Part shown: positions 1-64,000 of the stretch, one piece after another | How positions within the stretch are numbered: position 1 is the stretch's first letter | Layout: each line of letters starts with the position of its first letter | DNA from: Acinetobacter sp. | GTDB taxonomy: Bacteria > Pseudomonadota > Gammaproteobacteria > Pseudomonadales > Moraxellaceae | Assembly: GCA_031277915.1 (NCBI GenBank) | Contig: JAITLL010000012.1 | Span: forward strand, 1-64,000 | Direction: 5' to 3' | DNA: 64,000 nucleotides | Translations under genes and position numbers: made by a program | Notes under the pieces: model-generated | Told to the model about the DNA's origin: nothing | Seen by the model: only the letters and a program-made list of their open reading frames with translations | Database searches by the model: none

Positions 1-753
1 GCACTTGTATCTTACGTCATGGCGGGTGATCCACAGCCACAAGTAACGGTACCGTTACTTCATAAAATGGTTGAGGCAGGAGTAGACGTCATTGAGCTTG
101 GTTTACCATTTTCAGATCCGATGGCTGATGGTCCGGTAATTGCACTTGCTGCTGAACGCGCACTTGCAGCAGGGACTAACACCTTGGATGCACTTAACAT
201 GGTAAAAGAATTTCGTGAACGGGATCAGGAGACACCTGTCGTTTTGATGGGATATCTCAATCCTGTTGAAGTAATTGGTTATGAAAAATTTGTTTCTTAT
301 GCGAAACAATGTGGTGTAGATGGCTTATTACTTGTGGATTTACCACCAGAAGAGTCAAAAGAATTTGGTGCAATCTTAAAACAGCATGATATGGACCAAA
401 TTTTCTTACTTGCACCAACTTCAACTGACCAACGTATTCAACACGTAGCGAATCAGGCAAGTGGGTTTATCTACTATGTTTCACTTAAGGGCGTAACAGG
501 TGCAGCGACTTTAGATACTTCTGAAGCTGCTGCGCGTATTGAGAAAATTAAAAGTGTAACGAACGTTCCTGTTGGCGTTGGTTTTGGTATCAGTGATGCT
601 GCTTCAGCGAAAGCGATGGGTAGCGTTGCCGATGCTGTGATTGTAGGTAGTGCTTTCGTTAAATCTTTTGCAACGTTGACAGCTGAAGAAGCTGTTGAAC
701 AGACGGTGAATAAAGTCAAGGAGCTTCGAGCAGCGCTCGATGAGTTAGTATGA
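1..753 (+). CDS. trpA: Tryptophan synthase alpha subunit, 5' end cut off by the window
   Basis: TrpA cleaves indole-3-glycerol phosphate to indole and glyceraldehyde 3-phosphate and passes indole to TrpB in the cytoplasmic alpha2beta2 complex. The frame is open from base 1, giving 250 visible residues against about 267 in the family, so roughly the first 17 are missing. The start region of the catalytic face is seen: the segment IELGLPFSDPMADGP carries the conserved Glu and Asp of the active site, and VGFGIS near the C-terminus is the phosphate-binding loop. The ATG at base 19 is internal, not the start. The stop codon overlaps the accD start as ATGA, which suggests translational coupling. 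Confidence 0.96.
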   Translation, partial: ALVSYVMAGDPQPQVTVPLLHKMVEAGVDVIELGLPFSDPMADGPVIALAAERALAAGTNTLDALNMVKEFRERDQETPVVLMGYLNPVEVIGYEKFVSYAKQCGVDGLLLVDLPPEESKEFGAILKQHDMDQIFLLAPTSTDQRIQHVANQASGFIYYVSLKGVTGAATLDTSEAAARIEKIKSVTNVPVGVGFGISDAASAKAMGSVADAVIVGSAFVKSFATLTAEEAVEQTVNKVKELRAALDELV

Positions 754-1646
754 ATCAAGAAGTGAAATCAGGGAAAGTTCTTAGCCCTTCGACACCATGG
801 ACACAGCGTCCAGTTCCAGGTATTGAAGTTGCAGATGAGCAACAGACTCTCAAAGCAACATTTACCGAGCCGACTATTGAGTGCCCTGAATGTCATGCTT
901 TAGTGACACGTACTGCAATATCTTTCAATGCGTATGTATGTCCACAGTGTGATGAACACTTAAAAATGAAAGCTCGCGATCGCTTAAACTGGTTCTTCGA
1001 CAATGTTGTTACAGAGTTAGGCCAAGAGTTTAGCGCGAAAGATCCACTAAAGTTTGTTGATAGCAAACCGTATCCAGAGCGTATGCGTGAAGCGCAAACA
1101 AAAACTGGTGAAACGGAAGCGCTAATTGCTATGCAAGGTAACTTAAATGGCGTAGACATGATTGCATGTGCTTTTGAGTTTGACTTTATGGGTGGCTCAA
1201 TGGGTACTGTAGTTGGTGACCGTTTCGTTCAGGCTGCCGAGCTTGCGATTGAAAAACGCCAACCATTAATCTGCTTTGCAGCTTCTGGTGGTGCGCGTAT
1301 GCAAGAAGGTATGTTGTCGCTTATGCAAATGGCGCGTACTTCTGCTGCAATTCAAAAATTAAAAGATGCGGGTTTACCTTACATCGTAGTGTTAACACAT
1401 CCAGTGTATGGCGGTGTAACAGCTTCTTTAGCAATGTTAGGTGATATTCATATTGCTGAACCTAAAGCGATGATTGGTTTCGCAGGTAAACGTGTAATTG
1501 AACAAACTGTACGTGAAACATTGGAAGAACCATTCCAACGTGCTGAATATTTGCTTGATCATGGTGTAATCGATCAGATTGTTCATCGTCATGCTTTACG
1601 TGATACTGTATCTCGACTTGTATCGAAATTGATGAACTTACCTTGA
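750..1646 (+). CDS. accD: Acetyl-CoA carboxylase carboxyltransferase subunit beta
   Basis: AccD with AccA forms the carboxyltransferase that moves the carboxyl group from biotin to acetyl-CoA, making malonyl-CoA for fatty acid synthesis. The protein has 298 residues, the usual size. An N-terminal zinc ribbon is visible (Cys45, Cys48, Cys64, Cys67), followed by the crotonase-fold carboxyltransferase domain with the ASGGARMQEG motif that builds the oxyanion pocket. The ATG overlaps the trpA stop by four bases, and its own stop overlaps the TTG start of folC in the same way. The trpA-accD-folC order is common in gammaproteobacteria. Confidence 0.97.
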   Translation: MNQEVKSGKVLSPSTPWTQRPVPGIEVADEQQTLKATFTEPTIECPECHALVTRTAISFNAYVCPQCDEHLKMKARDRLNWFFDNVVTELGQEFSAKDPLKFVDSKPYPERMREAQTKTGETEALIAMQGNLNGVDMIACAFEFDFMGGSMGTVVGDRFVQAAELAIEKRQPLICFAASGGARMQEGMLSLMQMARTSAAIQKLKDAGLPYIVVLTHPVYGGVTASLAMLGDIHIAEPKAMIGFAGKRVIEQTVRETLEEPFQRAEYLLDHGVIDQIVHRHALRDTVSRLVSKLMNLP

Positions 1647-2929
1647 AACAACAAGCTCCACTTTCAACAGACTCTTTAGATACATGGCTCAATTATTGGA
1701 GCCATGTTCACATTACAGGGATCGATCTTGGTCTGGAACGTGTTATTCCCGTAGCAGAAAAATTAGGCGTGACGAAACCCGCAGCTAAAGTTTTTACTGT
1801 TGCTGGAACAAACGGGAAAGGTTCAACTACAACAACACTTGCGTCTATATTAAATGCGCAAGGGTATAAAGTTGGGTTGTACCAATCACCGCATATCTAT
1901 CGTTTTAACGAGCGAGTCAAGTTGGGTGGAGTTGAAGTTGATGATCAAAGCCTGATTGATGCTTTTGTGCAAGTTGATCAGGCTCGTCGTGATTGCGATT
2001 TAAGCTTATCGTTTTTTGAAGCAACCACTCTGGCTGCTTTTGTCATTTTTAAGCAGCAACAATGTGATGTGTGGGTACTTGAAGTAGGGTTGGGTGGACG
2101 TCTTGATGTCGTCAATGTCATTGACCCTGATATCGCCGTAATCACAAATATTGGTCTAGATCATATAGACTGGTTAGGTGATACTATCGAGAAAATTGCT
2201 TTTGAAAAAGCAGGGATTATTCGTCCTCATATTCCTGTAATTTTTGCTGGTGAGCAATCTTTACCTCAAGCCATTCAAGATAAAGCAAATAGCTCAGAAG
2301 CAACGTTGTACGTAATTAATAAAGACTATTTTTATAAAATTGCCGATGATGGACAATACTGGTATTTTGCAAGTGAAGGAACCACTTTAAAATTACCACT
2401 AGGGTCACTTGCAATTGAAAATATTGCATGTGCGGTTGCAGCTGTATTAAATAGCGGACTTGAAATATCGCAACGCGCGCTAGAGCAGGGCATTGAAAAT
2501 GCACGTTTGGCAGGGCGTTTTGAAATATGCCAATTCAATGGAAAAACCATAATATTTGATGCCGGGCATAATCCTCATGGTGTTGAATTTTTGTTAAAGC
2601 AATTGCGAAATTTCTTAGAATACAATAAACAGTACACAGAAGTTGTTGCAGTATTTTCGATGCTGGCAGATAAAGATATAAAATCAGTAGTGGATTTATT
2701 GAAAACTACTGTTTTACATTGGAAAATTGCTGAGTTGAATGTACCGCGTGCTGCTCCGATTCAGCAATTGAATGATGCCTTACAAGGCCAGACAGTACAA
2801 CAATTTGGCAATATCAAAGAGGCTTTTAAATCAGCGCTTGAGCAAACAAATAACAATCAGCTGATTTTGGCCTGTGGTTCGTTTCATACTTTAGAAGCGA
2901 TTTGGGAGTATTTGGAAGAATGTCAATGA
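1643..2929 (+). CDS. folC: Bifunctional folylpolyglutamate synthase/dihydrofolate synthase
   Basis: FolC joins glutamate to dihydropteroate and later extends the gamma-glutamyl tail of folates, using ATP. The 428 residues match the Mur ligase-like family: P-loop GTNGKGS at residues 55-61, the ITNIGLDHIDWLG segment, and a C-terminal domain beginning near IIFDAGHNPHG. The start is a TTG that overlaps the accD stop (TTGA, 1643-1646). It is the only start that keeps the coupling seen in the rest of the operon and fits the family N-terminus. The stop overlaps the next gene as ATGA. Confidence 0.96.
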   Translation: MKQQAPLSTDSLDTWLNYWSHVHITGIDLGLERVIPVAEKLGVTKPAAKVFTVAGTNGKGSTTTTLASILNAQGYKVGLYQSPHIYRFNERVKLGGVEVDDQSLIDAFVQVDQARRDCDLSLSFFEATTLAAFVIFKQQQCDVWVLEVGLGGRLDVVNVIDPDIAVITNIGLDHIDWLGDTIEKIAFEKAGIIRPHIPVIFAGEQSLPQAIQDKANSSEATLYVINKDYFYKIADDGQYWYFASEGTTLKLPLGSLAIENIACAVAAVLNSGLEISQRALEQGIENARLAGRFEICQFNGKTIIFDAGHNPHGVEFLLKQLRNFLEYNKQYTEVVAVFSMLADKDIKSVVDLLKTTVLHWKIAELNVPRAAPIQQLNDALQGQTVQQFGNIKEAFKSALEQTNNNQLILACGSFHTLEAIWEYLEECQ

Positions 2930-3966
2930 ATAACAAACAACGCTGGATGGGTGGCGTTGTTTTATTAGGTGGTGGTGTTTTATTGGCAGCATTACTTCTA
3001 AAAGGAAATGAAGAAATAAAACATGTGGGTGCTCAACCCCAAACTTCAACATCACCGAAACTACACGCCAAACCGAAACAATCAGCTCAAGAAGGGCAGA
3101 TGGTACAGCTACAGCCACTTGCAGTGGATGTTGAAACAGAAAAACGTCTTCTTGAAGAGCAGCGCCGCTCTCGTGAAAAAGCTGTAGCAGAACAAGAAGC
3201 TCGTGCTGCCCAATTCTTGGCAATGCAACAACAGGCCGAAGCGGATGCTGCTCGTAAAGCTGCTGCTGAATATGCAGCCATTAATGCTCGCCGAGCTGCA
3301 GCACAAGAAAGCTCAGATAATATTCCTCCTGAAGTTGCTGGGGAGGGTAAGGCCAAGGCTCAGCAAAATGATACAAAAAAGACAGTAGATACAGCTAAAG
3401 CAGATGCTGATAAAAAAGTGGCAGAAGTAAAGAAGCAAGCTGAAGCCGACAAAAAAGCGGCTGAGGCAAAGCGCCAAGCAGAAGCTGATAAAAAGGCGGC
3501 TGAGGCAAAACGTCAGGCTGAGGCAGATAAAAAAGCAGAAGCTAAACGTCAGGCTGAGGCGGATAAAAAAGCAGAAGCTAAACATCAAGCTGAGGCAGAA
3601 AAGAAAGCTGAAGCTAAGAAACATGCAGAAGCAGAAAAGAAAGCAGAAGCTAAGCATAAAGCTGAGACTGAGAAAAAAGCCGAAGCTGAGAAAGCGCGTG
3701 ATTTGCTTGAAAATGGCGATAAAAAATGGATGGTACAAGTTGCATTGGCTGCTAATCAGGCAAATGCTGACTCTGTTGTCTCTAAGCTACGTGCTAAAGG
3801 CTATAAGGTTACGACAAGCCCAACCAGTAAAGGTATTCGTATTATGGTTGGACCATCGAAAGACCGTGATACTGCAGATGCAGCTCGTAAGAAAATTACC
3901 TCTGACTCCAGCTTAAATATGAAGTCAGCTTGGGTAATCGATTGGGTACCACTAGATCAGCGTTAG
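2926..3966 (+). CDS. SPOR-domain cell envelope protein with long Lys/Ala/Glu repeat stalk
   Basis: This is a DedD-like inner-membrane protein that probably binds denuded septal peptidoglycan. Reading from the ATG at 2926 (346 residues, ATGA overlap with folC, GGAAG six bases upstream), there is a short cytoplasmic start, one membrane segment at about residues 8-25, a charged stretch and a repetitive coiled-coil stalk coded by about 3400-3700. A C-terminal SPOR domain follows (about residues 262-335, beginning WMVQVALAANQANADSVV). An alternative ATG lies at 2920. The stalk resembles TolA in composition but the SPOR domain separates it from TolA. The gene often sits behind folC; the cvpA and purF genes that often follow are absent here. 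Confidence 0.85.
   Translation: MNNKQRWMGGVVLLGGGVLLAALLLKGNEEIKHVGAQPQTSTSPKLHAKPKQSAQEGQMVQLQPLAVDVETEKRLLEEQRRSREKAVAEQEARAAQFLAMQQQAEADAARKAAAEYAAINARRAAAQESSDNIPPEVAGEGKAKAQQNDTKKTVDTAKADADKKVAEVKKQAEADKKAAEAKRQAEADKKAAEAKRQAEADKKAEAKRQAEADKKAEAKHQAEAEKKAEAKKHAEAEKKAEAKHKAETEKKAEAEKARDLLENGDKKWMVQVALAANQANADSVVSKLRAKGYKVTTSPTSKGIRIMVGPSKDRDTADAARKKITSDSSLNMKSAWVIDWVPLDQR
3400..3700 (+). repeat. In-gene imperfect repeats coding the Ala-Glu-Ala-Lys stalk
   Basis: Within the SPOR-protein gene the DNA repeats units of roughly 30-39 bases coding variants of AEADKKAEAKRQ. At least six successive copies are readable between about 3430 and 3690. Copies differ by synonymous changes and by loss or gain of single Ala codons. 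Such in-frame repeats can change copy number by slippage and give length variants of the stalk. Confidence 0.8.
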
Positions 3967-3992
3967 CCTGATTAAGGTATTCACTCAAAATG

Positions 3993-4571
3993 TTAAGATG
4001 GATTCGACAATTGCTGTTGAATCCATTTTACATTTTCAGGGGTAAATAAATGGTCAATATTTTTCCAAATAATATGATAACCATATCCACCTTCCTTCAT
4101 TTCTTTAACTGCATCATCAATTGTCCAATGTTCAAAAATAATTCGATACATGGCAACACTGGCACCAGTCCGGTCTGAACCATGATAACAATGTAATAAA
4201 ACACGTTGGTTATTTTGCTTGGCAATTTTAATTTGTTGCATGACTTCTAACAGGTCTTGTCGGTTAATCGCCCATGTATTAATAGGTATATGAACAAGAT
4301 TGAAATTTTCATTTTTAAAAACCAAGCTATCTGAATCCTTGGCTCTTAGATTAATAATCGTTCCAATTTGACGATGCTTTAATTCGGGAATCATTGCGAT
4401 ATCAGGTTGCTCACTACGAAAAACATCATTGCTTACTTGATAAAAATTCTGAGCTTGAGAAACTAAAATTCCCCAATCTTTAGGTCTCTGCGCTTGTGAA
4501 ATACTTTCATGTTGCATACAACCTTGTAGGCTTAAACATAGAACAAGTGCAATGAGTGAAATTTTTTTCAT
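3993..4571 (-). CDS. Lipoprotein of the dual-specificity/tyrosine phosphatase family
   Basis: The 192-residue protein starts with a lipoprotein signal peptide with the lipobox LQGC (lipidated Cys18). It carries the cysteine-phosphatase loop HCYHGSDRTG, with catalytic Cys128 and Arg134 (C-x5-R). A general-acid region precedes it. This fold removes phosphate from Tyr, Ser/Thr, inositol or other phospho-compounds; the substrate cannot be read here. The signal sequence places it in the periplasm, anchored in a membrane. The ATG overlaps the stop of the upstream hydrolase gene by four bases, so the two are co-translated. Family call is firm, substrate unknown. Confidence 0.85.
   Translation of the reverse strand: MKKISLIALVLCLSLQGCMQHESISQAQRPKDWGILVSQAQNFYQVSNDVFRSEQPDIAMIPELKHRQIGTIINLRAKDSDSLVFKNENFNLVHIPINTWAINRQDLLEVMQQIKIAKQNNQRVLLHCYHGSDRTGASVAMYRIIFEHWTIDDAVKEMKEGGYGYHIIWKNIDHLFTPENVKWIQQQLSNPS
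3998..4030 (+). terminator. Terminator of the trpA-accD-folC-SPOR operon, inside the convergent gene
   Basis: A 12-base-pair stem (3998-4009 with 4015-4026, one G-T pair) around a five-base loop is followed by TTTACATTTT. It lies 32 bases past the SPOR-protein stop but within the last codons of the convergent phosphatase gene. Confidence 0.6.
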
Positions 4572-5380
4572 GTTTGGTACCGTCTAAGGTCATAGGGATC
4601 ATGGGCACAAATTATTTCAATATTTGGTTCATGTTGAGCCAAATATTGTAGCTTTTTAAGGTTAATAAGACGCTTGTTATTATCCTCTGCAAATGTTTTT
4701 TCTATAAGCTTAAGAGATCTTAATTTATTTGTAGAGTTTAACTCTAGATGTGAGTAATAAGCATCTCCGCAAAACAATAACCACTGATTTTGCTGTTTAA
4801 TAGCAATACCACAATGGCCTGCTGAATGACCTAATAGCGGAATCATTAATATTTCATCTTGGAACAGTGGGAAACCTTTTACTTTTTCAAGGTTGAACCA
4901 TTTTTCACCTTGCTGATATTCAATAAAGTTCCAGTAGCGATGATGATTATATTGATTGGTTCTATAACGAAGCTTTCCTTTAAAGTTTGGTAGTTGTGCA
5001 GCGTTATATTCAGCAGCTAGTACGTGTACTGTGGCATGGGGGAAATCTGAAATGCCACCTGCATGGTCAAAGTCGAGGTGAGTCACAAAGATGTGCTGTA
5101 CATCTTTAGGATGAAATCCAAGTTTTTGAATTTGCTGGATAGCACTGAATTCAAGATTCGATTCAATTTTCCCCAAACGTTTAACTAAAGAGCCAAGGCG
5201 CTGCTGCATATGTAAATAGTCTTGTAAACCAAAGCCTGTATCAATAAGCACAAGTCCTCGATCAGTTTCTACCAAAAGACAATGACATACAATTTCGGCT
5301 TTCAAGCCTTTTTGTCCAAATAAAGGTGCGCAGACAGGACACATACTGCCGCATTTTAAATGATGAATTTTATAAATCAT
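4568..5380 (-). CDS. MBL-fold metallo-hydrolase (lactonase/glyoxalase II-like)
   Basis: The 270-residue protein has the metallo-beta-lactamase fold: an N-terminal beta sheet with LVLIDTGFG (residues 44-51), the metal motif THLDFDHAGG (His101, Asp103, Asp105, His106) and a late GHSAGHCGI metal-ligand loop, with CGDAYYS after it. Position three of the usual HxHxDH motif is Asp, not His, a variant known in part of the family. There is no signal peptide, so it is cytoplasmic. N-terminal cysteines (CGSMCPVC) are unusual and may bind metal. It is the first gene of a two-gene operon with the phosphatase. Substrate unknown; quorum-signal lactone hydrolysis is only one possibility. Confidence 0.8.
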   Translation of the reverse strand: MIYKIHHLKCGSMCPVCAPLFGQKGLKAEIVCHCLLVETDRGLVLIDTGFGLQDYLHMQQRLGSLVKRLGKIESNLEFSAIQQIQKLGFHPKDVQHIFVTHLDFDHAGGISDFPHATVHVLAAEYNAAQLPNFKGKLRYRTNQYNHHRYWNFIEYQQGEKWFNLEKVKGFPLFQDEILMIPLLGHSAGHCGIAIKQQNQWLLFCGDAYYSHLELNSTNKLRSLKLIEKTFAEDNNKRLINLKKLQYLAQHEPNIEIICAHDPYDLRRYQT

Positions 5381-5399
5381 GATTTTTGTTTTTTGAACA

Positions 5400-5414
5400 A
5401 ACTCCTTAGGAGTT
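5400..5414. promoter_or_regulatory. Short inverted repeat upstream of the MBL hydrolase
   Basis: A six-base inverted repeat with a three-base centre (AACTCC-TTA-GGAGTT) starts 20 bases before the hydrolase start. It could be an operator or a small 5' hairpin. There is no further support. Confidence 0.25.
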
Positions 5415-5456
5415 ATAACTGATCTCGGCAGTAAAAACCATGTGTATTCAATACTG

Positions 5457-5485
5457 AAAAAAAAGCCATCTACGGAGATGGCTTT
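5457..5485 (-). terminator. Intrinsic terminator for minus-strand transcription from the peroxiredoxin gene
   Basis: A ten-base-pair stem (5462-5471 with 5476-5485) with an ACGG loop is followed on the minus strand by a run of eight T. It lies about 190 bases past the peroxiredoxin stop, beyond the tandem repeat. Confidence 0.75.
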
Positions 5486-5531
5486 GGAGAGGAAAAATAA
5501 ATGCCTAGGAGCTACGGTTCTTTTGTTATGA

Positions 5532-5661
5532 AATTTTCAAATAGTCGCCTAAGCGGTTTGCTTGTCTTATAGGGAATTTTTCAGGTGTTTTCCTACGCGC
5601 TTTGCTGGTCTTGTAGCCAACTTTTCAAATGTTTGCCTACGCACTGCGTTTGTCTTGCAAG
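5532..5661. repeat. Three imperfect tandem copies of a 42-44 base unit
   Basis: Copies lie at 5532-5573, 5575-5618 and 5619-5661. Each begins AATTTTTCA or close to it, has a central CCTACGCG or CCTAAGCG, and ends TTTGCTTGTCTTATAG or a close variant. A more degraded fourth copy may precede them from about 5500. The array fills the 3' untranslated region between the peroxiredoxin stop and its terminator. Confidence 0.8.
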
Positions 5662-5672
5662 TAATAAAGCCT

Positions 5673-6323
5673 TTAGTCGGCTTTATTGCTTTCAGGTTGT
5701 GGCGTGAGGCGTAAATATGGTTTCACCGCAGTGTAACCTTTCGGGAAGCGTTGTTTAATTTCTTCTTCATCTTTAAGTGATGGCACAATCACAACATCTT
5801 CACCTTGCTTCCAGTTTGCTGGCGTAGCCACTTTATGCTTATCGGTTAATTGGAGGGAGTCAACCACGCGTAAGACTTCGTTAAAGTTACGGCCAGTCGA
5901 TGCTGGGTAGGTAATGATTAAACGAACTTTTTTGTTCGGATCAATAATGACTAAAGAACGAACCGTAAGTGTTTCACTGGCATTTGGATGAATAAAACCA
6001 TAGAGTTCAGATACTTTACGGTCCTTGTCAGCAATAATTGGAAAATTAACCGTAGTATTTTGAGTTTCGTTAATGTCGTTAATCCAGCCTTTATGCGACT
6101 CCACGTCATCTACAGATAGGGCAATCGCTTTTACACTACGTTTTTCAAATTCGTTTTTTAATTTTGCTGTATAACCTAACTCTGTTGTACATACAGGCGT
6201 ATAGTCAGCGGGATGTGAAAATAAAATGCCCCAACTATCGCCTAAAAAATCATAAAAATTAATCGTGCCTTCGCTTGATTCTTGCTGAAAATCAGGGGCA
6301 GTGTCTCCTAATCGTAATGTCAT
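5673..6323 (-). CDS. 1-Cys peroxiredoxin (Prx6 type)
   Basis: The 216-residue protein reduces hydrogen peroxide and organic peroxides in the cytoplasm. The thioredoxin-fold N-terminus contains the peroxidatic motif PADYTPVCTTE, with Cys45 as the catalytic residue and the conserved Pro and Thr around it. No resolving Cys is present in the C-terminal arm, and the long C-terminal domain (to LRLTPQPE) is that of the Prx6 group. It is transcribed alone, divergently from secA across a 407-base gap. An OxyR-type control is plausible but no operator was recognised. Confidence 0.92.
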   Translation of the reverse strand: MTLRLGDTAPDFQQESSEGTINFYDFLGDSWGILFSHPADYTPVCTTELGYTAKLKNEFEKRSVKAIALSVDDVESHKGWINDINETQNTTVNFPIIADKDRKVSELYGFIHPNASETLTVRSLVIIDPNKKVRLIITYPASTGRNFNEVLRVVDSLQLTDKHKVATPANWKQGEDVVIVPSLKDEEEIKQRFPKGYTAVKPYLRLTPQPESNKAD

Positions 6324-6558
6324 GATCTTTCCTCAGTTGCTTAAAATTTGTTATGTGTTGAAATGAATATGACGCAATTTATTTATTATTAAAATTATTG
6401 TTTTTTTATTTTATTATGAATTTTTTGTATAAGTGTAAATATATATGACTAAAACTCACTAATTTAAGAACTGAATCAATGTAACTTTAAGATAAATTTG
6501 CTAAATTAGATTTCTCGGAAGTTGTGTTCAATAGATGAGCGTTAATATTGAGTTTTTA
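6324..6558. promoter_or_regulatory. AT-rich divergent promoter region, peroxiredoxin and secA
   Basis: Very AT-rich DNA without an ORF. A weak candidate secA promoter is TTGTGT (6522-6527) with TAATAT (6543-6548). The 15-base spacing is short, but the implied start near 6555 falls just before the foldable leader. No convincing peroxiredoxin promoter was picked out. Confidence 0.3.
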
Positions 6559-6669
6559 GGTGCCGGACATATTCAACGGCCTTAGAGAAAGGTTGAAACC
6601 GTTTATCTAACTATCAGATTTTTTTTATGGGTTTTGTGCAAAACCCTTGTACTTCAAATTTCTGGCACC
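6559..6669 (+). promoter_or_regulatory. Candidate structured RNA leader upstream of secA
   Basis: Ends 6559-6567 and 6661-6669 can pair over nine positions (one G-U) and enclose about 93 bases. Inside, 6575-6579 pairs with 6599-6603 and 6580-6583 with 6589-6592; a weak hairpin is followed by eight T (6619-6626); and 6629-6635 pairs with 6640-6646 around a GTGC loop. The secA start follows 61 bases later. The nested helices suggest a cis-acting RNA; no known family was recognised. Confidence 0.4.
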
Positions 6670-6730
6670 ATAATAAACGACTGAGAAAAAATTTATTCAT
6701 TTGACCAAGCAAGATTTAGAGAGTTTATCC

Positions 6731-9454
6731 ATGTTGGCAAGTCTGATCGGAGGTATCTTCGGTACAAAAAATGAGCGCGAACTCAAACGCATGCGCAAAA
6801 TTGTTGAGCAAATCAATGCGCTCGAGCCGACGATATCAGCTTTAAGCGATGCAGACTTATCTGCAAAAACTCCAGAATTCAAACAACGTTATAACAATGG
6901 CGAAAGTTTAGATAAGTTACTCCCTGAAGCGTTTGCAGTTTGTCGTGAGGCAGCAAAACGCGTAATGGGCATGCGTCATTATGATGTGCAATTGATTGGT
7001 GGTATTACTCTACACGAAGGCAAAATTGCCGAAATGCGTACCGGTGAAGGTAAAACCCTTATGGGTACTTTGGCGTGTTACTTAAACGCATTAAGTGGCC
7101 AAGGTGTTCATGTGATTACTGTGAACGATTACTTGGCACAACGTGACGCTGAGTTAAACCGTCCATTATTTGAATTTTTAGGTTTAAGCATTGGTACAAT
7201 TTATTCAATGCAAGAACCGTCAGAGAAAGCAACTGCTTATCTTGCTGATATTACTTATGGTACCAATAACGAATTTGGTTTTGACTACTTACGTGACAAC
7301 ATGGTGTTTTCTTTAGCAGAAAAGAAACAACGTGGTTTGCACTATGCCATTATCGATGAAGTTGACTCAATCTTGATTGATGAGGCGCGTACGCCATTAA
7401 TTATTTCTGGTCAAAGTGAAGATTCTTCACACCTCTATACTGCAATTAATACAATTCCACCAAAATTACACCCGCAAAAAGAAGAAAAAGTTGCCGATGG
7501 TGGACATTTCTGGATTGATGAAAAGCAGCGTTCAGTTGAAATGACCGAAATTGGTTATGAAACTGTAGAACAAGAACTCATTCAAATGGGCCTGTTGGCA
7601 GAAGGCGAAAGCTTATATTCAGCAACAAACTTAAACCTTGTTCACCATGTATCTGCTGCTATTCGTGCGCACTTCTTATTCCAACGTGATGTTCACTATA
7701 TTATTCACGAAGGTGAAGTGGTTATTGTTGATGAACATACGGGTCGTACAATGCCAGGTCGTCGTTGGTCAGAAGGTCTGCATCAAGCTGTTGAAGCAAA
7801 AGAAGGCTTAGAAATTCAGCCTGAAAACCAGACTTTAGCAACGACTACATTCCAGAACTATTTCCGTCTTTATAAAAAGCTTTCAGGTATGACAGGTACT
7901 GCTGATACTGAAGCTGCGGAAATGAAAGAGATTTACGGTCTTGATGTTGTGATTATTCCAACACATCGCCCAATGGTTCGTAATGACCAAAACGATTTAA
8001 TCTATTTAAACCGTAATGGTAAATATAATGCGATTATTCAAGAGATTATGAATATTCGTGAGCAGGGTGTCGCACCAATTCTAATTGGTACAGCAACTAT
8101 TGAAGCCAGTGAAATTCTATCTTCTAAATTGATGCAAGCTGGTATTCATCATGAAGTTTTGAACGCAAAACAGCATGAGCGTGAAGCTGACATTATTGCT
8201 CAAGCGGGTAGCCCAAATGCAGTAACAATTGCAACAAACATGGCTGGTCGTGGTACAGATATTATCTTGGGTGGTAACTGGAAAGCGAAACTTACCAAAA
8301 TTGAGAACCCAACAACGGAAGATGAAGCTCATCTGAAAGCACAGTGGGAACAGGACCACGAAGATGTATTGCAAGCTGGTGGTTTGCATATTATTGGTTC
8401 TGAACGCCATGAATCGCGCCGTATTGACAACCAGTTGCGTGGTCGTGCGGGCCGTCAAGGTGACCCTGGTGTTTCTCGCTTCTATTTATCTCTTGAAGAT
8501 GATTTGATGCGTATTTTTGCAGGTGACCGTGTTGTCGCTATGATGCGTGCAATGGGTCTACAAGAAAACGAAGCGATTGAACATAAAATGGTGAGTCGTT
8601 CTATCGAAAATGCGCAACGTAAAGTTGAGGCACGTAACTTCGATATTCGTAAAAACTTACTTAAATATGACGATGTGAATAATGAACAACGTAAAATCAT
8701 TTATTCACAACGTGATGAAGTGTTAGCTGAAAATACGTTACAAGAATATGTTGAAGAAATGCATCATGAAGTGATGCAAGCTATGATTGCTAACTTCATT
8801 CCACCTGAGTCAATTCACGACCAATGGGATGTAGAAGGCTTGGAAAATGCTTTACGTATTGATTTGGGTATTGAGTTACCCGTTCAGGAATGGTTAGAAC
8901 AAGACCGTCGTCTTGATGAAGAGGGGCTGGTTAAGCGTATTAGCGATGAAGTGCTGACACGTTATCGTCAACGTCGTGCGCAAATGGGTGATGACTCGGC
9001 AGCAATGCTTGAGCGTCATTTTGTTTTAAACTCTCTTGACCGCCATTGGAAAGATCATTTAGCTGCAATGGATTATTTGCGTCAAGGTATCCACTTACGT
9101 GGTTATGCGCAAAAGAACCCTGAACAGGAATACAAAAAAGAAGCATTTAACCTGTTTGTGAACATGTTGGGCGTAATTAAAACTGATGTTGTAACTGATT
9201 TGTCTCGTGTACATATCCCAACAGCAGACGAGCTTGCAGAAATGGAAGCTCAACAGCAACAACAAGCAGAATCAATGAAGCTTTCTTTTGAACATGATGA
9301 TGTTGATGGCTTAACAGGTGAAGTAACTGCTTCTCAAGAAACATTTAATGAGTCAGATACTGATCAACAAATGTTCCCTGTACCTGAAAGTCGTAATGCG
9401 CCATGTCCATGTGGTTCTGGTTTAAAATATAAGCAGTGTCACGGTAAAATTTAA
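6731..9454 (+). CDS. secA: Preprotein translocase ATPase subunit SecA
   Basis: SecA drives export of unfolded preproteins through SecYEG using ATP. The start is ATG 6731 (907 residues, beginning [17 protein letters not shown], the family N-terminus). A TTG 30 bases upstream only lengthens the frame. Walker A is at residues 105-109 (GEGKT), Walker B and DEAD-like [14 protein letters not shown] follow, then the preprotein-binding domain, the second ATPase fold ([10 protein letters not shown]) and the helical scaffold. The C-terminal tail ends in the zinc motif [13 protein letters not shown] that binds SecB and phospholipid. No secM is present upstream; the leader may serve a regulatory role instead. 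Confidence 0.97.
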
Positions 9455-9465
9455 TTTGCCGTTAT

Positions 9466-9497
9466 AAAAAAGCAGAACGCTCGTTCTGCTTTTTTTT
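9466..9497 (+). terminator. secA terminator
   Basis: GCAGAACG pairs with CGTTCTGC around a CT loop, flanked by an A run and followed by eight or more T, directly after the secA stop. Confidence 0.85.
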
Positions 9498-9585
9498 ATG
9501 ATTGTAGTAAGCGTGTGAATAATGTTTGCAGTTTTAAGCATTAAATGCTATTTACTTCTCATCCAGAGTGTATGTTGGAAAGACA

Positions 9586-10029
9586 ATGAAAAAAGTATTA
9601 CAACCTTTATTTTTAACTGTTCTTGCTGTGCCAAGTTTTGTTTTCGCAGCAGAAGCAGCTACCGCCCCTCAAACAACAACGGTTGACAAAGTGCTTGCGG
9701 CAAAAGGCCCAACTTCAGCGCAGGCTGTGGTGAAGCAAGAAAATACAACGGTTATTAGCCCTCGTACAGGTATTCGTTATACATTGGGTAACACCGGTAG
9801 TCGCCCAATCATTTTACAAACTGCTGCGATTGCTCCAGCAAACTCTGCAAACATTAATCGTATTGTGGCAACTAACCCAGCTTTGTCTGCGAAAAGCCAA
9901 GAAAAAGCAAAAATTGCTTTAATTGGTGAAGCAGCAGTTGCGGGTGCAGCAGCTGTAGCAGCAAATAATGTAACTGCTCCAGCAGCGACAAACGGTGTTG
10001 CGCCAGCAAACCCTGCATCAATGAATTAA
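9586..10029 (+). CDS. Secreted Ala-rich protein of unknown function
   Basis: The 147-residue protein begins with a clear Sec signal peptide (MKKVLQPLFLTVLAVPSFVFA, cleavage near Ala21-Ala22). The mature part is rich in Ala, Asn and Thr, with a C-terminal tail of Ala-Pro-Asn. I recognise no domain. ATG 9586 is chosen because it has GGAAAG three bases upstream and starts the signal peptide; the frame extends to a GTG at 9568. It stands alone between two terminators and is probably periplasmic. Confidence 0.75.
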   Translation: MKKVLQPLFLTVLAVPSFVFAAEAATAPQTTTVDKVLAAKGPTSAQAVVKQENTTVISPRTGIRYTLGNTGSRPIILQTAAIAPANSANINRIVATNPALSAKSQEKAKIALIGEAAVAGAAAVAANNVTAPAATNGVAPANPASMN

Positions 10030-10040
10030 TTTTCATATAT

Positions 10041-10075
10041 AAAAAAAGCCGGTCAATTTTGAACCGGCTTTTTTT
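10041..10075. terminator. Bidirectional terminator
   Basis: GCCGGT pairs with ACCGGC, flanked by seven A and seven T, between two convergent genes. Confidence 0.8.
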
Positions 10076-10097
10076 ATATTGAGGTGTTTGAAAATAA

Positions 10098-11408
10098 TTA
10101 AATCTGATTATTCACATCTTCATTTTTTGTTTCACGTATGAGTAAAAATGCGATTAATGATAAAAGTGATGCTGCTGTTAGATAATAGCCTACTGCATAT
10201 AAACCATAAGTTTCAGCAAGTTTAGTCGCAATAAGTGGGGCAAAAGATGCACCAAAAATACCAGCTAAGTTAAACGTTAATGCTGAACCTGTGTAACGAA
10301 CTGAAGTTGGGAAAAGTTCAGAAAGAACAGTACCAATCGGACCGTAGGTTAAACCCATAATCGCTAAGCCAGTACATAAGAAAAGAAATACGATGAAAGT
10401 ATTTCCAGACTCTAACATGCTAGAGAAAAATAATCCGAAGATTGCAGCAGCGATACATACACCAACAGAAGTGGTTTTACGGCCAAATTTTTCTGCAAAA
10501 ATAGCAGATAAAGGAATAAATGCAGCAAAGCAAAGCGTCGCAAAAAGTTGAAGTTCTAAAAACTCACCACGTGAATAACCTAGTTTAGTTGTTCCCCAGT
10601 TAAGCGCAAATACTGTAGTTAAATAGAACACAACGAAGGTACAGATTGCTGCAATTGTACCGAGTACAAGTTTACCTGTATGTTTCGTTATAACTTCTTT
10701 AAATGGAATATTAACTTCTTTTTGCTTATCTAAAACCTTTTGGAAAGCAGGGGTTTCGTGAAGTTTTAACCGGATATATAGACCCACAATAACTAAAATC
10801 GCACTTGCGATAAAAGGAATACGCCAGCCCCATTGCATAAAGGCTTGCTCAGGAATTGCTGCACTTAATATCAAAAATGAACCAGTTGCTAAAATAAAAC
10901 CAATAGGTGCACCAAGCTGTGGAAACATGCCATACCATGCACGTTTACCTTCCGGTGCATTTTCCGTTGCAAGTAGTACAGCGCCACTCCATTCACCTCC
11001 TAGACCTAAGCCTTGTCCTAGGCGGCAAGCAGCTAGCAGTAATGGTGCTACAATCCCAATTTGAGCGTAAGTGGGTAATAAGCCAATACATACCGTTGAT
11101 ATACCCATGGTCAATAAAGCTGCCACTAGTGTTGCTTTACGGCCAATACGATCCCCTAAATGGCCAAATAAAGCTGCACCGATAGGACGAGCAATAAAGG
11201 CAATCGCAAAGGTTGCCAGAGACTGTAAGACTGCGGCACTGCCACTACTGGCAGGGAAAAATAAGTGCGGAAAGATAATTACTGCAGCAGTGGCATAGAT
11301 ATAAAAGTCGAAAAACTCAATGGTTGTACCAACTAAGCTTGCAAACAGAACCCGTGTTTTTGAATTAGTGGCTACTACAGGAGCAGCTGTCGGAGAGGTT
11401 GACTCCAT
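10098..11408 (-). CDS. MFS transporter, metabolite:H+ symporter (MHS) family
   Basis: The 436-residue inner-membrane protein has 12 predicted membrane segments and the MHS subgroup signatures: FGHLGDRIGRKATL in the loop after segment 2 and GLGLGGEWSGA in segment 4, with a repeat-like FAEKFGRKTTSV after segment 8. Relatives take up dicarboxylates, shikimate, proline/betaine or citrate with protons. The sequence alone does not fix the substrate. It is transcribed alone. Confidence 0.88.
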   Translation of the reverse strand: MESTSPTAAPVVATNSKTRVLFASLVGTTIEFFDFYIYATAAVIIFPHLFFPASSGSAAVLQSLATFAIAFIARPIGAALFGHLGDRIGRKATLVAALLTMGISTVCIGLLPTYAQIGIVAPLLLAACRLGQGLGLGGEWSGAVLLATENAPEGKRAWYGMFPQLGAPIGFILATGSFLILSAAIPEQAFMQWGWRIPFIASAILVIVGLYIRLKLHETPAFQKVLDKQKEVNIPFKEVITKHTGKLVLGTIAAICTFVVFYLTTVFALNWGTTKLGYSRGEFLELQLFATLCFAAFIPLSAIFAEKFGRKTTSVGVCIAAAIFGLFFSSMLESGNTFIVFLFLCTGLAIMGLTYGPIGTVLSELFPTSVRYTGSALTFNLAGIFGASFAPLIATKLAETYGLYAVGYYLTAASLLSLIAFLLIRETKNEDVNNQI

Positions 11409-11541
11409 ATAAGTCCTTATATCAGTTAAAATTTATTTTTAGTTTACTATTCTCTTTAAAGGCATATTTTTCTTAAAGAATAGTGTGAAAGAACATCATC
11501 CATGACTCTTTCAGGATCACTGAATATGAGTGAAAAATGGA

Positions 11542-12183
11542 TTAAACAACGTACCAATAGATTGCAAGGAAGTGTGCTCCTGCACCTAAAAGCACAAAAA
11601 TATGCCAGATTGCATGGGTATATCTTACCTTTTTTAACGCGTAAAACAATGCTCCAACAGTGTAAGCTAAACCTCCAGTAATCAATAACATCAAAGCATC
11701 TTTACTTAAATAGGTACGCATATCATCCATTACAAAAACGGCAAGCCACCCCATCAGAACATAGGCAAGTAATGAAATTTTTTGAAAACGGTGAATGAAA
11801 ACTAACTTGAAAAGTGTACCAATTGCAGCAATGGTCCAAAGTGCAATAAGTAATATATGGGCTTTGGGTGTAGGTATAGCGATGCTTAAAAACGGGGTAT
11901 ACGTTCCAGCAATTAAATAATAAATAGCAGTGTGATCGAGTTTTTTATACCAGTAACGTAAGTTTTGGGTCTGTGCAAAATGATAAAGAGTCGAGCTGGT
12001 AAAAACGAGAATTAAGCTAAAAGCGTATACCCACAAACCGACCCACTGAGCAGTTGAAAGATAAGATCCTTTTATAATTAAAAGGATAGAGGCAACTACG
12101 GCCATAATAATGCCAGCAGCATGGCTGTAGGCATTAAAAAGTTCTTCTTTGGGATCGTAAGTTTCCAACACCGATTTACTCAT
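11542..12183 (-). CDS. Hemolysin III family (PAQR-like) membrane protein
   Basis: The 213-residue protein has seven membrane segments and the family motifs: EELFNAYSHAAG at the start, STLYHF in segment 3, LDHTAIYYLIAGTYTPF, and HAIWHIFVLLGAGAHF near the end. These His, Asp and Ser residues form the zinc site shared with PAQR receptors and alkaline ceramidases. Despite the name, most bacterial members are not proven hemolysins; a lipid-hydrolase or membrane-homeostasis role is possible. It is divergent from the methyltransferase gene at 12284. Confidence 0.88.
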   Translation of the reverse strand: MSKSVLETYDPKEELFNAYSHAAGIIMAVVASILLIIKGSYLSTAQWVGLWVYAFSLILVFTSSTLYHFAQTQNLRYWYKKLDHTAIYYLIAGTYTPFLSIAIPTPKAHILLIALWTIAAIGTLFKLVFIHRFQKISLLAYVLMGWLAVFVMDDMRTYLSKDALMLLITGGLAYTVGALFYALKKVRYTHAIWHIFVLLGAGAHFLAIYWYVV

Positions 12184-12283
12184 AAGTTTATTTTTTTGAT
12201 TAAAAATACAAATGTATAGAAATACAAAACAGTCGTAAAGTTATTTTATTTTTAATCCTATACCCTTTAAACTTTCAGTTTAT

Positions 12284-13522
12284 ATGAGTCACCATTCTTT
12301 AGGTATATCTGTGTCGGTTTTCTCCTTTGAGCAAGAACAGCAATTCTTTCATGAAATCAAACAAATGCTTGATGAGCAGGCTTTTGAGCGTTTGATTTTG
12401 AGCCAATATAAAGGAGAGTTGGCACAACTAGAAAAAATCACTTTCCGTATTGTTGAGCTAAATGGACAAAAACAGCTTTCAGCTTTATATCATTATACTA
12501 CTCAAGATGTGACCAAAAACTATACCTTTGAAGAGGGTTTGGAGCAGATCGCAACGCTTATTACTCAATGTAAACAAGCAAATTTATTTTCAACTCTTCA
12601 AGAAATTCAGCTTAAAAAAAATAAGAAAAAAGCCATGCTTAATATTGGAAAAAAACAAACTGTAAATACAGCTCCAACTGTGCAAGCACATGACCGTGAA
12701 AAACAGCGTTATGTACAACAGAGTAGTGCATTTTTAAAAGAGCTCGGCATTACTGATGAGAAAGCTCAAATCATTCCAAGTATGGCTCGTAAATGGAAAC
12801 AGATTAATAAATTTATCGAAATTTTTGCGAGTGCGTATGAGCAGATCGACGCAGAGCAAAAAGAATTACGCATTGTCGATTTTGGTTCAGGGAAAGGTTA
12901 TTTAACTTTTGCTTTGTATGATTATTTACAAGAACAACAAAAGATTCCACTGATTACTGGTGTAGAGCTGCGCCGTAACTTGGTTGAGTTTTGCCAGAAT
13001 GTTGCAGAAAAAGTAGATTTTAACCATTTAGATTTTTTTGAAGGCGATGTTCGTAGTTATCAGCCGGAAAAGCTGGACGTCATGATTGCTTTACATGCGT
13101 GTGATATTGCGACTGACTTTGCTATTCATACCGGAATTCGTTTAAATGCTTCAATGATTATGTGCGCGCCGTGTTGTCACAAAGAGTTACGTCCACAACT
13201 ACATAGCCCAGAAGTTTTACAGCCAATGCTACAGTTTGGTATTCATGCTGGGCAACAAGCCGAGATGCTGACCGACACTTTACGTGCGTTACTTTTAAAA
13301 GCATATGGTTATGAAACTAAAGTTTTTGAGTTTGTATCGCTTGAACATACCAGTAAAAACAAAATGATTTTGGCGACGAAACGCAAAAATGTTTCACAAC
13401 CTGATGCCAAGATTATGGCTCAAATCCAAGCATTGAAAGAAATGTACGGGATTAAAAAACAGACCTTGGAATTGTTGTTACAAGATCAGTTGCCAATCGA
13501 AAATATTGGCTGCAAATGCTAG
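12284..13522 (+). CDS. Class I SAM-dependent methyltransferase
   Basis: The 412-residue cytoplasmic protein has an N-terminal alpha/beta region of about 130 residues without a named domain, then a Rossmann methyltransferase. The SAM-binding motif I is VDFGSGKGYLTF (Asp199-Phe209). Later, HACDIATD (motif IV region) and the Cys-rich CAPCCHKEL are typical of the Methyltransf_32-like group. The substrate is unknown; the relatives suggest an RNA or small-molecule target. The stop is 12 bases before the GNAT gene, suggesting an operon. Confidence 0.82.
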   Translation: MSHHSLGISVSVFSFEQEQQFFHEIKQMLDEQAFERLILSQYKGELAQLEKITFRIVELNGQKQLSALYHYTTQDVTKNYTFEEGLEQIATLITQCKQANLFSTLQEIQLKKNKKKAMLNIGKKQTVNTAPTVQAHDREKQRYVQQSSAFLKELGITDEKAQIIPSMARKWKQINKFIEIFASAYEQIDAEQKELRIVDFGSGKGYLTFALYDYLQEQQKIPLITGVELRRNLVEFCQNVAEKVDFNHLDFFEGDVRSYQPEKLDVMIALHACDIATDFAIHTGIRLNASMIMCAPCCHKELRPQLHSPEVLQPMLQFGIHAGQQAEMLTDTLRALLLKAYGYETKVFEFVSLEHTSKNKMILATKRKNVSQPDAKIMAQIQALKEMYGIKKQTLELLLQDQLPIENIGCKC

Positions 13523-13534
13523 GAAGGTAAGTGG

Positions 13535-13954
13535 ATGTATAAAGTTATAGCGGATGATTGGGAGCAGCTTGAGAAAGATTCGAAATACATCCGTGAACAA
13601 GTCTTTATTCAAGAGCAAGGCATTACACCTGAAGATGAATGGGATGATTTTGACGCAACTGCTGTGCACTTTATGGTGTATAACAAAGAGAAGCCTATCG
13701 CTACAGCACGTTTGTTGCCACAGCATAGTGTAGGACGTGTTGCTGTATTAGTGTCTTATCGAAAGCAGGGTATAGGTAAAATTTTAATGCAGCATATTAT
13801 TGAGTATGCGCGTAGTCATAAACTGCCTTATTTAAAGCTTTCAGCGCAAACGTATGTGACAGCTTTTTATGAAGCTTTAGGCTTTAAAGTGCAAGGCGAG
13901 GTTTATCAAGACTGTGGCATTCCACATATTGATATGGTTTTAGAATTAAATTGA
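13535..13954 (+). CDS. GNAT family N-acetyltransferase
   Basis: The 139-residue protein has the GNAT fold: an N-terminal helix region with VFIQEQGI, and the acetyl-CoA pyrophosphate loop RKQGIGK (residues 76-82) preceded by the beta-4 strand VAVLV. The YVTAFYEALGF segment is the usual end of the fold. It resembles the ElaA/YjcF type of small single-domain GNATs, whose substrates are mostly unknown. GGAAGG precedes the ATG, and the gene directly follows the methyltransferase. Confidence 0.87.
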   Translation: MYKVIADDWEQLEKDSKYIREQVFIQEQGITPEDEWDDFDATAVHFMVYNKEKPIATARLLPQHSVGRVAVLVSYRKQGIGKILMQHIIEYARSHKLPYLKLSAQTYVTAFYEALGFKVQGEVYQDCGIPHIDMVLELN

Positions 13955-13979
13955 GACTTCTTTTTAGAAATCTCAACTT
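13951..13979. terminator. Weak bidirectional terminator between convergent genes
   Basis: TTGAGA (13951-13956) pairs with TCTCAA (13971-13976), with TTCT/AGAA inside; a short T stretch follows on the plus strand. It overlaps the GNAT stop. Confidence 0.45.
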
Positions 13980-13983
13980 TTAA

Positions 13984-14844
13984 TTACTTCATTGCATTCC
14001 AGTTTTCTATGGCTTGTAAGCCTGTCTCTATACCAACTTCATAGCTGTAGCGAAGCTTTTTCGGATTGGTAGTTAAACGGCCAGCCATATTTTTAAGAGG
14101 CGGTGGGCACACCTCTAAAATTTGTTGGTCTGGGTTTTGACCACGGACAAAATCTACTGAAGCGTTATAACGAGCACAGCGGCTACGCAAACTATTTGCA
14201 AAACCATAATGATGTTTAAAAGCATATTTTGCGAGGAATTGATCCCCTCGGCTACTGCCCTTAAAGTAATTTTTCGGGCGAGTGCGCAAAACCAACAGTT
14301 TTTTGACATCACTTTGCTGTGCTGTCCAGCGAACAGGTAGGGCATCTGCAACGCCACCATCAAAGTATGGTTCACCCATAATATCGACGGGATGGCGCGT
14401 TAAAACCGGAATTGAGCTAGAAGCACGCAGTGCATTTAACAGATTATCTTTACCAGCACGAAGATATTCGGCATGACCAGTTTTTGCATGCGTCAACACC
14501 ATATAAAAATCAGGGTTATTCGCAAAAAGACGTTGTTGGTCAAGAGGGTGCTCTTGCTCACCAATTTCCCACATCCATTTTAAATCAAGTAAATCACCCC
14601 CTTTTAAGAAGCGCTTGTAATCGATAAATTCAGGACGGAGTGAATGGTCAACATAGAATGTTAACGTTCGACCTTGTTGACCTGCTAAGTAGTTAGCCAC
14701 ATTGGTTGAACCAGAAGATACACCAACGTATAAGTCAAAAGGGTTGAACTGCTGTTGTAGAAAAGCATCAAGTACACCACTGGTAAAGGCACCACGCATG
14801 CCTCCACCTTCTACAACTAGTGCATTGCGGGAAAAGTCTGTCAT
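13984..14844 (-). CDS. Patatin-like phospholipase family protein
   Basis: The 286-residue protein carries the Ser-Asp dyad of patatins: oxyanion loop EGGGMRGAF (residues 12-20), nucleophile elbow GVSSG with Ser43, and DGG with catalytic Asp162. It lacks a signal peptide and a beta-barrel domain, so it is a cytoplasmic lipid hydrolase of the YjjU/RssA type rather than a secreted PlpD-type enzyme. Likely substrates are phospholipids or acyl esters. The small membrane protein gene at 14860 lies just upstream on the same strand, 15 bases away. Confidence 0.87.
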   Translation of the reverse strand: MTDFSRNALVVEGGGMRGAFTSGVLDAFLQQQFNPFDLYVGVSSGSTNVANYLAGQQGRTLTFYVDHSLRPEFIDYKRFLKGGDLLDLKWMWEIGEQEHPLDQQRLFANNPDFYMVLTHAKTGHAEYLRAGKDNLLNALRASSSIPVLTRHPVDIMGEPYFDGGVADALPVRWTAQQSDVKKLLVLRTRPKNYFKGSSRGDQFLAKYAFKHHYGFANSLRSRCARYNASVDFVRGQNPDQQILEVCPPPLKNMAGRLTTNPKKLRYSYEVGIETGLQAIENWNAMK

Positions 14845-14859
14845 TTGAAAAATATCTGA

Positions 14860-15114
14860 TTACTGATGTGAATGCTGGTGTTCTTGCATGTCCATTCCAG
14901 GCATATTGTCATGTTGACTTTGCGGATCTGTCGATTTTTCAGCTTTTTGCTGCATTTCGTGTTGTTGAGCTTTACGCTGTGCGCCTGGCATATAGTCAGG
15001 TTCATTACTCATTGCTAAATAGAAAAAGCCAAGGAAAATCGCACTTAAAACACCAACGATCAGAACAAATTTCCAGCCTAGACTTGCTGACTCAGAAGAA
15101 TTTTTATCGGACAT
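14860..15114 (-). CDS. Small His/Met-rich single-span membrane protein
   Basis: The 84-residue protein has a short N-terminus, one membrane segment (WKFVLIVGVLSAIFLGFFYLA) and a soluble tail rich in Gln, His and Met, ending with MDMQEHQHSHQ. That composition is typical of loosely metal-binding tails, but no family was recognised. Start 15114 is preferred (GAGAAA seven bases upstream, MSDKNSS); the frame runs to 15144. It precedes the patatin gene on the same strand and may be co-transcribed. Confidence 0.7.
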   Translation of the reverse strand: MSDKNSSESASLGWKFVLIVGVLSAIFLGFFYLAMSNEPDYMPGAQRKAQQHEMQQKAEKSTDPQSQHDNMPGMDMQEHQHSHQ

Positions 15115-15204
15115 AATGATTTCTCGAATGTGCTGTAGAAGCACAAAAATGAAGTCTATTTATAGCATATTTAGGTAGTCGGCTGAAATCTTAAAAGTTA
15201 TAAA

Positions 15205-15240
15205 GAAAAACCCATACAAATAAAATGTATTTATATGGGT
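15205..15240 (-). terminator. Terminator of the beta-oxidation operon
   Basis: ACCCATA (15210-15216) pairs with TATGGGT (15234-15240), with an AT inner stem; on the minus strand it is followed by TTTTTCTTTA. It lies 39 bases after the stop at 15279. Confidence 0.65.
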
Positions 15241-15278
15241 ACGGTTTATGCAGTTTTTAAATACTCAGTAGGTCTAAT

Positions 15279-17414
15279 TTATTGAATATTTTGTTTCTGC
15301 TCAGCTTTGGTTCTTAGCAAATTTGGAGGTGTGAAACGTTCACCATATTTTGTAGCCAATTCTTCAGCGCGTTTTTGTGCTTTATCAGTACCGTACTGAT
15401 TTAGGAATTGAATTGCTCCTCCAGTCCAAGGAGCATAGCCAATTCCAAAAATAGAACCGACATTGGCATCAATTACAGACTCTAATACGCCTTCTTCATA
15501 ACAACGTAAGGTATCTAAAGCTTGCACAAACAAAATACGGTCAATCATATCTTGTTCAGAAATGTCGTGATCTTTTTGCCAGCGGTTTAAGCCTTCCCAA
15601 AGGTGCTTTTTACCATTTTCTGGATATTCATAGAAACCTGCACCAGCAGCTTTACCTTTACGGTTTAGCTCATGAATCATGGTGTGAACCACTTCATCTA
15701 CAGAGGTTTTAGGTAACTCTTTGCCTTCAGCTTGCAGAGCTTTTCGTGCCTCACTAGCAACATGTTCGGTTAATGTCAAAGACACTTCATCTTGAATGGC
15801 GAGTGGCCCAACAGGCATGCCTGCTTTAAGGGCTGCCATTTCAATACGCGCCGGATGAACACCTTCAGCAAGCAAACGCATACCTTCTTGAATGAACGTA
15901 CCAAACACACGACTGGTAAAGAAACCACGGCTATCATTGACAACAATCGGTGTTTTTCCAATTTGTTGTACGAAGTCGTAGGCTTTAGCAAGTGTCTCTG
16001 TGGAGGTATTTTTACCTTTAATAATCTCGACCAACTGCATTTTGTCGACAGGGCTAAAGAAATGCAGACCGATAAAAGCGTTATCATCCTTACTTGCTTG
16101 AGCTAAACCTGTAATTGGCAGGGTTGATGTATTTGAAGCCATTACACCATTAGGCGCTAAGTATTGCTCGGCTTCTTGAGTGACTTTAGCTTTGAGCTCT
16201 TGGTTTTCAAATACCGCTTCAATAATTAAATCACAGCCTTGAAGATCTGCTGCTGACGCTGTAGCCGTAATCAGAGATAAAACCTGATCACGTTTTTCTG
16301 CGGTCATACGGCCTTGTGAAACACGTTTATCAAGAAGCTTTTGTGAATAAGCTTTGCCTTTCTGGGCATTTTCAACAGAGACATCTTTAAGTACAACTGG
16401 AATGCCTTTAATTGCGGTTGAATAGGCAATACCGGCACCCATCATGCCCGCACCCAAGACACCAACTTTAGTGGCTTGCCATTTCGCAACGTCGGCAGGG
16501 CGGCTCGCACCAGACTTAATTGCATTCAGACCATGCCAGAAAGTGCCGATCATATTTTTAGAAATTTGACCTGTTGTAAGCTGAGTAAAGTAGCGAGACT
16601 CAATACGCAGTGCAGTATTGACATCGACTTGAGCACCTTCAACTGCGGCAGCCATAATCGCTTCAGGGGCAGGGTAACAACCTTTGGTTTTGTCTCTTAA
16701 CATGGCTGGGGCAATTGCAAGAACTTGTGCAACTGCTGGAGTTTTTGGATCACCACCCGGAATTTTATAACCCTTTACATCAAAAGGCTGCTGAGATTTT
16801 GGATTTGCTTTGATCCAAGCAATTGCTTTATCTAAAAGCTCTTGTTCATTTTCGGCAGTATCGTGAATTAAACCTAAAGATTTTGCTTTATCAACACCGA
16901 ACTGTTTGCCTTCCATTAAGAAAGGAAATGCATTTTGAAGCCCAAGAAGACGTACCATACGTACAATACCACCGCCACCTGGTAATAAGCCTAAAGTGAC
17001 TTCTGGTAGGCCAAATTTGCTTTTCGGGTCATTAATTGCAATACGGTAATGGCAACTTAAAGCGATTTCCCAACCACCACCAAGTGCTGTGCCATTTAAT
17101 GCAGCAACCACTGGAATTCCTAGCGTTTCAATTGTACGTAAATGACCTTTTAGTTTTTCAACCATATTGAAAAATTCAGTCGCGTGTTCAGGCTGAACTT
17201 GAATTAGCTCATCTAAATCACCGCCTGCAAAGAAAGTTTTTTTAGCTGAGCGGAAAATAACGCCTGAAAGTTCTGTTTCTACTTTAAGTTTCTGAGTTGC
17301 TTCATCGAGCGAGTCACGAAACTCTGCATTCATAGTGTTTGCAGATTGACCAGTTGAATCAAGTGTTAAAATGACAATATTGTCGGCATTTTTTTCGTAT
17401 TGAATTGCACTCAT
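15279..17414 (-). CDS. Multifunctional beta-oxidation enzyme: enoyl-CoA hydratase/3-hydroxyacyl-CoA dehydrogenase
   Basis: The 711-residue protein is FadB/FadJ-like. The N-terminal crotonase domain shows GGDLDEL, ALGGGWEIALSCHYRIA and GLPEVTLGLLPGGGG with the catalytic Glu. Around residue 315 the dehydrogenase begins with the NAD loop GVLGAGMMGAGIA, followed by GLHFFSPVDKM with the catalytic His and two C-terminal helical domains. It hydrates trans-2-enoyl-CoA and oxidises the L-3-hydroxyacyl-CoA. It follows the thiolase gene after 19 bases, so both subunits of a fatty acid oxidation complex are co-expressed. FadB versus FadJ cannot be decided from motifs alone. Confidence 0.9.
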   Translation of the reverse strand: MSAIQYEKNADNIVILTLDSTGQSANTMNAEFRDSLDEATQKLKVETELSGVIFRSAKKTFFAGGDLDELIQVQPEHATEFFNMVEKLKGHLRTIETLGIPVVAALNGTALGGGWEIALSCHYRIAINDPKSKFGLPEVTLGLLPGGGGIVRMVRLLGLQNAFPFLMEGKQFGVDKAKSLGLIHDTAENEQELLDKAIAWIKANPKSQQPFDVKGYKIPGGDPKTPAVAQVLAIAPAMLRDKTKGCYPAPEAIMAAAVEGAQVDVNTALRIESRYFTQLTTGQISKNMIGTFWHGLNAIKSGASRPADVAKWQATKVGVLGAGMMGAGIAYSTAIKGIPVVLKDVSVENAQKGKAYSQKLLDKRVSQGRMTAEKRDQVLSLITATASAADLQGCDLIIEAVFENQELKAKVTQEAEQYLAPNGVMASNTSTLPITGLAQASKDDNAFIGLHFFSPVDKMQLVEIIKGKNTSTETLAKAYDFVQQIGKTPIVVNDSRGFFTSRVFGTFIQEGMRLLAEGVHPARIEMAALKAGMPVGPLAIQDEVSLTLTEHVASEARKALQAEGKELPKTSVDEVVHTMIHELNRKGKAAGAGFYEYPENGKKHLWEGLNRWQKDHDISEQDMIDRILFVQALDTLRCYEEGVLESVIDANVGSIFGIGYAPWTGGAIQFLNQYGTDKAQKRAEELATKYGERFTPPNLLRTKAEQKQNIQ

Positions 17415-17433
17415 CTTTATATATCCCTAATTT

Positions 17434-18639
17434 TTATACGCGTTCAATAATGGTGGCAATACCCATACCACCGCCGACACAGAGTGTCGCTAAACCTCGC
17501 TTTTTATCTTGTCGTTCAAGCTCATCAAGTAGTGTGCCCAAAATCATGGCACCTGTTGCGCCTAACGGATGTCCTAAAGCAATTGCACCACCATTTACAT
17601 TGACTTTTTCAGCAGGGATATTGAGCTCATTCATAAAACGCATAACAACTGCCGCGAATGCTTCATTGACTTCGAATAGGTCAATATCATCAATCGTGAG
17701 GCCTGCTTTTTCTAAAGCTTTACGTGCGGCAGGTGCAGGGCCTGTCAGCATAATGGTTGGGTCGGTACCAACTAGGGCAGTCGCCAAAACTTTAGCGCGT
17801 GGTTTTAAATTTTGTTCTTTTACAGCCTTTTCTGAAGCTAGTAAAACGATAGCCGCTCCATCGACAATACCTGATGAGTTACCTGCATGGTGAACATGAT
17901 TTATTTTTTGTGCTTCCGGATATTTTTGTAAAGCAACTGCATCAAAACCCATTTGTCCCATCATTTCAAAACTTGGATTGAGCTTTGCTAGACCTTCGAG
18001 CGTGGTATGGCCTTTAATAAATTCATCTTTTTCTAAAATCACCACACCTGAATGATCTTTCACTGGCACAACTGAGCGATCGAAATAACCATTTGCTTGA
18101 GCTGCCGCGGCTTTTTGTTGGGACTTCACCGCAAAGTTATCGACATCTTCACGGCTATAGTCGTCTAAGGTTGCAATGAGGTCGGCCCCAATGCCTTGCG
18201 GAACAAATGATGACTTAAGGTTTGTTTCAGGGTCTAGCGCCCACGGCCCTCCATCAGAACCCATTGGAATGCGCGACATTGATTCAACGCCACCAGCAAC
18301 AACCAAATCTTCCCAACCCGAACGAACTTTCATTGCTGCCATGTTGACTGCTTCTAAACCTGAAGCGCAAAAGCGATTGATTTGTACACCTGCAACATCA
18401 TCATTCCAACCAGCTGCAATGGCTGCAGTTTTGGCAATGTCTCCACCTTGATCGCCAATTGGCGTTACGCAGCCCAAAACAATGTCATCTACTTTAGATG
18501 TATCAAGCTGATGGCGTTGCTGTAATTCGTTTAAAAGACTGGTGAGTAATGTAATTGGTTTTACTTCGTAGAGAGAGCCGTCTTTTTTTCCTTTTCCGCG
18601 TGGGGTGCGAATGGCATCAATAATATAAGCCTCGCTCAT
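17434..18639 (-). CDS. Acetyl-CoA C-acyltransferase (thiolase) of the beta-oxidation operon
   Basis: The 401-residue thiolase splits 3-ketoacyl-CoA with CoA to release acetyl-CoA. It has the nucleophilic Cys91 in [10 protein letters not shown], the NEAFA loop, [15 protein letters not shown] with the catalytic His, and the second active Cys in CVGGGMG near the end. It is the first gene of the pair with the multifunctional enzyme, the reverse of the fadBA order known from E. coli. The AraC-type regulator gene lies upstream on the same strand, separated by a terminator. Confidence 0.9.
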
Positions 18640-18756
18640 AACAGTTCCTTTTTTATTGCTTAAAATTTATTTGTGTTTTGAGTGTACTGGTTTTAAGAAC
18701 GAGTGCAATGACGATAAGCGCACCAGTCAGGTGATGATTTTTGCCAATAGAGATAC

Positions 18757-18782
18757 AAAAAAGCCCAAGTTGAACTTGGGCT
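18757..18782 (-). terminator. Terminator of the AraC-type regulator gene
   Basis: A near-perfect inverted repeat (AGCCCAAGTT and its complement, 18762-18782) followed on the minus strand by TTTTTT, 28 bases past the regulator stop. Confidence 0.8.
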
Positions 18783-18809
18783 AAATGTGAAACTAAAGAG
18801 ATTTAAGAA

Positions 18810-19820
18810 TTAGTGGTAACCGTGTAGCTGGCGATATAAACCAGGAGTTACACCCGTCCACTTTTTAAATGCACGGTGGAATGTACTGGTTTCACTAAAG
18901 CCAACCTGTTGAGCAACATCTTCAAGTGTTAACTCAGGGTTGAGTAACAAGTGAATCGCAGCATCTCGACGTAAAGCATCTTTTACGCCTTGGTAGCTTT
19001 TACCTTCAGCAGCCAAGCGGCGGCGTAAGGTTTGAGGTGACAAATAGAGCATGGATGCCACATCATTAAGCGTTGGCATTTCTTCACCAATTTGACTCTT
19101 GAGTACGTCACGAATACGAGAAGTTAGCGAGTTGGTGTTTTTGAATTTTACTAAAAGCTGAGCAGGAGCTGCTTTTAGGAACTCTTCTAGCGTTTTTTCA
19201 TCTTGGCGGATTGGTAAGTCAAGATAATCAGCTGCAAAAGTTATTTCGGTACGAGGTGCATCAAATTGCATGACTGGTGCAAAGAATAATGCATCATATT
19301 CATCTGCATGGGCAGGACGTGGATAGCTAAAATGAACACGTTCTAACGGTAAACGACGTTCAATGAGCCAAGATGCCAAACCATGCCAAATCATGAGCAT
19401 ACTTTCAGTAATGAAATGATCTGGATCTAAAGTTTTTGGAATAAGAGGAACCAAACGCGCTTCGTGTTTGTCACGCTCTAGTGTTACCGACCATTCATCA
19501 CCAAATAACTTGTAAAATTGAGATGAAAGTTCGAGAGCTTGGCCCAAAGTTTTTGCATGAATAATCAACTGACACATAATGGCAAAAGTGCCCAAACGAC
19601 GTGGTTGTACATCAAAACCGACGTGTTCGTCTTGGGTAACCATCCATAGCATTTTTATAAAACGGGTATATTGTTCTGGTGAGATTCGAGCTTTAGGTTG
19701 ACGTAATAGTTCCGCTTCGATACCCACATGTGAAAGTAACGTCTCGACATCCATGCCAAGGCGTTTTACGCCTGTCAAAGCCGCATTCACGAAGTGGATG
19801 CTAATCGTATCGCGACTCAT
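18810..19820 (-). CDS. AraC family transcriptional regulator
   Basis: The 336-residue protein has an N-terminal ligand-sensing domain of the arabinose-binding/OruR type (about residues 20-205) and a C-terminal pair of helix-turn-helix motifs, with LNDVASMLYLSPQTLRRRLA and LEDVAQQVGFSETSTFHRAFKKW. Start 19820 (MSRDTISIHF) has GAAGGA seven bases upstream; the frame stays open to 19967 without a good signal. It is divergent from the CaiB-type gene and upstream of the thiolase operon, so it probably controls one or both in response to an acyl compound. Confidence 0.86.
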   Translation of the reverse strand: MSRDTISIHFVNAALTGVKRLGMDVETLLSHVGIEAELLRQPKARISPEQYTRFIKMLWMVTQDEHVGFDVQPRRLGTFAIMCQLIIHAKTLGQALELSSQFYKLFGDEWSVTLERDKHEARLVPLIPKTLDPDHFITESMLMIWHGLASWLIERRLPLERVHFSYPRPAHADEYDALFFAPVMQFDAPRTEITFAADYLDLPIRQDEKTLEEFLKAAPAQLLVKFKNTNSLTSRIRDVLKSQIGEEMPTLNDVASMLYLSPQTLRRRLAAEGKSYQGVKDALRRDAAIHLLLNPELTLEDVAQQVGFSETSTFHRAFKKWTGVTPGLYRQLHGYH

Positions 19821-20030
19821 ATTGAATCCTTCAGTCTCTTTGATGTTCACTTTAAATTGACCTAAATGACCGTTTAAAAAAATAAATTGGCGATTTACAA
19901 CAGTGTAAAAGCACTTTTTACATGTTAAATTGCCGAAATGATCAAGGTAAATGGCTGAACATGACATTGTTTTAGAATATTTGCTTAATTAATATAAAAG
20001 AAAATTCGAATAATAGTGGTTAAAAATACG

Positions 20031-21149
20031 ATGACGACAGCATTAAATGGACTTAAAGTTCTAGATTTCTCGACGCTTTTACCAGGGCCCTTCGCCACAA
20101 TGTACTTAGCCGATATGGGCGCAGAAGTTATCCATATCGAATCTCCGTCACGTCCAGATCTTATTCGGATTATGCCGCCGTACGCAAATGGTCAAGCAAC
20201 AGCACATAGTTATCTAAATCGAAATAAACAGTCGATTATTCTCGACTTAAAAGATGCAGCTAGTATTGACTTCATTAAAGCCAAGATTTCTGAGTTTGAT
20301 ATTGTGATAGAACAGTTTCGACCAGATGTCATGCGCCGTTTAGGACTGGACTATGCAACGCTTGCAGAGATTAACCCGCGTTTAGTTTATTGCTCAATCA
20401 CAGGTTATGGACAAACTGGAAACTACAAAGATCGAGCTGGGCATGACATTAATTATTTAGCTTTAGCGGGTATTGCTGGGTATAGCGGGAGACAAGATGG
20501 GGGTCCACCACCGCTTGGTATTCAGGTTGCCGATATTGCAGGCGGATCATTACATGCAGTTATTGCGATTTTGGCTGCGGTCGTCGAACGCGGCCGTAGT
20601 GGAATGGGGCAATATATTGATATTTCCATGACTGATTGTGTTGCTAGTTTAAATAGTATGGCAGCATCGGCAACACTTGCAGGTCAAGTTGAGCAAGCGC
20701 CAGAGCAGGGTATGCTCAACGGTGGCATTTTCTATGACTATTATATGACTCAAGATAGTCGTTATGTATCAATTGGCAGTCTTGAACCGCAATTTATGGC
20801 AGGCTTGTCTGCTGCATTAGATTTACCTGTGTTGTTGCAAAAAGGCGCGTCATTAGATATTCAAGATCGACAGGAAGTTAAGCAAGCTATTCAAGAGAAA
20901 ATTCAAACCAAAACGTTTAAAGAATGGCATGAAATTTTTGCAAATCTCGATGTTTGTGTTGAACCCGTATTGAGTTTGAGTGAGGCTTTAAACTCGCCAT
21001 TAGCACAACAACGTGGATGGATTGTGAATGTTCCTTTGCAAAATAATACGGTAGATACAGAGCCGCAGATTGCATGCCCAATTAAGTTTTCACGCTCACA
21101 AATGCGATATTCCTTTGTAGGTCAAAAGCTTGGAGAAGGAAAGTGGTAA
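20031..21149 (+). CDS. CaiB/BaiF family CoA-transferase or alpha-methylacyl-CoA racemase
   Basis: The 372-residue protein belongs to the family III CoA-transferases. Visible marks are GLKVLDFSTLLPGPFATMYLADMGAEVI at the CoA-binding N-terminus, the catalytic Asp in RAGHDINYLALAG, and GGGSLHA-like AGGSLHAVIA. The family includes carnitine CoA-transferase, formyl-CoA transferase and alpha-methylacyl-CoA racemase; the GHDINY region with LNGGIFYDYY resembles the racemase branch, which prepares branched acyl-CoA for beta-oxidation. Start 20031 is preferred over GTG 20016 by homology. It is divergent from the AraC regulator gene. Confidence 0.85.
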   Translation: MTTALNGLKVLDFSTLLPGPFATMYLADMGAEVIHIESPSRPDLIRIMPPYANGQATAHSYLNRNKQSIILDLKDAASIDFIKAKISEFDIVIEQFRPDVMRRLGLDYATLAEINPRLVYCSITGYGQTGNYKDRAGHDINYLALAGIAGYSGRQDGGPPPLGIQVADIAGGSLHAVIAILAAVVERGRSGMGQYIDISMTDCVASLNSMAASATLAGQVEQAPEQGMLNGGIFYDYYMTQDSRYVSIGSLEPQFMAGLSAALDLPVLLQKGASLDIQDRQEVKQAIQEKIQTKTFKEWHEIFANLDVCVEPVLSLSEALNSPLAQQRGWIVNVPLQNNTVDTEPQIACPIKFSRSQMRYSFVGQKLGEGKW

Positions 21150-21197
21150 TGTCTTGGGGCTGTTTCTTATACAGTATGTATTAAGATTATTATCTGA

Positions 21198-21213
21198 TTA
21201 ATCAATTGATTAA
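21198..21213. promoter_or_regulatory. Perfect 16-base palindrome upstream of the oprB-like gene
   Basis: TTAATCAATTGATTAA is a perfect palindrome 17 bases before the candidate -35 box of the porin gene, a position suited to an activator site or operator. Confidence 0.45.
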
Positions 21214-21229
21214 CATTTTGAATAATTTC

Positions 21230-21259
21230 TTTACATAAAATTAGCGTAACCTTTATAAA
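21230..21259 (+). promoter_or_regulatory. Candidate sigma-70 promoter of the porin gene
   Basis: TTTACA (21230-21235) and TATAAA (21254-21259) are separated by 18 bases and each match consensus at five of six positions. The ATG follows 25 bases after the -10 box. Confidence 0.5.
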
Positions 21260-21283
21260 CAAAGACATAAAAGGTATGTAAAC

Positions 21284-22537
21284 ATGAAAACACATAAATC
21301 CTTGATGGTTTCCTGTTTATCCGTTTTATCAATTACTCTTTTTGTTCAGCATGCACAAGCTGCAGCTGCATTTGACCCAAATGGTTCTTGGATGTTGGGT
21401 GATTGGAACGGGCAACGCACAGCGTTACAAGCACAAGGTTATGATTTTTCTTTTGGATATACCGGTGAATATGCCGGTATTTTAGATTCAAAGAATACTT
21501 CTTCGCATGGCAGTGCTTATACAGGGCAACTCGCTTTAGGTTCGCATTTGGACCTAGATAAAATTTTAGGGTGGCAAGATACAGAAGCCCAAATCACATT
21601 AACTTATCGTGATGGGCAATCGCTTTCTGAACATTCTCCAGCTTTAGCTGGACACATTAGTTCTGTACAAGAAGTGTGGGGTCGTGAGCAAACTTGGCGT
21701 TTAACAGACTTGTGGATTAAGAAAAAATTCCTTGATCAGAAGTTAGACGTTAAAGTTGGTCGTTTTGGTGAAGGTGAAGACTTTAATAGTTTTGACTGTG
21801 ACTTCCAGAACTTAGCGCTTTGTGGTTCACAAGTGGGTAACTGGGTTGGCGACCAATGGTATAACTGGCCAGTGAGCCAATGGGCTATGCGTGTTAAATA
21901 TAATGTGCAACCCGATTTATATACGCAAGTCGGTGTATATGAATATAACCCAGAAAACTTAGACCGAGGCAAAGGTTTCAACCTAAGTACAGATGGTTCT
22001 CACGGTGCGATTATTCCGGCAGAAGTGGTTTGGTCACCTAAGCTAGGTGCGCAAAGTATGGCGGGTGAATACCGTTTAGGTTATTACTACAGCACTGCTG
22101 ATGCACAGGAAATTACCAATCCAACCAAAACATCTCACAAGCAAGGTGTTTGGGTAATTGCAAAACAAAAATTATTCCAGCCAGCTGATCAAACTGACCG
22201 TGGTTTAACAGGTTTTGTGAACCTGACTTTCCATGACTCAGATACCAACAAAGTCGACAACATGCAAAATGTAGGCTTGGTCTATAAAGGTTTGCTCAAT
22301 CAACGTCCTCAAGATGAGTTGGCACTTGGTGTTGCTCGTATTCATATCAATGATGATTGGAGCGATATTCAAACCAAAGAATATGACACTGAATACAATA
22401 CCGAACTTTATTACGGTATTCATGCCACTAACTGGCTAACTATTCGTCCAAATGTGCAATATGTTCGTCATGTTGGCGCATTAAAAAATGGTGATAACAC
22501 TTGGGTCGGCGGTATTAAATTCTCCACCGTATTCTAA
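21284..22537 (+). CDS. OprB family carbohydrate-selective porin
   Basis: The 417-residue outer-membrane protein has a Sec signal peptide ending near AQAAAA, then the OprB hallmark GSWMLGDWNGQRTALQAQGYDF and a beta-rich body. The C-terminal strand ends WVGGIKFSTVF, with the terminal Phe needed for barrel assembly. OprB porins let glucose and other sugars cross the outer membrane. The next gene is membrane glucose dehydrogenase, so the pair fits uptake of aldoses into the periplasm for direct oxidation. Confidence 0.9.
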   Translation: MKTHKSLMVSCLSVLSITLFVQHAQAAAAFDPNGSWMLGDWNGQRTALQAQGYDFSFGYTGEYAGILDSKNTSSHGSAYTGQLALGSHLDLDKILGWQDTEAQITLTYRDGQSLSEHSPALAGHISSVQEVWGREQTWRLTDLWIKKKFLDQKLDVKVGRFGEGEDFNSFDCDFQNLALCGSQVGNWVGDQWYNWPVSQWAMRVKYNVQPDLYTQVGVYEYNPENLDRGKGFNLSTDGSHGAIIPAEVVWSPKLGAQSMAGEYRLGYYYSTADAQEITNPTKTSHKQGVWVIAKQKLFQPADQTDRGLTGFVNLTFHDSDTNKVDNMQNVGLVYKGLLNQRPQDELALGVARIHINDDWSDIQTKEYDTEYNTELYYGIHATNWLTIRPNVQYVRHVGALKNGDNTWVGGIKFSTVF

Positions 22538-22549
22538 GTAATTATTCCG

Positions 22550-22608
22550 AAAAACGGATTGTCGAGGGCTAAATCATTAATTGAAGTATCCAGACCTTCC
22601 GTTTTTTT
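22550..22608 (+). terminator. Possible terminator after the porin gene
   Basis: AAAAACGGA (22550-22558) can pair with TCCGTTTTT (22598-22606), followed by T. The loop of about 40 bases makes it weaker than the other terminators here. Confidence 0.35.
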
Positions 22609-22711
22609 CTTTATGCCTGAATTTTGTTTTAGATGTATTGGTGATGCCATTTCTCTATAAGGTTTTTGGCGCATCTTTCCGATAAAAATGATGATTAATA
22701 AGAGGTGGTTT

Positions 22712-25117
22712 ATGAATCAACCTTCTTCAAGATCAGGTTTAACGACTTTTACCGTAATCATTCTTGGGTTATTGGCGTTATTCCTGCTAATTGGAGGTAT
22801 TTGGCTCGCTACACTAGGCGGTTCAATTTACTACATTGTAGCTGGAGTTTTACTCCTTATTGTTACATGGCAACTCTATAAGCGTGCTTCTACTGCTTTG
22901 TGGGTTTATGCTGCATTAATGCTAGGTACCATTATCTGGAGTGTCTGGGAGGTTGGAACAGACTTTTGGGCACTTGCACCACGTTTAGATATTTTAGGTA
23001 TTCTTGGTTTATGGTTATTGGTTCCGGCTGTGACTCGTGGAATCAACAACCTTGGATCAAGTAAAGTTGCCTTATCTTCAACTTTAGCAATTGCTATCGT
23101 ATTGATGGTTTATTCTATCTTTAACGATCCGCAAGAAATTAATGGTGAGATCAAAACACCTCAACCAGAAACTGCTCAAGCTGTTCCAGGTGTAGCAGAG
23201 AGTGACTGGCCAGCTTATGGTCGTACTCAAGCGGGTGAACGTTATTCTCCATTGAAACAGATTAATGACCAAAACGTCAAAGATTTGAAAGTGGCTTGGA
23301 CACTACGTACTGGTGATTTCAAAACAGATAATGATTCGGGTGAAACAACCAATCAGGTTACGCCAATTAAAATTGGCAATAACATGTTTATCTGTACAGC
23401 TCACCAACAGTTAATTGCGATTGATCCGGCTACTGGTAAAGAAAAATGGCGTTTCGATCCTAAGTTGAAAACGGATAAAACGTTCCAGCATTTAACTTGC
23501 CGCGGTGTAATGTACTACGATGCAAACAATACAACTGAGTTTGCAACGAGTCTTCAAAGCAAGAAATCAACTTCAACTCAATGTCCACGTAAAGTCTTTG
23601 TTCCAGTCAATGATGGACGTTTAGTTGCTGTGAATGCTGACACTGGTAAAGCATGTACTGACTTTGGTGAAAATGGTGAAGTGAATTTACAAAAATTCAT
23701 GCCTTATGCTTATCCGGGTGGTTATAACCCAACGTCTCCTGGTGTTGTGACAGGTTCAACTGTCGTAATTGCCGGTTCTGTAACAGATAACTATTCAAGT
23801 AAAGAGCCATCTGGTGTAATTCGTGGATACGATGTTAACACTGGTAAGCTTCTTTGGGCATTCGATACGGGTGCAGCAGATCCAAATGCAATGCCAGGTG
23901 AAGGTACGACATTTGTTCATAACTCTCCAAATGCTTGGGCACCTTTAGCATACGATGCCAAACTTGATATCGTTTATGTTCCAACAGGTGTAGGTACTCC
24001 GGATATCTGGGGTGGTGACCGTACTGAGTTGAAAGAACGTTATGCGAACTCGATGTTAGCGATTAATGCTTCAACTGGTAAATTGATATGGAACTTCCAA
24101 ACAACTCATCACGATTTGTGGGATATGGACGTACCATCTCAACCATCTTTGGCAGACATTAAAGACAAAGCAGGTAAAACTGTTCCAGCAATCTATGTAT
24201 TGACTAAAACAGGTAATGCCTTTGTTCTTGACCGTCGTAATGGTCAGCCAATTGTTCCTGTAACTGAAAAACCAGTTCCACAAACAGTTAAGCGTGGACC
24301 ACAAACCAAAGGCGAGCATTATTCAAAAACTCAGCCATTCTCTGATTTGAACTTGGCACCACAAGATAAATTGACTGATAAAGATATGTGGGGTGCCACA
24401 ATGCTTGATCAGCTCATGTGTCGTGTATCTTTCAAACGTCTAAATTACGATGGTATTTATACGCCACCATCAGAAAACGGTACTTTAGTTTTTCCTGGTA
24501 ACTTAGGTGTGTTTGAATGGGGCGGTATGTCGGTTAACCCTGATCGTCAGGTTGCTGTCATGAATCCGATTGGATTGCCATTTGTAAGCCGCTTAATTCC
24601 TGAAGATCCAAACCGTGCAGAAACTGCAAAAGGTGCAGGAACTGAGCAGGGTATTCAGCCAATGTATGGCGTACCTTATGGTGTCGAAATCAGTGCATTC
24701 TTATCTCCACTTGGTTTACCTTGTAAACAACCAGCTTGGGGTTATGTGGCTGGTGTAGATTTGAAAACACATGAAGTGGTATGGAAAAAACGTATTGGTA
24801 CTATCCGTGATAGCTTACCAAAACTGTTCCAATTACCAGCTGTGAAAATTGGTGTACCTGGTTTAGGTGGTTCAATCTCTACCGCAGGTAATGTCATGTT
24901 TGTTGGTGCAACTCAAGATAACTACATCCGTGCCTTTAACGTCACGAATGGTAATAAACTTTGGGAAGCGCGTTTACCAGCAGGTGGACAAGCAACACCA
25001 ATGACTTATGAGATCAATGGTAAGCAATATGTTGTAATCATGGCTGGTGGTCATGGTTCATTTGGTACAAAAATGGGCGACTATTTAGTGGCTTATGCGT
25101 TACCAGATAACAAATAA
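22712..25117 (+). CDS. gcd: Membrane-bound PQQ-dependent glucose dehydrogenase
   Basis: This enzyme oxidises D-glucose and other aldoses to lactones in the periplasm and passes electrons to ubiquinone. Start 22712 (MNQPSSRSG) has AGAGGTGG just upstream and gives 801 residues, the length I recall for the Acinetobacter enzyme; the frame extends eight codons further. Five membrane segments fill about residues 10-145, then the PQQ propeller domain begins at ESDWPAYGRTQAGERYSPL. Conserved parts include THHDLWDMDVPSQP with the catalytic Asp region, and the final GQATPMTYEINGKQYVVIMAGG. The sequence matches the A. calcoaceticus protein closely from memory. Acinetobacter uses it without a full glycolytic glucose route. 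Confidence 0.97.
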   Translation: MNQPSSRSGLTTFTVIILGLLALFLLIGGIWLATLGGSIYYIVAGVLLLIVTWQLYKRASTALWVYAALMLGTIIWSVWEVGTDFWALAPRLDILGILGLWLLVPAVTRGINNLGSSKVALSSTLAIAIVLMVYSIFNDPQEINGEIKTPQPETAQAVPGVAESDWPAYGRTQAGERYSPLKQINDQNVKDLKVAWTLRTGDFKTDNDSGETTNQVTPIKIGNNMFICTAHQQLIAIDPATGKEKWRFDPKLKTDKTFQHLTCRGVMYYDANNTTEFATSLQSKKSTSTQCPRKVFVPVNDGRLVAVNADTGKACTDFGENGEVNLQKFMPYAYPGGYNPTSPGVVTGSTVVIAGSVTDNYSSKEPSGVIRGYDVNTGKLLWAFDTGAADPNAMPGEGTTFVHNSPNAWAPLAYDAKLDIVYVPTGVGTPDIWGGDRTELKERYANSMLAINASTGKLIWNFQTTHHDLWDMDVPSQPSLADIKDKAGKTVPAIYVLTKTGNAFVLDRRNGQPIVPVTEKPVPQTVKRGPQTKGEHYSKTQPFSDLNLAPQDKLTDKDMWGATMLDQLMCRVSFKRLNYDGIYTPPSENGTLVFPGNLGVFEWGGMSVNPDRQVAVMNPIGLPFVSRLIPEDPNRAETAKGAGTEQGIQPMYGVPYGVEISAFLSPLGLPCKQPAWGYVAGVDLKTHEVVWKKRIGTIRDSLPKLFQLPAVKIGVPGLGGSISTAGNVMFVGATQDNYIRAFNVTNGNKLWEARLPAGGQATPMTYEINGKQYVVIMAGGHGSFGTKMGDYLVAYALPDNK

Positions 25118-25128
25118 ATACTTGCTAT

Positions 25129-25160
25129 AAAAAAAGCCTAGATTTATCTGGGCTTTTTTT
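25129..25160 (+). terminator. gcd terminator
   Basis: GCCTAGA (25136-25142) pairs with TCTGGGC (25147-25153, one T-G pair), flanked by seven A and seven T. Confidence 0.8.
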
Positions 25161-25281
25161 ATGTCGATTTATATAAGCTTATCAATAAAACCGTTATTAA
25201 ATATGCAAAAAAAGCATTTTATTGATGAATAAAAGCTCGCTATGCTATCCGCCTTAATAATGAATCTACTAGCCATACGCC

Positions 25282-26925
25282 ATGTATTTATATACCGATT
25301 TCGACCAGCAGCTGGTTAATGAACGAGTTGCTCAGTTCCGTGATCAGACTGAACGCTATTTAGCTGGCAAACTTTCTGAAGACGAATATCGTCCATTACG
25401 TTTGCAAAATGGTTTATATGTGCAACGCTATGCGCCTATGCTGCGTATTGCTGTGCCGTATGGCTTAATGAATTCTAAGCAATTACGTAAAGTTGCTGAA
25501 GTTTCAACTGCTTATGACCGTGGTTATGCACACGTATCTACACGTCAAAACATCCAGTTGAACTGGCCTGCACTTGAAGATGTGCCAGATATTTTGGCTG
25601 AACTTGCAACTGTACAAATGCATGCTATTCAAACGAGTGGTAACTGTATTCGTAACACAACGACTGACCAATATGCAGGTGTGGTTGCTGGTGAAATTGC
25701 AGATCCACGTCCAACATGTGAATTGATTCGTCAGTGGAGTACATTCCACCCAGAATTTGCATTCTTGCCACGTAAGTTCAAAATTGCTGTTTCTGCACTT
25801 GAAGAAAAAGATCGTGCGGCAACTGCATTCCACGATATTGGTGTTTACATCGTGCGTAATGAAGCGGGTGAAATCGGCTATAAAATTATGGCTGGTGGTG
25901 GTTTAGGCCGTACTCCAATCATTGGTAGCGTTATTCGTGAGTTTTTACCACGTGAAGATTTAATTGCTTACTTGGAAGCGGTTTTACGTGTTTATAACTT
26001 GCATGGCCGTCGTGATAACAAATATAAAGCACGTATCAAAATTCTAGTTAAAGCCTTAACGCCTGAAGTGTTTGCACAGAAAGTTGAAGCTGAATTTGAA
26101 CATACACGTGAATCATTAAGAATTCAGCCAGAAATCTTGAAAAAACTGGATGAAGAATTCACGCCGTTTGATTATCAAGATTTGGCAGATGAAGACTTCA
26201 CTGCTTTATTTGCTGAGCATCCAAAATTCAAGCAATGGTTCAATATCAACACGCACGCGCATAAAGTGAAGGGTTATCGTATTGTTACGATTTCTCTAAA
26301 ACGTGCAGGTATTGCACCGGGTGATATGACCACCGAAGAAATGAATTTTATTGCAGACCTTGCTGATAAATACACTTTCGGTGAACTTCGCACGACTCAC
26401 GAACAAAATATTGCTTTGGCAGATGTACCTCAAAAAGATTTGTTTGATGTATGGCAAGCGCTTGAACAGCAAAATATGGCACGTGCACATATTGGTTTTA
26501 TTACCGATATCATCAGTTGCCCAGGTGGTGATTTCTGTTCACTTGCAAATGCGAAATCAATTCCAATTGCTGAAGCAATTACACGCCGTTTCGATGACTT
26601 AGACAAAGTTTATGACCTTGGTCATTTAGACTTAAATATTTCTGGTTGTATGAATGCTTGTGGTCACCACCACGTTGGTAATATCGGTATTTTAGGTGTA
26701 GATAAAAAAGGCGCCGAATTCTACCAAATTACATTAGGTGGTAATTCAGATCATGATGCATCAATCGGTGATATCTTGGGACCATCATTTGCAGCAGATG
26801 CTGTGCCTGACGTAATTGAAGAAGTATTAAATACTTATCTTGATTTGCGTACTGAAGGTGAGCGTTTTGTTGATACATATCGTCGCGTAGGAATTCAACC
26901 ATTTAAGGAGCGTGCATATGCTTAA
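25282..26925 (+). CDS. cysI: Sulfite reductase hemoprotein (nitrite/sulfite reductase family)
   Basis: The 547-residue siroheme/4Fe-4S protein reduces sulfite to sulfide with six electrons for cysteine synthesis. The cluster ligands are Cys413, Cys419, Cys456 and Cys460 in the pattern C-x5-C-x36-C-x3-C (CPGGDFC and SGCMNAC). Two ferredoxin-like half-domains are visible, with TSGNCIRNTTTDQYAGV in the first. It is followed, with overlap, by a DUF934 gene, the usual partner in gammaproteobacterial assimilatory clusters. Nitrite as substrate is less likely because no nitrate assimilation genes are nearby. Confidence 0.9.
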   Translation: MYLYTDFDQQLVNERVAQFRDQTERYLAGKLSEDEYRPLRLQNGLYVQRYAPMLRIAVPYGLMNSKQLRKVAEVSTAYDRGYAHVSTRQNIQLNWPALEDVPDILAELATVQMHAIQTSGNCIRNTTTDQYAGVVAGEIADPRPTCELIRQWSTFHPEFAFLPRKFKIAVSALEEKDRAATAFHDIGVYIVRNEAGEIGYKIMAGGGLGRTPIIGSVIREFLPREDLIAYLEAVLRVYNLHGRRDNKYKARIKILVKALTPEVFAQKVEAEFEHTRESLRIQPEILKKLDEEFTPFDYQDLADEDFTALFAEHPKFKQWFNINTHAHKVKGYRIVTISLKRAGIAPGDMTTEEMNFIADLADKYTFGELRTTHEQNIALADVPQKDLFDVWQALEQQNMARAHIGFITDIISCPGGDFCSLANAKSIPIAEAITRRFDDLDKVYDLGHLDLNISGCMNACGHHHVGNIGILGVDKKGAEFYQITLGGNSDHDASIGDILGPSFAADAVPDVIEEVLNTYLDLRTEGERFVDTYRRVGIQPFKERAYA

Positions 26926-27403
26926 TACAGCTCTACCAGTGCTTTATAAAGATGGCACGATTGCAGATAATACTTATCAAATCATTGTTGAAGATGGTGC
27001 TATCCCTCAAGGTGATGTGGTTGTAACAACAGCTCAACTAGATCAATTAGCTAGCATTCAAGGCAAAAAAGCTTTGTATGTGACTGTGAATGATTCACCA
27101 GAAAATCATACATTTCCATTAAATGAACTTGATGCAATTTTTATTGAGTTTGCAGGCTTTGGTGATGGGCGTGGATATTCATTTGCTGCGCTATTACGTC
27201 GCCAAGGTTTCCAAGGCGAACTACGTGCAACAGGTGATGTGTTTAAGGATGTCTTAAACTACTTAAAGCGTTCTGGTTTTGATAGTTTTGTCGTAAAAGA
27301 AGGCAAAGACGTACAAGAAGCTGCGGCAGGTTTGCAAGACTTTACTTATCCATACCAAGCATCGACGGCTGTACCGCAAGCAAGTTATCAAACTGGTGCT
27401 TAA
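26918..27403 (+). CDS. DUF934 domain-containing protein linked to sulfite reductase
   Basis: The 161-residue protein matches the DUF934 family found next to cysI and cysH in many proteobacteria, where it is thought to help sulfite reduction, perhaps as an electron-transfer or assembly factor. The segment FIEFAGFGDGRGYSFAALLRRQGFQGELRATGDVF is the family core. ATG 26918 is chosen because AAGGAG lies seven bases upstream; it overlaps the cysI stop by eight bases, indicating coupling. The role is inferred from neighbourhood. Confidence 0.85.
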   Translation: MLNTALPVLYKDGTIADNTYQIIVEDGAIPQGDVVVTTAQLDQLASIQGKKALYVTVNDSPENHTFPLNELDAIFIEFAGFGDGRGYSFAALLRRQGFQGELRATGDVFKDVLNYLKRSGFDSFVVKEGKDVQEAAAGLQDFTYPYQASTAVPQASYQTGA

Positions 27404-27416
27404 TAAATCCTGACAT

Positions 27417-27445
27417 AAAAAATCCCGCAATTTGCGGGATTTTTT
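27417..27445. terminator. Bidirectional terminator
   Basis: TCCCGC pairs with GCGGGA around AATTT, flanked by six A and six T, between the convergent DUF934 and VOC genes. Confidence 0.85.
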
Positions 27446-27455
27446 ATATTGAAAA

Positions 27456-27899
27456 TTATGTATCAAGTTGGCAGTTAACCATCCACTTTATACCAAATTG
27501 ATCGGTAAACGCTCCGTATAATGCACCCCAGAACGTTTTTTCTAGAGGCATTTCAATTTGACCATTTACAGATAGAGCATCAAAAAGTTGTTTAGCTTTT
27601 TCTTGCTCATTTTTTTCAAGGTTAATCGCAATATAGTGATTATTGCCTTGGGTAAATACGCTGTTAGGTGCACAGAATTGATCATTTGTATCAGATGCCA
27701 TCAGTACAGTGTGTTCATTAATGGGGAGAGAAACATGTAAGATCAGGTTTTTATTGGCTTCTGATAAAGTCACACCTTCTTGCGGTGGCATATCACCATA
27801 GCGACTCAGCATGGCGAACTCTCCGCCAAAGACCGATTTATAAAAGTTAAAGGCTTGTTCTGCCTGACCTTGGAAATTGAGATAGTGATTGAGTTGCAT
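27456..27899 (-). CDS. VOC family protein (PhnB-like)
   Basis: The 147-residue protein has the PhnB-like glyoxalase/bleomycin-resistance fold: QLNHYLNFQGQAEQAFNFYKSVFGGE at the start, GDMPP, a central ILHVSL strand, and WGALYGAFTDQFGIKWMVN at the end. The family is often misannotated as a 3-demethylubiquinone methyltransferase. No substrate can be read. It is transcribed alone, without a clear promoter. Confidence 0.85.
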   Translation of the reverse strand: MQLNHYLNFQGQAEQAFNFYKSVFGGEFAMLSRYGDMPPQEGVTLSEANKNLILHVSLPINEHTVLMASDTNDQFCAPNSVFTQGNNHYIAINLEKNEQEKAKQLFDALSVNGQIEMPLEKTFWGALYGAFTDQFGIKWMVNCQLDT

Positions 27900-27984
27900 T
27901 GTTATTGTCCATTGTTGTTTTCGTTTAAAAGAATAAGTTAAAACTTAAAAGTGATTTTGTGGGTCATTTTTTGTAGTTTTTTCA

Positions 27985-28010
27985 TAAAAAAATCCCACCG
28001 AAGTGGGATT
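27985..28010 (-). terminator. Terminator of the second thiolase gene
   Basis: AATCCCAC pairs with GTGGGATT around CGAA; on the minus strand it is followed by seven T. Confidence 0.8.
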
Positions 28011-28028
28011 ATTAATATTCATTTTTAA

Positions 28029-29204
28029 TTAAATAAGTTCAACTGCAACAGCTGTTGCTTCACCACCACCAATACAAAGGGCAGCAATACCTTTTTTACC
28101 ACCCGTACGTTTTAGTGCATGAATCAGCGTGAGAATAATACGAGAACCCGTAGAACCTACTGGGTGACCTAGTGCACAAGCACCACCATTAATATTGACT
28201 TTTTCAGCATCAAGTTTGAAGTCATCAATTGGGCACATAGTGACCATCGCAAATGCTTCATTAATTTCCCAAAGGTCAACATCCTGAGCACTCCACCCCG
28301 CTTTTTTAAGCACTTTTTCGATCGCACCTACAGGAGCAATCGTAAATTCTGAAGGGTGTTGAGAGTTTGAAGCTGTTGCAATAATTTTAGCAAGTGGTTG
28401 TAAGCCGCGTTGGATAGCCACTTCACTAGATGTTAACACCAGTGCAGATGCACCATCAGAAATCGAACTTGCGTTAGCTGCGGTAATTGTACCGTCTTTT
28501 GCAAAGGCTGGTTTAAGTGAAGGAATTTTGTCGATCTTTGCATTTAGAGGTTGTTCATCTTGATCAACAACCACATCGCCTTTGCGACTAGGTACGGTAA
28601 CGGAAATAATTTCATCCTTGAAATAGCCTTCAGTAATCGCAGTTTGAGCGCGTTTTAAAGAACGAATTGCAAAGTCATCCATTTGCTCACGTGTATAACC
28701 GCGTGTATTTGCCATATCTTGAGCAAAAGAGCCCATTAAACGACCTGTTTCAGCATCTTCTAAACCGTCAAAGAACATGTGATCTTTAATTTCACCATGA
28801 CCCATACGATAGCCTGCACGTGCTTTAGGTAAAACATAAGGCGCGTTTGTCATCGACTCCATACCGCCAGCAACCACAATTTCGGCACTGCCTGCTTTAA
28901 TCATATCGGCTGCTTGCATCACGGCTTTCATGCCTGAACCACATAGTTTATTAATTGTCACAGCACCTATTGAGTCAGGTAAACCAGCTTTACGCATTGC
29001 TTGACGAGCAGGACCTTGTTTTAAGCCGGCAGAAAGAACACAACCCATAATGACTTCTTCGACATCAGTAGGCTGTAAGCCTGCTCGTGTGATTGCTTCT
29101 TTAATTGTTACCGCACCTAATTCTGGAGCAGTTAGACCAGATAGTGAGCCTTGAAAACCACCCATAGCAGTACGAGCACCATTCACAATTACGATGTCAG
29201 TCAT
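28029..29204 (-). CDS. Acetyl-CoA C-acetyltransferase (biosynthetic-type thiolase)
   Basis: The 391-residue thiolase carries Cys88 in INKLCGSGMKA, NEAFA, GGACALGHPVGSTGSR with the catalytic His, and a late CIGGGEA Cys. The KLCGSG and LMGSFAQ features are those of AtoB/PhaA thiolases, which condense or cleave acetoacetyl-CoA, unlike the FadA-type enzyme at 17434. It stands alone, so its pathway (acetoacetate use or storage polymer) is not shown by context. A terminator follows. Confidence 0.9.
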   Translation of the reverse strand: MTDIVIVNGARTAMGGFQGSLSGLTAPELGAVTIKEAITRAGLQPTDVEEVIMGCVLSAGLKQGPARQAMRKAGLPDSIGAVTINKLCGSGMKAVMQAADMIKAGSAEIVVAGGMESMTNAPYVLPKARAGYRMGHGEIKDHMFFDGLEDAETGRLMGSFAQDMANTRGYTREQMDDFAIRSLKRAQTAITEGYFKDEIISVTVPSRKGDVVVDQDEQPLNAKIDKIPSLKPAFAKDGTITAANASSISDGASALVLTSSEVAIQRGLQPLAKIIATASNSQHPSEFTIAPVGAIEKVLKKAGWSAQDVDLWEINEAFAMVTMCPIDDFKLDAEKVNINGGACALGHPVGSTGSRIILTLIHALKRTGGKKGIAALCIGGGEATAVAVELI

Positions 29205-29312
29205 TGTTGTAATCTCCGATTGTTCTTTATCTCAAATTAAGAAAATTTTAAAACTTAAGCAGTATATTGCAAAATGGGGGCAAGATTGGGTTCTGCATTA
29301 GACTGTAGAGTT

Positions 29313-29828
29313 CTAACAATTTTTTAGTTCTTCTAAGCGTACATGCCCCATTTTGCTGAGAATTAATTTAAAATTTTTAAGCTGATTATAAGAACAGTAT
29401 ATAAAATTACCATTAGACTCGATTGGAAGACCTGAGTTTCCTTGAAAAACAATACTATTTTGTTTTTTTCCAAAACGTTGTAATTTCATAGAGCCATAAT
29501 GATGGTTAAGATCGATAGAGGACAATAATTCTTCATTTACATCATGTTGTAGATTACGATTGTTATCGACAAAGCTGATTAAATTATTATTCCAGTTCGT
29601 ATTACAGACCAATTGATCAGAACTTGGACAGATGACTATGTTCTTATGTCTAATAATTGCGTCATATTTGGCTTTTTGTATGTGAATTGTGAGTATGCGC
29701 GGAGTGTTTTTTAACTCTATGGATGCCATAATTTGATGGTATAAAGGAATGGCTATAATCGACATAATCATAAGAATTACGAGGGTTATAGAAAGCTCAA
29801 TTATAGTAAAACCAGGAGATTTAAACAT
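29313..29828 (-). CDS. GspH/FimT family pseudopilin
   Basis: The 171-residue protein has a class III signal: a short leader ending Gly, then FTIIELSITLVILMIMSIIAIPL with the conserved Glu five, cleaved by the prepilin peptidase PilD. The rest is a globular pseudopilin with two distant Cys. It is an orphan, far from the other minor pilin genes, as fimT often is. Near the C-terminus is GHVR (residues 161-164), close to the GRxR DNA-binding motif described for FimT. FimT is required for DNA uptake in other bacteria; that role here is inferred. Confidence 0.75.
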   Translation of the reverse strand: MFKSPGFTIIELSITLVILMIMSIIAIPLYHQIMASIELKNTPRILTIHIQKAKYDAIIRHKNIVICPSSDQLVCNTNWNNNLISFVDNNRNLQHDVNEELLSSIDLNHHYGSMKLQRFGKKQNSIVFQGNSGLPIESNGNFIYCSYNQLKNFKLILSKMGHVRLEELKNC

Positions 29829-29927
29829 TAAAAAACCTTAATATATGTATAAGTAGAGTAATTTTATGTTTTCTGACAATGATTTATATTATTTTTTATA
29901 ATAAGGAAACACAAAATTAAATAAGGG

Positions 29928-29956
29928 TTATCAGTTGACAATAATACTGGTAAAAT
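29928..29956 (+). promoter_or_regulatory. Candidate ompA promoter with extended -10
   Basis: TTATCA (29928-29933), a 17-base spacer, TGG, then TAAAAT (29951-29956) make a plausible extended -10 promoter. The implied start near 29963 leaves an untranslated leader of about 245 bases. Confidence 0.45.
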
Positions 29957-30003
29957 CACCGCAAGCGAAACAACGAAGTTGTTCATATTTGCTAGTTGAG
30001 TAA

Positions 30004-30041
30004 AAAATTACCGAATTACAACGGAAATTGTAAGTAATTTT
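30004..30041 (+). promoter_or_regulatory. Hairpin in the ompA leader
   Basis: AAAATTAC (30004-30011) pairs with GTAATTTT (30034-30041). After a one-sided CGAA bulge, TTACAA (30016-30021) pairs with TTGTAA (30028-30033) around CGGAAA. Confidence 0.5.
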
Positions 30042-30069
30042 GTCAATAATTTACTTGATTAAAATTATC

Positions 30070-30097
30070 AAGCACTTGGAAAGTCTATCAAGTGTTT
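30070..30097 (+). promoter_or_regulatory. Second hairpin in the ompA leader
   Basis: AAGCACTTG (30070-30078) pairs with CAAGTGTTT (30089-30097) over nine positions (one G-T) around a ten-base loop. Confidence 0.45.
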
Positions 30098-30207
30098 GTA
30101 TGATTCAAATGTGAATAGCTTAAAAATAATACTGGGGTAAAAATACCTCAGGGGCCAATAAATTTAGGCTGAGCTTGAACAACAATTGTTATCTCTGGAG
30201 GATATCC

Positions 30208-31257
30208 ATGAAATTGAGTCGTATTGCACTTGCTACTATGCTGGTTGCTGCACCATTAGCTGCTGCTAATGCTGGCGTAACTGTTACTCCATTATTGCTT
30301 GGTTACACTTGGCAAGACACCCAACACAATAACGGTGGACACGAAGGCAGTTTAACAGATAGCCCTGAGCTACAAAATGATTTATTCGTTGGTGCAGCTC
30401 TTGGTATTGAGTTAACACCATGGTTAGGTTTTGAAGCTGAATATAACCAAGTTAAAGGTGATGTAAAAGGCATTGCTAGTGCTCCAAATGCTGAATACAA
30501 ACAAAAACAAATCAATGGTAACTTTTATGTTACTTCTGATTTAATTACTAAAAACTACGACAGCAAATTTAAGCCGTATGTATTATTAGGTGCTGGTCAC
30601 TACAAATACGATATTCCTGATCTTGGGTATCATACTAGTGAAGAAGGTACTTTAGGTAACGCTGGTATCGGTGCATTCTATCGCATCAATGATGCTTTAT
30701 CTCTTCGTACAGAAGCTCGTAGTACTTATAACTTTGACGAAAAATTCTGGAACTATACAGCTCTTGCTGGTTTAAACGTAGTTCTTGGTGGTCACTTGAA
30801 GCCTGCTGCTCCTGTAGTAGAAGTTGCTCCAGTTGAACCAACTCCAGTTGCTCCACAACCACAAGAGTTAACTGAAGACCTTAACATGGAACTTCGTGTG
30901 TTCTTTGATACTAACAAGTCAAACATCAAAGACCAATACAAGCCAGAAATCGCTAAAGTTGCTGAGAAGTTAACTGAATACCCTAACGCTACTGCACGTA
31001 TCGAAGGTCACACAGATAACACTGGTCCACGTAAGTTGAACGAACGTTTATCTTTAGCTCGTGCTAACTCTGTTAAATCAGCTCTTGTAAACGAATACAA
31101 TGTTGATGCTTCTCGTTTGTCTACTCAAGGTTTCGCTTGGGATCAACCGATTGCTGACAACAAAACTAAAGAAGGTCGTGCTATGAACCGTCGTGTATTC
31201 GCGACAATCACTGGTAGCCGTACTGTAGTAGTTCAACCTGGTCAACAAGCTCAATAA
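30208..31257 (+). CDS. ompA: Outer-membrane protein OmpA
   Basis: The 349-residue major outer-membrane protein joins an N-terminal eight-stranded barrel (after a signal peptide ending AAANA, with [15 protein letters not shown]) to a periplasmic OmpA-like peptidoglycan-binding domain. The Pro/Val hinge is [17 protein letters not shown], and the C-terminal domain contains [11 protein letters not shown] and NERLSLARA, including the Asp and Arg that bind diaminopimelate. TGGAGGAT precedes the ATG; the frame extends 11 codons upstream without signal. The tail ends GQQAQ and lacks the Ala/Pro-rich extension that I recall in A. baumannii. Two leader hairpins may control mRNA stability. Confidence 0.96.
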
Positions 31258-31275
31258 TTTGAGTTTCTGAACAGT

Positions 31276-31306
31276 AAAAAAGCGACTCGTTAGAGTCGCT
31301 TTTTTT
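31276..31306 (+). terminator. ompA terminator
   Basis: AGCGACTC pairs with GAGTCGCT around GTTA, flanked by A and followed by T residues, 23 bases after the stop. Confidence 0.85.
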
Positions 31307-31385
31307 ATTGCGATTTTTAAAATATTTTTTCATTTCTATATCTCCTCGATAATATTTATTCAGTTAATTGTTTATAGATAAGTTT

Positions 31386-31544
31386 TTACCAAACACCTTT
31401 TTTTAATTGCTGTTTAGTATCTTGTCTATCCCGACGATGCTGGGCACGAGGTTTTTCTGTCTCATGCATGCCACCCTTTTGAAGTAAAGGTGACAGAGCT
31501 ACGTGGTTACGAACCTTAATTTTTGGCATTTCTTTAATTTTCAT
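31386..31544 (-). CDS. Small basic protein encoded directly after rtcB
   Basis: The 52-residue ORF begins three bases after the rtcB stop on the same strand and was found by reading the sequence. It is strongly basic and soluble: MKIKEMPKIKVRNHVALSPL, then LLQKGGMHETEKPRAQ and HRRDRQDTKQQ. There is no membrane segment. Short basic proteins with a SPLLxKGGxH-like core and Arg/Lys tail recur in bacteria and phages as far as I recall, but I know no function. Adjacency suggests co-transcription with rtcB and a possible RNA-related role. Confidence 0.6.
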   Translation of the reverse strand: MKIKEMPKIKVRNHVALSPLLQKGGMHETEKPRAQHRRDRQDTKQQLKKGVW

Positions 31545-31547
31545 GTT

Positions 31548-32752
31548 TTAACCTTTAATACATAAAACTTGTTTAAGAGTATGAACTACTTCAATAAGAT
31601 CTGATTGGTTCGCCATGACTTCATCAATATCCTTATAGGCACTGGGGATCTCATCGACAACACCGCTATCTTTACGACATTCAATACCTTGAGTTTGCTC
31701 AATTAAATCTTGTTGATTAAAAAGAATCTTTGCTTTGCTGCGGCTCATTTTTCGTCCAGCACCATGAGAACAAGAACAGAAAGACTCAGGATTTGCTTTG
31801 CCTTTTACAATATAGGAGCGTGCTCCCATGGAGCCAGGGATAATTCCTAACTCATCTAAGCCTGCTCTAATCGCTCCTTTTCGAGTAATCAAAAGATTTT
31901 CACCAAAATGGGTTTCTCGACTTACATAATTATGATGACAATTAATTGCTTCTTTTGTCATTTGAAACGAGGGGAGAATAGGTCGGATTGCTTCTAAGAC
32001 TAATCGCATCATTTCTTTACGATTTTCAAAAGCATATTCTTGAGCCCACTCCACAGCTTCTACATAATCATTAAAACTGTTTGAGCCTTCAGCAAAATAA
32101 CTTAGGTCCTTATCCGGTACATGCCCAAAGCGATGTTGTGCTTCTTTCTTGGCGAGTTCAATAAAATAAGTACCAATGACGTTACCCAGTCCTCGGCTAC
32201 CTGAATGTAGCATTACCCAAACATATTGATTTTCATCAATACATAACTCTATAAAGTGATTACCGCCTCCTAATGTGCCTAATTGTTTTTGCCAAGTCGC
32301 ATCAAACTGCCGAAGCATGCGAACTAGACCTGGATGTTTCTTTATAATTGGTTGTAAACGCTTTTCGAGCGGAATAATACTCGATGCTTTAGCTTTACCT
32401 GTTTATGCAAAGCAAAGCCGATAGGTACTTTACGTTCGATTGCATCACGTAATCGACTTAAGTTATCGGGAAGCTGTGAAGCTTTTAGGCTTAAACGAAT
32501 TGCATTCATTCCACAGCCAATGTCTACACCGACTGCAGCTGGAATAATCGCATGTTTAGTCGGGATAACACTTCCTACAGTTGCGCCTTTTCCTACGTGA
32601 ACATCTGGCATAACGGCAATATGTGAATATATAAATTGCAGCTGTGCCATTTTCTTCAATTGTTCGATACTTTCACTATCTATATCTTGAGTGAAAATTT
32701 TAACGGGGACACCATATTGTGCCTCTTCGTTTAATATTTTTTGTATGCCCAT
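31548..32752 (-). pseudogene. rtcB: RNA ligase RtcB, interrupted by one frameshift
   Basis: RtcB joins RNA 2',3'-cyclic phosphate (or 3'-phosphate) ends to 5'-hydroxyl ends using GTP and manganese. The reading is in two parts: 32752 to 32342 (start MGIQKILNEEAQYG, with GVDIGCGM metal motif) and 31548 to about 32402 in the -1 frame (LGTLGGGNHFIE, SGSRGLG, NCHHNYV, and SCSHGAGRKMSR with the guanylylated His). All catalytic motifs survive. Joining the frames gives about 401 residues, the family length. Restoring one G in CAGG (complement of 32398-32399) would rebuild the protein. The overlap also holds two A-AAG sites, so programmed slippage is not excluded. Start 32752 has AAGAG upstream. Confidence 0.85.
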
Positions 32753-32786
32753 AATTTTTCTCTTATTTTTCTGTCCGAATAGGCAT

Positions 32787-32809
32787 AAAAAAACCTAGCG
32801 AATGCTAGG
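32787..32809 (-). terminator. Intrinsic terminator inside the rtcB leader
   Basis: On the minus strand CCTAGC (32809-32804) and GCTAGG (32799-32794) pair around ATTC, followed by seven T (32793-32787), 35 bases before the rtcB start. It can act as an attenuator because an upstream arm competes for its 5' side. Confidence 0.75.
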
Positions 32810-32882
32810 TCTTAAATTCGAGCATTCGGACAAGTGAATTAAATTTGTACACTTGTCCGTGAGCTGACATCGTGCCAAATCG

Positions 32883-32912
32883 TTACTGTTTTTTACCTTG
32901 TAGTATTGACAT
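32883..32912 (-). CDS. Nine-residue leader peptide ORF upstream of rtcB
   Basis: ATG at 32912 with the strong signal AGGAGG (32918-32923) five bases upstream opens an ORF for MSILQGKKQ, ending TAA. The signal is stronger than that of most genes here. The stop lies 23 bases before the first pairing arm of the leader. There is no run of one amino acid, so classical amino-acid attenuation is not obvious. Confidence 0.5.
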   Translation of the reverse strand: MSILQGKKQ

Positions 32913-32956
32913 GATGTCCTCCTTTATTTAAAAGTGCCGTTGAAAATCTGAACGGC

Positions 32957-32984
32957 ATTTTACCTGTTTTTAACTAAAGATCAA
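32957..32984 (-). promoter_or_regulatory. Candidate promoter of the rtcB leader
   Basis: Minus-strand TTGATC (32984-32979), a 16-base spacer, and TAAAAT (32962-32957) suggest a start near 32950. The hairpin at 32935-32957 would then overlap the start and might be an operator dyad instead of an RNA fold. Confidence 0.35.
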
Positions 32985-33029
32985 GTTTTTGGTCTTTAGC
33001 TTACTTTAATTAACGACTTAGACTTACTG

Positions 33030-34490
33030 TTAATCTTGCTCTGGCTTTACATTCATTTTGTCATAACTAATTAATTTGGTTTTATATTTCCATTTATATC
33101 CGAGCCAAATCACTAAGAATAAAGGCAAACTAATATAAGTAGAAAGTAAGCCCATCCAGTCAATTTTCCCACCCAAAATAGCTTGATAATTTTGGCCTAA
33201 GATAATGATTGAACACAGAATGAATGCAAACCAAGGTGCAAATGGGAAAAACTTGGCACGATATGCTAAATCTTCAAGTTTGTAACCTTGAGCGATATAA
33301 CCTTTACGGAAACGATAATGTGAAATTGCAATACCTAACCAGACAATGAAACCACACATCCCTGACATGTTGAGTAACCAGTTAAAGACTTGCTTTTCAC
33401 CAATAAATGTCGTTAAGAAACAGAATGCAGCAATAAATGTCGTTGCATATAGCGCATTCATTGGAACACCACGATTGTCTAGTTTTGCAAACCATTTTGG
33501 TGCACGGCCTTGTTGAGCCATGTCAAATAACATACGGGTAGAGGAATACATGCCTGAGTTACCCGCCGATAAAATGGCAGTCAAAATAACCGCATTCATT
33601 AAGCTCGCAGCGAAAGCAAAGCCTACTTTCTCATAAAGTAAAGTAAAAGGAGAAAGAGCTACATTTTCTGTTGTCGCAGCTTGCAATAAATTTGGATCAT
33701 CATAGGCAATGAGTGTACCGATAATGAAAATACACAAGATATAGAATAATAAAATTCGCCAGAAAATCTGTTTAATTGCAAGAGGAATTGTTTTCTTTGG
33801 ATCTTTCGATTCACCCGCAGCAACACCAACCATCTCGGTTCCCTGAAATGAGAACCCTGCAATCATGGCAACTCCAATCATAGCCTGTAAACCACCCACA
33901 AAAGGCGCGTCTTTGTAGGTCCAGTTGCCAAAAGTGGCTACACCCGGTGTCAACATCAACTTAATTATCATGGCGATACCAATGATAATGAAGGCAATAA
34001 TCGCAATAACCTTAACCATCGAGAACCAGAATTCACTTTCACCGAAACCTTTTACACTCATCGCGTTAATCATGAAAATGATAACGAGGAAAAGGGCACT
34101 CCAGTAAAATCCGGGAATATCTGGAAACCAGAATTTCATAATAAACTGTACAGCAACAAGTTCAAATGCAACCGTAATTGCCCAGTTGTACCAATAATTC
34201 CAGCCTAGAGCGAAACCAAAGCCATCTTCAACATAGCGACTGCCATAGGTAAAAAATGCGCCGGATGTTGGGGTATGAGTCGCAAGCTCACCTAAACTTG
34301 TCATTAAGAAGTAAATCATAATACCAATAAGAGAGTAAGCGAGTAGAGCCCCACCAGGGCCTGCGTTTGCAATGGTTGATCCAGAAGCAAGGAAGAGACC
34401 TGTACCAATGGAACCACCAATGGCGATCATATTCAGATGACGAGCCCCAAGCTTTCGCTGGAGTTTTTCAGGAGCATGTGTTTCGCTCAT
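33030..34490 (-). CDS. lysP: Amino acid permease, LysP-like
   Basis: The 486-residue inner-membrane protein has 12 membrane segments of the APC superfamily AAT group. The N-terminus KLGARHLNMIAIGGSIGTGLF and the segments GGALLAYSLIG, FGFALGWNYWYNW, FSFQGTEMVGVAAGES and AVILTAILSAGNSGMY are very like E. coli LysP as I recall it, so proton-coupled lysine uptake is the best call; other cationic or neutral amino acids remain possible. It follows rsmC after 21 bases and is probably co-transcribed with it. No lysine riboswitch is seen in front. Confidence 0.82.
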   Translation of the reverse strand: MSETHAPEKLQRKLGARHLNMIAIGGSIGTGLFLASGSTIANAGPGGALLAYSLIGIMIYFLMTSLGELATHTPTSGAFFTYGSRYVEDGFGFALGWNYWYNWAITVAFELVAVQFIMKFWFPDIPGFYWSALFLVIIFMINAMSVKGFGESEFWFSMVKVIAIIAFIIIGIAMIIKLMLTPGVATFGNWTYKDAPFVGGLQAMIGVAMIAGFSFQGTEMVGVAAGESKDPKKTIPLAIKQIFWRILLFYILCIFIIGTLIAYDDPNLLQAATTENVALSPFTLLYEKVGFAFAASLMNAVILTAILSAGNSGMYSSTRMLFDMAQQGRAPKWFAKLDNRGVPMNALYATTFIAAFCFLTTFIGEKQVFNWLLNMSGMCGFIVWLGIAISHYRFRKGYIAQGYKLEDLAYRAKFFPFAPWFAFILCSIIILGQNYQAILGGKIDWMGLLSTYISLPLFLVIWLGYKWKYKTKLISYDKMNVKPEQD

Positions 34491-34511
34491 GGAGATTCCT
34501 TACATAGTTTG

Positions 34512-35525
34512 TTATGCACAGGCATATAACACCTTAAAGCCTTGAAGATCAGTTTTAATCTCACACTGACCAAAGTGCTTCTCAATTAAGATTGGATAGT
34601 TTAAAAAACGGTTTGCTACAATCCATAGCTCGCCTGATGCCTTTAAATGTTTTTTAGCGTTCTGGCAGAGTCCTTCACTTGCATCGTAGTTGGTATGAAT
34701 ACCTTGATGAAAGGGAGGGTTACTGACAATGGCATCAAGTTCTGTTGGGGCGTCTGCAATTCCTATAACAGGCTGCAATCTCAACTGGTCTGAACCTATT
34801 CCATTTCGACTAAAAGTCATTTCCGTTGACCGTAAAGCGAAAGCATCAATATCTAAGGCGTGAATAATATTACTTGAATTTATTTTTGCCAAATAGCAAC
34901 TGATAATTCCTGCACCACACCCGAAGTCGGCAATTCTACCTGATTTCACCTGATTAAGATAAGGGAGTAAAACAGCAGTTCCCACATCTAGATGATTTTG
35001 ACTAAAAACCCCAGGTAGGGCGCAAATGGTAAGTTCATGTTCATTTACTTGAACAGTATAGGTTTTTAACCAGCTTTCAAAGGGTTTGAGCTTTTCAGTT
35101 TTCTCAATTTTTAAATGCCATAGCTGACAATGTCGGGCGCTATCGAGTTTAAGTATTTTGCCAAAGCTTTGTAATTGTTTAGCTGCTCTTTCAACCCCAC
35201 CTTTTTTTTCACCTACTAAAAAAACTGATTGGTCAGCTTTGAGATGGCTCATGACTAGATGCAAGATATAGTTTAAGAGTTCTTTGGATTTTGGGACGAA
35301 AATGACGGCTTGATCAAACTCTTGTAATGGAAACTCAACCGAGAAATGTGCTGTCGTGCCTGCATTCACAAAGCCTTGGTAATCTGCATAATTCCACGTC
35401 CAGACTGATGCATCAACCTTAGGAGGTAATTGACTGATTAAGGCATCATTGGGTGCATTAATCAACAAGAGTCTACCTTTTAGATAGTCTTGCTGTCTTA
35501 ATACCACTTCACTTCTAGGATCCAT
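34512..35525 (-). CDS. rsmC: 16S rRNA (guanine(1207)-N2)-methyltransferase RsmC
   Basis: RsmC methylates G1207 in helix 34 of 16S rRNA. The 337-residue protein has the two tandem domains of the family: a degenerate N-terminal half and a catalytic C-terminal Rossmann domain with [14 protein letters not shown] (SAM binding) and the catalytic VSNPPFHQG. The segment LQGFKVLYA closes the family alignment. ATG 35525 has GAGAG six bases upstream and is preferred over ATG 35531. It sits between the permease xanP-like gene and the LysP-like gene, all on the minus strand. Confidence 0.9.
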
Positions 35526-35548
35526 GTACATCTCTCATGAAGAAGAAT

Positions 35549-35566
35549 GCCCAGTGGAAACTGGGC
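35549..35566 (-). terminator. Hairpin between the purine permease gene and rsmC
   Basis: GCCCAGT pairs with ACTGGGC around GGAA. Only a mixed T/C stretch follows on the minus strand, so termination may be partial. Confidence 0.4.
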
Positions 35567-35589
35567 AGTAATCAAAAATTAAAAATTGG

Positions 35590-36948
35590 TTATTGATGCG
35601 TTTCAGGCAGTACAACATTTAAGATTAATGCTGCAATACCACCTGTGGCTACGCCAGAACTAAATATATTTTTAAATAATTCTGGCAAGTGTTCCAAAAT
35701 TTGAGGAACTTGAGCAACACCCAAACCTAGTGCAAGTGAAATCGCAATAATTAAAAGAGCGCGGCGGTCTAAGTGAATAGATGAAAGAATATTAATGCCT
35801 GAGGCAGCAACTGCACCGAACATCACCATAACTGCTCCGCCTAATACTGCCTGTGGTACAGCTTGTATTACACCAGCTACCACAGGGAATAGACCTAATA
35901 TAATGAGTAAAGCTGCAATCCAGATGCCTACGTAACGACTTGCCACGCCAGTGAGTTGGATTACGCCATTATTTTGAGCGAATACAGAACTAGGGAACGT
36001 ATTGAATAATCCAGCCAGTAAAGAGTTTGCACCATTTACTAACACACCACCTTTAATACGTTGCATCCACTGAGGACCATCTACAGGTTGGTTTGAAAGC
36101 TTACTTGTTGCTGTCACATCGCCAATTGCTTCTAATGAAGTAACCAGATAAATAAATGCCATTGGAATAAATAAACCCCATGAGAAGCTTAAACCAAAAT
36201 GCATTGGGGTCGGAATTTGAATGACAGGTGCATCTTTTAGGCCAGAGAAGTCTAGATGTCCCATAAAACCAGCAAGAATGTAGCCAATGACCAATGCAAT
36301 TAAAATAGCTGAGCTTTTAATCCACACCACTCGAATACGGTTTAAAACAATAATAATAGCTAGAACAGTACAAGACATTATAAGGTTATCGGAACTTGCA
36401 AAAGTATGATCTTGCATGGCTTGATAACCACCACCCATGCTGATGAGGCCTTCTTTAATAAGTGTTAAGCCAATCAGAAGTACAACAATACCTGTTACTA
36501 GGGGAGTAATCAGTCTTTTTACCCATGGTAGGATTTGTGACACACCCATTTCAATAAATGAACCAGCAATCACCACACCAAAAATAGCGGCCATAACCTG
36601 ATTTACTGGTGTACCTGCAGCAACCATTGCACTACCAATACCAATAATTGGACCAATAAAATTAAAACTTGTACCTTGTACGATGAGCAGACCTGCACCC
36701 AAAGGACCAACTTTTTTACATTGTAAGAAAGTTGCGATTCCTGAAATAACCAAAGACATCGATAAAATCATGTTAGTTTCAGTACGGGAAACGCCTAAAG
36801 CTAAACAAATTAGAAGCCCAGGAGTAACAATTGGGACAATAATTGCAAGCAAATGTTGAAAAGCTGCCAGAAAAGCCACGAAGGGTTTTGGTCGGTCATC
36901 TAGTCCATAAACGAGGTCAAGATGCTCTTGTGGTGGTTGATTGGACAT
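35590..36948 (-). CDS. NCS2 family xanthine/uracil permease
   Basis: The 452-residue inner-membrane symporter has about 14 membrane segments. Family marks are QHLLAIIVPIVTPGLLI, the VQGTSFNFIGPII segment, the substrate-site region SLEAIGDVTATSKLS, and NSLLAGLFNTFPSSVFAQNNGVIQLTGVASR. The VFAQNNGVI pattern fits the xanthine/urate branch (XanQ, UacT) rather than uracil UraA. Start 36948 (MSNQPPQEH) is preferred; the frame extends nine codons. It is divergent from typA. Confidence 0.86.
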   Translation of the reverse strand: MSNQPPQEHLDLVYGLDDRPKPFVAFLAAFQHLLAIIVPIVTPGLLICLALGVSRTETNMILSMSLVISGIATFLQCKKVGPLGAGLLIVQGTSFNFIGPIIGIGSAMVAAGTPVNQVMAAIFGVVIAGSFIEMGVSQILPWVKRLITPLVTGIVVLLIGLTLIKEGLISMGGGYQAMQDHTFASSDNLIMSCTVLAIIIVLNRIRVVWIKSSAILIALVIGYILAGFMGHLDFSGLKDAPVIQIPTPMHFGLSFSWGLFIPMAFIYLVTSLEAIGDVTATSKLSNQPVDGPQWMQRIKGGVLVNGANSLLAGLFNTFPSSVFAQNNGVIQLTGVASRYVGIWIAALLIILGLFPVVAGVIQAVPQAVLGGAVMVMFGAVAASGINILSSIHLDRRALLIIAISLALGLGVAQVPQILEHLPELFKNIFSSGVATGGIAALILNVVLPETHQ

Positions 36949-37063
36949 GGATGTGAATACGCCGCAATTTCGCAAATTGGCGCTATTCTAATCGAGATAC
37001 CTATCTTTACAAAACGAAATACGGGCTATTGGGAAATTTTTTTGTCAATGTCAATAAACTGTC

Positions 37064-37079
37064 ACTACTCAAGAGTAGT
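37064..37079. promoter_or_regulatory. Perfect palindrome upstream of typA
   Basis: ACTACTC-AA-GAGTAGT (perfect 16-base palindrome) covers the -35 region of a TATAAT box at 37089-37094. An operator is likely. Confidence 0.45.
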
Positions 37080-37088
37080 GTTTTTCTG

Positions 37089-37094
37089 TATAAT
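37089..37094 (+). promoter_or_regulatory. Candidate typA -10 box
   Basis: A perfect TATAAT lies 32 bases before the typA start; its -35 (TACTCA, 17 bases upstream) is poor, in keeping with regulator-dependent transcription. Confidence 0.5.
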
Positions 37095-37125
37095 TTGCCC
37101 TCAAGTTTCAGGCTTATCGAATTCT

Positions 37126-38955
37126 ATGTCAGATATCAAAAATCTCCGCAATATTGCAATTATTGCCCACGTCGACCACGGTAAAACCACACTTGTCGAT
37201 AAATTACTTCAACAATCAGGTGCTCTTGGTGATCGCGCAGGTGAGATTGAGCGTGTCATGGATTCGGGCGCTATTGAAAGTGAACGTGGTATTACCATTC
37301 TTGCAAAGAACACTGCAATTAAATGGACCGATGCTCGTACGAATACAGAATACCGTATTAATATCGTCGACACCCCGGGACATGCTGACTTCGGTGGTGA
37401 AGTTGAACGTGTAATGTCGATGGTTGACTGTGTATTGTTATTGGTTGACTCTCAAGAAGGTCCAATGCCACAAACTCGCTTTGTAACTCAAAAAGCGTTT
37501 GCTCGTGGTTTAAAACCAATCGTAATTATCAACAAAGTTGACAAGCCAAGCGCGCGTCCAGACTGGGTTATTGACCAAGTATTTGACTTGTTCGACAACC
37601 TTGGCGGTTCTGACGAACAGCTAGACTTCCCAGTTGTTTATGCATCTGGTTTACGTGGTGTTGCTGGTCCTTCTCCAGAAGAATTGGCTGACGACATGAC
37701 GCCATTATTCCAAACAATCGTTGACATTGTTGAACCACCAGCAGTTGATGCTGATGGTCCATTCCAAATGCAGATCTCTTCACTTGACTATAACAGCTTC
37801 GTAGGTGTTATCGGTGTTGGTCGTATTCAACGTGGTTCAATTGGTTTAAATACACCTGTAACTGTCATTGATAAAGACGGTAAGACACGTAACGGCCGTA
37901 TCTTAAAAATTATGGGTTACCACGGTCTAGAGCGTGTTGATGTTGATTCTGCTCAAGCAGGCGATATCGTATGTATTACAGGTATTGATGAACTTCATAT
38001 TTCTGACACGATTTGTGATCCGAAAAATGTTGAAGCTTTACCACCATTGTCTGTAGATGAACCTACAGTAACAATGACTTTCCAAGTAAACAACTCGCCG
38101 TTTGCAGGTAAAGAAGGTAAATTCGTTACTTCACGTAACATCCGTGAACGTTTAGACCGCGAATTAATTCACAACGTAGCATTACGTGTAGAAGACACTG
38201 ACAGTCCAGACCGTTTTAAAGTATCTGGTCGTGGTGAACTTCACCTTTCAGTTTTAATTGAAAACATGCGTCGCGAAGGTTTCGAAATGGGCGTATCTCG
38301 TCCACAAGTAATCTTGAAAGAAGTTGACGGTGAAAAACAAGAACCTTACGAAAACGTTACATTTGACGTTGAAGAACAGCACCAAGGTTCTGTAATGGAA
38401 CAAATGGGTAGCCGTAAAGGTGAAATGACCAATATGGAAGTTGACGGTAAAGGCCGTATCCGTATTGAAGCAACTGTACCTTCACGTGGCTTAATTGGTT
38501 TCCGTTCAGAATTCTTGACTATGACTTCTGGTACAGGAATCATGACTTCAAGCTTCTCTCACTACGGTCCGATGAAACAAGGTACTGTTGCGAAGCGTCA
38601 AAACGGTGTGTTGATTTCTATGGTTCAAGGTACTTGCCTTGGCTATGCATTGTTCAGCTTGCAAGACCGTGGTCGTCTATTCGCTAAACCACAGTTAGAA
38701 GTTTACGAAGGTATGATCGTAGGGATTAACTCACGTTCAGACGATATGGTGGTTAACCCAACTAAAGCTAAACAGTTAACTAACGTACGTGCTTCTGGTA
38801 CTGACGATGCGTTGACTCTTGTTCCTGCTGTTGAATACACGCTTGAACAAGCGCTTGAGTTCATTGAAGATGATGAATTAGTTGAAGTAACACCTAAGTC
38901 AATCCGTATCCGTAAGCGCTGGTTGACTGAAAACGAACGTAAGCGTAACAAATAA
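37126..38955 (+). CDS. typA: Translational GTPase TypA/BipA
   Basis: The 609-residue GTPase binds ribosomes and supports ribosome assembly and growth under cold and stress. G1 is AHVDHGKTT (after [13 protein letters not shown]), G2 SERGITI, G3 DTPGHADF, G4 NKVDKPSA and G5 ASG. An EF-G-like domain II, domain III and the TypA-specific C-terminal domain follow ([25 protein letters not shown]). The start is ATG 37126; upstream codons in frame to 36922 belong to the promoter region and are not conserved sequence. It is transcribed alone with its own terminator. Confidence 0.96.
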
Positions 38956-38977
38956 GTTATTCTTATTTTCGGATGAT

Positions 38978-39010
38978 AAAAACCGCTGATTTCGATCAGC
39001 GGTTTTTTTT
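38978..39010 (+). terminator. typA terminator
   Basis: CCGCTGAT pairs with ATCAGCGG around TTCG, flanked by A residues and followed by eight T. Confidence 0.85.
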
Positions 39011-39148
39011 TATTGGATAAAATTGAAGTTGAAAGGTACGCATAAATTCATATTTTCCTTGTAAGCAAATATGTTATTGAAGTGTGAATAAACTTTCTTT
39101 TTTTGATAAAAATGTTAAATTATCAATATCATGGCGAGTACTATCTAA

Positions 39149-39217
39149 ATGGATAAGAGGCCAATGAAAAAAGAAAAATATGACATGTTTTCGGCCCCGA
39201 CATCTGGAGATGTTTAG
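39149..39217 (+). CDS. 22-codon upstream ORF abutting mscL
   Basis: In the same frame as mscL, ATG 39149 opens MDKRPMKKEKYDMFSAPTSG and ends in TAG at 39215-39217, immediately before the mscL ATG. ATG 39164 inside it has AAGAGG upstream and gives 17 residues. Another five-codon ORF (ATG 39131) ends in TAA directly before ATG 39149. The chain suggests termination-reinitiation coupling. No homology was recognised; chance is possible. Confidence 0.3.
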   Translation: MDKRPMKKEKYDMFSAPTSGDV

Positions 39218-39649
39218 ATGAGTATTATTCAAGAATTTAAAGAATTTGCCATTAAAGGCAATATGATGGATTTAGCCATTGGTGTAATTATTGGTGGTGC
39301 TTTTGGCAAAATCGTAGACTCTTTAGTTAAAGACATTATCATGCCAATTATCAGTGTAATTACTGGTGGTGGTGTTGATTTCTCTCAAAAGTTTATTGTA
39401 TTAGGTGCAAACCCTAATAATTTGCAATCTTTAGATACCTTACAAAAAGCGGGTGTTAACGTATTAACCTACGGTAACTTCCTGACCATTTTAATTAACT
39501 TTATCATTTTGGCTTGGGTTGTGTTCTTAATGGTGAAATTATTAAATAAACTTCGCCGCGATAAGAAGGAGCCAGAAGCTCCAGCTGCAACTCCAGAAGA
39601 TATTCAATTATTACGTGAAATTCGTGATGAGTTGAAAAAGCAAGCTTAA
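39218..39649 (+). CDS. mscL: Large-conductance mechanosensitive channel MscL
   Basis: The 143-residue inner-membrane channel opens on membrane tension during osmotic downshock. The N-terminal [33 protein letters not shown] covers the amphipathic helix and TM1 pore; TM2 is at [22 protein letters not shown]; a charged cytoplasmic helix ends the protein. The loop between them is a little longer than in E. coli. ATCTGGAGATG precedes the start. Its own terminator follows. Confidence 0.96.
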
Positions 39650-39662
39650 TCAGATTTGAAAT

Positions 39663-39690
39663 AAAAAACGGTACCTAGAGTACCGTTTTT
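39663..39690 (+). terminator. mscL terminator
   Basis: ACGGTAC pairs with GTACCGT around CTAGA, with A run before and T run after. Confidence 0.85.
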
Positions 39691-39793
39691 TATTAATGAA
39701 TCTTTTTAATTGTAAACATGGCTCTATAGATTGATAAAATTATATAGTTAGCAAGTAATTTGACTGAGCATATAGTTAAAGAGGGAAAAATTA

Positions 39794-40147
39794 ATGAATC
39801 AGCTATTTGTATACGGTACTTTATGTCCAAGTAAAGCTAATGCTCATATTTTAGAGCAAATTGGTGGCCGCTGGACAAAAGCTAGTGTAAGAGGCGTGAT
39901 TCATATTTTAGATTGGGGGCCAGATAAAGGCCTAAAAGCATTAGAGTTAGATTCGCAAGCAGAGTGGGTAGAGGGCTATTTGTTTAGTACAGAAAAACTT
40001 GCTGAAAACTGGCAGATGCTTGATGAGTTTGAAGGTTTTCAATACCAGCGTGTCATCGTAGATGTGAAACTAGAGTCGGGTGAATATATTAAAGCCTGGA
40101 CATATCAAATAAATGCACAGGCTCAAGCATCTAAAAACCATAATTAA
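39794..40147 (+). CDS. Gamma-glutamylcyclotransferase-like (AIG2 family) protein
   Basis: The 117-residue protein has the GGCT fold: LFVYGTLCPSKANA at the N-terminus (substrate-binding YGTL loop), VEGYLF and the acidic DEFEGFQYQR with the catalytic Glu, then YIKAWTYQIN. Family members act on gamma-glutamyl peptides or amines, or on unknown substrates. It is convergent with the PPIase gene 10 bases away; no terminator is seen between them. Confidence 0.83.
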   Translation: MNQLFVYGTLCPSKANAHILEQIGGRWTKASVRGVIHILDWGPDKGLKALELDSQAEWVEGYLFSTEKLAENWQMLDEFEGFQYQRVIVDVKLESGEYIKAWTYQINAQAQASKNHN

Positions 40148-40157
40148 TATAATGCAA

Positions 40158-40448
40158 TCAACGTAAGTTGCTCATTCGGAATTTAACTTCTAAAAGATGA
40201 TAGCCAAACTGGCTTTTGATTGGGCCTTGTAACACACGTTCGGCAGCTGTAAAAACAATTTTGTCGATGACGGGTACAAGTTGTCCTTTTTTGATTTCGC
40301 CCAGTTCACCGCCACGTTTTGCCGAATTGCAGGTAGAGTACTGCTTGGCAAGCTTGGCAAAGTCTGCACCACTTTGTAGCTTCTTTTTTAGCTGTTCAGC
40401 TAAGTCTTTATCTTTGACTAAAATATGTCTGACAATTGCTGTTTGCAT
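40158..40448 (-). CDS. Parvulin-type peptidyl-prolyl cis-trans isomerase
   Basis: The 96-residue protein is a single rotamase domain of the PpiC group: ARHILV-like AIVRHILVKDKDLAEQL, then GADFAKLAKQYSTCNSAKRGGELGEIKKGQLVP and a final FGYHLLEV. It accelerates proline isomerisation, probably in the cytoplasm because it lacks a signal peptide. ATG 40448 (MQTAIVR) with GGAGAAAG upstream is preferred over TTG 40463. It lies 19 bases after the mutM stop, so the two form an operon. Confidence 0.88.
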   Translation of the reverse strand: MQTAIVRHILVKDKDLAEQLKKKLQSGADFAKLAKQYSTCNSAKRGGELGEIKKGQLVPVIDKIVFTAAERVLQGPIKSQFGYHLLEVKFRMSNLR

Positions 40449-40467
40449 GTTGTCTTTCTCCAAAAAA

Positions 40468-41292
40468 TTAAGGCTTTCTCAGCTTTTTAAGTGGTTGACA
40501 CTGTGGGCAGAACACGCTGGCACGTTGACCAAGTTTTAAATTTTCTAACGCGGTTTCACAGTTAACGCACATTTCTCCAGCACGACCATAAGCAAGCAGT
40601 GTTTGCTGGAAATAACCATTTTCACCCATGGCATTGCTGTAATCACGCAAAGTTGAGCCACCTAAATCAATTGCCGACTTTAAAATTCGTTTAATCTCGA
40701 CAACGAGTTTCTCAATCTGTTGCATGTTCAAATCACCAGCAGGCTGCGCTGGGTGAATGCCTATATTAAATAAACTCTCTGTTGCATAGATATTGCCTAC
40801 ACCGACGACTACATGATTATCCATGAGTGCAATTTTTATGCCGACAGATTTATTCTTAAGTTTAGAAGCTAAATACTCTGCATGAAAGTCAGCACTTAAA
40901 GGCTCAGGCCCCAAAGTATCTATGAGTTTGCTTTGAGACTCTGGATTAAGCCAAAGAATACAGCCAAAACGACGTGGATCATGATAGCGTAACTGTTGGT
41001 CTTCAAATTGAATAATCAGATGATCATGTTTTCTCAGTTCATCGTTTGGTTGGCATAGACGGAAGCTTCCTGACATTCCTAAATGCCAGAGCATTTGGTC
41101 TTGTTCAAACTTTGCCAAGATATATTTTGAACGTCGATTTAAGCCAATAAGGCGTTGTCCAATAAGTTTGTGAACATCATCAGGAATCGGCCAGCGTAAG
41201 CTAGAGTTACGGACTTCTACATTTTGAACTTTTTGATTCAAGAGGGGAAATAAACTCGTTTTGGTGGTTTCGACTTCGGGTAATTCAGGCAT
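40468..41292 (-). CDS. mutM: Formamidopyrimidine-DNA glycosylase (Fpg/MutM)
   Basis: The 274-residue enzyme removes 8-oxoguanine and formamidopyrimidines and cuts the abasic site. The start must be ATG 41292 because after removal of Met the N-terminal Pro of PELPEVETT is the Schiff-base nucleophile; the upstream TTG is not used. The conserved Lys is in RSKYILAKF. The helix-two-turn-helix has MDNHVVVGVGNIYATESLF. The C-terminal zinc finger uses CVNC and CPQC. It is divergent from a second glycosylase gene and upstream of the PPIase gene. Confidence 0.95.
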   Translation of the reverse strand: MPELPEVETTKTSLFPLLNQKVQNVEVRNSSLRWPIPDDVHKLIGQRLIGLNRRSKYILAKFEQDQMLWHLGMSGSFRLCQPNDELRKHDHLIIQFEDQQLRYHDPRRFGCILWLNPESQSKLIDTLGPEPLSADFHAEYLASKLKNKSVGIKIALMDNHVVVGVGNIYATESLFNIGIHPAQPAGDLNMQQIEKLVVEIKRILKSAIDLGGSTLRDYSNAMGENGYFQQTLLAYGRAGEMCVNCETALENLKLGQRASVFCPQCQPLKKLRKP

Positions 41293-41368
41293 CGCCAACT
41301 CGCAGAATTAACAGATATACTGGGCTAATCAAGTATAACGTGTGGTATGTAATATTTCAGAGATTACT

Positions 41369-41935
41369 ATGTCAAATATTTTACCATTAAGCTGGTTTCA
41401 ACGAGAAACCTCAGAAGTGGCTTATGATTTAATTGGTTGTGTATTGTGTAAGCGACAGTATGATGGTCAAGTCATCCGTTGCACAATTACTGAAACAGAA
41501 GCTTATTTGGGCGTTCGGGATAAAGCTTGCCATAGTTACAATGATAAACGTACAGCTCGAACAGATGTAATGTATAGCTATGGTGGTACGATTTACGTCT
41601 ATTTAATTTATGGCATGTATGAAATGCTTAATATTATTACTCAAACAGAAGGTGTGCCTGAGGGAGTGATGATTCGGTCGGTATTTTTAAGTAATGCTTC
41701 AACTAAAAAAGAATATAAGCTTTTGGCTGGACCGGGCAAATTGACACGTTATTTAGGCATTGACCGAAGTTTAAAAGGCCAAACTCTAGGTGAAGAATCT
41801 GGATTATGGATTGAAGCAGCCTCTATACAACCTGAAGTGGTCATGACTCCCCGTATTGGAATTGATTATGCTGAAGAGGCAAAAGACTGGCCTGAACGAT
41901 ATTGCTGGAAAGATCATCCATCGTTAAGCCGATAA
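41369..41935 (+). CDS. DNA-3-methyladenine glycosylase (AAG/MPG family)
   Basis: The 188-residue enzyme removes alkylated purines from DNA. The catalytic Glu and its neighbourhood are in TETEAYLGVRDKACHSYN, with the conserved RTARTDVMYSYGGTIYVYLIYGMYEMLN base-flipping region and LAGPGKLTRYLGI. It belongs to the human AAG-type family (Pfam Pur_DNA_glyco), not to TagA or AlkA. ATG 41369 is chosen (MSNILPLSWF); the frame extends to a GTG. Divergent transcription from mutM puts two base-excision repair enzymes on one 76-base promoter region. Confidence 0.9.
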   Translation: MSNILPLSWFQRETSEVAYDLIGCVLCKRQYDGQVIRCTITETEAYLGVRDKACHSYNDKRTARTDVMYSYGGTIYVYLIYGMYEMLNIITQTEGVPEGVMIRSVFLSNASTKKEYKLLAGPGKLTRYLGIDRSLKGQTLGEESGLWIEAASIQPEVVMTPRIGIDYAEEAKDWPERYCWKDHPSLSR

Positions 41936-42067
41936 CTCAAATTTGAGAATTAATTTTTAGATAACGAAATAGTGTTCCAAATTTACAACTATGTGAGTCG
42001 AATTCAATATCCAGACAAGACACTGCTTTTTGTTATCATAACTACAATATAAATAAAGGAAATAAGC

Positions 42068-44257
42068 ATGTCCTTATTACGCTTAGACCGACTTCATTGC
42101 TGTATTTTGATGAGTATGGGCTGCATTTCTAGCCCGCTCGTTTGGGCAGATGACTTAGATTCAGACGTTACCAAATTACCAACTTTACATGTGGAAGCAA
42201 CGCATACGGATACCACTTATTTACAAACACCTGCTTCAGTTTTTCGAATAGATGCACCTCAAGTGGATATGTCTTCACAAGTTAATTTAACTGAAGTTGT
42301 GAAGGGTATACCGAGTTTACAAATTCGTAATCGTGAAAATTATGCGCAAGATTTACAGCTATCTATGCGTGGTTTTGGTGCACGTTCTACTTTTGGTGTT
42401 CGAGGCATTCGCCTGTATGTGGATGGTATTCCTGCAACAATGCCAGATGGGCAAGGTCAAACGTCGAATATCGATTTAAGTAGCCTTGACCATGTTGAAG
42501 TATTAACTGGGCCTTTTTCTTCACTTTATGGAAATTCATCAGGTGGGACAATTTTAACTTCTACTAAAGAAGGGCAAGGAAAAGACTCCATTGAGCTGAG
42601 CTATTCGGGCGGCAGCCACGATAAAAGCCGAGCGGGGGTAGTCCTACAAGGTGGGGCGAAGGGAACGAATGAACCAAGTTATGTTATTAGTTCATCTTAC
42701 TTCGATACGGACGGTTACCGAGATCATAGTGGCGCAGATAAAATATTAAATAATGCCAAGCTCAGTTGGAACCTTGACGATGGAAGCAAAATCAACTGGG
42801 TGACTAACTATGTCAAAATTAATGCAGATGATCCGCAAGGCTTAACCCATACTCAATGGAATGCTAATCCCAAACAGGTTAATGATTCAAAAAATCTTTA
42901 TAAGGTTCGAAAAAACATTGAGCAAACCCAGACAGGGGTGACATGGTCTAAGCCTATTAATGATAAAAATGAACTCTATGCCATGGCATATTTAGGCAAT
43001 CGTCAAGTTACTCAATATCAATCTATTCCAAAAGGTGATGTAGCACTAAAAGATGGTAAGCCTATTTATACAGGTCAAGCAAATCCCAATCATGCAGGCG
43101 GTGTAATTGATTTTGAACGTAATTATTATGGTGCTGATTTCCGTTGGACAGGTAAAGAACTACTGCCAAATACTACTGTAAGCATCGGGGTTGCACTTGA
43201 TGCAATGGATGAAGACCGTAAAGGTTATGAAAATTTTAACTTAGTCAATGGTCAACCTTCTTATGGCGTTAAAGGTAAATTACGTCGTGATGAAGACAAT
43301 ACTTTGTGGAATATCGACCCATATTTACAAGCTTCATGGCAGTTTTTACCTACATGGCGTTTAGATACAGGTGTGCGTTATAGTAATGTGCATTACAAGT
43401 CAAAAGATCATTTTACTTCAGGACCTGATCAGTATGGGACTGTTAACGGCGATGATAGTGGCAAAACGGATTACGATAAAGTTCTACCTTCTGCTGCTTT
43501 AAGTTGGCAAGTTTTACCTGAGCTCATGGCATATGTAAGTTATGCCAAAGGTTTTGAAACACCAACTTTTACTGAAATGGCTTATCAAACAGATACATCA
43601 AAGTCAGGTTTTAACTTTGATTTAAAACCATCAACTAGTGATACCTATGAAGCAGGCTTAAAATCGCAAAACCAATTAGGCGATTTTACTTTGGCAGTTT
43701 TTCAAACCAAAACGAAGAATGATATTGTTGCAGCGGGAAGTTCAAACGGACGAGCAACCTTTCGTAACGCGAATAAAACTTTGCGTGAAGGGGTAGAGTT
43801 TGCTTGGAATAAAAAGTTGTGGCGTGATTTAACAGCTACTGCAAGCTATGCCTATTTAGATGCGACTTTTGATGCTGATATTCCAGCTTTTGGAGGTGCT
43901 ACGCAAATTCCATCAGGAAATGCGATTCCGGGTATTGCTAAAAACCAAGCTTATGCCTCTTTGGCTTGGCAACCATCGCACGGTCTATACGGTGGTATAG
44001 ATGTACAGTATATGGATAAAGTATACGTGAATGATACCAACAGTGACGCAGCACCAAGCTACAGTGTAACCTCTGCAAACATTGGTTATGCATGGAATCT
44101 AGGCGATTGGAAAGTCAAAAGTTTTGCCCGTGTAGACAACCTGTTTGATAAAAATTATGCGGGTTCAGTGATTGTAAATGATGGTAATGACCGTTATTTC
44201 GAACCCGCTGATGGGCGTAACTGGAGTGCAGGTTTACGTGTAACTAAACAATTCTAG
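42068..44257 (+). CDS. TonB-dependent outer-membrane receptor
   Basis: The 729-residue receptor begins with a signal peptide (MSLLRLDRLHCCILMSMGCI, ending near WA), then a TonB box-like ...TLHVEAT, a plug domain (PASVFRIDAPQVDMSSQVNLTEV, GARSTFGVRGIRLYVDGIPATMPDGQG, SSLYGNSSGGTI) and a C-terminal barrel ending VTKQF. It resembles FecA/PupB-type iron chelate receptors, but lacks the N-terminal signalling domain of FecA. The ligand is not known. The OYE gene starts nine bases after the stop. AT-rich bases at about 42030-42045 could include a weak Fur site; not firm. Confidence 0.88.
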   Translation: MSLLRLDRLHCCILMSMGCISSPLVWADDLDSDVTKLPTLHVEATHTDTTYLQTPASVFRIDAPQVDMSSQVNLTEVVKGIPSLQIRNRENYAQDLQLSMRGFGARSTFGVRGIRLYVDGIPATMPDGQGQTSNIDLSSLDHVEVLTGPFSSLYGNSSGGTILTSTKEGQGKDSIELSYSGGSHDKSRAGVVLQGGAKGTNEPSYVISSSYFDTDGYRDHSGADKILNNAKLSWNLDDGSKINWVTNYVKINADDPQGLTHTQWNANPKQVNDSKNLYKVRKNIEQTQTGVTWSKPINDKNELYAMAYLGNRQVTQYQSIPKGDVALKDGKPIYTGQANPNHAGGVIDFERNYYGADFRWTGKELLPNTTVSIGVALDAMDEDRKGYENFNLVNGQPSYGVKGKLRRDEDNTLWNIDPYLQASWQFLPTWRLDTGVRYSNVHYKSKDHFTSGPDQYGTVNGDDSGKTDYDKVLPSAALSWQVLPELMAYVSYAKGFETPTFTEMAYQTDTSKSGFNFDLKPSTSDTYEAGLKSQNQLGDFTLAVFQTKTKNDIVAAGSSNGRATFRNANKTLREGVEFAWNKKLWRDLTATASYAYLDATFDADIPAFGGATQIPSGNAIPGIAKNQAYASLAWQPSHGLYGGIDVQYMDKVYVNDTNSDAAPSYSVTSANIGYAWNLGDWKVKSFARVDNLFDKNYAGSVIVNDGNDRYFEPADGRNWSAGLRVTKQF

Positions 44258-44266
44258 GAATTTAAA

Positions 44267-45376
44267 ATGGCAAAATTATTTGAAACGGTTAATTTTGATT
44301 CACTACAATTGGTCAATAGAATTGTAATTGCCCCAATGTGTCAATATTCGGCAACAGATGAAGGTGAAATTACCTATTGGCATGAACAGCAATGGGCAAA
44401 TTACGCGTTGTCTGGAGCTGGGTTATGTATTGTAGAAGCGACTGCTGTACAAGCGGAAGGTCGCATTAGTTATGCAGACCTGGGACTTTGGAATGATCAA
44501 CAACGTGACCAGATCAAAATTTTATTGGGGAAAGTTAAAACACTTTCTCCTATGCCATTTGGAATTCAGTTAGCGCATGCTGGTCGTAAAGCATCTACTG
44601 AAAAGCCTTGGTTGGGCAAAGGCCAAATTGCAAAAGATCAGCCACATGGTTGGCAAACCGTCGCTCCAAGTACGAGTAACTTTTCTGTTCATGATGCAGC
44701 ACCACATGCTTTGACCATTGCTGAGATTAAACAAGTTCAACAAGACTTTGCTGCTGCGGCAAAACGTGCAGTAGAAGCTGGCTTTGAACTAATTGAAGTA
44801 CATGCTGCTCATGGGTATTTGCTACATCAATTCTTGTCACCAATTGCCAATCAAAGAACTGACGAATATGGAGGTTCTTTAGAAAACCGTATGCGTATGA
44901 CGCTTGAGGTTCTTCAGGCAATTAAATTAGCCGTTCCAAACGGTTACCCAGTCGGGGTACGTTTATCTGCAACAGACTGGATGGATGGTAACGAACAGTG
45001 GGATATTGAATCTACGGTTGGTTTATCAAAAGCCTTAGAGCAGTTAGGAGCAGCCTATATTCATGTGTCTAGCGGTGGTTTACATGAACATCAAAATATT
45101 ATTATTGGGACAGGCTACCAAGTTTCTTTTGCCAAACAGGTCAAAAAGCATGTGTCTATTCCTGTAATAGCTGTGGGGTTAATTACCGAGCCAGAACATG
45201 CTGAACAAATTTTAGAAACCCAGCAAGCTGATGCCATTGGGCTTGCCCGTGCTATGTTGTATGACCCACGCTGGCCATGGCATGCTGCCGCTACACTTGG
45301 AGCAAAAGTTAAAATTGCACCTCAATATTTGCGTTGTCAGCCACATGGATTAAAACAGCTTTTTGATTCTTTTTAG
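44267..45376 (+). CDS. NADH:flavin oxidoreductase, Old Yellow Enzyme family (YqjM-like)
   Basis: The 369-residue FMN enzyme reduces activated alkenes. Visible marks are NRIVIAPMCQYSATDEG, where the Cys of the YqjM class modulates FMN, QLAHAGRKAS with His/Arg contacts, the active-site HAAHGYLLHQFLSP, the YGGSLENRMR segment and the FMN-phosphate loop GLARAMLYDPRWP. It is in an operon behind the TonB-dependent receptor, suggesting use or detoxification of the imported compound, though the pairing may be coincidental. Terminator follows. Confidence 0.92.
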   Translation: MAKLFETVNFDSLQLVNRIVIAPMCQYSATDEGEITYWHEQQWANYALSGAGLCIVEATAVQAEGRISYADLGLWNDQQRDQIKILLGKVKTLSPMPFGIQLAHAGRKASTEKPWLGKGQIAKDQPHGWQTVAPSTSNFSVHDAAPHALTIAEIKQVQQDFAAAAKRAVEAGFELIEVHAAHGYLLHQFLSPIANQRTDEYGGSLENRMRMTLEVLQAIKLAVPNGYPVGVRLSATDWMDGNEQWDIESTVGLSKALEQLGAAYIHVSSGGLHEHQNIIIGTGYQVSFAKQVKKHVSIPVIAVGLITEPEHAEQILETQQADAIGLARAMLYDPRWPWHAAATLGAKVKIAPQYLRCQPHGLKQLFDSF

Positions 45377-45386
45377 TTTGAATTGG

Positions 45387-45413
45387 CGGGCAAATTAGGA
45401 TTTGCCCGTTTTT
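45387..45413 (+). terminator. Terminator after the OYE gene
   Basis: CGGGCAAAT pairs with ATTTGCCCG around TAGG, followed by TTTTTG, just before the AEC transporter gene. Confidence 0.75.
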
Positions 45414-45440
45414 GTTTTGAAATGAGTGAGGGAACATTCT

Positions 45441-46364
45441 GTGGTTTTTCAGGTAATTTTACCAATCTTGATTTTATTATTGATGGGGTACTGTAGTGTC
45501 CTTATTAAAATGGTAACACCTGAACAGATTAAGGCCCTGAGTGTATTCGTTATTAAAATTGCTCTGCCTGCATTTTTAATTCAGTCTTTAGCCCATAAAA
45601 ATTTACAAGAGATTTGGCACCCCGCTTATTTTATTGCTTATGGTGGTGGCTCTTTAATCTTATTTATCTTAGCTTTTATCATTTATCGAAAGTTTTTTAA
45701 AAATAGCCTAACGCATAGCGCCGTCATATCTATGGGGGCTTCTATGTCCAATACTGGCTTTATGGGCACAGCTATTCTGACCATGCTCATTGGTAGCCAT
45801 GCTGCAATCTATATATCTTTAACATTAATTATCGAAAACTTATTAATTGTCGCTTTAATGCTGATTTTGGCTGAAGCTGGCATGCATGAGCAGCAGCAAC
45901 TTTTACCGCTTCTTAAAAAAACCTTTTTCAACTTACTGAAAAACCCAGTCATTATTGCAATTTTGGTTGGAATGAGCTGTATTTTGCTCGGCATTCATCT
46001 ACCTTCAAATTTGGGTCAGGCTTTGGAACTGTTAGGAAAGACAGCATCACCTTTAGCATTATTTGCCATTGGTGGTAGTTTAGTTGGAATTGGTATTACC
46101 GCAGTAAATTTACAAAGTATATTGTTGGCGATGTTGAAGGTTATTCTTATGCCATCCGTGATCTTTGCACTTTTTTTAGTGACTCCAAATGTGAGCCTGG
46201 AAATGCTCTATGCCGGAACATTAATTGCAGCGCTGCCTATGCCGATTGCATTTGGAATCTTTGGGCAAGCATATGGTCTAAATGAAAGAGCATTAACGCC
46301 TTTAATGATGAGTACCATTATTGGGTTTATTGGAGTTAGCGGGCTTATTGCACTGTGGTGGTAA
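45441..46364 (+). CDS. AEC family transporter (auxin efflux carrier/MdcF-like)
   Basis: The 307-residue inner-membrane protein has about ten membrane segments in two five-helix repeats, with the family features LPILILLLMGYCSVLIKM, ...IALPAFLIQSL and ...GASMSNTGFMGTAILTMLIG, where the last holds the conserved Asn-Thr-Gly of the crossing helix. Members carry malonate, other dicarboxylates or auxin; the substrate is unknown here. The start is uncertain: GTG 45441 has GAGGGAA at six bases, while GTG 45426 is also in frame. It is separated from the OYE gene by a terminator. Confidence 0.82.
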   Translation: MVFQVILPILILLLMGYCSVLIKMVTPEQIKALSVFVIKIALPAFLIQSLAHKNLQEIWHPAYFIAYGGGSLILFILAFIIYRKFFKNSLTHSAVISMGASMSNTGFMGTAILTMLIGSHAAIYISLTLIIENLLIVALMLILAEAGMHEQQQLLPLLKKTFFNLLKNPVIIAILVGMSCILLGIHLPSNLGQALELLGKTASPLALFAIGGSLVGIGITAVNLQSILLAMLKVILMPSVIFALFLVTPNVSLEMLYAGTLIAALPMPIAFGIFGQAYGLNERALTPLMMSTIIGFIGVSGLIALWW

Positions 46365-46365
46365 A

Positions 46366-46386
46366 AGAAAAGCCCCATGCGGGGCT
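46366..46386 (-). terminator. Terminator of the Sel1-repeat gene
   Basis: AGCCCC pairs with GGGGCT around ATGC; the minus strand continues TTTTCTTTTA. It could serve the plus-strand AEC gene weakly as well. Confidence 0.65.
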
Positions 46387-46398
46387 ATTGTTTCTTTA

Positions 46399-47223
46399 CT
46401 ATTTTTTAGATGCAGGTTGTGCGGGAGCATTTGCAGCCTGTTTACTTTTTTCTGCAATAATCTTATCAACCGAAGCTAAAGACTCTTTAGCGTTAGGTAC
46501 ATTCTGATTGGCAAGTTCAGTAAAAATCTGTTTTGCTTGAGGTAAGTTTTGAGGAATGATATTGCCATTTGCCATCATGGTTGCTAAAGCCATAGAGGCA
46601 GGTGCATAACCTTTTTGGGCAATCGCTTGCAAAGCCTCAATACCTTGGCGTTTCATTAGCGGGTTTTTATTTTCAACCCCTTGGCTAATATCATAAAGTG
46701 CTTTGACGTGAATAGCAGGGTAGTTACCTTTTCGAATTAAAGGTGCTAGTTTTTGCAAAGCAATTTGATGAGACTGTGGCTTTTTCTGGGCAAATAAAAT
46801 GGTCGCAATTTTTACAGTGGCATCGTCAGAACCTTGGTTAGAAGCTTTCTGTACATATTGACTAAATTTATTACTATCTTTTGCAACGCCTAATTCACCA
46901 GTTTCATAAATTTGTGCAAGTCTATAACTGGCTTGAGCATAACCTTTGTTTGAGGCATCTTCATAATATTTCAGAGCTTTGGCAGTATCTTTAGGGGTGC
47001 CTTGGCCTATCTGAGTCATATAGCCTAAGTTATAGATTGCTTGAGCATTTCCTGTTTGTGCAAGACGTTGCATTTCCTGAAAAGCTGCGGGGTAGTTTTT
47101 TGCTGCGTAGAGCTGCTCTGCCTGTTTAAATACATCGTTTTTAGCTACAGATGCAGTGCTATCTGCCGCAAAGATTGATGAACTTGAAATGGCGATTAGA
47201 CTTGCGATGAGTAACTTTTTCAT
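46399..47223 (-). CDS. Secreted Sel1-like (TPR-like) repeat protein
   Basis: The 274-residue protein has a signal peptide (MKKLLIASLIAISSSSIFA) and several Sel1-like repeats, e.g. AQAIYNLGYMTQIGQGTPKD, KALKYYEDASNKGYAQASYRLAQIYETG and KGYAPASMALATMMANGN. Such repeats form helical solenoids for protein-protein binding. It ends with a Lys/Ala/Pro-rich tail and is probably periplasmic. The partner is unknown. Confidence 0.85.
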   Translation of the reverse strand: MKKLLIASLIAISSSSIFAADSTASVAKNDVFKQAEQLYAAKNYPAAFQEMQRLAQTGNAQAIYNLGYMTQIGQGTPKDTAKALKYYEDASNKGYAQASYRLAQIYETGELGVAKDSNKFSQYVQKASNQGSDDATVKIATILFAQKKPQSHQIALQKLAPLIRKGNYPAIHVKALYDISQGVENKNPLMKRQGIEALQAIAQKGYAPASMALATMMANGNIIPQNLPQAKQIFTELANQNVPNAKESLASVDKIIAEKSKQAANAPAQPASKK

Positions 47224-47365
47224 TTCTTTTTAACCTTTTACTTTCTAGCTACATCATTCCATCGATGTATTGAATCAATTCAACTTCTCATCATAAATAT
47301 TGATGAATGAAAGTAAACAGCCGATTTGTATATAAAACGATGTCTATAGAGCAAATTGTGTAGAA

Positions 47366-47400
47366 AAATAATATGCCACTCTAGCTAAGAGAGTGGCATA
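47366..47400 (-). terminator. dsbC terminator
   Basis: TATGCCACTCT pairs with AGAGTGGCATA around seven bases; the minus strand continues TTATTTTTC. Confidence 0.7.
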
Positions 47401-47405
47401 TAACG

Positions 47406-48116
47406 TTATTTTACAGACTCTAGCAATGCTTCAATCTGTTTTGCATCACTTGGCACGCCAGAAATTCTTTGGCCATCTTGCAAGAACAAGGTTGGTGTTC
47501 CATCTATATTTAGTTTTTGGCCTAAAGCTATATTTTTCTGAATTGGGTTTGTGCAACTTTTACTATTTGTTGGCAATTTACGGTTAAGCATGTAATTTGT
47601 CCAAGCTTCTGCTGGGTTCTTTGAACACCAGATTTGATTTGAAATTTTTTCGGCATTTGGATGCAAACTGGTAAGTGGATATAAGAATACATATACCGTC
47701 ACGTTATCCACTCCAACCATATTTTGTTCTAGGCGCTGGCAGTATGGACAGTCAGGATCACTGAAAATATAAAGGGTACGTTCACCTTTACCTTTGACAT
47801 ATTTTATGGCCTGATTTAATGGCAGGCTTTTAACATCAATTTTACCTAATTCGGCAAGGCGTTCATCTGTCATATTTTTTTGTTGTTTGATATCAACTAA
47901 ATTACCTACAAAAAAGTATTTAGCATCTTGATTGGTATAAACAATACGACCGCTTGTATACACTTCATAAATACCTTGCACAGGTGACTGATAAACACCT
48001 TTTACAGGTAAGTCTGGGTAATTTGTCTTCAGATTTTGTTCAAGTGTTTTCACATCAGCATGAGCAGAACCGAAAAAAGCTAAACTCAATATGAGTGTAG
48101 CAAGTTTAGTTTTCAT
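47406..48116 (-). CDS. dsbC: Periplasmic disulfide isomerase DsbC
   Basis: The 236-residue protein shuffles wrong disulfides in the periplasm and is kept reduced by DsbD. It has a signal peptide (MKTKLATLIL then SLAFFGSAHA), an N-terminal dimerisation domain (KGVYQSPVQGIYEVYTSGRIVY), a linker, and a thioredoxin-fold catalytic domain with DPDCPYC (Cys123, Cys126) and the cis-Pro loop DGTPTLF. Two more cysteines (CSKN, SKSC) form the structural disulfide. Start 48116 is preferred over 48137 because the signal peptide begins there. Confidence 0.93.
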   Translation of the reverse strand: MKTKLATLILSLAFFGSAHADVKTLEQNLKTNYPDLPVKGVYQSPVQGIYEVYTSGRIVYTNQDAKYFFVGNLVDIKQQKNMTDERLAELGKIDVKSLPLNQAIKYVKGKGERTLYIFSDPDCPYCQRLEQNMVGVDNVTVYVFLYPLTSLHPNAEKISNQIWCSKNPAEAWTNYMLNRKLPTNSKSCTNPIQKNIALGQKLNIDGTPTLFLQDGQRISGVPSDAKQIEALLESVK

Positions 48117-48214
48117 ATTTTTTCTCTTAGATTTCAACCTGGATTATGATGGCATAGAAAAATTAAAAAATTGATGCCCTAATTAAATGAATTTATTAGA
48201 ATTTTGTATCTATG

Positions 48215-48245
48215 AAAAAGCCCGTAGAGTCTTCACGGGCTTTTT
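48215..48245 (-). terminator. ygfZ terminator (possibly bidirectional)
   Basis: AAAGCCCGT (48217-48225) pairs with ACGGGCTTT (48235-48243), flanked by A and T runs, between ygfZ and dsbC. Confidence 0.75.
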
Positions 48246-48260
48246 ATTTGCTAAATATAA

Positions 48261-48983
48261 TTATTGTGGTCTAGCAACATCACCACTTAAAGCTTCCGGC
48301 AAATCGAGAATTTGAAGACCGAGTTCTGCTAGAGCGGCTGGTTTTGCAACTACTAATGCGATGTATCCATCATTTGTTTGTGCGCTATTCACAACTTCTA
48401 CATCATTGTGTAGTTGCGTTGCTATAGCAGGAGCTTCGCCTGTGCCTTGCACTAGGTGTAACCAATGTTTTGGTTTTGCTTTAAACCAAAGGCGTGCCAC
48501 AATTTCCTGACCTAAGTAACAGCCTTTATCGTAATTGACGCCCTCACGTTGATGTAAACGTAATTCTTGTGGTTGGAACTCATGTTCAGTTGTTTGAGTA
48601 ATCCAAGCTTGACCCGTCATGATGGCTTGCTTTTGCCATTCGGACACATCAGTTTCTGTAGAGCTGAACTCAGTATGACCATTTACAACTTTTGGAAATA
48701 CAGAACCTTGTTCACTTAAGGTCATTTTTGAAAATGCACCATACTTTTTAATATGCTTAGCGAACTCTTCAGCTTGATCTTGAGTAACAACAATCTCAAA
48801 ACTTTCAGCGTTCATCTTTTTCAGCCACAGTCCGAAGTGAATGCGACCTTTAAGATCACAAATGGCTGTATAACGTGTTTCATTTTCGGCTAAACGCTCA
48901 GTATCAACTGTAACCTGACCTTGTAAAAACTTTTGTGCATCTACACCGTTTAATGCATATGAGGAGAAAGCGAGCAGACTCAT
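48261..48983 (-). CDS. ygfZ: Folate-binding protein YgfZ
   Basis: The 240-residue tetrahydrofolate-binding protein of the GcvT-like family helps repair or assemble Fe-S clusters under oxidative stress and supports MiaB-type tRNA modification. It shows the diagnostic motif KGCYLGQE (residues 153-160, Cys155), the N-terminal FLQGQVTVD segment and CDLKGRIHFGLWL. Start 48983 (MSLLAFSSYAL) is chosen; the frame extends six codons. The protein is shorter than the 320-residue E. coli form. Confidence 0.88.
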   Translation of the reverse strand: MSLLAFSSYALNGVDAQKFLQGQVTVDTERLAENETRYTAICDLKGRIHFGLWLKKMNAESFEIVVTQDQAEEFAKHIKKYGAFSKMTLSEQGSVFPKVVNGHTEFSSTETDVSEWQKQAIMTGQAWITQTTEHEFQPQELRLHQREGVNYDKGCYLGQEIVARLWFKAKPKHWLHLVQGTGEAPAIATQLHNDVEVVNSAQTNDGYIALVVAKPAALAELGLQILDLPEALSGDVARPQ

Positions 48984-49198
48984 GATTAATCTCAAATTCA
49001 ATAGGTTTCTTTATGATTACTGACTATTTTGCGCCATTTTTACTAAAAAATCAGCCTTAGTTTTCGTAATTTAGTTTTGTTTCAAATAAGCTAATTAGGT
49101 TAAAAAACACCAAAAATATACGTTAAAAGAATTTCTAAAGTTTAAGCTACTAAACATAATTTCTATAACGTAAATGGACTTAAAATAAGGAGAATATA

Positions 49199-49648
49199 AT
49201 GGCAACAGGTACTGTAAAATTACATCGTGTATTTAAAGCACCCGCTGAACGTGTTTATCGTGCATTTCTCGACCCAGACGCTTTAGTTAAGTGGATGGCC
49301 CCTCATGGTTTTACTGCTAAAGTTCATAGTTTTGATTCAAATGTAGGTGGCTCATATAAAATGAGTTTTACCAACTTTTCGACAGGATCAACACATTCAT
49401 TTGGGGGAACTTATGTTGAACTTATTCCAAATGAGTTAATTCGCTATAACGATCAATTTGATGATTCAAATTTACCGGGGACGATGAAAGTCACCATTAC
49501 ATTAAAAACTGTATTGGTCGGTACAGAAGTAAATATCACTCAAGAAGGAATACCTGAAGTTATACCTGTAGAAGCATGCTATTTAGGATGGCAAGAGTCT
49601 TTGTCTTTATTAACTCTATTGGTGGAAGCAGCGATTCCAGATCAGTAA
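49199..49648 (+). CDS. SRPBCC/AHSA1 domain protein
   Basis: The 149-residue protein is a single START-like helix-grip fold: HRVFKAPAERVYRAFLDPDALVKWMAPHGF begins the domain, followed by GGSYKMSF, ...GGTYVELIPNELIRYNDQF and a C-terminal helix with GWQESLSLLTLLVE. Members bind hydrophobic ligands or act with Hsp90-like partners. No substrate known. AAGGAG lies upstream of the ATG. Confidence 0.86.
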   Translation: MATGTVKLHRVFKAPAERVYRAFLDPDALVKWMAPHGFTAKVHSFDSNVGGSYKMSFTNFSTGSTHSFGGTYVELIPNELIRYNDQFDDSNLPGTMKVTITLKTVLVGTEVNITQEGIPEVIPVEACYLGWQESLSLLTLLVEAAIPDQ

Positions 49649-49679
49649 TTGCCTTTTTAAACTTGATTAACTTCATTGA

Positions 49680-49713
49680 AAGTGAGTAGAGAGTAAAACT
49701 ACTCACTTTTTTC
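49680..49713 (+). terminator. Terminator of the SRPBCC gene
   Basis: AGTGAGTAG (49681-49689) pairs with CTACTCACT (49699-49707), with a run of T after. Confidence 0.8.
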
Positions 49714-49796
49714 TTTTTAATAATGCTTAAAAGAAAACAAAATATTAAATGGTCTTATAAAGCTTAAACTATTAGACCATTTAGTGAGGAAAAGAG

Positions 49797-50153
49797 ATGG
49801 AAATAGAGATTAAAAGAATTTATGAACATGTAAGTGCTGATGATGGAAAGCGAATTTTAGTGGATCGGCTATGGAGTCGAGGGATGAGTAAAGAAAATGC
49901 TCATTTAGATTTATGGCTAAAAGAAATAGCGCCTTCAACTGAACTTCGTAAATGGTTTCATGCAGAATCTGCAGAACATTGGGAAGAGTTTAAACAGCGT
50001 TATTTAGCAGAATTAGAAATGAATCCAGCAGTTAAAGAGTTACAAGCGATCGTGTCACAGCATAAAGTCACTCTTTTATATTCAACAAAAAATATAGAAC
50101 ATAACCATGCGATGATTTTAAAAGAATATTTGCTGGAAAAGAGTAAAGAATAG
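49797..50153 (+). CDS. DUF488 family protein (YeaO-like)
   Basis: The 118-residue protein matches DUF488, with IKRIYEHVSADDGKRILVDRLWSRGMSKENA, KWFHAE and ...VTLLYSTKNIEHNHAMIL. The family is annotated as unknown; an earlier uroporphyrin methyltransferase label was an error. It is transcribed alone, followed by the YjdM gene 90 bases on. Confidence 0.84.
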   Translation: MEIEIKRIYEHVSADDGKRILVDRLWSRGMSKENAHLDLWLKEIAPSTELRKWFHAESAEHWEEFKQRYLAELEMNPAVKELQAIVSQHKVTLLYSTKNIEHNHAMILKEYLLEKSKE

Positions 50154-50243
50154 ATGTATAAATTTTTTTTGGGTAAAAGTCTTTTATTTAAAACTTTAAA
50201 AAATGAGTCATATCTCGCATAATATGCTTTTTGAGATTTTTTT

Positions 50244-50588
50244 ATGTCTTTGCCAAATTGCCCAAAATGCCAATCAGAGTATACTTACCAAGATGGCGAC
50301 TTATTAATTTGTCCTGAATGCTCACATGAGTGGAAGGAAGGGGAAGCTTCAATTGCTGACGAACAAGAAATCATTAAAGATGCAAATGGTAATGTCTTGG
50401 CAGATGGTGATAGCGTTACAGTAATCAAAGATTTAAAAATTAAAGGTTCATCTTCAGTTGTAAAAGTGGGAACAAAAGTAAAAACGATTCGTTTAGTTCC
50501 AGATGCAAGTGATGGTCATAATATTGACTGTAAAATTGATGGTATTGGTCAGATGAAATTAAAATCTGAATTTGTAAAAAAAGCTTAA
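50244..50588 (+). CDS. yjdM: YjdM (PhnA-like) zinc-ribbon protein
   Basis: The 114-residue protein has an N-terminal zinc ribbon (CPKC...CPEC, residues about 6-26) and a C-terminal beta domain with [34 protein letters not shown]. It was once called PhnA from a phosphonate link that was not confirmed. Function unknown. A hairpin with T-rich tail follows. Confidence 0.88.
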
Positions 50589-50611
50589 TTTGTTAATTCT
50601 AATTACATTTT

Positions 50612-50643
50612 GGTAGGGGTGCTCATGTAGCCTCTACCATTTT
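50612..50643 (+). terminator. Terminator of the YjdM gene
   Basis: GGTAGGGG (50612-50619) pairs with CCTCTACC (50631-50638, one G-T), followed by ATTTT. Confidence 0.5.
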
Positions 50644-50797
50644 AACTTTCAACATCCTTATAATTTTATTACGATAATGTATAAAAAGTAGTCTATCTAA
50701 ATATAAATACCTCATTTATATTGTGATCAATAACAAATAACTTTCGTCCAGAATAATAACGAAAGTCATACCCGCATCAACAAAAAACGAGGTTCTT

Positions 50798-51139
50798 ATG
50801 GCAGGATGGTACGAGATTTCACAAGCGAGTGATGGACAATATCGCTTTGTACTTAAGGCTGGTAATGGCGAAATTATTTTAAATAGTGAGCTATATAAAG
50901 CGAAAGCATCGGCAGTCAATGGTATTGAGTCAGTTCAAAAAAATAGTGGTGACGATGGGAGATATGATCGTTTAACTGCAAAAAATGATAAACCTTATTT
51001 CAACTTAAAAGCTGCAAATCATCAAATTATTGGTACAAGCCAGTTGTATGCCAGTGAAGCATCTCGTGATAAGGGGATTGAATCGGTGAAAACCAATGGA
51101 TCTTCGACAACTATTAAAGATTTAACGGTTCAGGCGTAA
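50798..51139 (+). CDS. YegP family (DUF1508) protein with two tandem repeats
   Basis: The 113-residue protein contains two DUF1508 repeats: GWYEISQASDGQYRFVLKAGNGEII and its partner from about residue 63 (KPYFNLKAANHQIIGTSQLY), each with Ser-Glu-Leu-Tyr and Gly-Ile-Glu-Ser-Val pieces. The function of the family is unknown. AACGAGG lies upstream of the ATG and a terminator follows. Confidence 0.9.
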   Translation: MAGWYEISQASDGQYRFVLKAGNGEIILNSELYKAKASAVNGIESVQKNSGDDGRYDRLTAKNDKPYFNLKAANHQIIGTSQLYASEASRDKGIESVKTNGSSTTIKDLTVQA

Positions 51140-51149
51140 AATTAAATGT

Positions 51150-51182
51150 AAAAAAAGCAGCTTCTAAAAGCTGCTTTTTTTA
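51150..51182. terminator. Bidirectional terminator
   Basis: AGCAGCTT pairs with AAGCTGCT around CTAA, with seven A before and seven T after, between convergent YegP and proS genes. Confidence 0.85.
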
Positions 51183-51195
51183 TTTATGTATTTAA

Positions 51196-52911
51196 TTAAC
51201 GTACTAACTTAGCTAAAAGTTCTTCTTTGGTTAAATTATTTGCTTCAGCATCGCGGCGGCCTTTATATTCAAATGTACCAGCATCAAGACCTTTCTCACC
51301 AATCACGATACGGTGTGGAATACCCATTAACTCAAGGTCAGAGAATTTCACGCCTGGACGTTCGTTACGGTCATCAAGTAATACATCAAAACCTTGAGCT
51401 TGAAGTTCTGCATAAAGTGCTTCTGCTGCTTCAAGCGTGCGTGGTGATTTGTGTGCATTCATTGGAACAATTGCAATTTCAAAAGGTGCAATCGCTTGTG
51501 GCCAAATAATACCTTTATCATCGTAATTTTGTTCAATTGCAGCTGCAACAACACGTGTTACACCAATACCGTAACAGCCCATAGTCACTGTAAATGGTTT
51601 GCCATCTTCACCTAGAACTTTACAGCCTAAAGCTTCAGAGTACTTGGTACCAAGCTGGAAAATATGACCGACTTCAATACCACGTTTAATTTGTAGAGTA
51701 CCTTTACCATCTGGAGATGGATCGCCTTCAACTACGTTACGTAAATCAAAGACTTCAGTCATTTGTGCATCACGTTCCCAGTTTACGCCTACCGCGTGTT
51801 TATCCACTTCATTTGCACCAGCAACGAAGTCAGAAAGAACAGATGCAGCGCGATCAACAATTACAGTTAAGCCTTTTTCGACTAAACCTTGTGGACCTGT
51901 AAAGCCAGCCGTTAAACCAAATGCTTGAAGTTGTTCTTCAGTTGCAAAAGTAAGAGGAGCAGCAACTAATGGATGCTTTTCGGCTTTAATTTCATTCAGT
52001 TCATGATCGCCACGTAAGAATAGTGCAACCACAGGAACATTGCCTTTTTCGTCAGCAATGCCTTGAACCAATAATGCTTTTACAGATTGTTTTGCATCTG
52101 CATTTAAGAATTGGCAAACATCATCAATCGTTTTTTGGTTTGGCGTTTCAACCAATTTAAATTCTTGTGCAGGTGCAGCACGTTCACCAACTAAAACAGC
52201 CTCAGCCATTTCAACGTTTGCGGCATAATCAGATTCAGTTGAAAATGCGATGTCATCTTCACCACTTGAAGCTAATACGTGGAATTCATGTGAAGCTGAA
52301 CCACCAATTGAACCTGTGTCAGCCTGAACTGGGCGGAAGTCTAAACCTAAGCGAGTGAAAATACGGCTATAGGTGTCGTACATTACATCATAAGTTTCTT
52401 GTAGCGATGCTTGAGTTGCATGGAAAGAATAAGCATCTTTCATGATGAACTCACGTGAACGCATTACACCAAAACGTGGGCGAATTTCATCACGGAATTT
52501 GGTTTGAATTTGATAGAAATTTACAGGAAGCTGTTTATAACTTTTTAGCTCATTACGCGCTAAATCGGTAATCACTTCTTCATGGGTAGGACCAAGCACA
52601 AACGGGTTGTCGTGACGATCTTTGAAGCGTAATAGCTCAGGGCCGTATTGTTCATAACGACCTGATTCTTCCCACAAGCTTGCGGGTTGAGTCACGGGCA
52701 TGAACACTTCCATCGCGCCTGAACGATTCATTTCTTCACGAACAATCGCATCTACTTTTTTAAGCACACGTGTTCCCATCGGCAGCCATGTATATAAACC
52801 AGATGCCAATTTACGAATCATCCCAGCACGTAACATAAGCTGATGTGAAATCACTTCAGCATCGTTTGGGGTTTCTCTCAACGTTGCAAATAAAAAGCGG
52901 CTTGCGCGCAT
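51196..52911 (-). CDS. proS: Prolyl-tRNA synthetase, bacterial type with editing domain
   Basis: The 571-residue class II synthetase charges tRNA-Pro. Motif 2 appears in [32 protein letters not shown], motif 3 in ...[17 protein letters not shown], and an INS editing domain for misacylated Ala-tRNA sits between about residues 225 and 390 ([14 protein letters not shown]...[10 protein letters not shown]). The C-terminal anticodon domain is at [13 protein letters not shown] onward. The start at 52911 begins [20 protein letters not shown], the family N-terminus. It is downstream of no other gene on the strand within 57 bases. Confidence 0.96.
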
Positions 52912-52968
52912 GGAAAAGTCCTAAAAGTTAAGCGTAGTAAAAACGCAGATTATACGATAGTTGCTGCA

Positions 52969-55900
52969 TTATGACATGAATCGTCTAGTTTGACGCAGCA
53001 GAAAGTTTTTCAAGTCATCTAGGTAAGTGAAAATGACGGGTACAACTACAAGTGTCAACAGGGTAGAGGTGATTACGCCACCAATAACAGCATGAGCCAT
53101 AGGCGCACTTTGCTCTCCGCCTTCGCCCAAGCCTAGAGCTAATGGAACCATACCCATGACCATAGCGCTTGTGGTCATTAAGATGGGGCGTAAACGGGTT
53201 TTACCTGCTTGTAAAATAGCGTTATAACGAGTTTCCCCATGTTCCATCGCCTTTTTAATAAAGTCGATCAGTAAAATCGCGTTTTTGGTCACTAGCCCCA
53301 TAAGCATAATAATGCCGATAATCGAAAATAGATTGAGGGTACTTTTAAACAAGAATAGGGCAAGGAAGACCCCAATTAAAGATAATGGTAAAGATGCCAT
53401 AATCGCAGCGGGGTGAATAAAACTATTAAACTGAGAACCCAAAACAATATAAATAAATACAATGGAAAGAGTAATGGCAGTTAAAGCATAGCCAGCAGAT
53501 TCGGCCATATCTGCATTGGCACCTTGGGTATTAAAAGTATAGCCAGCAGGCAATTTAAATGCATTTTGCATTTTATCAATATCTTTCCCGATATCACCAC
53601 TTGGACGTCCCGACGTATTTGCTTTAATCAGTACTTCACGCTCAAGATCACGACGGTTAATTTGTGATGCACCTAATTTTTCTTCAGTCGTTGCGACAGC
53701 GCTCAAAGGAACTAAGATTGGTTGTCCATTTGCACTGGTTTTATTTGAGTTGAGATATAGGTTTTGCACATCTTGTGGAAGCATGCGCTTGTTTTCATTT
53801 AATCGAATATTAACGTCATACGTTTCGCCGTCACGATCTTCCCAAGTTGTGACATTGTCACCGGCAATTAATGGACGAATCGCATTGGCAACTTGGGAAA
53901 CAGATAAGCCTAAGTCACTTGCCAGTACACGATTAATATGAACACCCAAAGTTGGCTTTGGTTCTTTTAATGAGCTTTCTAAATCGACCACGCCGTTAAT
54001 TTTACCCATTTCAGCCATAAATCGATTTGAAATTTTTTGAAGCTCATTGAGGTCAGTTCCCTTAATAGAAATCATGATTGGCTTTTGACCACCAGAAACG
54101 GAATCTTGAGCAGCAGCAACGGAGGTCACATGAATACCTGCTACGGTTTGCAAACGGTCCCGAAACTCATTATTGAGTGTTGTCAGATCTGAACTGCGTT
54201 GTTGTTTCGGTTTTAATGTCACACCTAAACCCGCATGGTTTTTACCAGAGTCTATCGCGCTATTTACAACCCCGTAGGTAGAAACCACATCGGGGAATTG
54301 CCTAATAATTTGATTGACCTGATGTAACTTTGCTTGGGTATATTCTAACGATGCATCGACTGGAGTTTCGAACTGAATACGAATTTCGCCTTTATCTGGA
54401 ACAGGTACAAATTCAGTTCCAATCAATTTAGACAAACCTAAGGCGGCGACGAGTGAAGCAATCGCAATAATAACGGTAATGAAACGGAAGCGGAGAGCAA
54501 GCTTTAACAGCTTTTCATAAATATGGGTAAGGCCATCTAATAATTTAGAAATGCGGTTAAAGAAACGTTGAAGTCGGCTCTCTTTTTTCTTTACAGAATC
54601 TTTCCAATGCGCTGAAAGCATGGGGTCGAGTGTAAAACTGATAAACATAGAAATGAGAACAGCTGTACTAACGGTTACACCAAATTGATAAAAGAAACGT
54701 CCAATTAAACCACCCATAAACGCTACAGGTAAGAACACGGCAACAATCGTAAGGGTGGTTGCAAGTACTGCTAATCCAATTTCTTTGGTGCCATCTAACG
54801 CTGCGGTGACATGGTCTTTACCAAGCTCTGTATGTCGAACAATGTTTTCTCGAACGACAATCGCATCATCAATTAACAGACCAATACTCAGTGACAAGGC
54901 TAACAGCGTCATCATGTTAATACTAAACCCAAAAGCCCAGATAAATGTTAATGTTCCAAGCAGGGTGATGGGTAACGTTAAACCTGTAATGACAGTAGAA
55001 CGGAAAGAACCTAAAAAAAGTAAAACGATTAAAACTGCTAAGCCCGCTCCTTCAATAATGGTACGAACTACATCTTTAATTGACGCGCGTATGCCTTTGG
55101 AGCTGTCTGCAACAATTTTATAGTTTAGACCTACTGGCATTTGAGCTTTTAGTTTCTCGAGCGTTTGGTAAGTTTTATCGACAACTTGAATTACATTGGC
55201 ATCGGAACTTTTTAAAATATCGACAGAGACTGCTGTTCTTCCATTATAAAATGCACTCGATTGAAGTTCGGCTTGAGTATCTTCAACAGTTGCAACTTGT
55301 TTTAGAAAAATGGGTGAGCCATTTTTATTGGCAATAACCAGATCTCCAAAACCAAAAGGATGAATGACCTTAGATTGAATTTGTACCACCAGTTCGGAGT
55401 TTTTTTGCTGTAAGGTTCCGGCAGGTACTTCAATATTTTCATTTTTTAGGGTGTTAATAACCTGATCAATGCCTATACCGTAGCTTTGTAATTGATCAGG
55501 ATGAATCTTAATGCGAATCTGGCGTTTAGCATCACCTAATAAATTGACGTTACCTACACCAGAAACAGTTTTAAGCTGAGGCACAACCCGTTTATCTATA
55601 TAGGAACTTAATTGAGCCAAATTCATGCTACTGGACTCAAACACTACTGACATAATCGGGCTAGATGAAGGATCGTAGCGTTGTACAATCGGCGTATCAA
55701 TTTCATCACGAAATTGAGCCGTAATTGGAGCAATTTTGTCGCGGACATCTTGTGCTGCAATGGCTGAAGAGGTATCCAGATTAAACTCGGCCACAATCAT
55801 GGAAAACCCTTCACTTGAGCGTGAGGTGATTTGTTTAATACCTGAAATTGTATTGATTTGGTCTTCGAGTTTTTTGGTAATGTCCGACTCAACAGCTTCA

Positions 55901-56067
55901 GGCGAAGCACCGGCATATTGTGTAGAGACGACTACAAATGGGAAATCTACATTCGGAAACTCTTCAACCGTCATGCGTTTCCAAGAGGCCAGCCCTAGTA
56001 CCATTAAGCACAGCATCATCATAATGGTAAAAACGGGGTACTTCACACTGATTCGGGTAAACCACAT
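52969..56067 (-). CDS. RND efflux pump permease (HAE-1 type)
   Basis: The 1032-residue inner-membrane proton-drug antiporter has 12 membrane segments and two large periplasmic loops. The N-terminus RISVKYPVFTIMMMLCLMVLGLASWKRM and PNVDFPFVVVSTQYAGASPEAVE are typical. The proton-relay Asp pair is in LSIGLLIDDAIVVRENI of TM4. The last domain has MLMGLVTKNAILLIDF with TM10 Lys. It is not AdeB, AdeJ or AdeG by its N-terminus as I recall them. It is co-transcribed with the adaptor gene (15-base gap). No outer-membrane channel gene is nearby, so it may use TolC-like channel(s) elsewhere. Confidence 0.92.
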   Translation of the reverse strand: MWFTRISVKYPVFTIMMMLCLMVLGLASWKRMTVEEFPNVDFPFVVVSTQYAGASPEAVESDITKKLEDQINTISGIKQITSRSSEGFSMIVAEFNLDTSSAIAAQDVRDKIAPITAQFRDEIDTPIVQRYDPSSSPIMSVVFESSSMNLAQLSSYIDKRVVPQLKTVSGVGNVNLLGDAKRQIRIKIHPDQLQSYGIGIDQVINTLKNENIEVPAGTLQQKNSELVVQIQSKVIHPFGFGDLVIANKNGSPIFLKQVATVEDTQAELQSSAFYNGRTAVSVDILKSSDANVIQVVDKTYQTLEKLKAQMPVGLNYKIVADSSKGIRASIKDVVRTIIEGAGLAVLIVLLFLGSFRSTVITGLTLPITLLGTLTFIWAFGFSINMMTLLALSLSIGLLIDDAIVVRENIVRHTELGKDHVTAALDGTKEIGLAVLATTLTIVAVFLPVAFMGGLIGRFFYQFGVTVSTAVLISMFISFTLDPMLSAHWKDSVKKKESRLQRFFNRISKLLDGLTHIYEKLLKLALRFRFITVIIAIASLVAALGLSKLIGTEFVPVPDKGEIRIQFETPVDASLEYTQAKLHQVNQIIRQFPDVVSTYGVVNSAIDSGKNHAGLGVTLKPKQQRSSDLTTLNNEFRDRLQTVAGIHVTSVAAAQDSVSGGQKPIMISIKGTDLNELQKISNRFMAEMGKINGVVDLESSLKEPKPTLGVHINRVLASDLGLSVSQVANAIRPLIAGDNVTTWEDRDGETYDVNIRLNENKRMLPQDVQNLYLNSNKTSANGQPILVPLSAVATTEEKLGASQINRRDLEREVLIKANTSGRPSGDIGKDIDKMQNAFKLPAGYTFNTQGANADMAESAGYALTAITLSIVFIYIVLGSQFNSFIHPAAIMASLPLSLIGVFLALFLFKSTLNLFSIIGIIMLMGLVTKNAILLIDFIKKAMEHGETRYNAILQAGKTRLRPILMTTSAMVMGMVPLALGLGEGGEQSAPMAHAVIGGVITSTLLTLVVVPVIFTYLDDLKNFLLRQTRRFMS

Positions 56068-56082
56068 AAGCTATTTGCTACC

Positions 56083-57201
56083 TTATTTGTTTTTTTCAGC
56101 TGTAAGCGTTACTTTTTTATTGATGTCAGAGTCGTCAAACTGGATACGGCTGATCTGATCTGTGCTTTGTAAGCCCTGAACTAAAGCAATATTTTCGTTG
56201 TAACGCTGCTCAACTACCCGAATTTTTACTTTCTGTATAGTTTGATTGCGTATAACCCATACGAAAGGATCTTGTTGCAAGTTTTGAACGCTATCTAAAG
56301 GAATGGTTTGTCCTTGATTGCTATCACTATGCAAAATGATACCGTTAATGAATGCACCAATACTTAATGAATCGATTATTTCTTTTGGACTTGCAAAGAA
56401 TTCAATTTGTCGACTGTCTTGGTCTGCAACAGGGGAGATCCGAGTCAGTACGGCATGTAATTGTTTTGAATTGCCCTGAATCTGGTATTGAATAGAGCTA
56501 CCTACTTTGAGTGCAGATTGCTGTTCAATAGGTAGTTTCGCCTGAATTTCTAATTGGTCAGGATTAACGATTTCAAATAGAGTTTGCCCAACCGATACAG
56601 TTTGCCCTGGTTCAACTTGTCGTTTAGTAATAACGCCGGAAATCGGACTAGTAATAATTCCATCCCGATCTGCTTTTTTAGCAATATCAACATTCGCTTG
56701 TTGAGCTCTAACACTTTCAAGTTGACCTTTATAATCTACCTGACTTTGCTCAAACTCTACACGGGCAATAAAGCCTTGATCGAGAAGTCGTTGTTTTCGA
56801 TTCATTAAATTACGTGAAAGTTCTGCTTGTGACTGGGCAGAAGCTAGATTGGCTTCAGCTTGTGCTAAACGCGCAGTATTGTCCTGATTATTTAATCTGA
56901 CTAATACTTGGCCCTTTTGTACCTTTTGGCCCACATTGGCAGTGACGGCAGACGCTGTTGCACTAACCTGAGCTTGAATTGAGCTTTGTTGCACAGCTCG
57001 AATAGTTCCCGTAAATGCGGTCTGAGCAGCAACAGAACCTTCTTTTACAGAAATTAAATCCTGAGGAATCAGTTCAATTTTTTTAGGTCCAGATGCTATT
57101 GTTTTTGGTGCTTCTTGCTGGCTACATGCAGATAAAATCAAACTCAGGCTAATCAAGCTTAATTTAAAAAAAGTAAAAGGGCTAAGATGCGTTGTGCGCA
57201 T
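56083..57201 (-). CDS. RND efflux periplasmic adaptor lipoprotein
   Basis: The 372-residue membrane fusion protein links the permease to an outer-membrane channel. It has a lipoprotein signal (ISLSLILSACSQQ with the lipobox Cys), then a beta-barrel/lipoyl hairpin beginning GTIRAVQQSSIQAQVSATASAVTANVGQKVQKGQVL, a long helical hairpin (RLAQAEANLASAQSQAELS), the second lipoyl half (DGIITSPISGVITKRQVEPGQTV) and a membrane-proximal domain. It is the first gene of the two-gene pump operon. Confidence 0.92.
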   Translation of the reverse strand: MRTTHLSPFTFFKLSLISLSLILSACSQQEAPKTIASGPKKIELIPQDLISVKEGSVAAQTAFTGTIRAVQQSSIQAQVSATASAVTANVGQKVQKGQVLVRLNNQDNTARLAQAEANLASAQSQAELSRNLMNRKQRLLDQGFIARVEFEQSQVDYKGQLESVRAQQANVDIAKKADRDGIITSPISGVITKRQVEPGQTVSVGQTLFEIVNPDQLEIQAKLPIEQQSALKVGSSIQYQIQGNSKQLHAVLTRISPVADQDSRQIEFFASPKEIIDSLSIGAFINGIILHSDSNQGQTIPLDSVQNLQQDPFVWVIRNQTIQKVKIRVVEQRYNENIALVQGLQSTDQISRIQFDDSDINKKVTLTAEKNK

Positions 57202-57260
57202 ACAGCATCATCCTGTAATTCAAATTTTATTTTGCCCCTATTCTTGATAAAGCTGTGCGC

Positions 57261-57899
57261 TTATTCAAGCTTTTTTAAACGATCGATAATATTTTCATAA
57301 TCATTATTGGTCCGATTATAAGTTTTTGACAGTATTTCAAGCGTTTGTTTCACTTTATTAATATTATTTAGATTGTTCTCAATCAAGGTTTTATGTCTTT
57401 CTGGAACTTTTTCACCTTTGCGAAAATATTCCATTTCTTGACGTTTAAATAAAATTTTGTCTTGTTGTAACTGAGTAAGTTGTTCTTGCTGATAATTTAT
57501 TTGTTTTTTTATAGCCAGTAATGCTTGGTCTCTTTTCATAATCGCAGTTTTGCTATTGCTATATGCTTTTTTTAACTTGTTATCTTGTTCTCTATATTGC
57601 GCTGATAAAGCACGTTGAGAGGATTGATTTAAATCCCTCTCGGAATTGTAGGGGTGATTTCTTTTAATCACCTGCATATTTTGGTCGAGTGCTTCATATC
57701 CATAACGAATATGAGCTGGTGTTACAGATGTACTAATATTTGCAATGCCACGTTGATCATAATAGCGATACCAAACCGCTTTTGGCGTATTAGTTATAGC
57801 CAATGTAGGGGATGAGAAAACCAATGATCCGCAAGAAGCAATACCTAAAGATACAGACAAGCAGTTCCTATAAAAGGCATATTTCATCCGCTTATTCAT
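57261..57899 (-). CDS. Secreted coiled-coil protein of unknown function
   Basis: The 212-residue protein has a Sec signal peptide, then an N-terminal region VWYRYYDQRGIANISTSVTP resembling the DUF4124-like periplasmic domain, and a long Lys/Gln/Glu-rich coiled coil (about residues 90-210). ATG 57899 is preferred over TTG 57911 because GGGGAA lies five bases upstream. It is upstream of the pump operon but 59 bases away, with no clear link. Likely periplasmic. Confidence 0.7.
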   Translation of the reverse strand: MNKRMKYAFYRNCLSVSLGIASCGSLVFSSPTLAITNTPKAVWYRYYDQRGIANISTSVTPAHIRYGYEALDQNMQVIKRNHPYNSERDLNQSSQRALSAQYREQDNKLKKAYSNSKTAIMKRDQALLAIKKQINYQQEQLTQLQQDKILFKRQEMEYFRKGEKVPERHKTLIENNLNNINKVKQTLEILSKTYNRTNNDYENIIDRLKKLE

Positions 57900-58181
57900 A
57901 AAATTCCCCAAAAAAGAAAGGTAAGTCTCTTATTTTTAAATAATTAATCTTAAATATATTAGTTATTATTTAGTTAAATAAAAATATAATGTTTATAAAA
58001 AAAATGATAATTTTTTTGAAAGTGTGATGAGGTTAAAAGTTATTGTTTATAAATGAGAAAGTAGACAAAAAGCTTTCATTGAAAATGGAAGTGTAGATAT
58101 GTTAAAAATGCGTATAAATCTGTAAAAACAAATTTAAGTTAAATTACATTTATATTTTATGTTATGGGGATGGAAGATTAA
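57900..58181. promoter_or_regulatory. AT-rich intergenic region before pilG
   Basis: About 280 bases without a credible gene. It must hold the promoters of the coiled-coil protein gene (minus) and the pilG operon (plus). I could not identify a convincing -35/-10 pair or operator. Confidence 0.3.
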
Positions 58182-58565
58182 ATGGAAGATGCATTCCAAA
58201 ATCTGAAAGTAATGGTTATTGACGACTCAAAAACTATTCGCCGTACAGCAGAAACATTATTGCAACGTGAAGGTTGTGAGGTTATTACTGCCGTCGATGG
58301 ATTTGAAGCTTTATCTAAAATAGCTGAAGCGAATCCGGATATTGTTTTTGTAGATATCATGATGCCTCGTTTAGACGGTTATCAAACTTGTGCTTTGATT
58401 AAAAACTCTCAAAATTATCAAAACATTCCCGTTATTATGCTCTCTAGTAAAGATGGTTTATTTGATCAGGCAAAAGGGCGTGTGGTAGGTTCAGATGAAT
58501 ACTTGACGAAACCATTTAGCAAAGATGAATTGCTAAATGCGATTCGTAATCATGTAAGTTCATAA
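58182..58565 (+). CDS. pilG: Twitching motility response regulator PilG
   Basis: The 127-residue single-domain CheY-like receiver controls type IV pilus extension. Acidic pocket DD is at residues 14-15, the phosphorylated Asp58 is in FVDIMMPRLDG, the Ser/Thr switch in MLSS and the Lys in LTKPF. In Pseudomonas, PilG is phosphorylated by ChpA and promotes cAMP production and pilus extension. It is the first gene of the pilGHIJ-chpA operon. Confidence 0.95.
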   Translation: MEDAFQNLKVMVIDDSKTIRRTAETLLQREGCEVITAVDGFEALSKIAEANPDIVFVDIMMPRLDGYQTCALIKNSQNYQNIPVIMLSSKDGLFDQAKGRVVGSDEYLTKPFSKDELLNAIRNHVSS

Positions 58566-58588
58566 TAAGTAATTTGAGGGTAAAAGAA

Positions 58589-58951
58589 ATGGCACGTATT
58601 CTTATCGTTGATGACTCACCAACAGAAACTTTTCGCTTTAAAGAAATACTCACTAAGCATGGCTATGATGTACTTGAAGCATCTAATGGTGCAGATGGAG
58701 TTACTTTGGCAAAAGCTGAGCAGCCTGATTTAGTCTTAATGGACGTTGTAATGCCAGGTGTAAACGGTTTTCAGGCGACTCGCCAGATTAGCCGTGGGGA
58801 AGACACTAAGCATATTCCGGTAGTTATTGTGAGTACGAAGGATCAGGCAACTGACCGAGTATGGGGTAAGCGTCAAGGTGCAATCGATTACTTAATCAAG
58901 CCAATCGAAGAAAAGCAATTGATTGATGTAATTAAACAATTTCTAAATTAA
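58589..58951 (+). CDS. pilH: Twitching motility response regulator PilH
   Basis: The 120-residue CheY-like receiver has Asp8/Asp9 in the acidic pocket, phospho-acceptor Asp52 in LMDVVMPGVNG, and Lys in YLIKPI. PilH counters PilG, affecting retraction or acting as a phosphate sink. Start ATG 58589 (MARILIVDDSP) is chosen; the frame opens at TTG 58574. It follows pilG by 23 bases. Confidence 0.95.
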   Translation: MARILIVDDSPTETFRFKEILTKHGYDVLEASNGADGVTLAKAEQPDLVLMDVVMPGVNGFQATRQISRGEDTKHIPVVIVSTKDQATDRVWGKRQGAIDYLIKPIEEKQLIDVIKQFLN

Positions 58952-59011
58952 CTCATCCATCCATAAAAGCATAAATAACGGGACGAATACGCCCGTTTTA
59001 TAGGATCGAGT

Positions 59012-59548
59012 ATGGCAGCGAATGGATTTATCGAGTTACTTCGTTTGTCTAAACGGGGTAATAAGAACTACGCTTCAGTTCAAAATGAAGCACAGCGATG
59101 GTCAGGAATTGCTTTTGAAATGAGAGGGCAATACTTCGTCGCACCACTTGGGGAAGTGTCAGAAGTTATCTATCCACCGAAATATACCCCGGTTCCAAAT
59201 ACCCAAAGTTGGGTAAAAGGCTTGGCAAACATTCGGGGAAGGTTACTTTCAGTGTCTGATTTGGCTCATTTTATTTCAGGGCAACGAAGTTCATTTTCGT
59301 CTACCCAAAAAGTGTTGTGTATTAGCCATAATGACCAGTATGTGGGATTGGTTGTGGATCAGGTTTTGGGGATTCAGCACTTTAATAAAAAAAGCTTTTT
59401 TTCTCAGAGTTCAGACTTAGAGGAAAATCTAAAAGAATATTGCCAAGGGTACTTTCACCAACACAATCAGCATTGGCATGTCTTTTTATTTAGTCGGTTA
59501 TTGCAAAATCCACAATACATGAATGCATCGACAAAATTTATAAACTAA
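59012..59548 (+). CDS. pilI: CheW-like adaptor PilI
   Basis: The 178-residue protein couples the receptor PilJ to the kinase ChpA. CheW features are seen: [50 protein letters not shown], and [15 protein letters not shown]. It is slightly longer than minimal CheW because of a basic N-terminal stretch, as in other PilI. It is 60 bases after pilH. Confidence 0.94.
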
Positions 59549-59594
59549 TTTTTATGCTGTAAACAAACAGTGTATTTTTCTGGGGAGAAGCTGT

Positions 59595-61673
59595 ATGGGC
59601 TTTAAACTTAAAAAGAAAAGTGGCAATCGCGGTGCTACCGAAAAATCGAGTGTCAATTTTATTGCAAAAATCCAGTCAAAAATTGAGCAATTTGCCAGTT
59701 TGTTTGGGGAAAGTGAAAAGTCCAAGCCTATCCTTTATGCAGCGCTGTTAAGTTTATTACTTGCTTTAATCTCACTGGCGTATCTATTTTATAATGTACC
59801 TCGTCATAACCAGTTAATTCGAAGTTTTGGTGAACTACGTCTGTTATCTCAAACGATTTCCAAACAAGCAACCGAAGCAACCGAGTCAGGTTCTCAAGAA
59901 GCAATTACAAAGCTATTGCAATCTAAAAAAGACTTTAATGAGAACTTACTTGAAATTGAAAATATTCATGGTAAGTCGACAGATGAATATCAAAAAGTTG
60001 AAACAATGTGGGGCGAAGTTTCGAAAAATATTGATTTGATTTCATCGAATCAAAAAGTTCTTAACCAGTTATATGACACCAACATCTCGATTAGTGAAAC
60101 AGTTCCAGAGATTCAGGCAGAATATAACTTGATGGTTGACCAAATGGCACGTCAAGGTTTGCCAAGTAGTCAGGTAATTATTGCTAAAAACCAAGTATTC
60201 ATTGCCGAGCGTATTTTACGTTCAATTAACTCGGTATTAAGCGGTACAGACGGAAATGTGTCAACGAGTGACTTTGGTGTAGATATTGATACCTTTGGTA
60301 CTTATTTAAATGCTGAACTTAATGGAAATGCCGAATTAGGGGTTGACCGTATTGCAGATCCAGCTTTGCGTGAGTCTTTAGAAAGTATTAAATCTGAATA
60401 TGACAAAGTTCTAAAATCTGCTGCAGCTACGGTATTAAAAAATGGTAGCCAGATTGTTAATGTCCGTCAGGCTTCTTCTCAGATTTTCTCTAAATCGGAT
60501 CTCATGTTACAAAGTCTAGGACACCTATCTGATGCAGCAAGAAAGAACTGGCTCACTTTATTTTTAGGTGCTGTTCTTATTGCTTCGTTAGGTGGATTAA
60601 TTTTCTCTGTATTTAAGTTAATCACATTACGTAGTGTAATGGATAAGCAACGTGTTGCTCGATTACAAGAAGAGTATGACCGTAACCAGAACGCGATTTT
60701 ACGTTTACTCGATGAAATTGCAGATCTTGCAGATGGTGACTTACGTTCATACGCAACGGTATCTGAAGACTTTACTGGTGCGATTGCCGACTCGATTAAC
60801 TTCGCAATTGACCAATTACGAGACTTGGTATCACGAATTCATGAAACTTCTCAGGAAGTTGCACGCTATACGCAAGATACCCAGAGTATTACTAACCAAT
60901 TAGCAGAGGCATCAGAGCATCAGGCGCAAGAAATTGCAGGTGCATCAACTGCAATGAATGAAATGGCACAGTCAATTGACCAAGTATCTGCCAATGCATC
61001 TGAATCTGCCGAAGTAGCTGAGCGTTCAGTACAAATTGCATCAAATGGTGCACAAGTGGTAAACCGCTCAATTGAAGGTATGGATACCATTCGTGAACAG
61101 ATTCAGGAAACCTCAAAACGTATTAAACGTCTGGGTGAGTCTTCACAAGAAATTGGTAACATCGTATCGCTCATTAACGACATTGCAGACCAAACGAACA
61201 TTCTTGCTTTAAATGCAGCAATTCAAGCATCTATGGCAGGTGAAGCTGGCCGTGGTTTCGCCGTGGTTGCCGATGAAGTACAACGTCTTGCTGAACGTTC
61301 AGCATCTGCAACTAAGCAGATCGAAACATTGGTTAAAACAATTCAGACCGATACCAACGAAGCCGTTATTTCAATGGAACAAACCACTACCGAAGTTGTA
61401 CGTGGTGCGAACTTGGCAAAAGATGCGGGTATTGCACTTGATGAAATTCAAAAAGTATCGGGTGACTTGGCAAACTTAATTGCTAGCATTTCTGATGCAG
61501 CCAAACTTCAGTCTGCATCTGCGAGTCATATTGCAACCACCATGACTGTTGTACAAGAAATTACCTCACAAACAACAACAGCAACCTTTGATACTGCTCG
61601 CTCCGTATCGGAATTGGCGAATATGGCAGAGTCATTACGTGAGTCAGTAACGGACTTTAAATTACCTGACTAA
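59595..61673 (+). CDS. pilJ: Methyl-accepting chemoreceptor PilJ
   Basis: The 692-residue transmembrane receptor senses surface or pilus state and signals through PilI and ChpA. A cytoplasmic start is followed by TM1 near residues 47-68 ([17 protein letters not shown]), a periplasmic double PilJ sensor region of about 250 residues, TM2 ([21 protein letters not shown]), a HAMP-like part and a long coiled coil. The coil has the signalling tip [30 protein letters not shown]. It has no C-terminal CheR/CheB pentapeptide, ending VTDFKLPD. Confidence 0.95.
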
Positions 61674-61683
61674 ATTGGGGGAT

Positions 61684-61716
61684 AAGAATAGCTATTCTCA
61701 TCATAGCTATTCTTTT
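61684..61716 (+). promoter_or_regulatory. Strong hairpin between pilJ and chpA
   Basis: A perfect 12-base-pair stem (61684-61695 with 61703-61714) around TCTCATC is followed by only a short T stretch. It could be a leaky terminator, an mRNA processing site or stability element. Confidence 0.5.
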
Positions 61717-61821
61717 AAAAAGTATGAGCAGCACCTGACAAATATTGGGGAAATAGTTATTTTTCTGGTGTTGACTCTGTAGTTTTCCCCACTTAGGGGG
61801 CAAGCAAAAGAAGCCTTTGCT

Positions 61822-64000
61822 ATGAAAGAAATATTAAAAACTTTAACTGAAGCAATGACTCTACCTGAAGATAGCTATTCTGAACAAGATGCCGAGTTTC
61901 TTGAAATCTTCGTAGAAGAAATTGAAGAGATTTTTGTTGATTTGCAACCTTTAATTCATGAATGGGTGCAATTTGAGAATGTTACTACGCTCGCTGAAAT
62001 TCGCCGCCATTTTCACACCTTAAAAGGTTCTGGAAGAATGATTGGTGCTAAATCTTCAGCAGAGCTTGCTTGGGTTGTTGAAGATACGCTCAATCGAGTG
62101 ATCAATCAAAGCCTTAAGTTGACTCCAGCTATTCAGTGCTATGTTCAGTTAGTATTTAAGTTCTATTTTTTTAAATTAGTAGATAATTTTAAGCAAAAAA
62201 GAGCACATGCTGTAGATTTTAGACCTCTTATTTTATTAGGGCAACAATTACAACAACAGCAGAGTCTAGAACCAGCTTTAGAAGAGCTTTTACAACTTTC
62301 AAATACGCTTACTGCTGAAACAGTAACTGGACTTGAGCTAGATGGCAGCCTGCAAAATGCATTAGCTGAACCGTTTATTCAAGATGCACACACCGAAATT
62401 GAAATAAATCTAAATGAAACCTTAGCTTTGTTTATGGAAGAGGCTGAAGAGCATTTAGCTACAATTAATCAGTTCTTGGAACAAGAGCTACATCAGTATG
62501 ATAGCTATAATGCTTTGATTCGTGCCCTACATACTTTGCGTGGTAGCTCTGCAATGGCACAGGTTGAAACCATTTTTGAAGCCAGTACCAAAGTTGAGCA
62601 TTTATTTAAAATACTATTGCAAGAAGAGCTTTCCTCTCATTCTGAAGAAATTCTACTATTACAAGAATATCGTGAGTTTATTAGAGATAGTTTAGAACTA
62701 TTATCCCAACATCGTTCTAATGAGCAACTTAAAGCGAGATTGCAGCAGTTTAATCAATCATGGGATGCATACGTTGAGCAACATGGTGATCAAACAGACC
62801 CATTAATGCCTTCTCATGGCTTAGTATCTCAATTATTACAATTAGATGTTTCTGAATTACTTGATGCAGAATTAGACTTTGAGAAGGGCATTCGTACCGA
62901 GTTTCCTCATTATCTTGAGCGTTTAAGTGAACAGGCCGATCTGTTACTGCAACATACACAATCTCAAGCCATGCTTGGTTTGCATGAATATACAAGTCAG
63001 TTGAAAGAAAGCTATGATGTATTGCTTGATAAACCAGCGCTATTGCAATCGGACTATGTTTTTGAAATTTATCAAAAAGCTCATCAACAGCTCATTCAAT
63101 TATTTGATGCCTTAGCTGCTGGTCAGCGCGTAGGTATTGTTAAGCAAAATCAAAGTATTTTAGAAGAATTAAAACTTTATACTTTATATAGCCCAGACAC
63201 ACAAAATAATCTGGCACTACAGGATGCTTCATGCTCTGTTGAACCAGAGCCAGATGTAGGTGTTACTACAGAGAATTTATCAAACTCTGTTGATTGGAGC
63301 ATATTAAGTCAAAGTGTACAGCAAGATCGCCAATATATTTCATCTTCAGAGGTGAACCGAAACTTTGATGTTGATCTTTTAGATATCTTTCTTGAAGAAG
63401 CAGAAGAATTACTTGAAGGAATTGATACTGATCTCAATATTTGGGTAGGTGAACAAGAAAACTTTGCTGCTCTGAACAACCTGATGCGCTATTTACATAC
63501 CTTAAAAGGTGGTGCAAATATGGTTCAGGCCACTTATCTTGGTTCAATTGCACATGAGTTAGAAAGTATTTATGAACGTCTAATTCAAAAACAGTTAGTT
63601 GCATCTTCACCTTTAATTGATTTTATCCGTTTGGTGCAAGATGACTTGGCTGACCGTTTGCAACTTATGCGTGAACAACAGTTAGATTATGCCGCACCTT
63701 ATACAATCCAAGCGTTGAAGCAAGCTGGTCAAAACTTTGATTTCCAAACTGTGTCTGCAATTGAAGCTTATGATACTGAAGATGAGCTGTGCCCTGAGCA
63801 GGAATTAATATCTGAGTTCTTGATAGATAAAATACAGGTAGACGATGCTGAGCCAGTTCTTGCAGAATTAGAAAGCGTACAAGATCAGTCAATTGATACA
63901 ACTGTTATTGAGTTGGCTATACCGACCGAAGTTAATACATTGGTTGTTGCACAGCAAGACAATGAAGCAGTAATTGATGAGCAAGATATTGCTGCTGTTG
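61822..64000 (+). CDS. chpA: Hybrid chemotaxis histidine kinase ChpA/PilL, N-terminal part, runs off the window
   Basis: ChpA phosphorylates PilG and PilH. From ATG 61822 the frame is open to the window end (726 codons, incomplete). Three HPt-like helical units are visible with candidate phospho-His: His65 in RRHFHTLKGSG, residue 237 in RALHTLRGSS, and His559 in RYLHTLKGGA. The kinase core, CheW and receiver domains must lie downstream. Acinetobacter and Pseudomonas ChpA have several such HPt domains. No good start was found upstream; this ATG follows AAAAGAAG. Confidence 0.9.
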   Translation, partial: MKEILKTLTEAMTLPEDSYSEQDAEFLEIFVEEIEEIFVDLQPLIHEWVQFENVTTLAEIRRHFHTLKGSGRMIGAKSSAELAWVVEDTLNRVINQSLKLTPAIQCYVQLVFKFYFFKLVDNFKQKRAHAVDFRPLILLGQQLQQQQSLEPALEELLQLSNTLTAETVTGLELDGSLQNALAEPFIQDAHTEIEINLNETLALFMEEAEEHLATINQFLEQELHQYDSYNALIRALHTLRGSSAMAQVETIFEASTKVEHLFKILLQEELSSHSEEILLLQEYREFIRDSLELLSQHRSNEQLKARLQQFNQSWDAYVEQHGDQTDPLMPSHGLVSQLLQLDVSELLDAELDFEKGIRTEFPHYLERLSEQADLLLQHTQSQAMLGLHEYTSQLKESYDVLLDKPALLQSDYVFEIYQKAHQQLIQLFDALAAGQRVGIVKQNQSILEELKLYTLYSPDTQNNLALQDASCSVEPEPDVGVTTENLSNSVDWSILSQSVQQDRQYISSSEVNRNFDVDLLDIFLEEAEELLEGIDTDLNIWVGEQENFAALNNLMRYLHTLKGGANMVQATYLGSIAHELESIYERLIQKQLVASSPLIDFIRLVQDDLADRLQLMREQQLDYAAPYTIQALKQAGQNFDFQTVSAIEAYDTEDELCPEQELISEFLIDKIQVDDAEPVLAELESVQDQSIDTTVIELAIPTEVNTLVVAQQDNEAVIDEQDIAAV

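Follow-up and report, generated by a model that had tools for sequence, protein, structure and literature searches.

AbsR28 RNA of Acinetobacter as a probable leader-peptide attenuator upstream of an rtcB gene

The RNA encoded immediately upstream of an rtcB gene in the 64,000 nt of Acinetobacter sp. DNA analyzed here (the window) is best explained as a leader-peptide transcription attenuator which turns rtcB on when ribosomes stall, and we regard this reading as highly probable. Comparison of related sequences shows a short upstream ORF, six helices and linkage to rtcB, and for the order of events, the stalling signal and the role of a pairing region near the gene start (P3) we infer the scheme set out below. 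An initial annotation of the window had suggested a terminator/antiterminator layout 5′ of rtcB, with comparison among Acinetobacter as its own check, and this layout is supported by the comparative pairing tests. Its interpretation is partly supported: it overlooked the upstream ORF, the probable source of the signal, namely ribosome stalling. It had also held that no leader riboregulator was described for rtcB, which does not stand. The region is that of AbsR28 (RF02606; PMC3976366), and in the available text of three sources (PMC3516279, PMC12057347, PMC13041342) the leader PA5471.1 is placed before armZ (PA5471), a gene of the RtcB family.

All parts lie on the minus strand. A candidate sigma-70-type promoter (TTGATC-16-TAAAAT, 32957..32984) matches 9 of 12 consensus positions and would give a start at approximately 32949. 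Promoter-like sites in that upstream region were at chance level in a scan of the window and the window score (9.5) is unremarkable taken alone, while across 73 leaders the best upstream promoter score averaged 10.58 against 8.70 (sd 0.82) in shuffles. The RNA at 32770..32949 matched the AbsR28 covariance model RF02606 over its full length (model positions 1–180 of 180) with 209 bits against a gathering score of 50. The element is thus longer than first proposed, with a start near 32949 and with an upstream ORF and two further helices that had been overlooked. Its predicted fold has an energy of −64.2 kcal/mol compared to −37.8 ± 4.2 in 200 dinucleotide shuffles (z −6.2), none of which was as good. 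The neighbor of the leader opposite rtcB, an ORF at 33030–34490, is presumably amino-acid-permease-like.

The upstream ORF ATGTCAATACTACAAGGTAAAAAACAGTAA (32883..32912) encodes MSILQGKKQ and is preceded by a Shine–Dalgarno (SD) sequence AGGAGG at 32918–32923. Its start-codon area forms region 1 (32906..32919), for which region 2 was identified as partner by the minimum-energy fold and by permutation tests. Region 2 (32866..32880) is the arm directly past the stop codon and may pair with region 1 or region 3. The conserved CUCACG (32858–32863) and region 3 CGGACAAGUGUACAAAU (32843–32859) together occupy 32843..32863, with region 2 or region 4 as partner. Region 4 (32821..32836), the central segment of the initial annotation, may pair with region 3, region 5 or P3. 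Region 5 CCUAGCAUUCG (32799..32809) comprises the 5′ arm and loop of the terminator and is the antiterminator partner of region 4, while region 6 (GCUAGG, 32794–32799) and the U7 tract (32787–32793) complete the intrinsic terminator (32787..32799). P3 (32772..32780), near the rtcB start, was identified in permutation tests as a second downstream partner of region 4. The ladder therefore runs 1:2, 2:3, 3:4, 4:5 (antiterminator) and 5:6 (terminator), plus 4:P3 beside rtcB.

The three pairings proposed earlier for the central segment were recovered: CGGACAAGTG (32850–32859) with CACTTGTCCG (32827–32836) over 10 bp and ATTCGGACA (32772–32780) with TGTCCGAAT (32824–32832) over 9 bp as described, and AGCATTCG (32799–32806) with CGAATGCT (32821–32828) over 8 bp rather than the 7 given. 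The terminator was likewise found with its stem, loop and T7 (CCTAGC-ATTC-GCTAGG-T7, 32787–32809). The arms had been called mutually exclusive; the 10-bp hairpin and the antiterminator share only 2 nt in the window and so compete rather than strictly exclude one another. It should also be noted that UAUGCCUAU (32779–32787), past the U-tract, can pair with AUGGGCAUA (32744–32752) at the rtcB start as a possible start-codon hairpin, seen in the minimum-energy fold of this leader, so that translational control may exist as well.

A short ORF with an SD sequence was present in all 73 Acinetobacter leaders, with ATG in 72 and GTG in one, 5–10 nt past GGAG, and was 9 codons long in 62 of them (range 7–17). 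As the ORF was searched for by these criteria, only the contrast between frames counts as a test. An in-frame stop lies ahead of the conserved CUCACG in 73 of 73 leaders, against 42 and 33 for the two other frames; among 17 divergent representatives the ORF frame had such a stop in 17 and the others in 11 and 6. The leader peptides vary (MSILQGKKQ, MPALQGTTT, MLTLENNTN, MQNLEINT), so it seems that translation and not the peptide matters. This suggests, from the sequences, a general sensor of stalling and not a sensor of a single amino acid.

RtcB (PF01139) was detected in 71 of 150 Acinetobacter genomes, where two separable paralogues occur, here called rtcB-A and rtcB-B. The gene following the leader in the window is rtcB-B (31548..32752, start codon 32752–32750), which was found in 70 of the 150 genomes, 43 of these also holding rtcB-A. 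The leader was upstream of rtcB-B in 70 of 70 loci. RF02606 itself matched 86 of the 150 genomes at E ≤ 0.001, 65 of them above the cut-off, and the 73 leaders used here consist of 71 matches of at least 41.9 bits, L072 (32.9 bits, adjoining rtcB) and L073, which was found through its rtcB gene. The leader of L073 is too diverged for the Rfam search; its parts are nevertheless in order. Two further matches without rtcB (L074 and L075, 31.4 and 30.5 bits) showed no such leader in 500 nt each and were dropped from the counts.

Helices were tested by calculating duplex energies of all 5′ arms with all 3′ arms and comparing cognate with permuted partners (5000 permutations). For 17 Acinetobacter representatives, at most 85% alike and drawn from the 73 leaders, 1:2 (z −5.7), 2:3 (z −6.1) and 3:4 (z −6.0) were each matched or exceeded in 0 of 5000 permutations. 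The terminator 5:6 showed little covariation (z −2.7, 595 of 5000), and pairing of region 4 with the post-terminator region (P3) gave z −2.3 (77 of 5000, 15 leaders). The antiterminator 4:5 showed no covariation within the genus (z +1.1) because both of its arms hardly vary. Control pairings gave z 0.7 (1:3), 1.9 (2:4), −0.2 (2:5) and −0.7 (3:5), with one control, 1:4, also negative (z −2.0, 168 of 5000). When 2:3 was tested more strictly, on the nucleotides not shared with 1:2 and 3:4, z was −1.6 (285 of 5000), or −3.8 (2 of 5000) with region 2 lengthened by 3 nt. The joint fold of regions 2 and 3 had an energy of −8.8 to −17.6 kcal/mol in all leaders but one (72 of 73), the exception being L073 at −3.2. 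A possible resemblance between region 2 and part of the 23S rRNA was set aside, region 2 not being conserved in divergent leaders.

Outside the genus, relatives of rtcB-B were taken as the best 80 of 508 from named genomes, and 37 of 194 genomes of the order matched; a part of the upstream regions was read by eye. Ten outside leaders were found with the same plan in largely different letters. Four come from Alkanindiges (L132), Moraxella cuniculi (L134), a gammaproteobacterial MAG (L135) and Neisseriaceae ESL0693 (L136), and six from six families of the order (L193, L196, L197, L200, L201 and L202); L133, a near-copy of L132, was left out of the test. The six belong to 29 order-wide loci, 21 of which had no such leader by eye, one (L194) being ambiguous and left out and one (L198) having only 155 nt upstream. 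In the upstream regions of 12 of 23 Psychrobacter loci inspected by eye, no such leader was seen.

Within these ten leaders every helix of the ladder was supported, with z −7.2 for 1:2, −5.4 for 2:3, −5.5 for 3:4, −3.7 for 4:5, −5.3 for 5:6 and −5.7 for 4:P3 (each 0 of 5000), against −1.1 to +1.5 for seven control pairings. The cognate partner was the best of its row in 9 of 10 cases for 1:2, in 4 for 4:5 and in 6 for each of 2:3, 3:4, 5:6 and 4:P3. Regions 1–6 were delimited by eye in knowledge of the model, a bias towards cognates, and the controls shared the same cuts; the post-terminator region was taken without such fitting, as the last 130 nt at most. Changed yet matching arms of region 4 and P3 are exemplified by ACCUUCCGGC with GCCGGAAGGU in L200, GCUUCCGGA with UCCGGAAGC in L197 and GCGUCCAAG with CUUGGACGC in L134, the weakest matches being those of L135 and L193 (−10.2 and −10.6 kcal/mol). 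The element before rtcB has these features of a leader-peptide attenuator: a short upstream ORF with a ribosome-binding site, an intrinsic terminator before the structural gene, and antiterminator and alternative helices with compensatory change, of which 4:5, nearly invariant within Acinetobacter, gives none in that genus. In L196, P3 may sit within an alternative gene start. The Neisseriaceae record L136 has the full leader plan before an rtcB 72% identical to Acinetobacter rtcB-B, which could reflect transfer or deep conservation. A class-wide search with the region 4/region 5 core matched 49 of 369 genomes; judged by the matched letters only, these matches, bar the window's own, were taken as chance.

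The proposed switch would operate as follows. A constitutive promoter would make the leader, and a ribosome translating the 9-codon ORF to its stop would hide region 2, which region 1 would hide if no ribosomes were present. With region 2 hidden, 3:4 would form, 4:5 would be weakened, the terminator 5:6 would form and transcription would end; AbsR28 is probably the short transcript left when the switch is off. A ribosome stalled early in the ORF, possibly by a tetracycline-class drug, by a damaged or missing tRNA or by damage to the ribosome, would cover region 1 and leave region 2 free. Region 2 would then pair with region 3, releasing region 4 to hold region 5, and RNA polymerase would read through. 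After read-through, region 4 would finally pair with P3 beside rtcB.

Energetically, the mean advantage of the terminator over the antiterminator was 7.2 kcal/mol with 3:4 and 3.5 kcal/mol with 2:3 in 17 leaders (the window and 16 of the 17 representatives, without L073), the shift being in the expected direction in 16 of the 17. Helix 2:3 thus weakens the terminator at equilibrium and does not abolish it, so that a kinetic decision is needed, as is relied upon by known attenuators. In folds of the nascent RNA with region 1 masked, 4:5 was present in 73 of 73 leaders, and 2:3 belonged to the minimum-energy structure in 8 of 17 representatives and, over the full set, in 23 of 73 leaders, that of the window not among them; 3:4 and 4:5 coexisted in most leaders. 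The numbers for 2:3 weaken the model where the A. baumannii group is concerned, and kinetics must be assumed.

On balance we lean towards a broader reading, in which this is an unrecognized and widespread RNA element on canonical RtcB ligases of several families of the order and of one Neisseriaceae record. Its leader ORF, indifferent to sequence, would read stalling of any cause, 4:P3 would lock the read-through state, and AbsR28 would be the aborted transcript, possibly recruited in trans.

Published expression data bear on the proposed signal. In RNA-seq after 30 min of tigecycline, an inhibitor of translation, rtcB and the directly downstream AB57_3343 rose 252-fold, the highest increases reported in the available text (PMC7652931; Li et al., 2020), where the same gene is also cited as up-regulated in strain MDR-ZJ06 (Hua, 2014). 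The tigecycline-induced gene is taken to be rtcB-B, given the small ORF 3′ of the window rtcB-B and the gene content of G085, the genome with the best match to RF02606 (231 bits), which holds rtcB-B only. In the same text the response is discussed as either direct or indirect, and no leader is proposed (PMC7652931). The attenuator would offer a mechanism for this response, which in that one data set is the strongest transcriptional change of A. baumannii under tigecycline and was left open by the authors. An RtcB family gene rose 2.6-fold after 10 min of minocycline, according to the part of PMC9741440 seen. In a trmB mutant an RtcB family protein is given at 0.40-fold in the accessible portion of PMC10653896; this value is left unexplained by the attenuator model and is not obviously as predicted.

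The available text of PMC3976366 describes AbsR28 as an Acinetobacter sRNA which was seen by Northern blot, measures approximately 180 nt by RACE and is encoded between the lysine permease gene A1S_2838 and A1S_2839, a gene regarded at that time as hypothetical. The RNA is reported from every growth phase tested there, as expected of a constitutive promoter. The published 3′ end falls at 32770, which is 17 nt past the U-tract and just after P3, and this counts against the attenuator. The RACE used poly(A) tailing (PMC3976366, same text), and as the template is A-rich at this point the end may stem from internal priming on read-through RNA, or else from genuine processing. The main texts of six AbsR28 papers leave rtcB unmentioned (PMC11796373, PMC3976366, PMC11426457, PMC5320573, PMC5538643 and PMC12455925), and the accessible part of the open-licence literature holds no description of an Acinetobacter rtcB leader regulator or of AbsR28 as an rtcB leader. 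The published RNA and the present leader are the same RNA at the same coordinates, described at first as a free sRNA to which no function was assigned and later as a Mn2+-dependent regulator of tssM.

It is accordingly conceivable that AbsR28 is chiefly a stand-alone trans-acting sRNA, a Mn2+- and Hfq-dependent repressor of tssM mRNA, with folds that serve the sRNA; we consider this improbable. The available text of PMC11796373 reports pairing with tssM, decay by RNase E and a downstream A1S_2839 transcript unchanged by deletion of absR28. The last point counts against an attenuator if the construct kept the promoter and lost the terminator, as the model then predicts more rtcB transcript; an unchanged A1S_2839 is possible with a construct that lacks the promoter as well as the leader or carries an inserted cassette. 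A sRNA role would also fit the three of 73 loci (L045, L047 and L054) that keep the leader without rtcB-B, one of them with an rtcB remnant, a finding which hints at an rtcB-independent role or at recent loss of rtcB. Against it stand the rtcB linkage in every rtcB-B locus, the recurrence of this architecture, in mostly different sequence, ahead of rtcB in other families, and the conservation of the SD sequence, AUG and stop of the ORF and of P3, for which a sRNA has no need. The three loci without rtcB-B retain the upstream ORF, helices and terminator, and P3 is degenerate or gone in them by eye. The trans-acting and attenuator roles could coexist.

Deletion of absR28 would also remove the control element of rtcB, so phenotypes of such mutants need a control in cis; a catalogued sRNA under study as a secretion-system regulator would be reinterpreted. 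The AbsR28 mutations of the A. baylyi MGD6 lines (PMC11426457, available text) could be rtcB-leader alleles.

RtcB enzymes use Mn2+, and the RNA could be a Mn2+ riboswitch feeding back on its Mn2+-dependent ligase. Binding of Mn2+ by AbsR28 (KD ~6 μM), a changed lead-cleavage pattern and weaker binding by some point mutants are given in the accessible text of PMC11796373 and favor this idea, which we judge very unlikely since no ligand is needed to account for the upstream ORF and the covarying ladder. The mutant numbering in that text does not fit the letters of the window RNA (PMC11796373).

Slightly less likely still is a terminator acting as a fixed insulator, with rtcB transcribed from its own inducible promoter past the terminator and the tigecycline effect being indirect. 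It would agree with the AT-rich space past the terminator and with the response as discussed in the available text of PMC7652931, whose authors proposed no leader. Between the U-tract and the rtcB start lie 34 nt in the window, 32–45 nt in 43 of 70 loci, 46–100 in 24 and 200–277 in three, and none of seven sigma-70-like matches falls in this gap. A fixed insulator moreover needs no covarying 2:3, 4:5 or 4:P3 helix. Insertions in L049, L053 and L073 place 172–242 nt between the U-tract and P3, and P3 still lies beside rtcB. P3 reached 8 of 9 in 54 of the 70 loci, 7–8 in 12 and below 7 in four, these values being those of the best 9-mer and biased upward.

Control by RtcR and sigma-54, which governs rtcBA in E. 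coli and had been brought in by the initial annotation, deserves next to no credence here, as RtcR (PF06956) was not found in the window genome (assembly 91.84% complete; E. coli control genome positive), which holds rtcB-B only, and sigma-54 consensus matches in the window were at chance (42 against 43 expected). RtcR occurred in 44 of 150 genomes, the same 44 as rtcB-A when the listings were compared by hand (fragments in G145 left out of the rtcB-A count), so it accompanies rtcB-A only, although the two lie far apart in some genomes such as G064 and G123. The RtcR system shares stress-induced RNA repair with the proposed attenuator and differs in its protein activator. As 43 of the 44 genomes with rtcB-A and RtcR also carry rtcB-B with its leader, they have two rtcB genes and two control systems; if the attenuator reading is true, one gene would answer to broken RNA through RtcR and the other to stalled ribosomes.

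The attenuator resembles the trp- and his-type attenuators of enterobacteria in its alternating helices governed by ribosome position. It differs from them in that codons for one amino acid do not occur in a run, the peptide varies, and the ladder has one rung more as well as P3, a partner past the terminator. The closer parallel is PA5471.1/armZ of P. aeruginosa, which according to the available text of PMC3516279, PMC12057347 and PMC13041342 shares a short leader ORF, of 13 codons in PA5471.1, a constitutive promoter, a terminator, read-through upon stalling and a target of the RtcB superfamily. Induction by ribosome-targeting drugs is also shared, as reported for A. baumannii rtcB in the parts seen of PMC9741440 and PMC7652931. 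No P3 was seen described for the PA5471.1 leader in those texts. The armZ product belongs to the PRK09588 release-factor-H-coupled subfamily (PMC3516279, in the text available) and Acinetobacter rtcB-B does not: the intact rtcB-B of L001 scored 193 bits against the PRK09588 cut-off of 407 and 158 against the TIGR03073 cut-off of 271.8, and two relatives from family f2, taken to be Pseudomonadaceae, scored 591 and 552 for PRK09588. The Acinetobacter leader therefore appears to work like PA5471.1/armZ and yet to be a separate system. In family f2, five of seven loci (L229, L231, L233, L234 and L235) had such a gene and, by eye, a 13-codon leader ORF, which unlike that of AbsR28 contains complementarity to the SD sequence inside the ORF (by eye, L229). 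A link between stalling and RNA repair as in the armZ leader, on another RtcB subfamily, suggests more than one event of origin or spread for this strategy.

In the window, rtcB-B is read as two ORFs (32342–32752 and 31548–32318) because of a frameshift. PF01139 scored above its cut-off in both pieces and the gene is intact in relatives; the frameshift is either genuine decay or an assembly error. A split rtcB-B was also seen in G087 (L060). Directly 3′ of rtcB, the ORF list gave a small protein of 52 aa (31386..31544, minus strand), basic and with the pattern KxRNxVALSPLLxKGGxHE, for which no Pfam or NCBIfam match was found. A relative was present in 55 of 73 loci, and the protein may be the co-induced AB57_3343. 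It was retained at all three loci without rtcB-B, and in L195 it lies upstream of rtcB.
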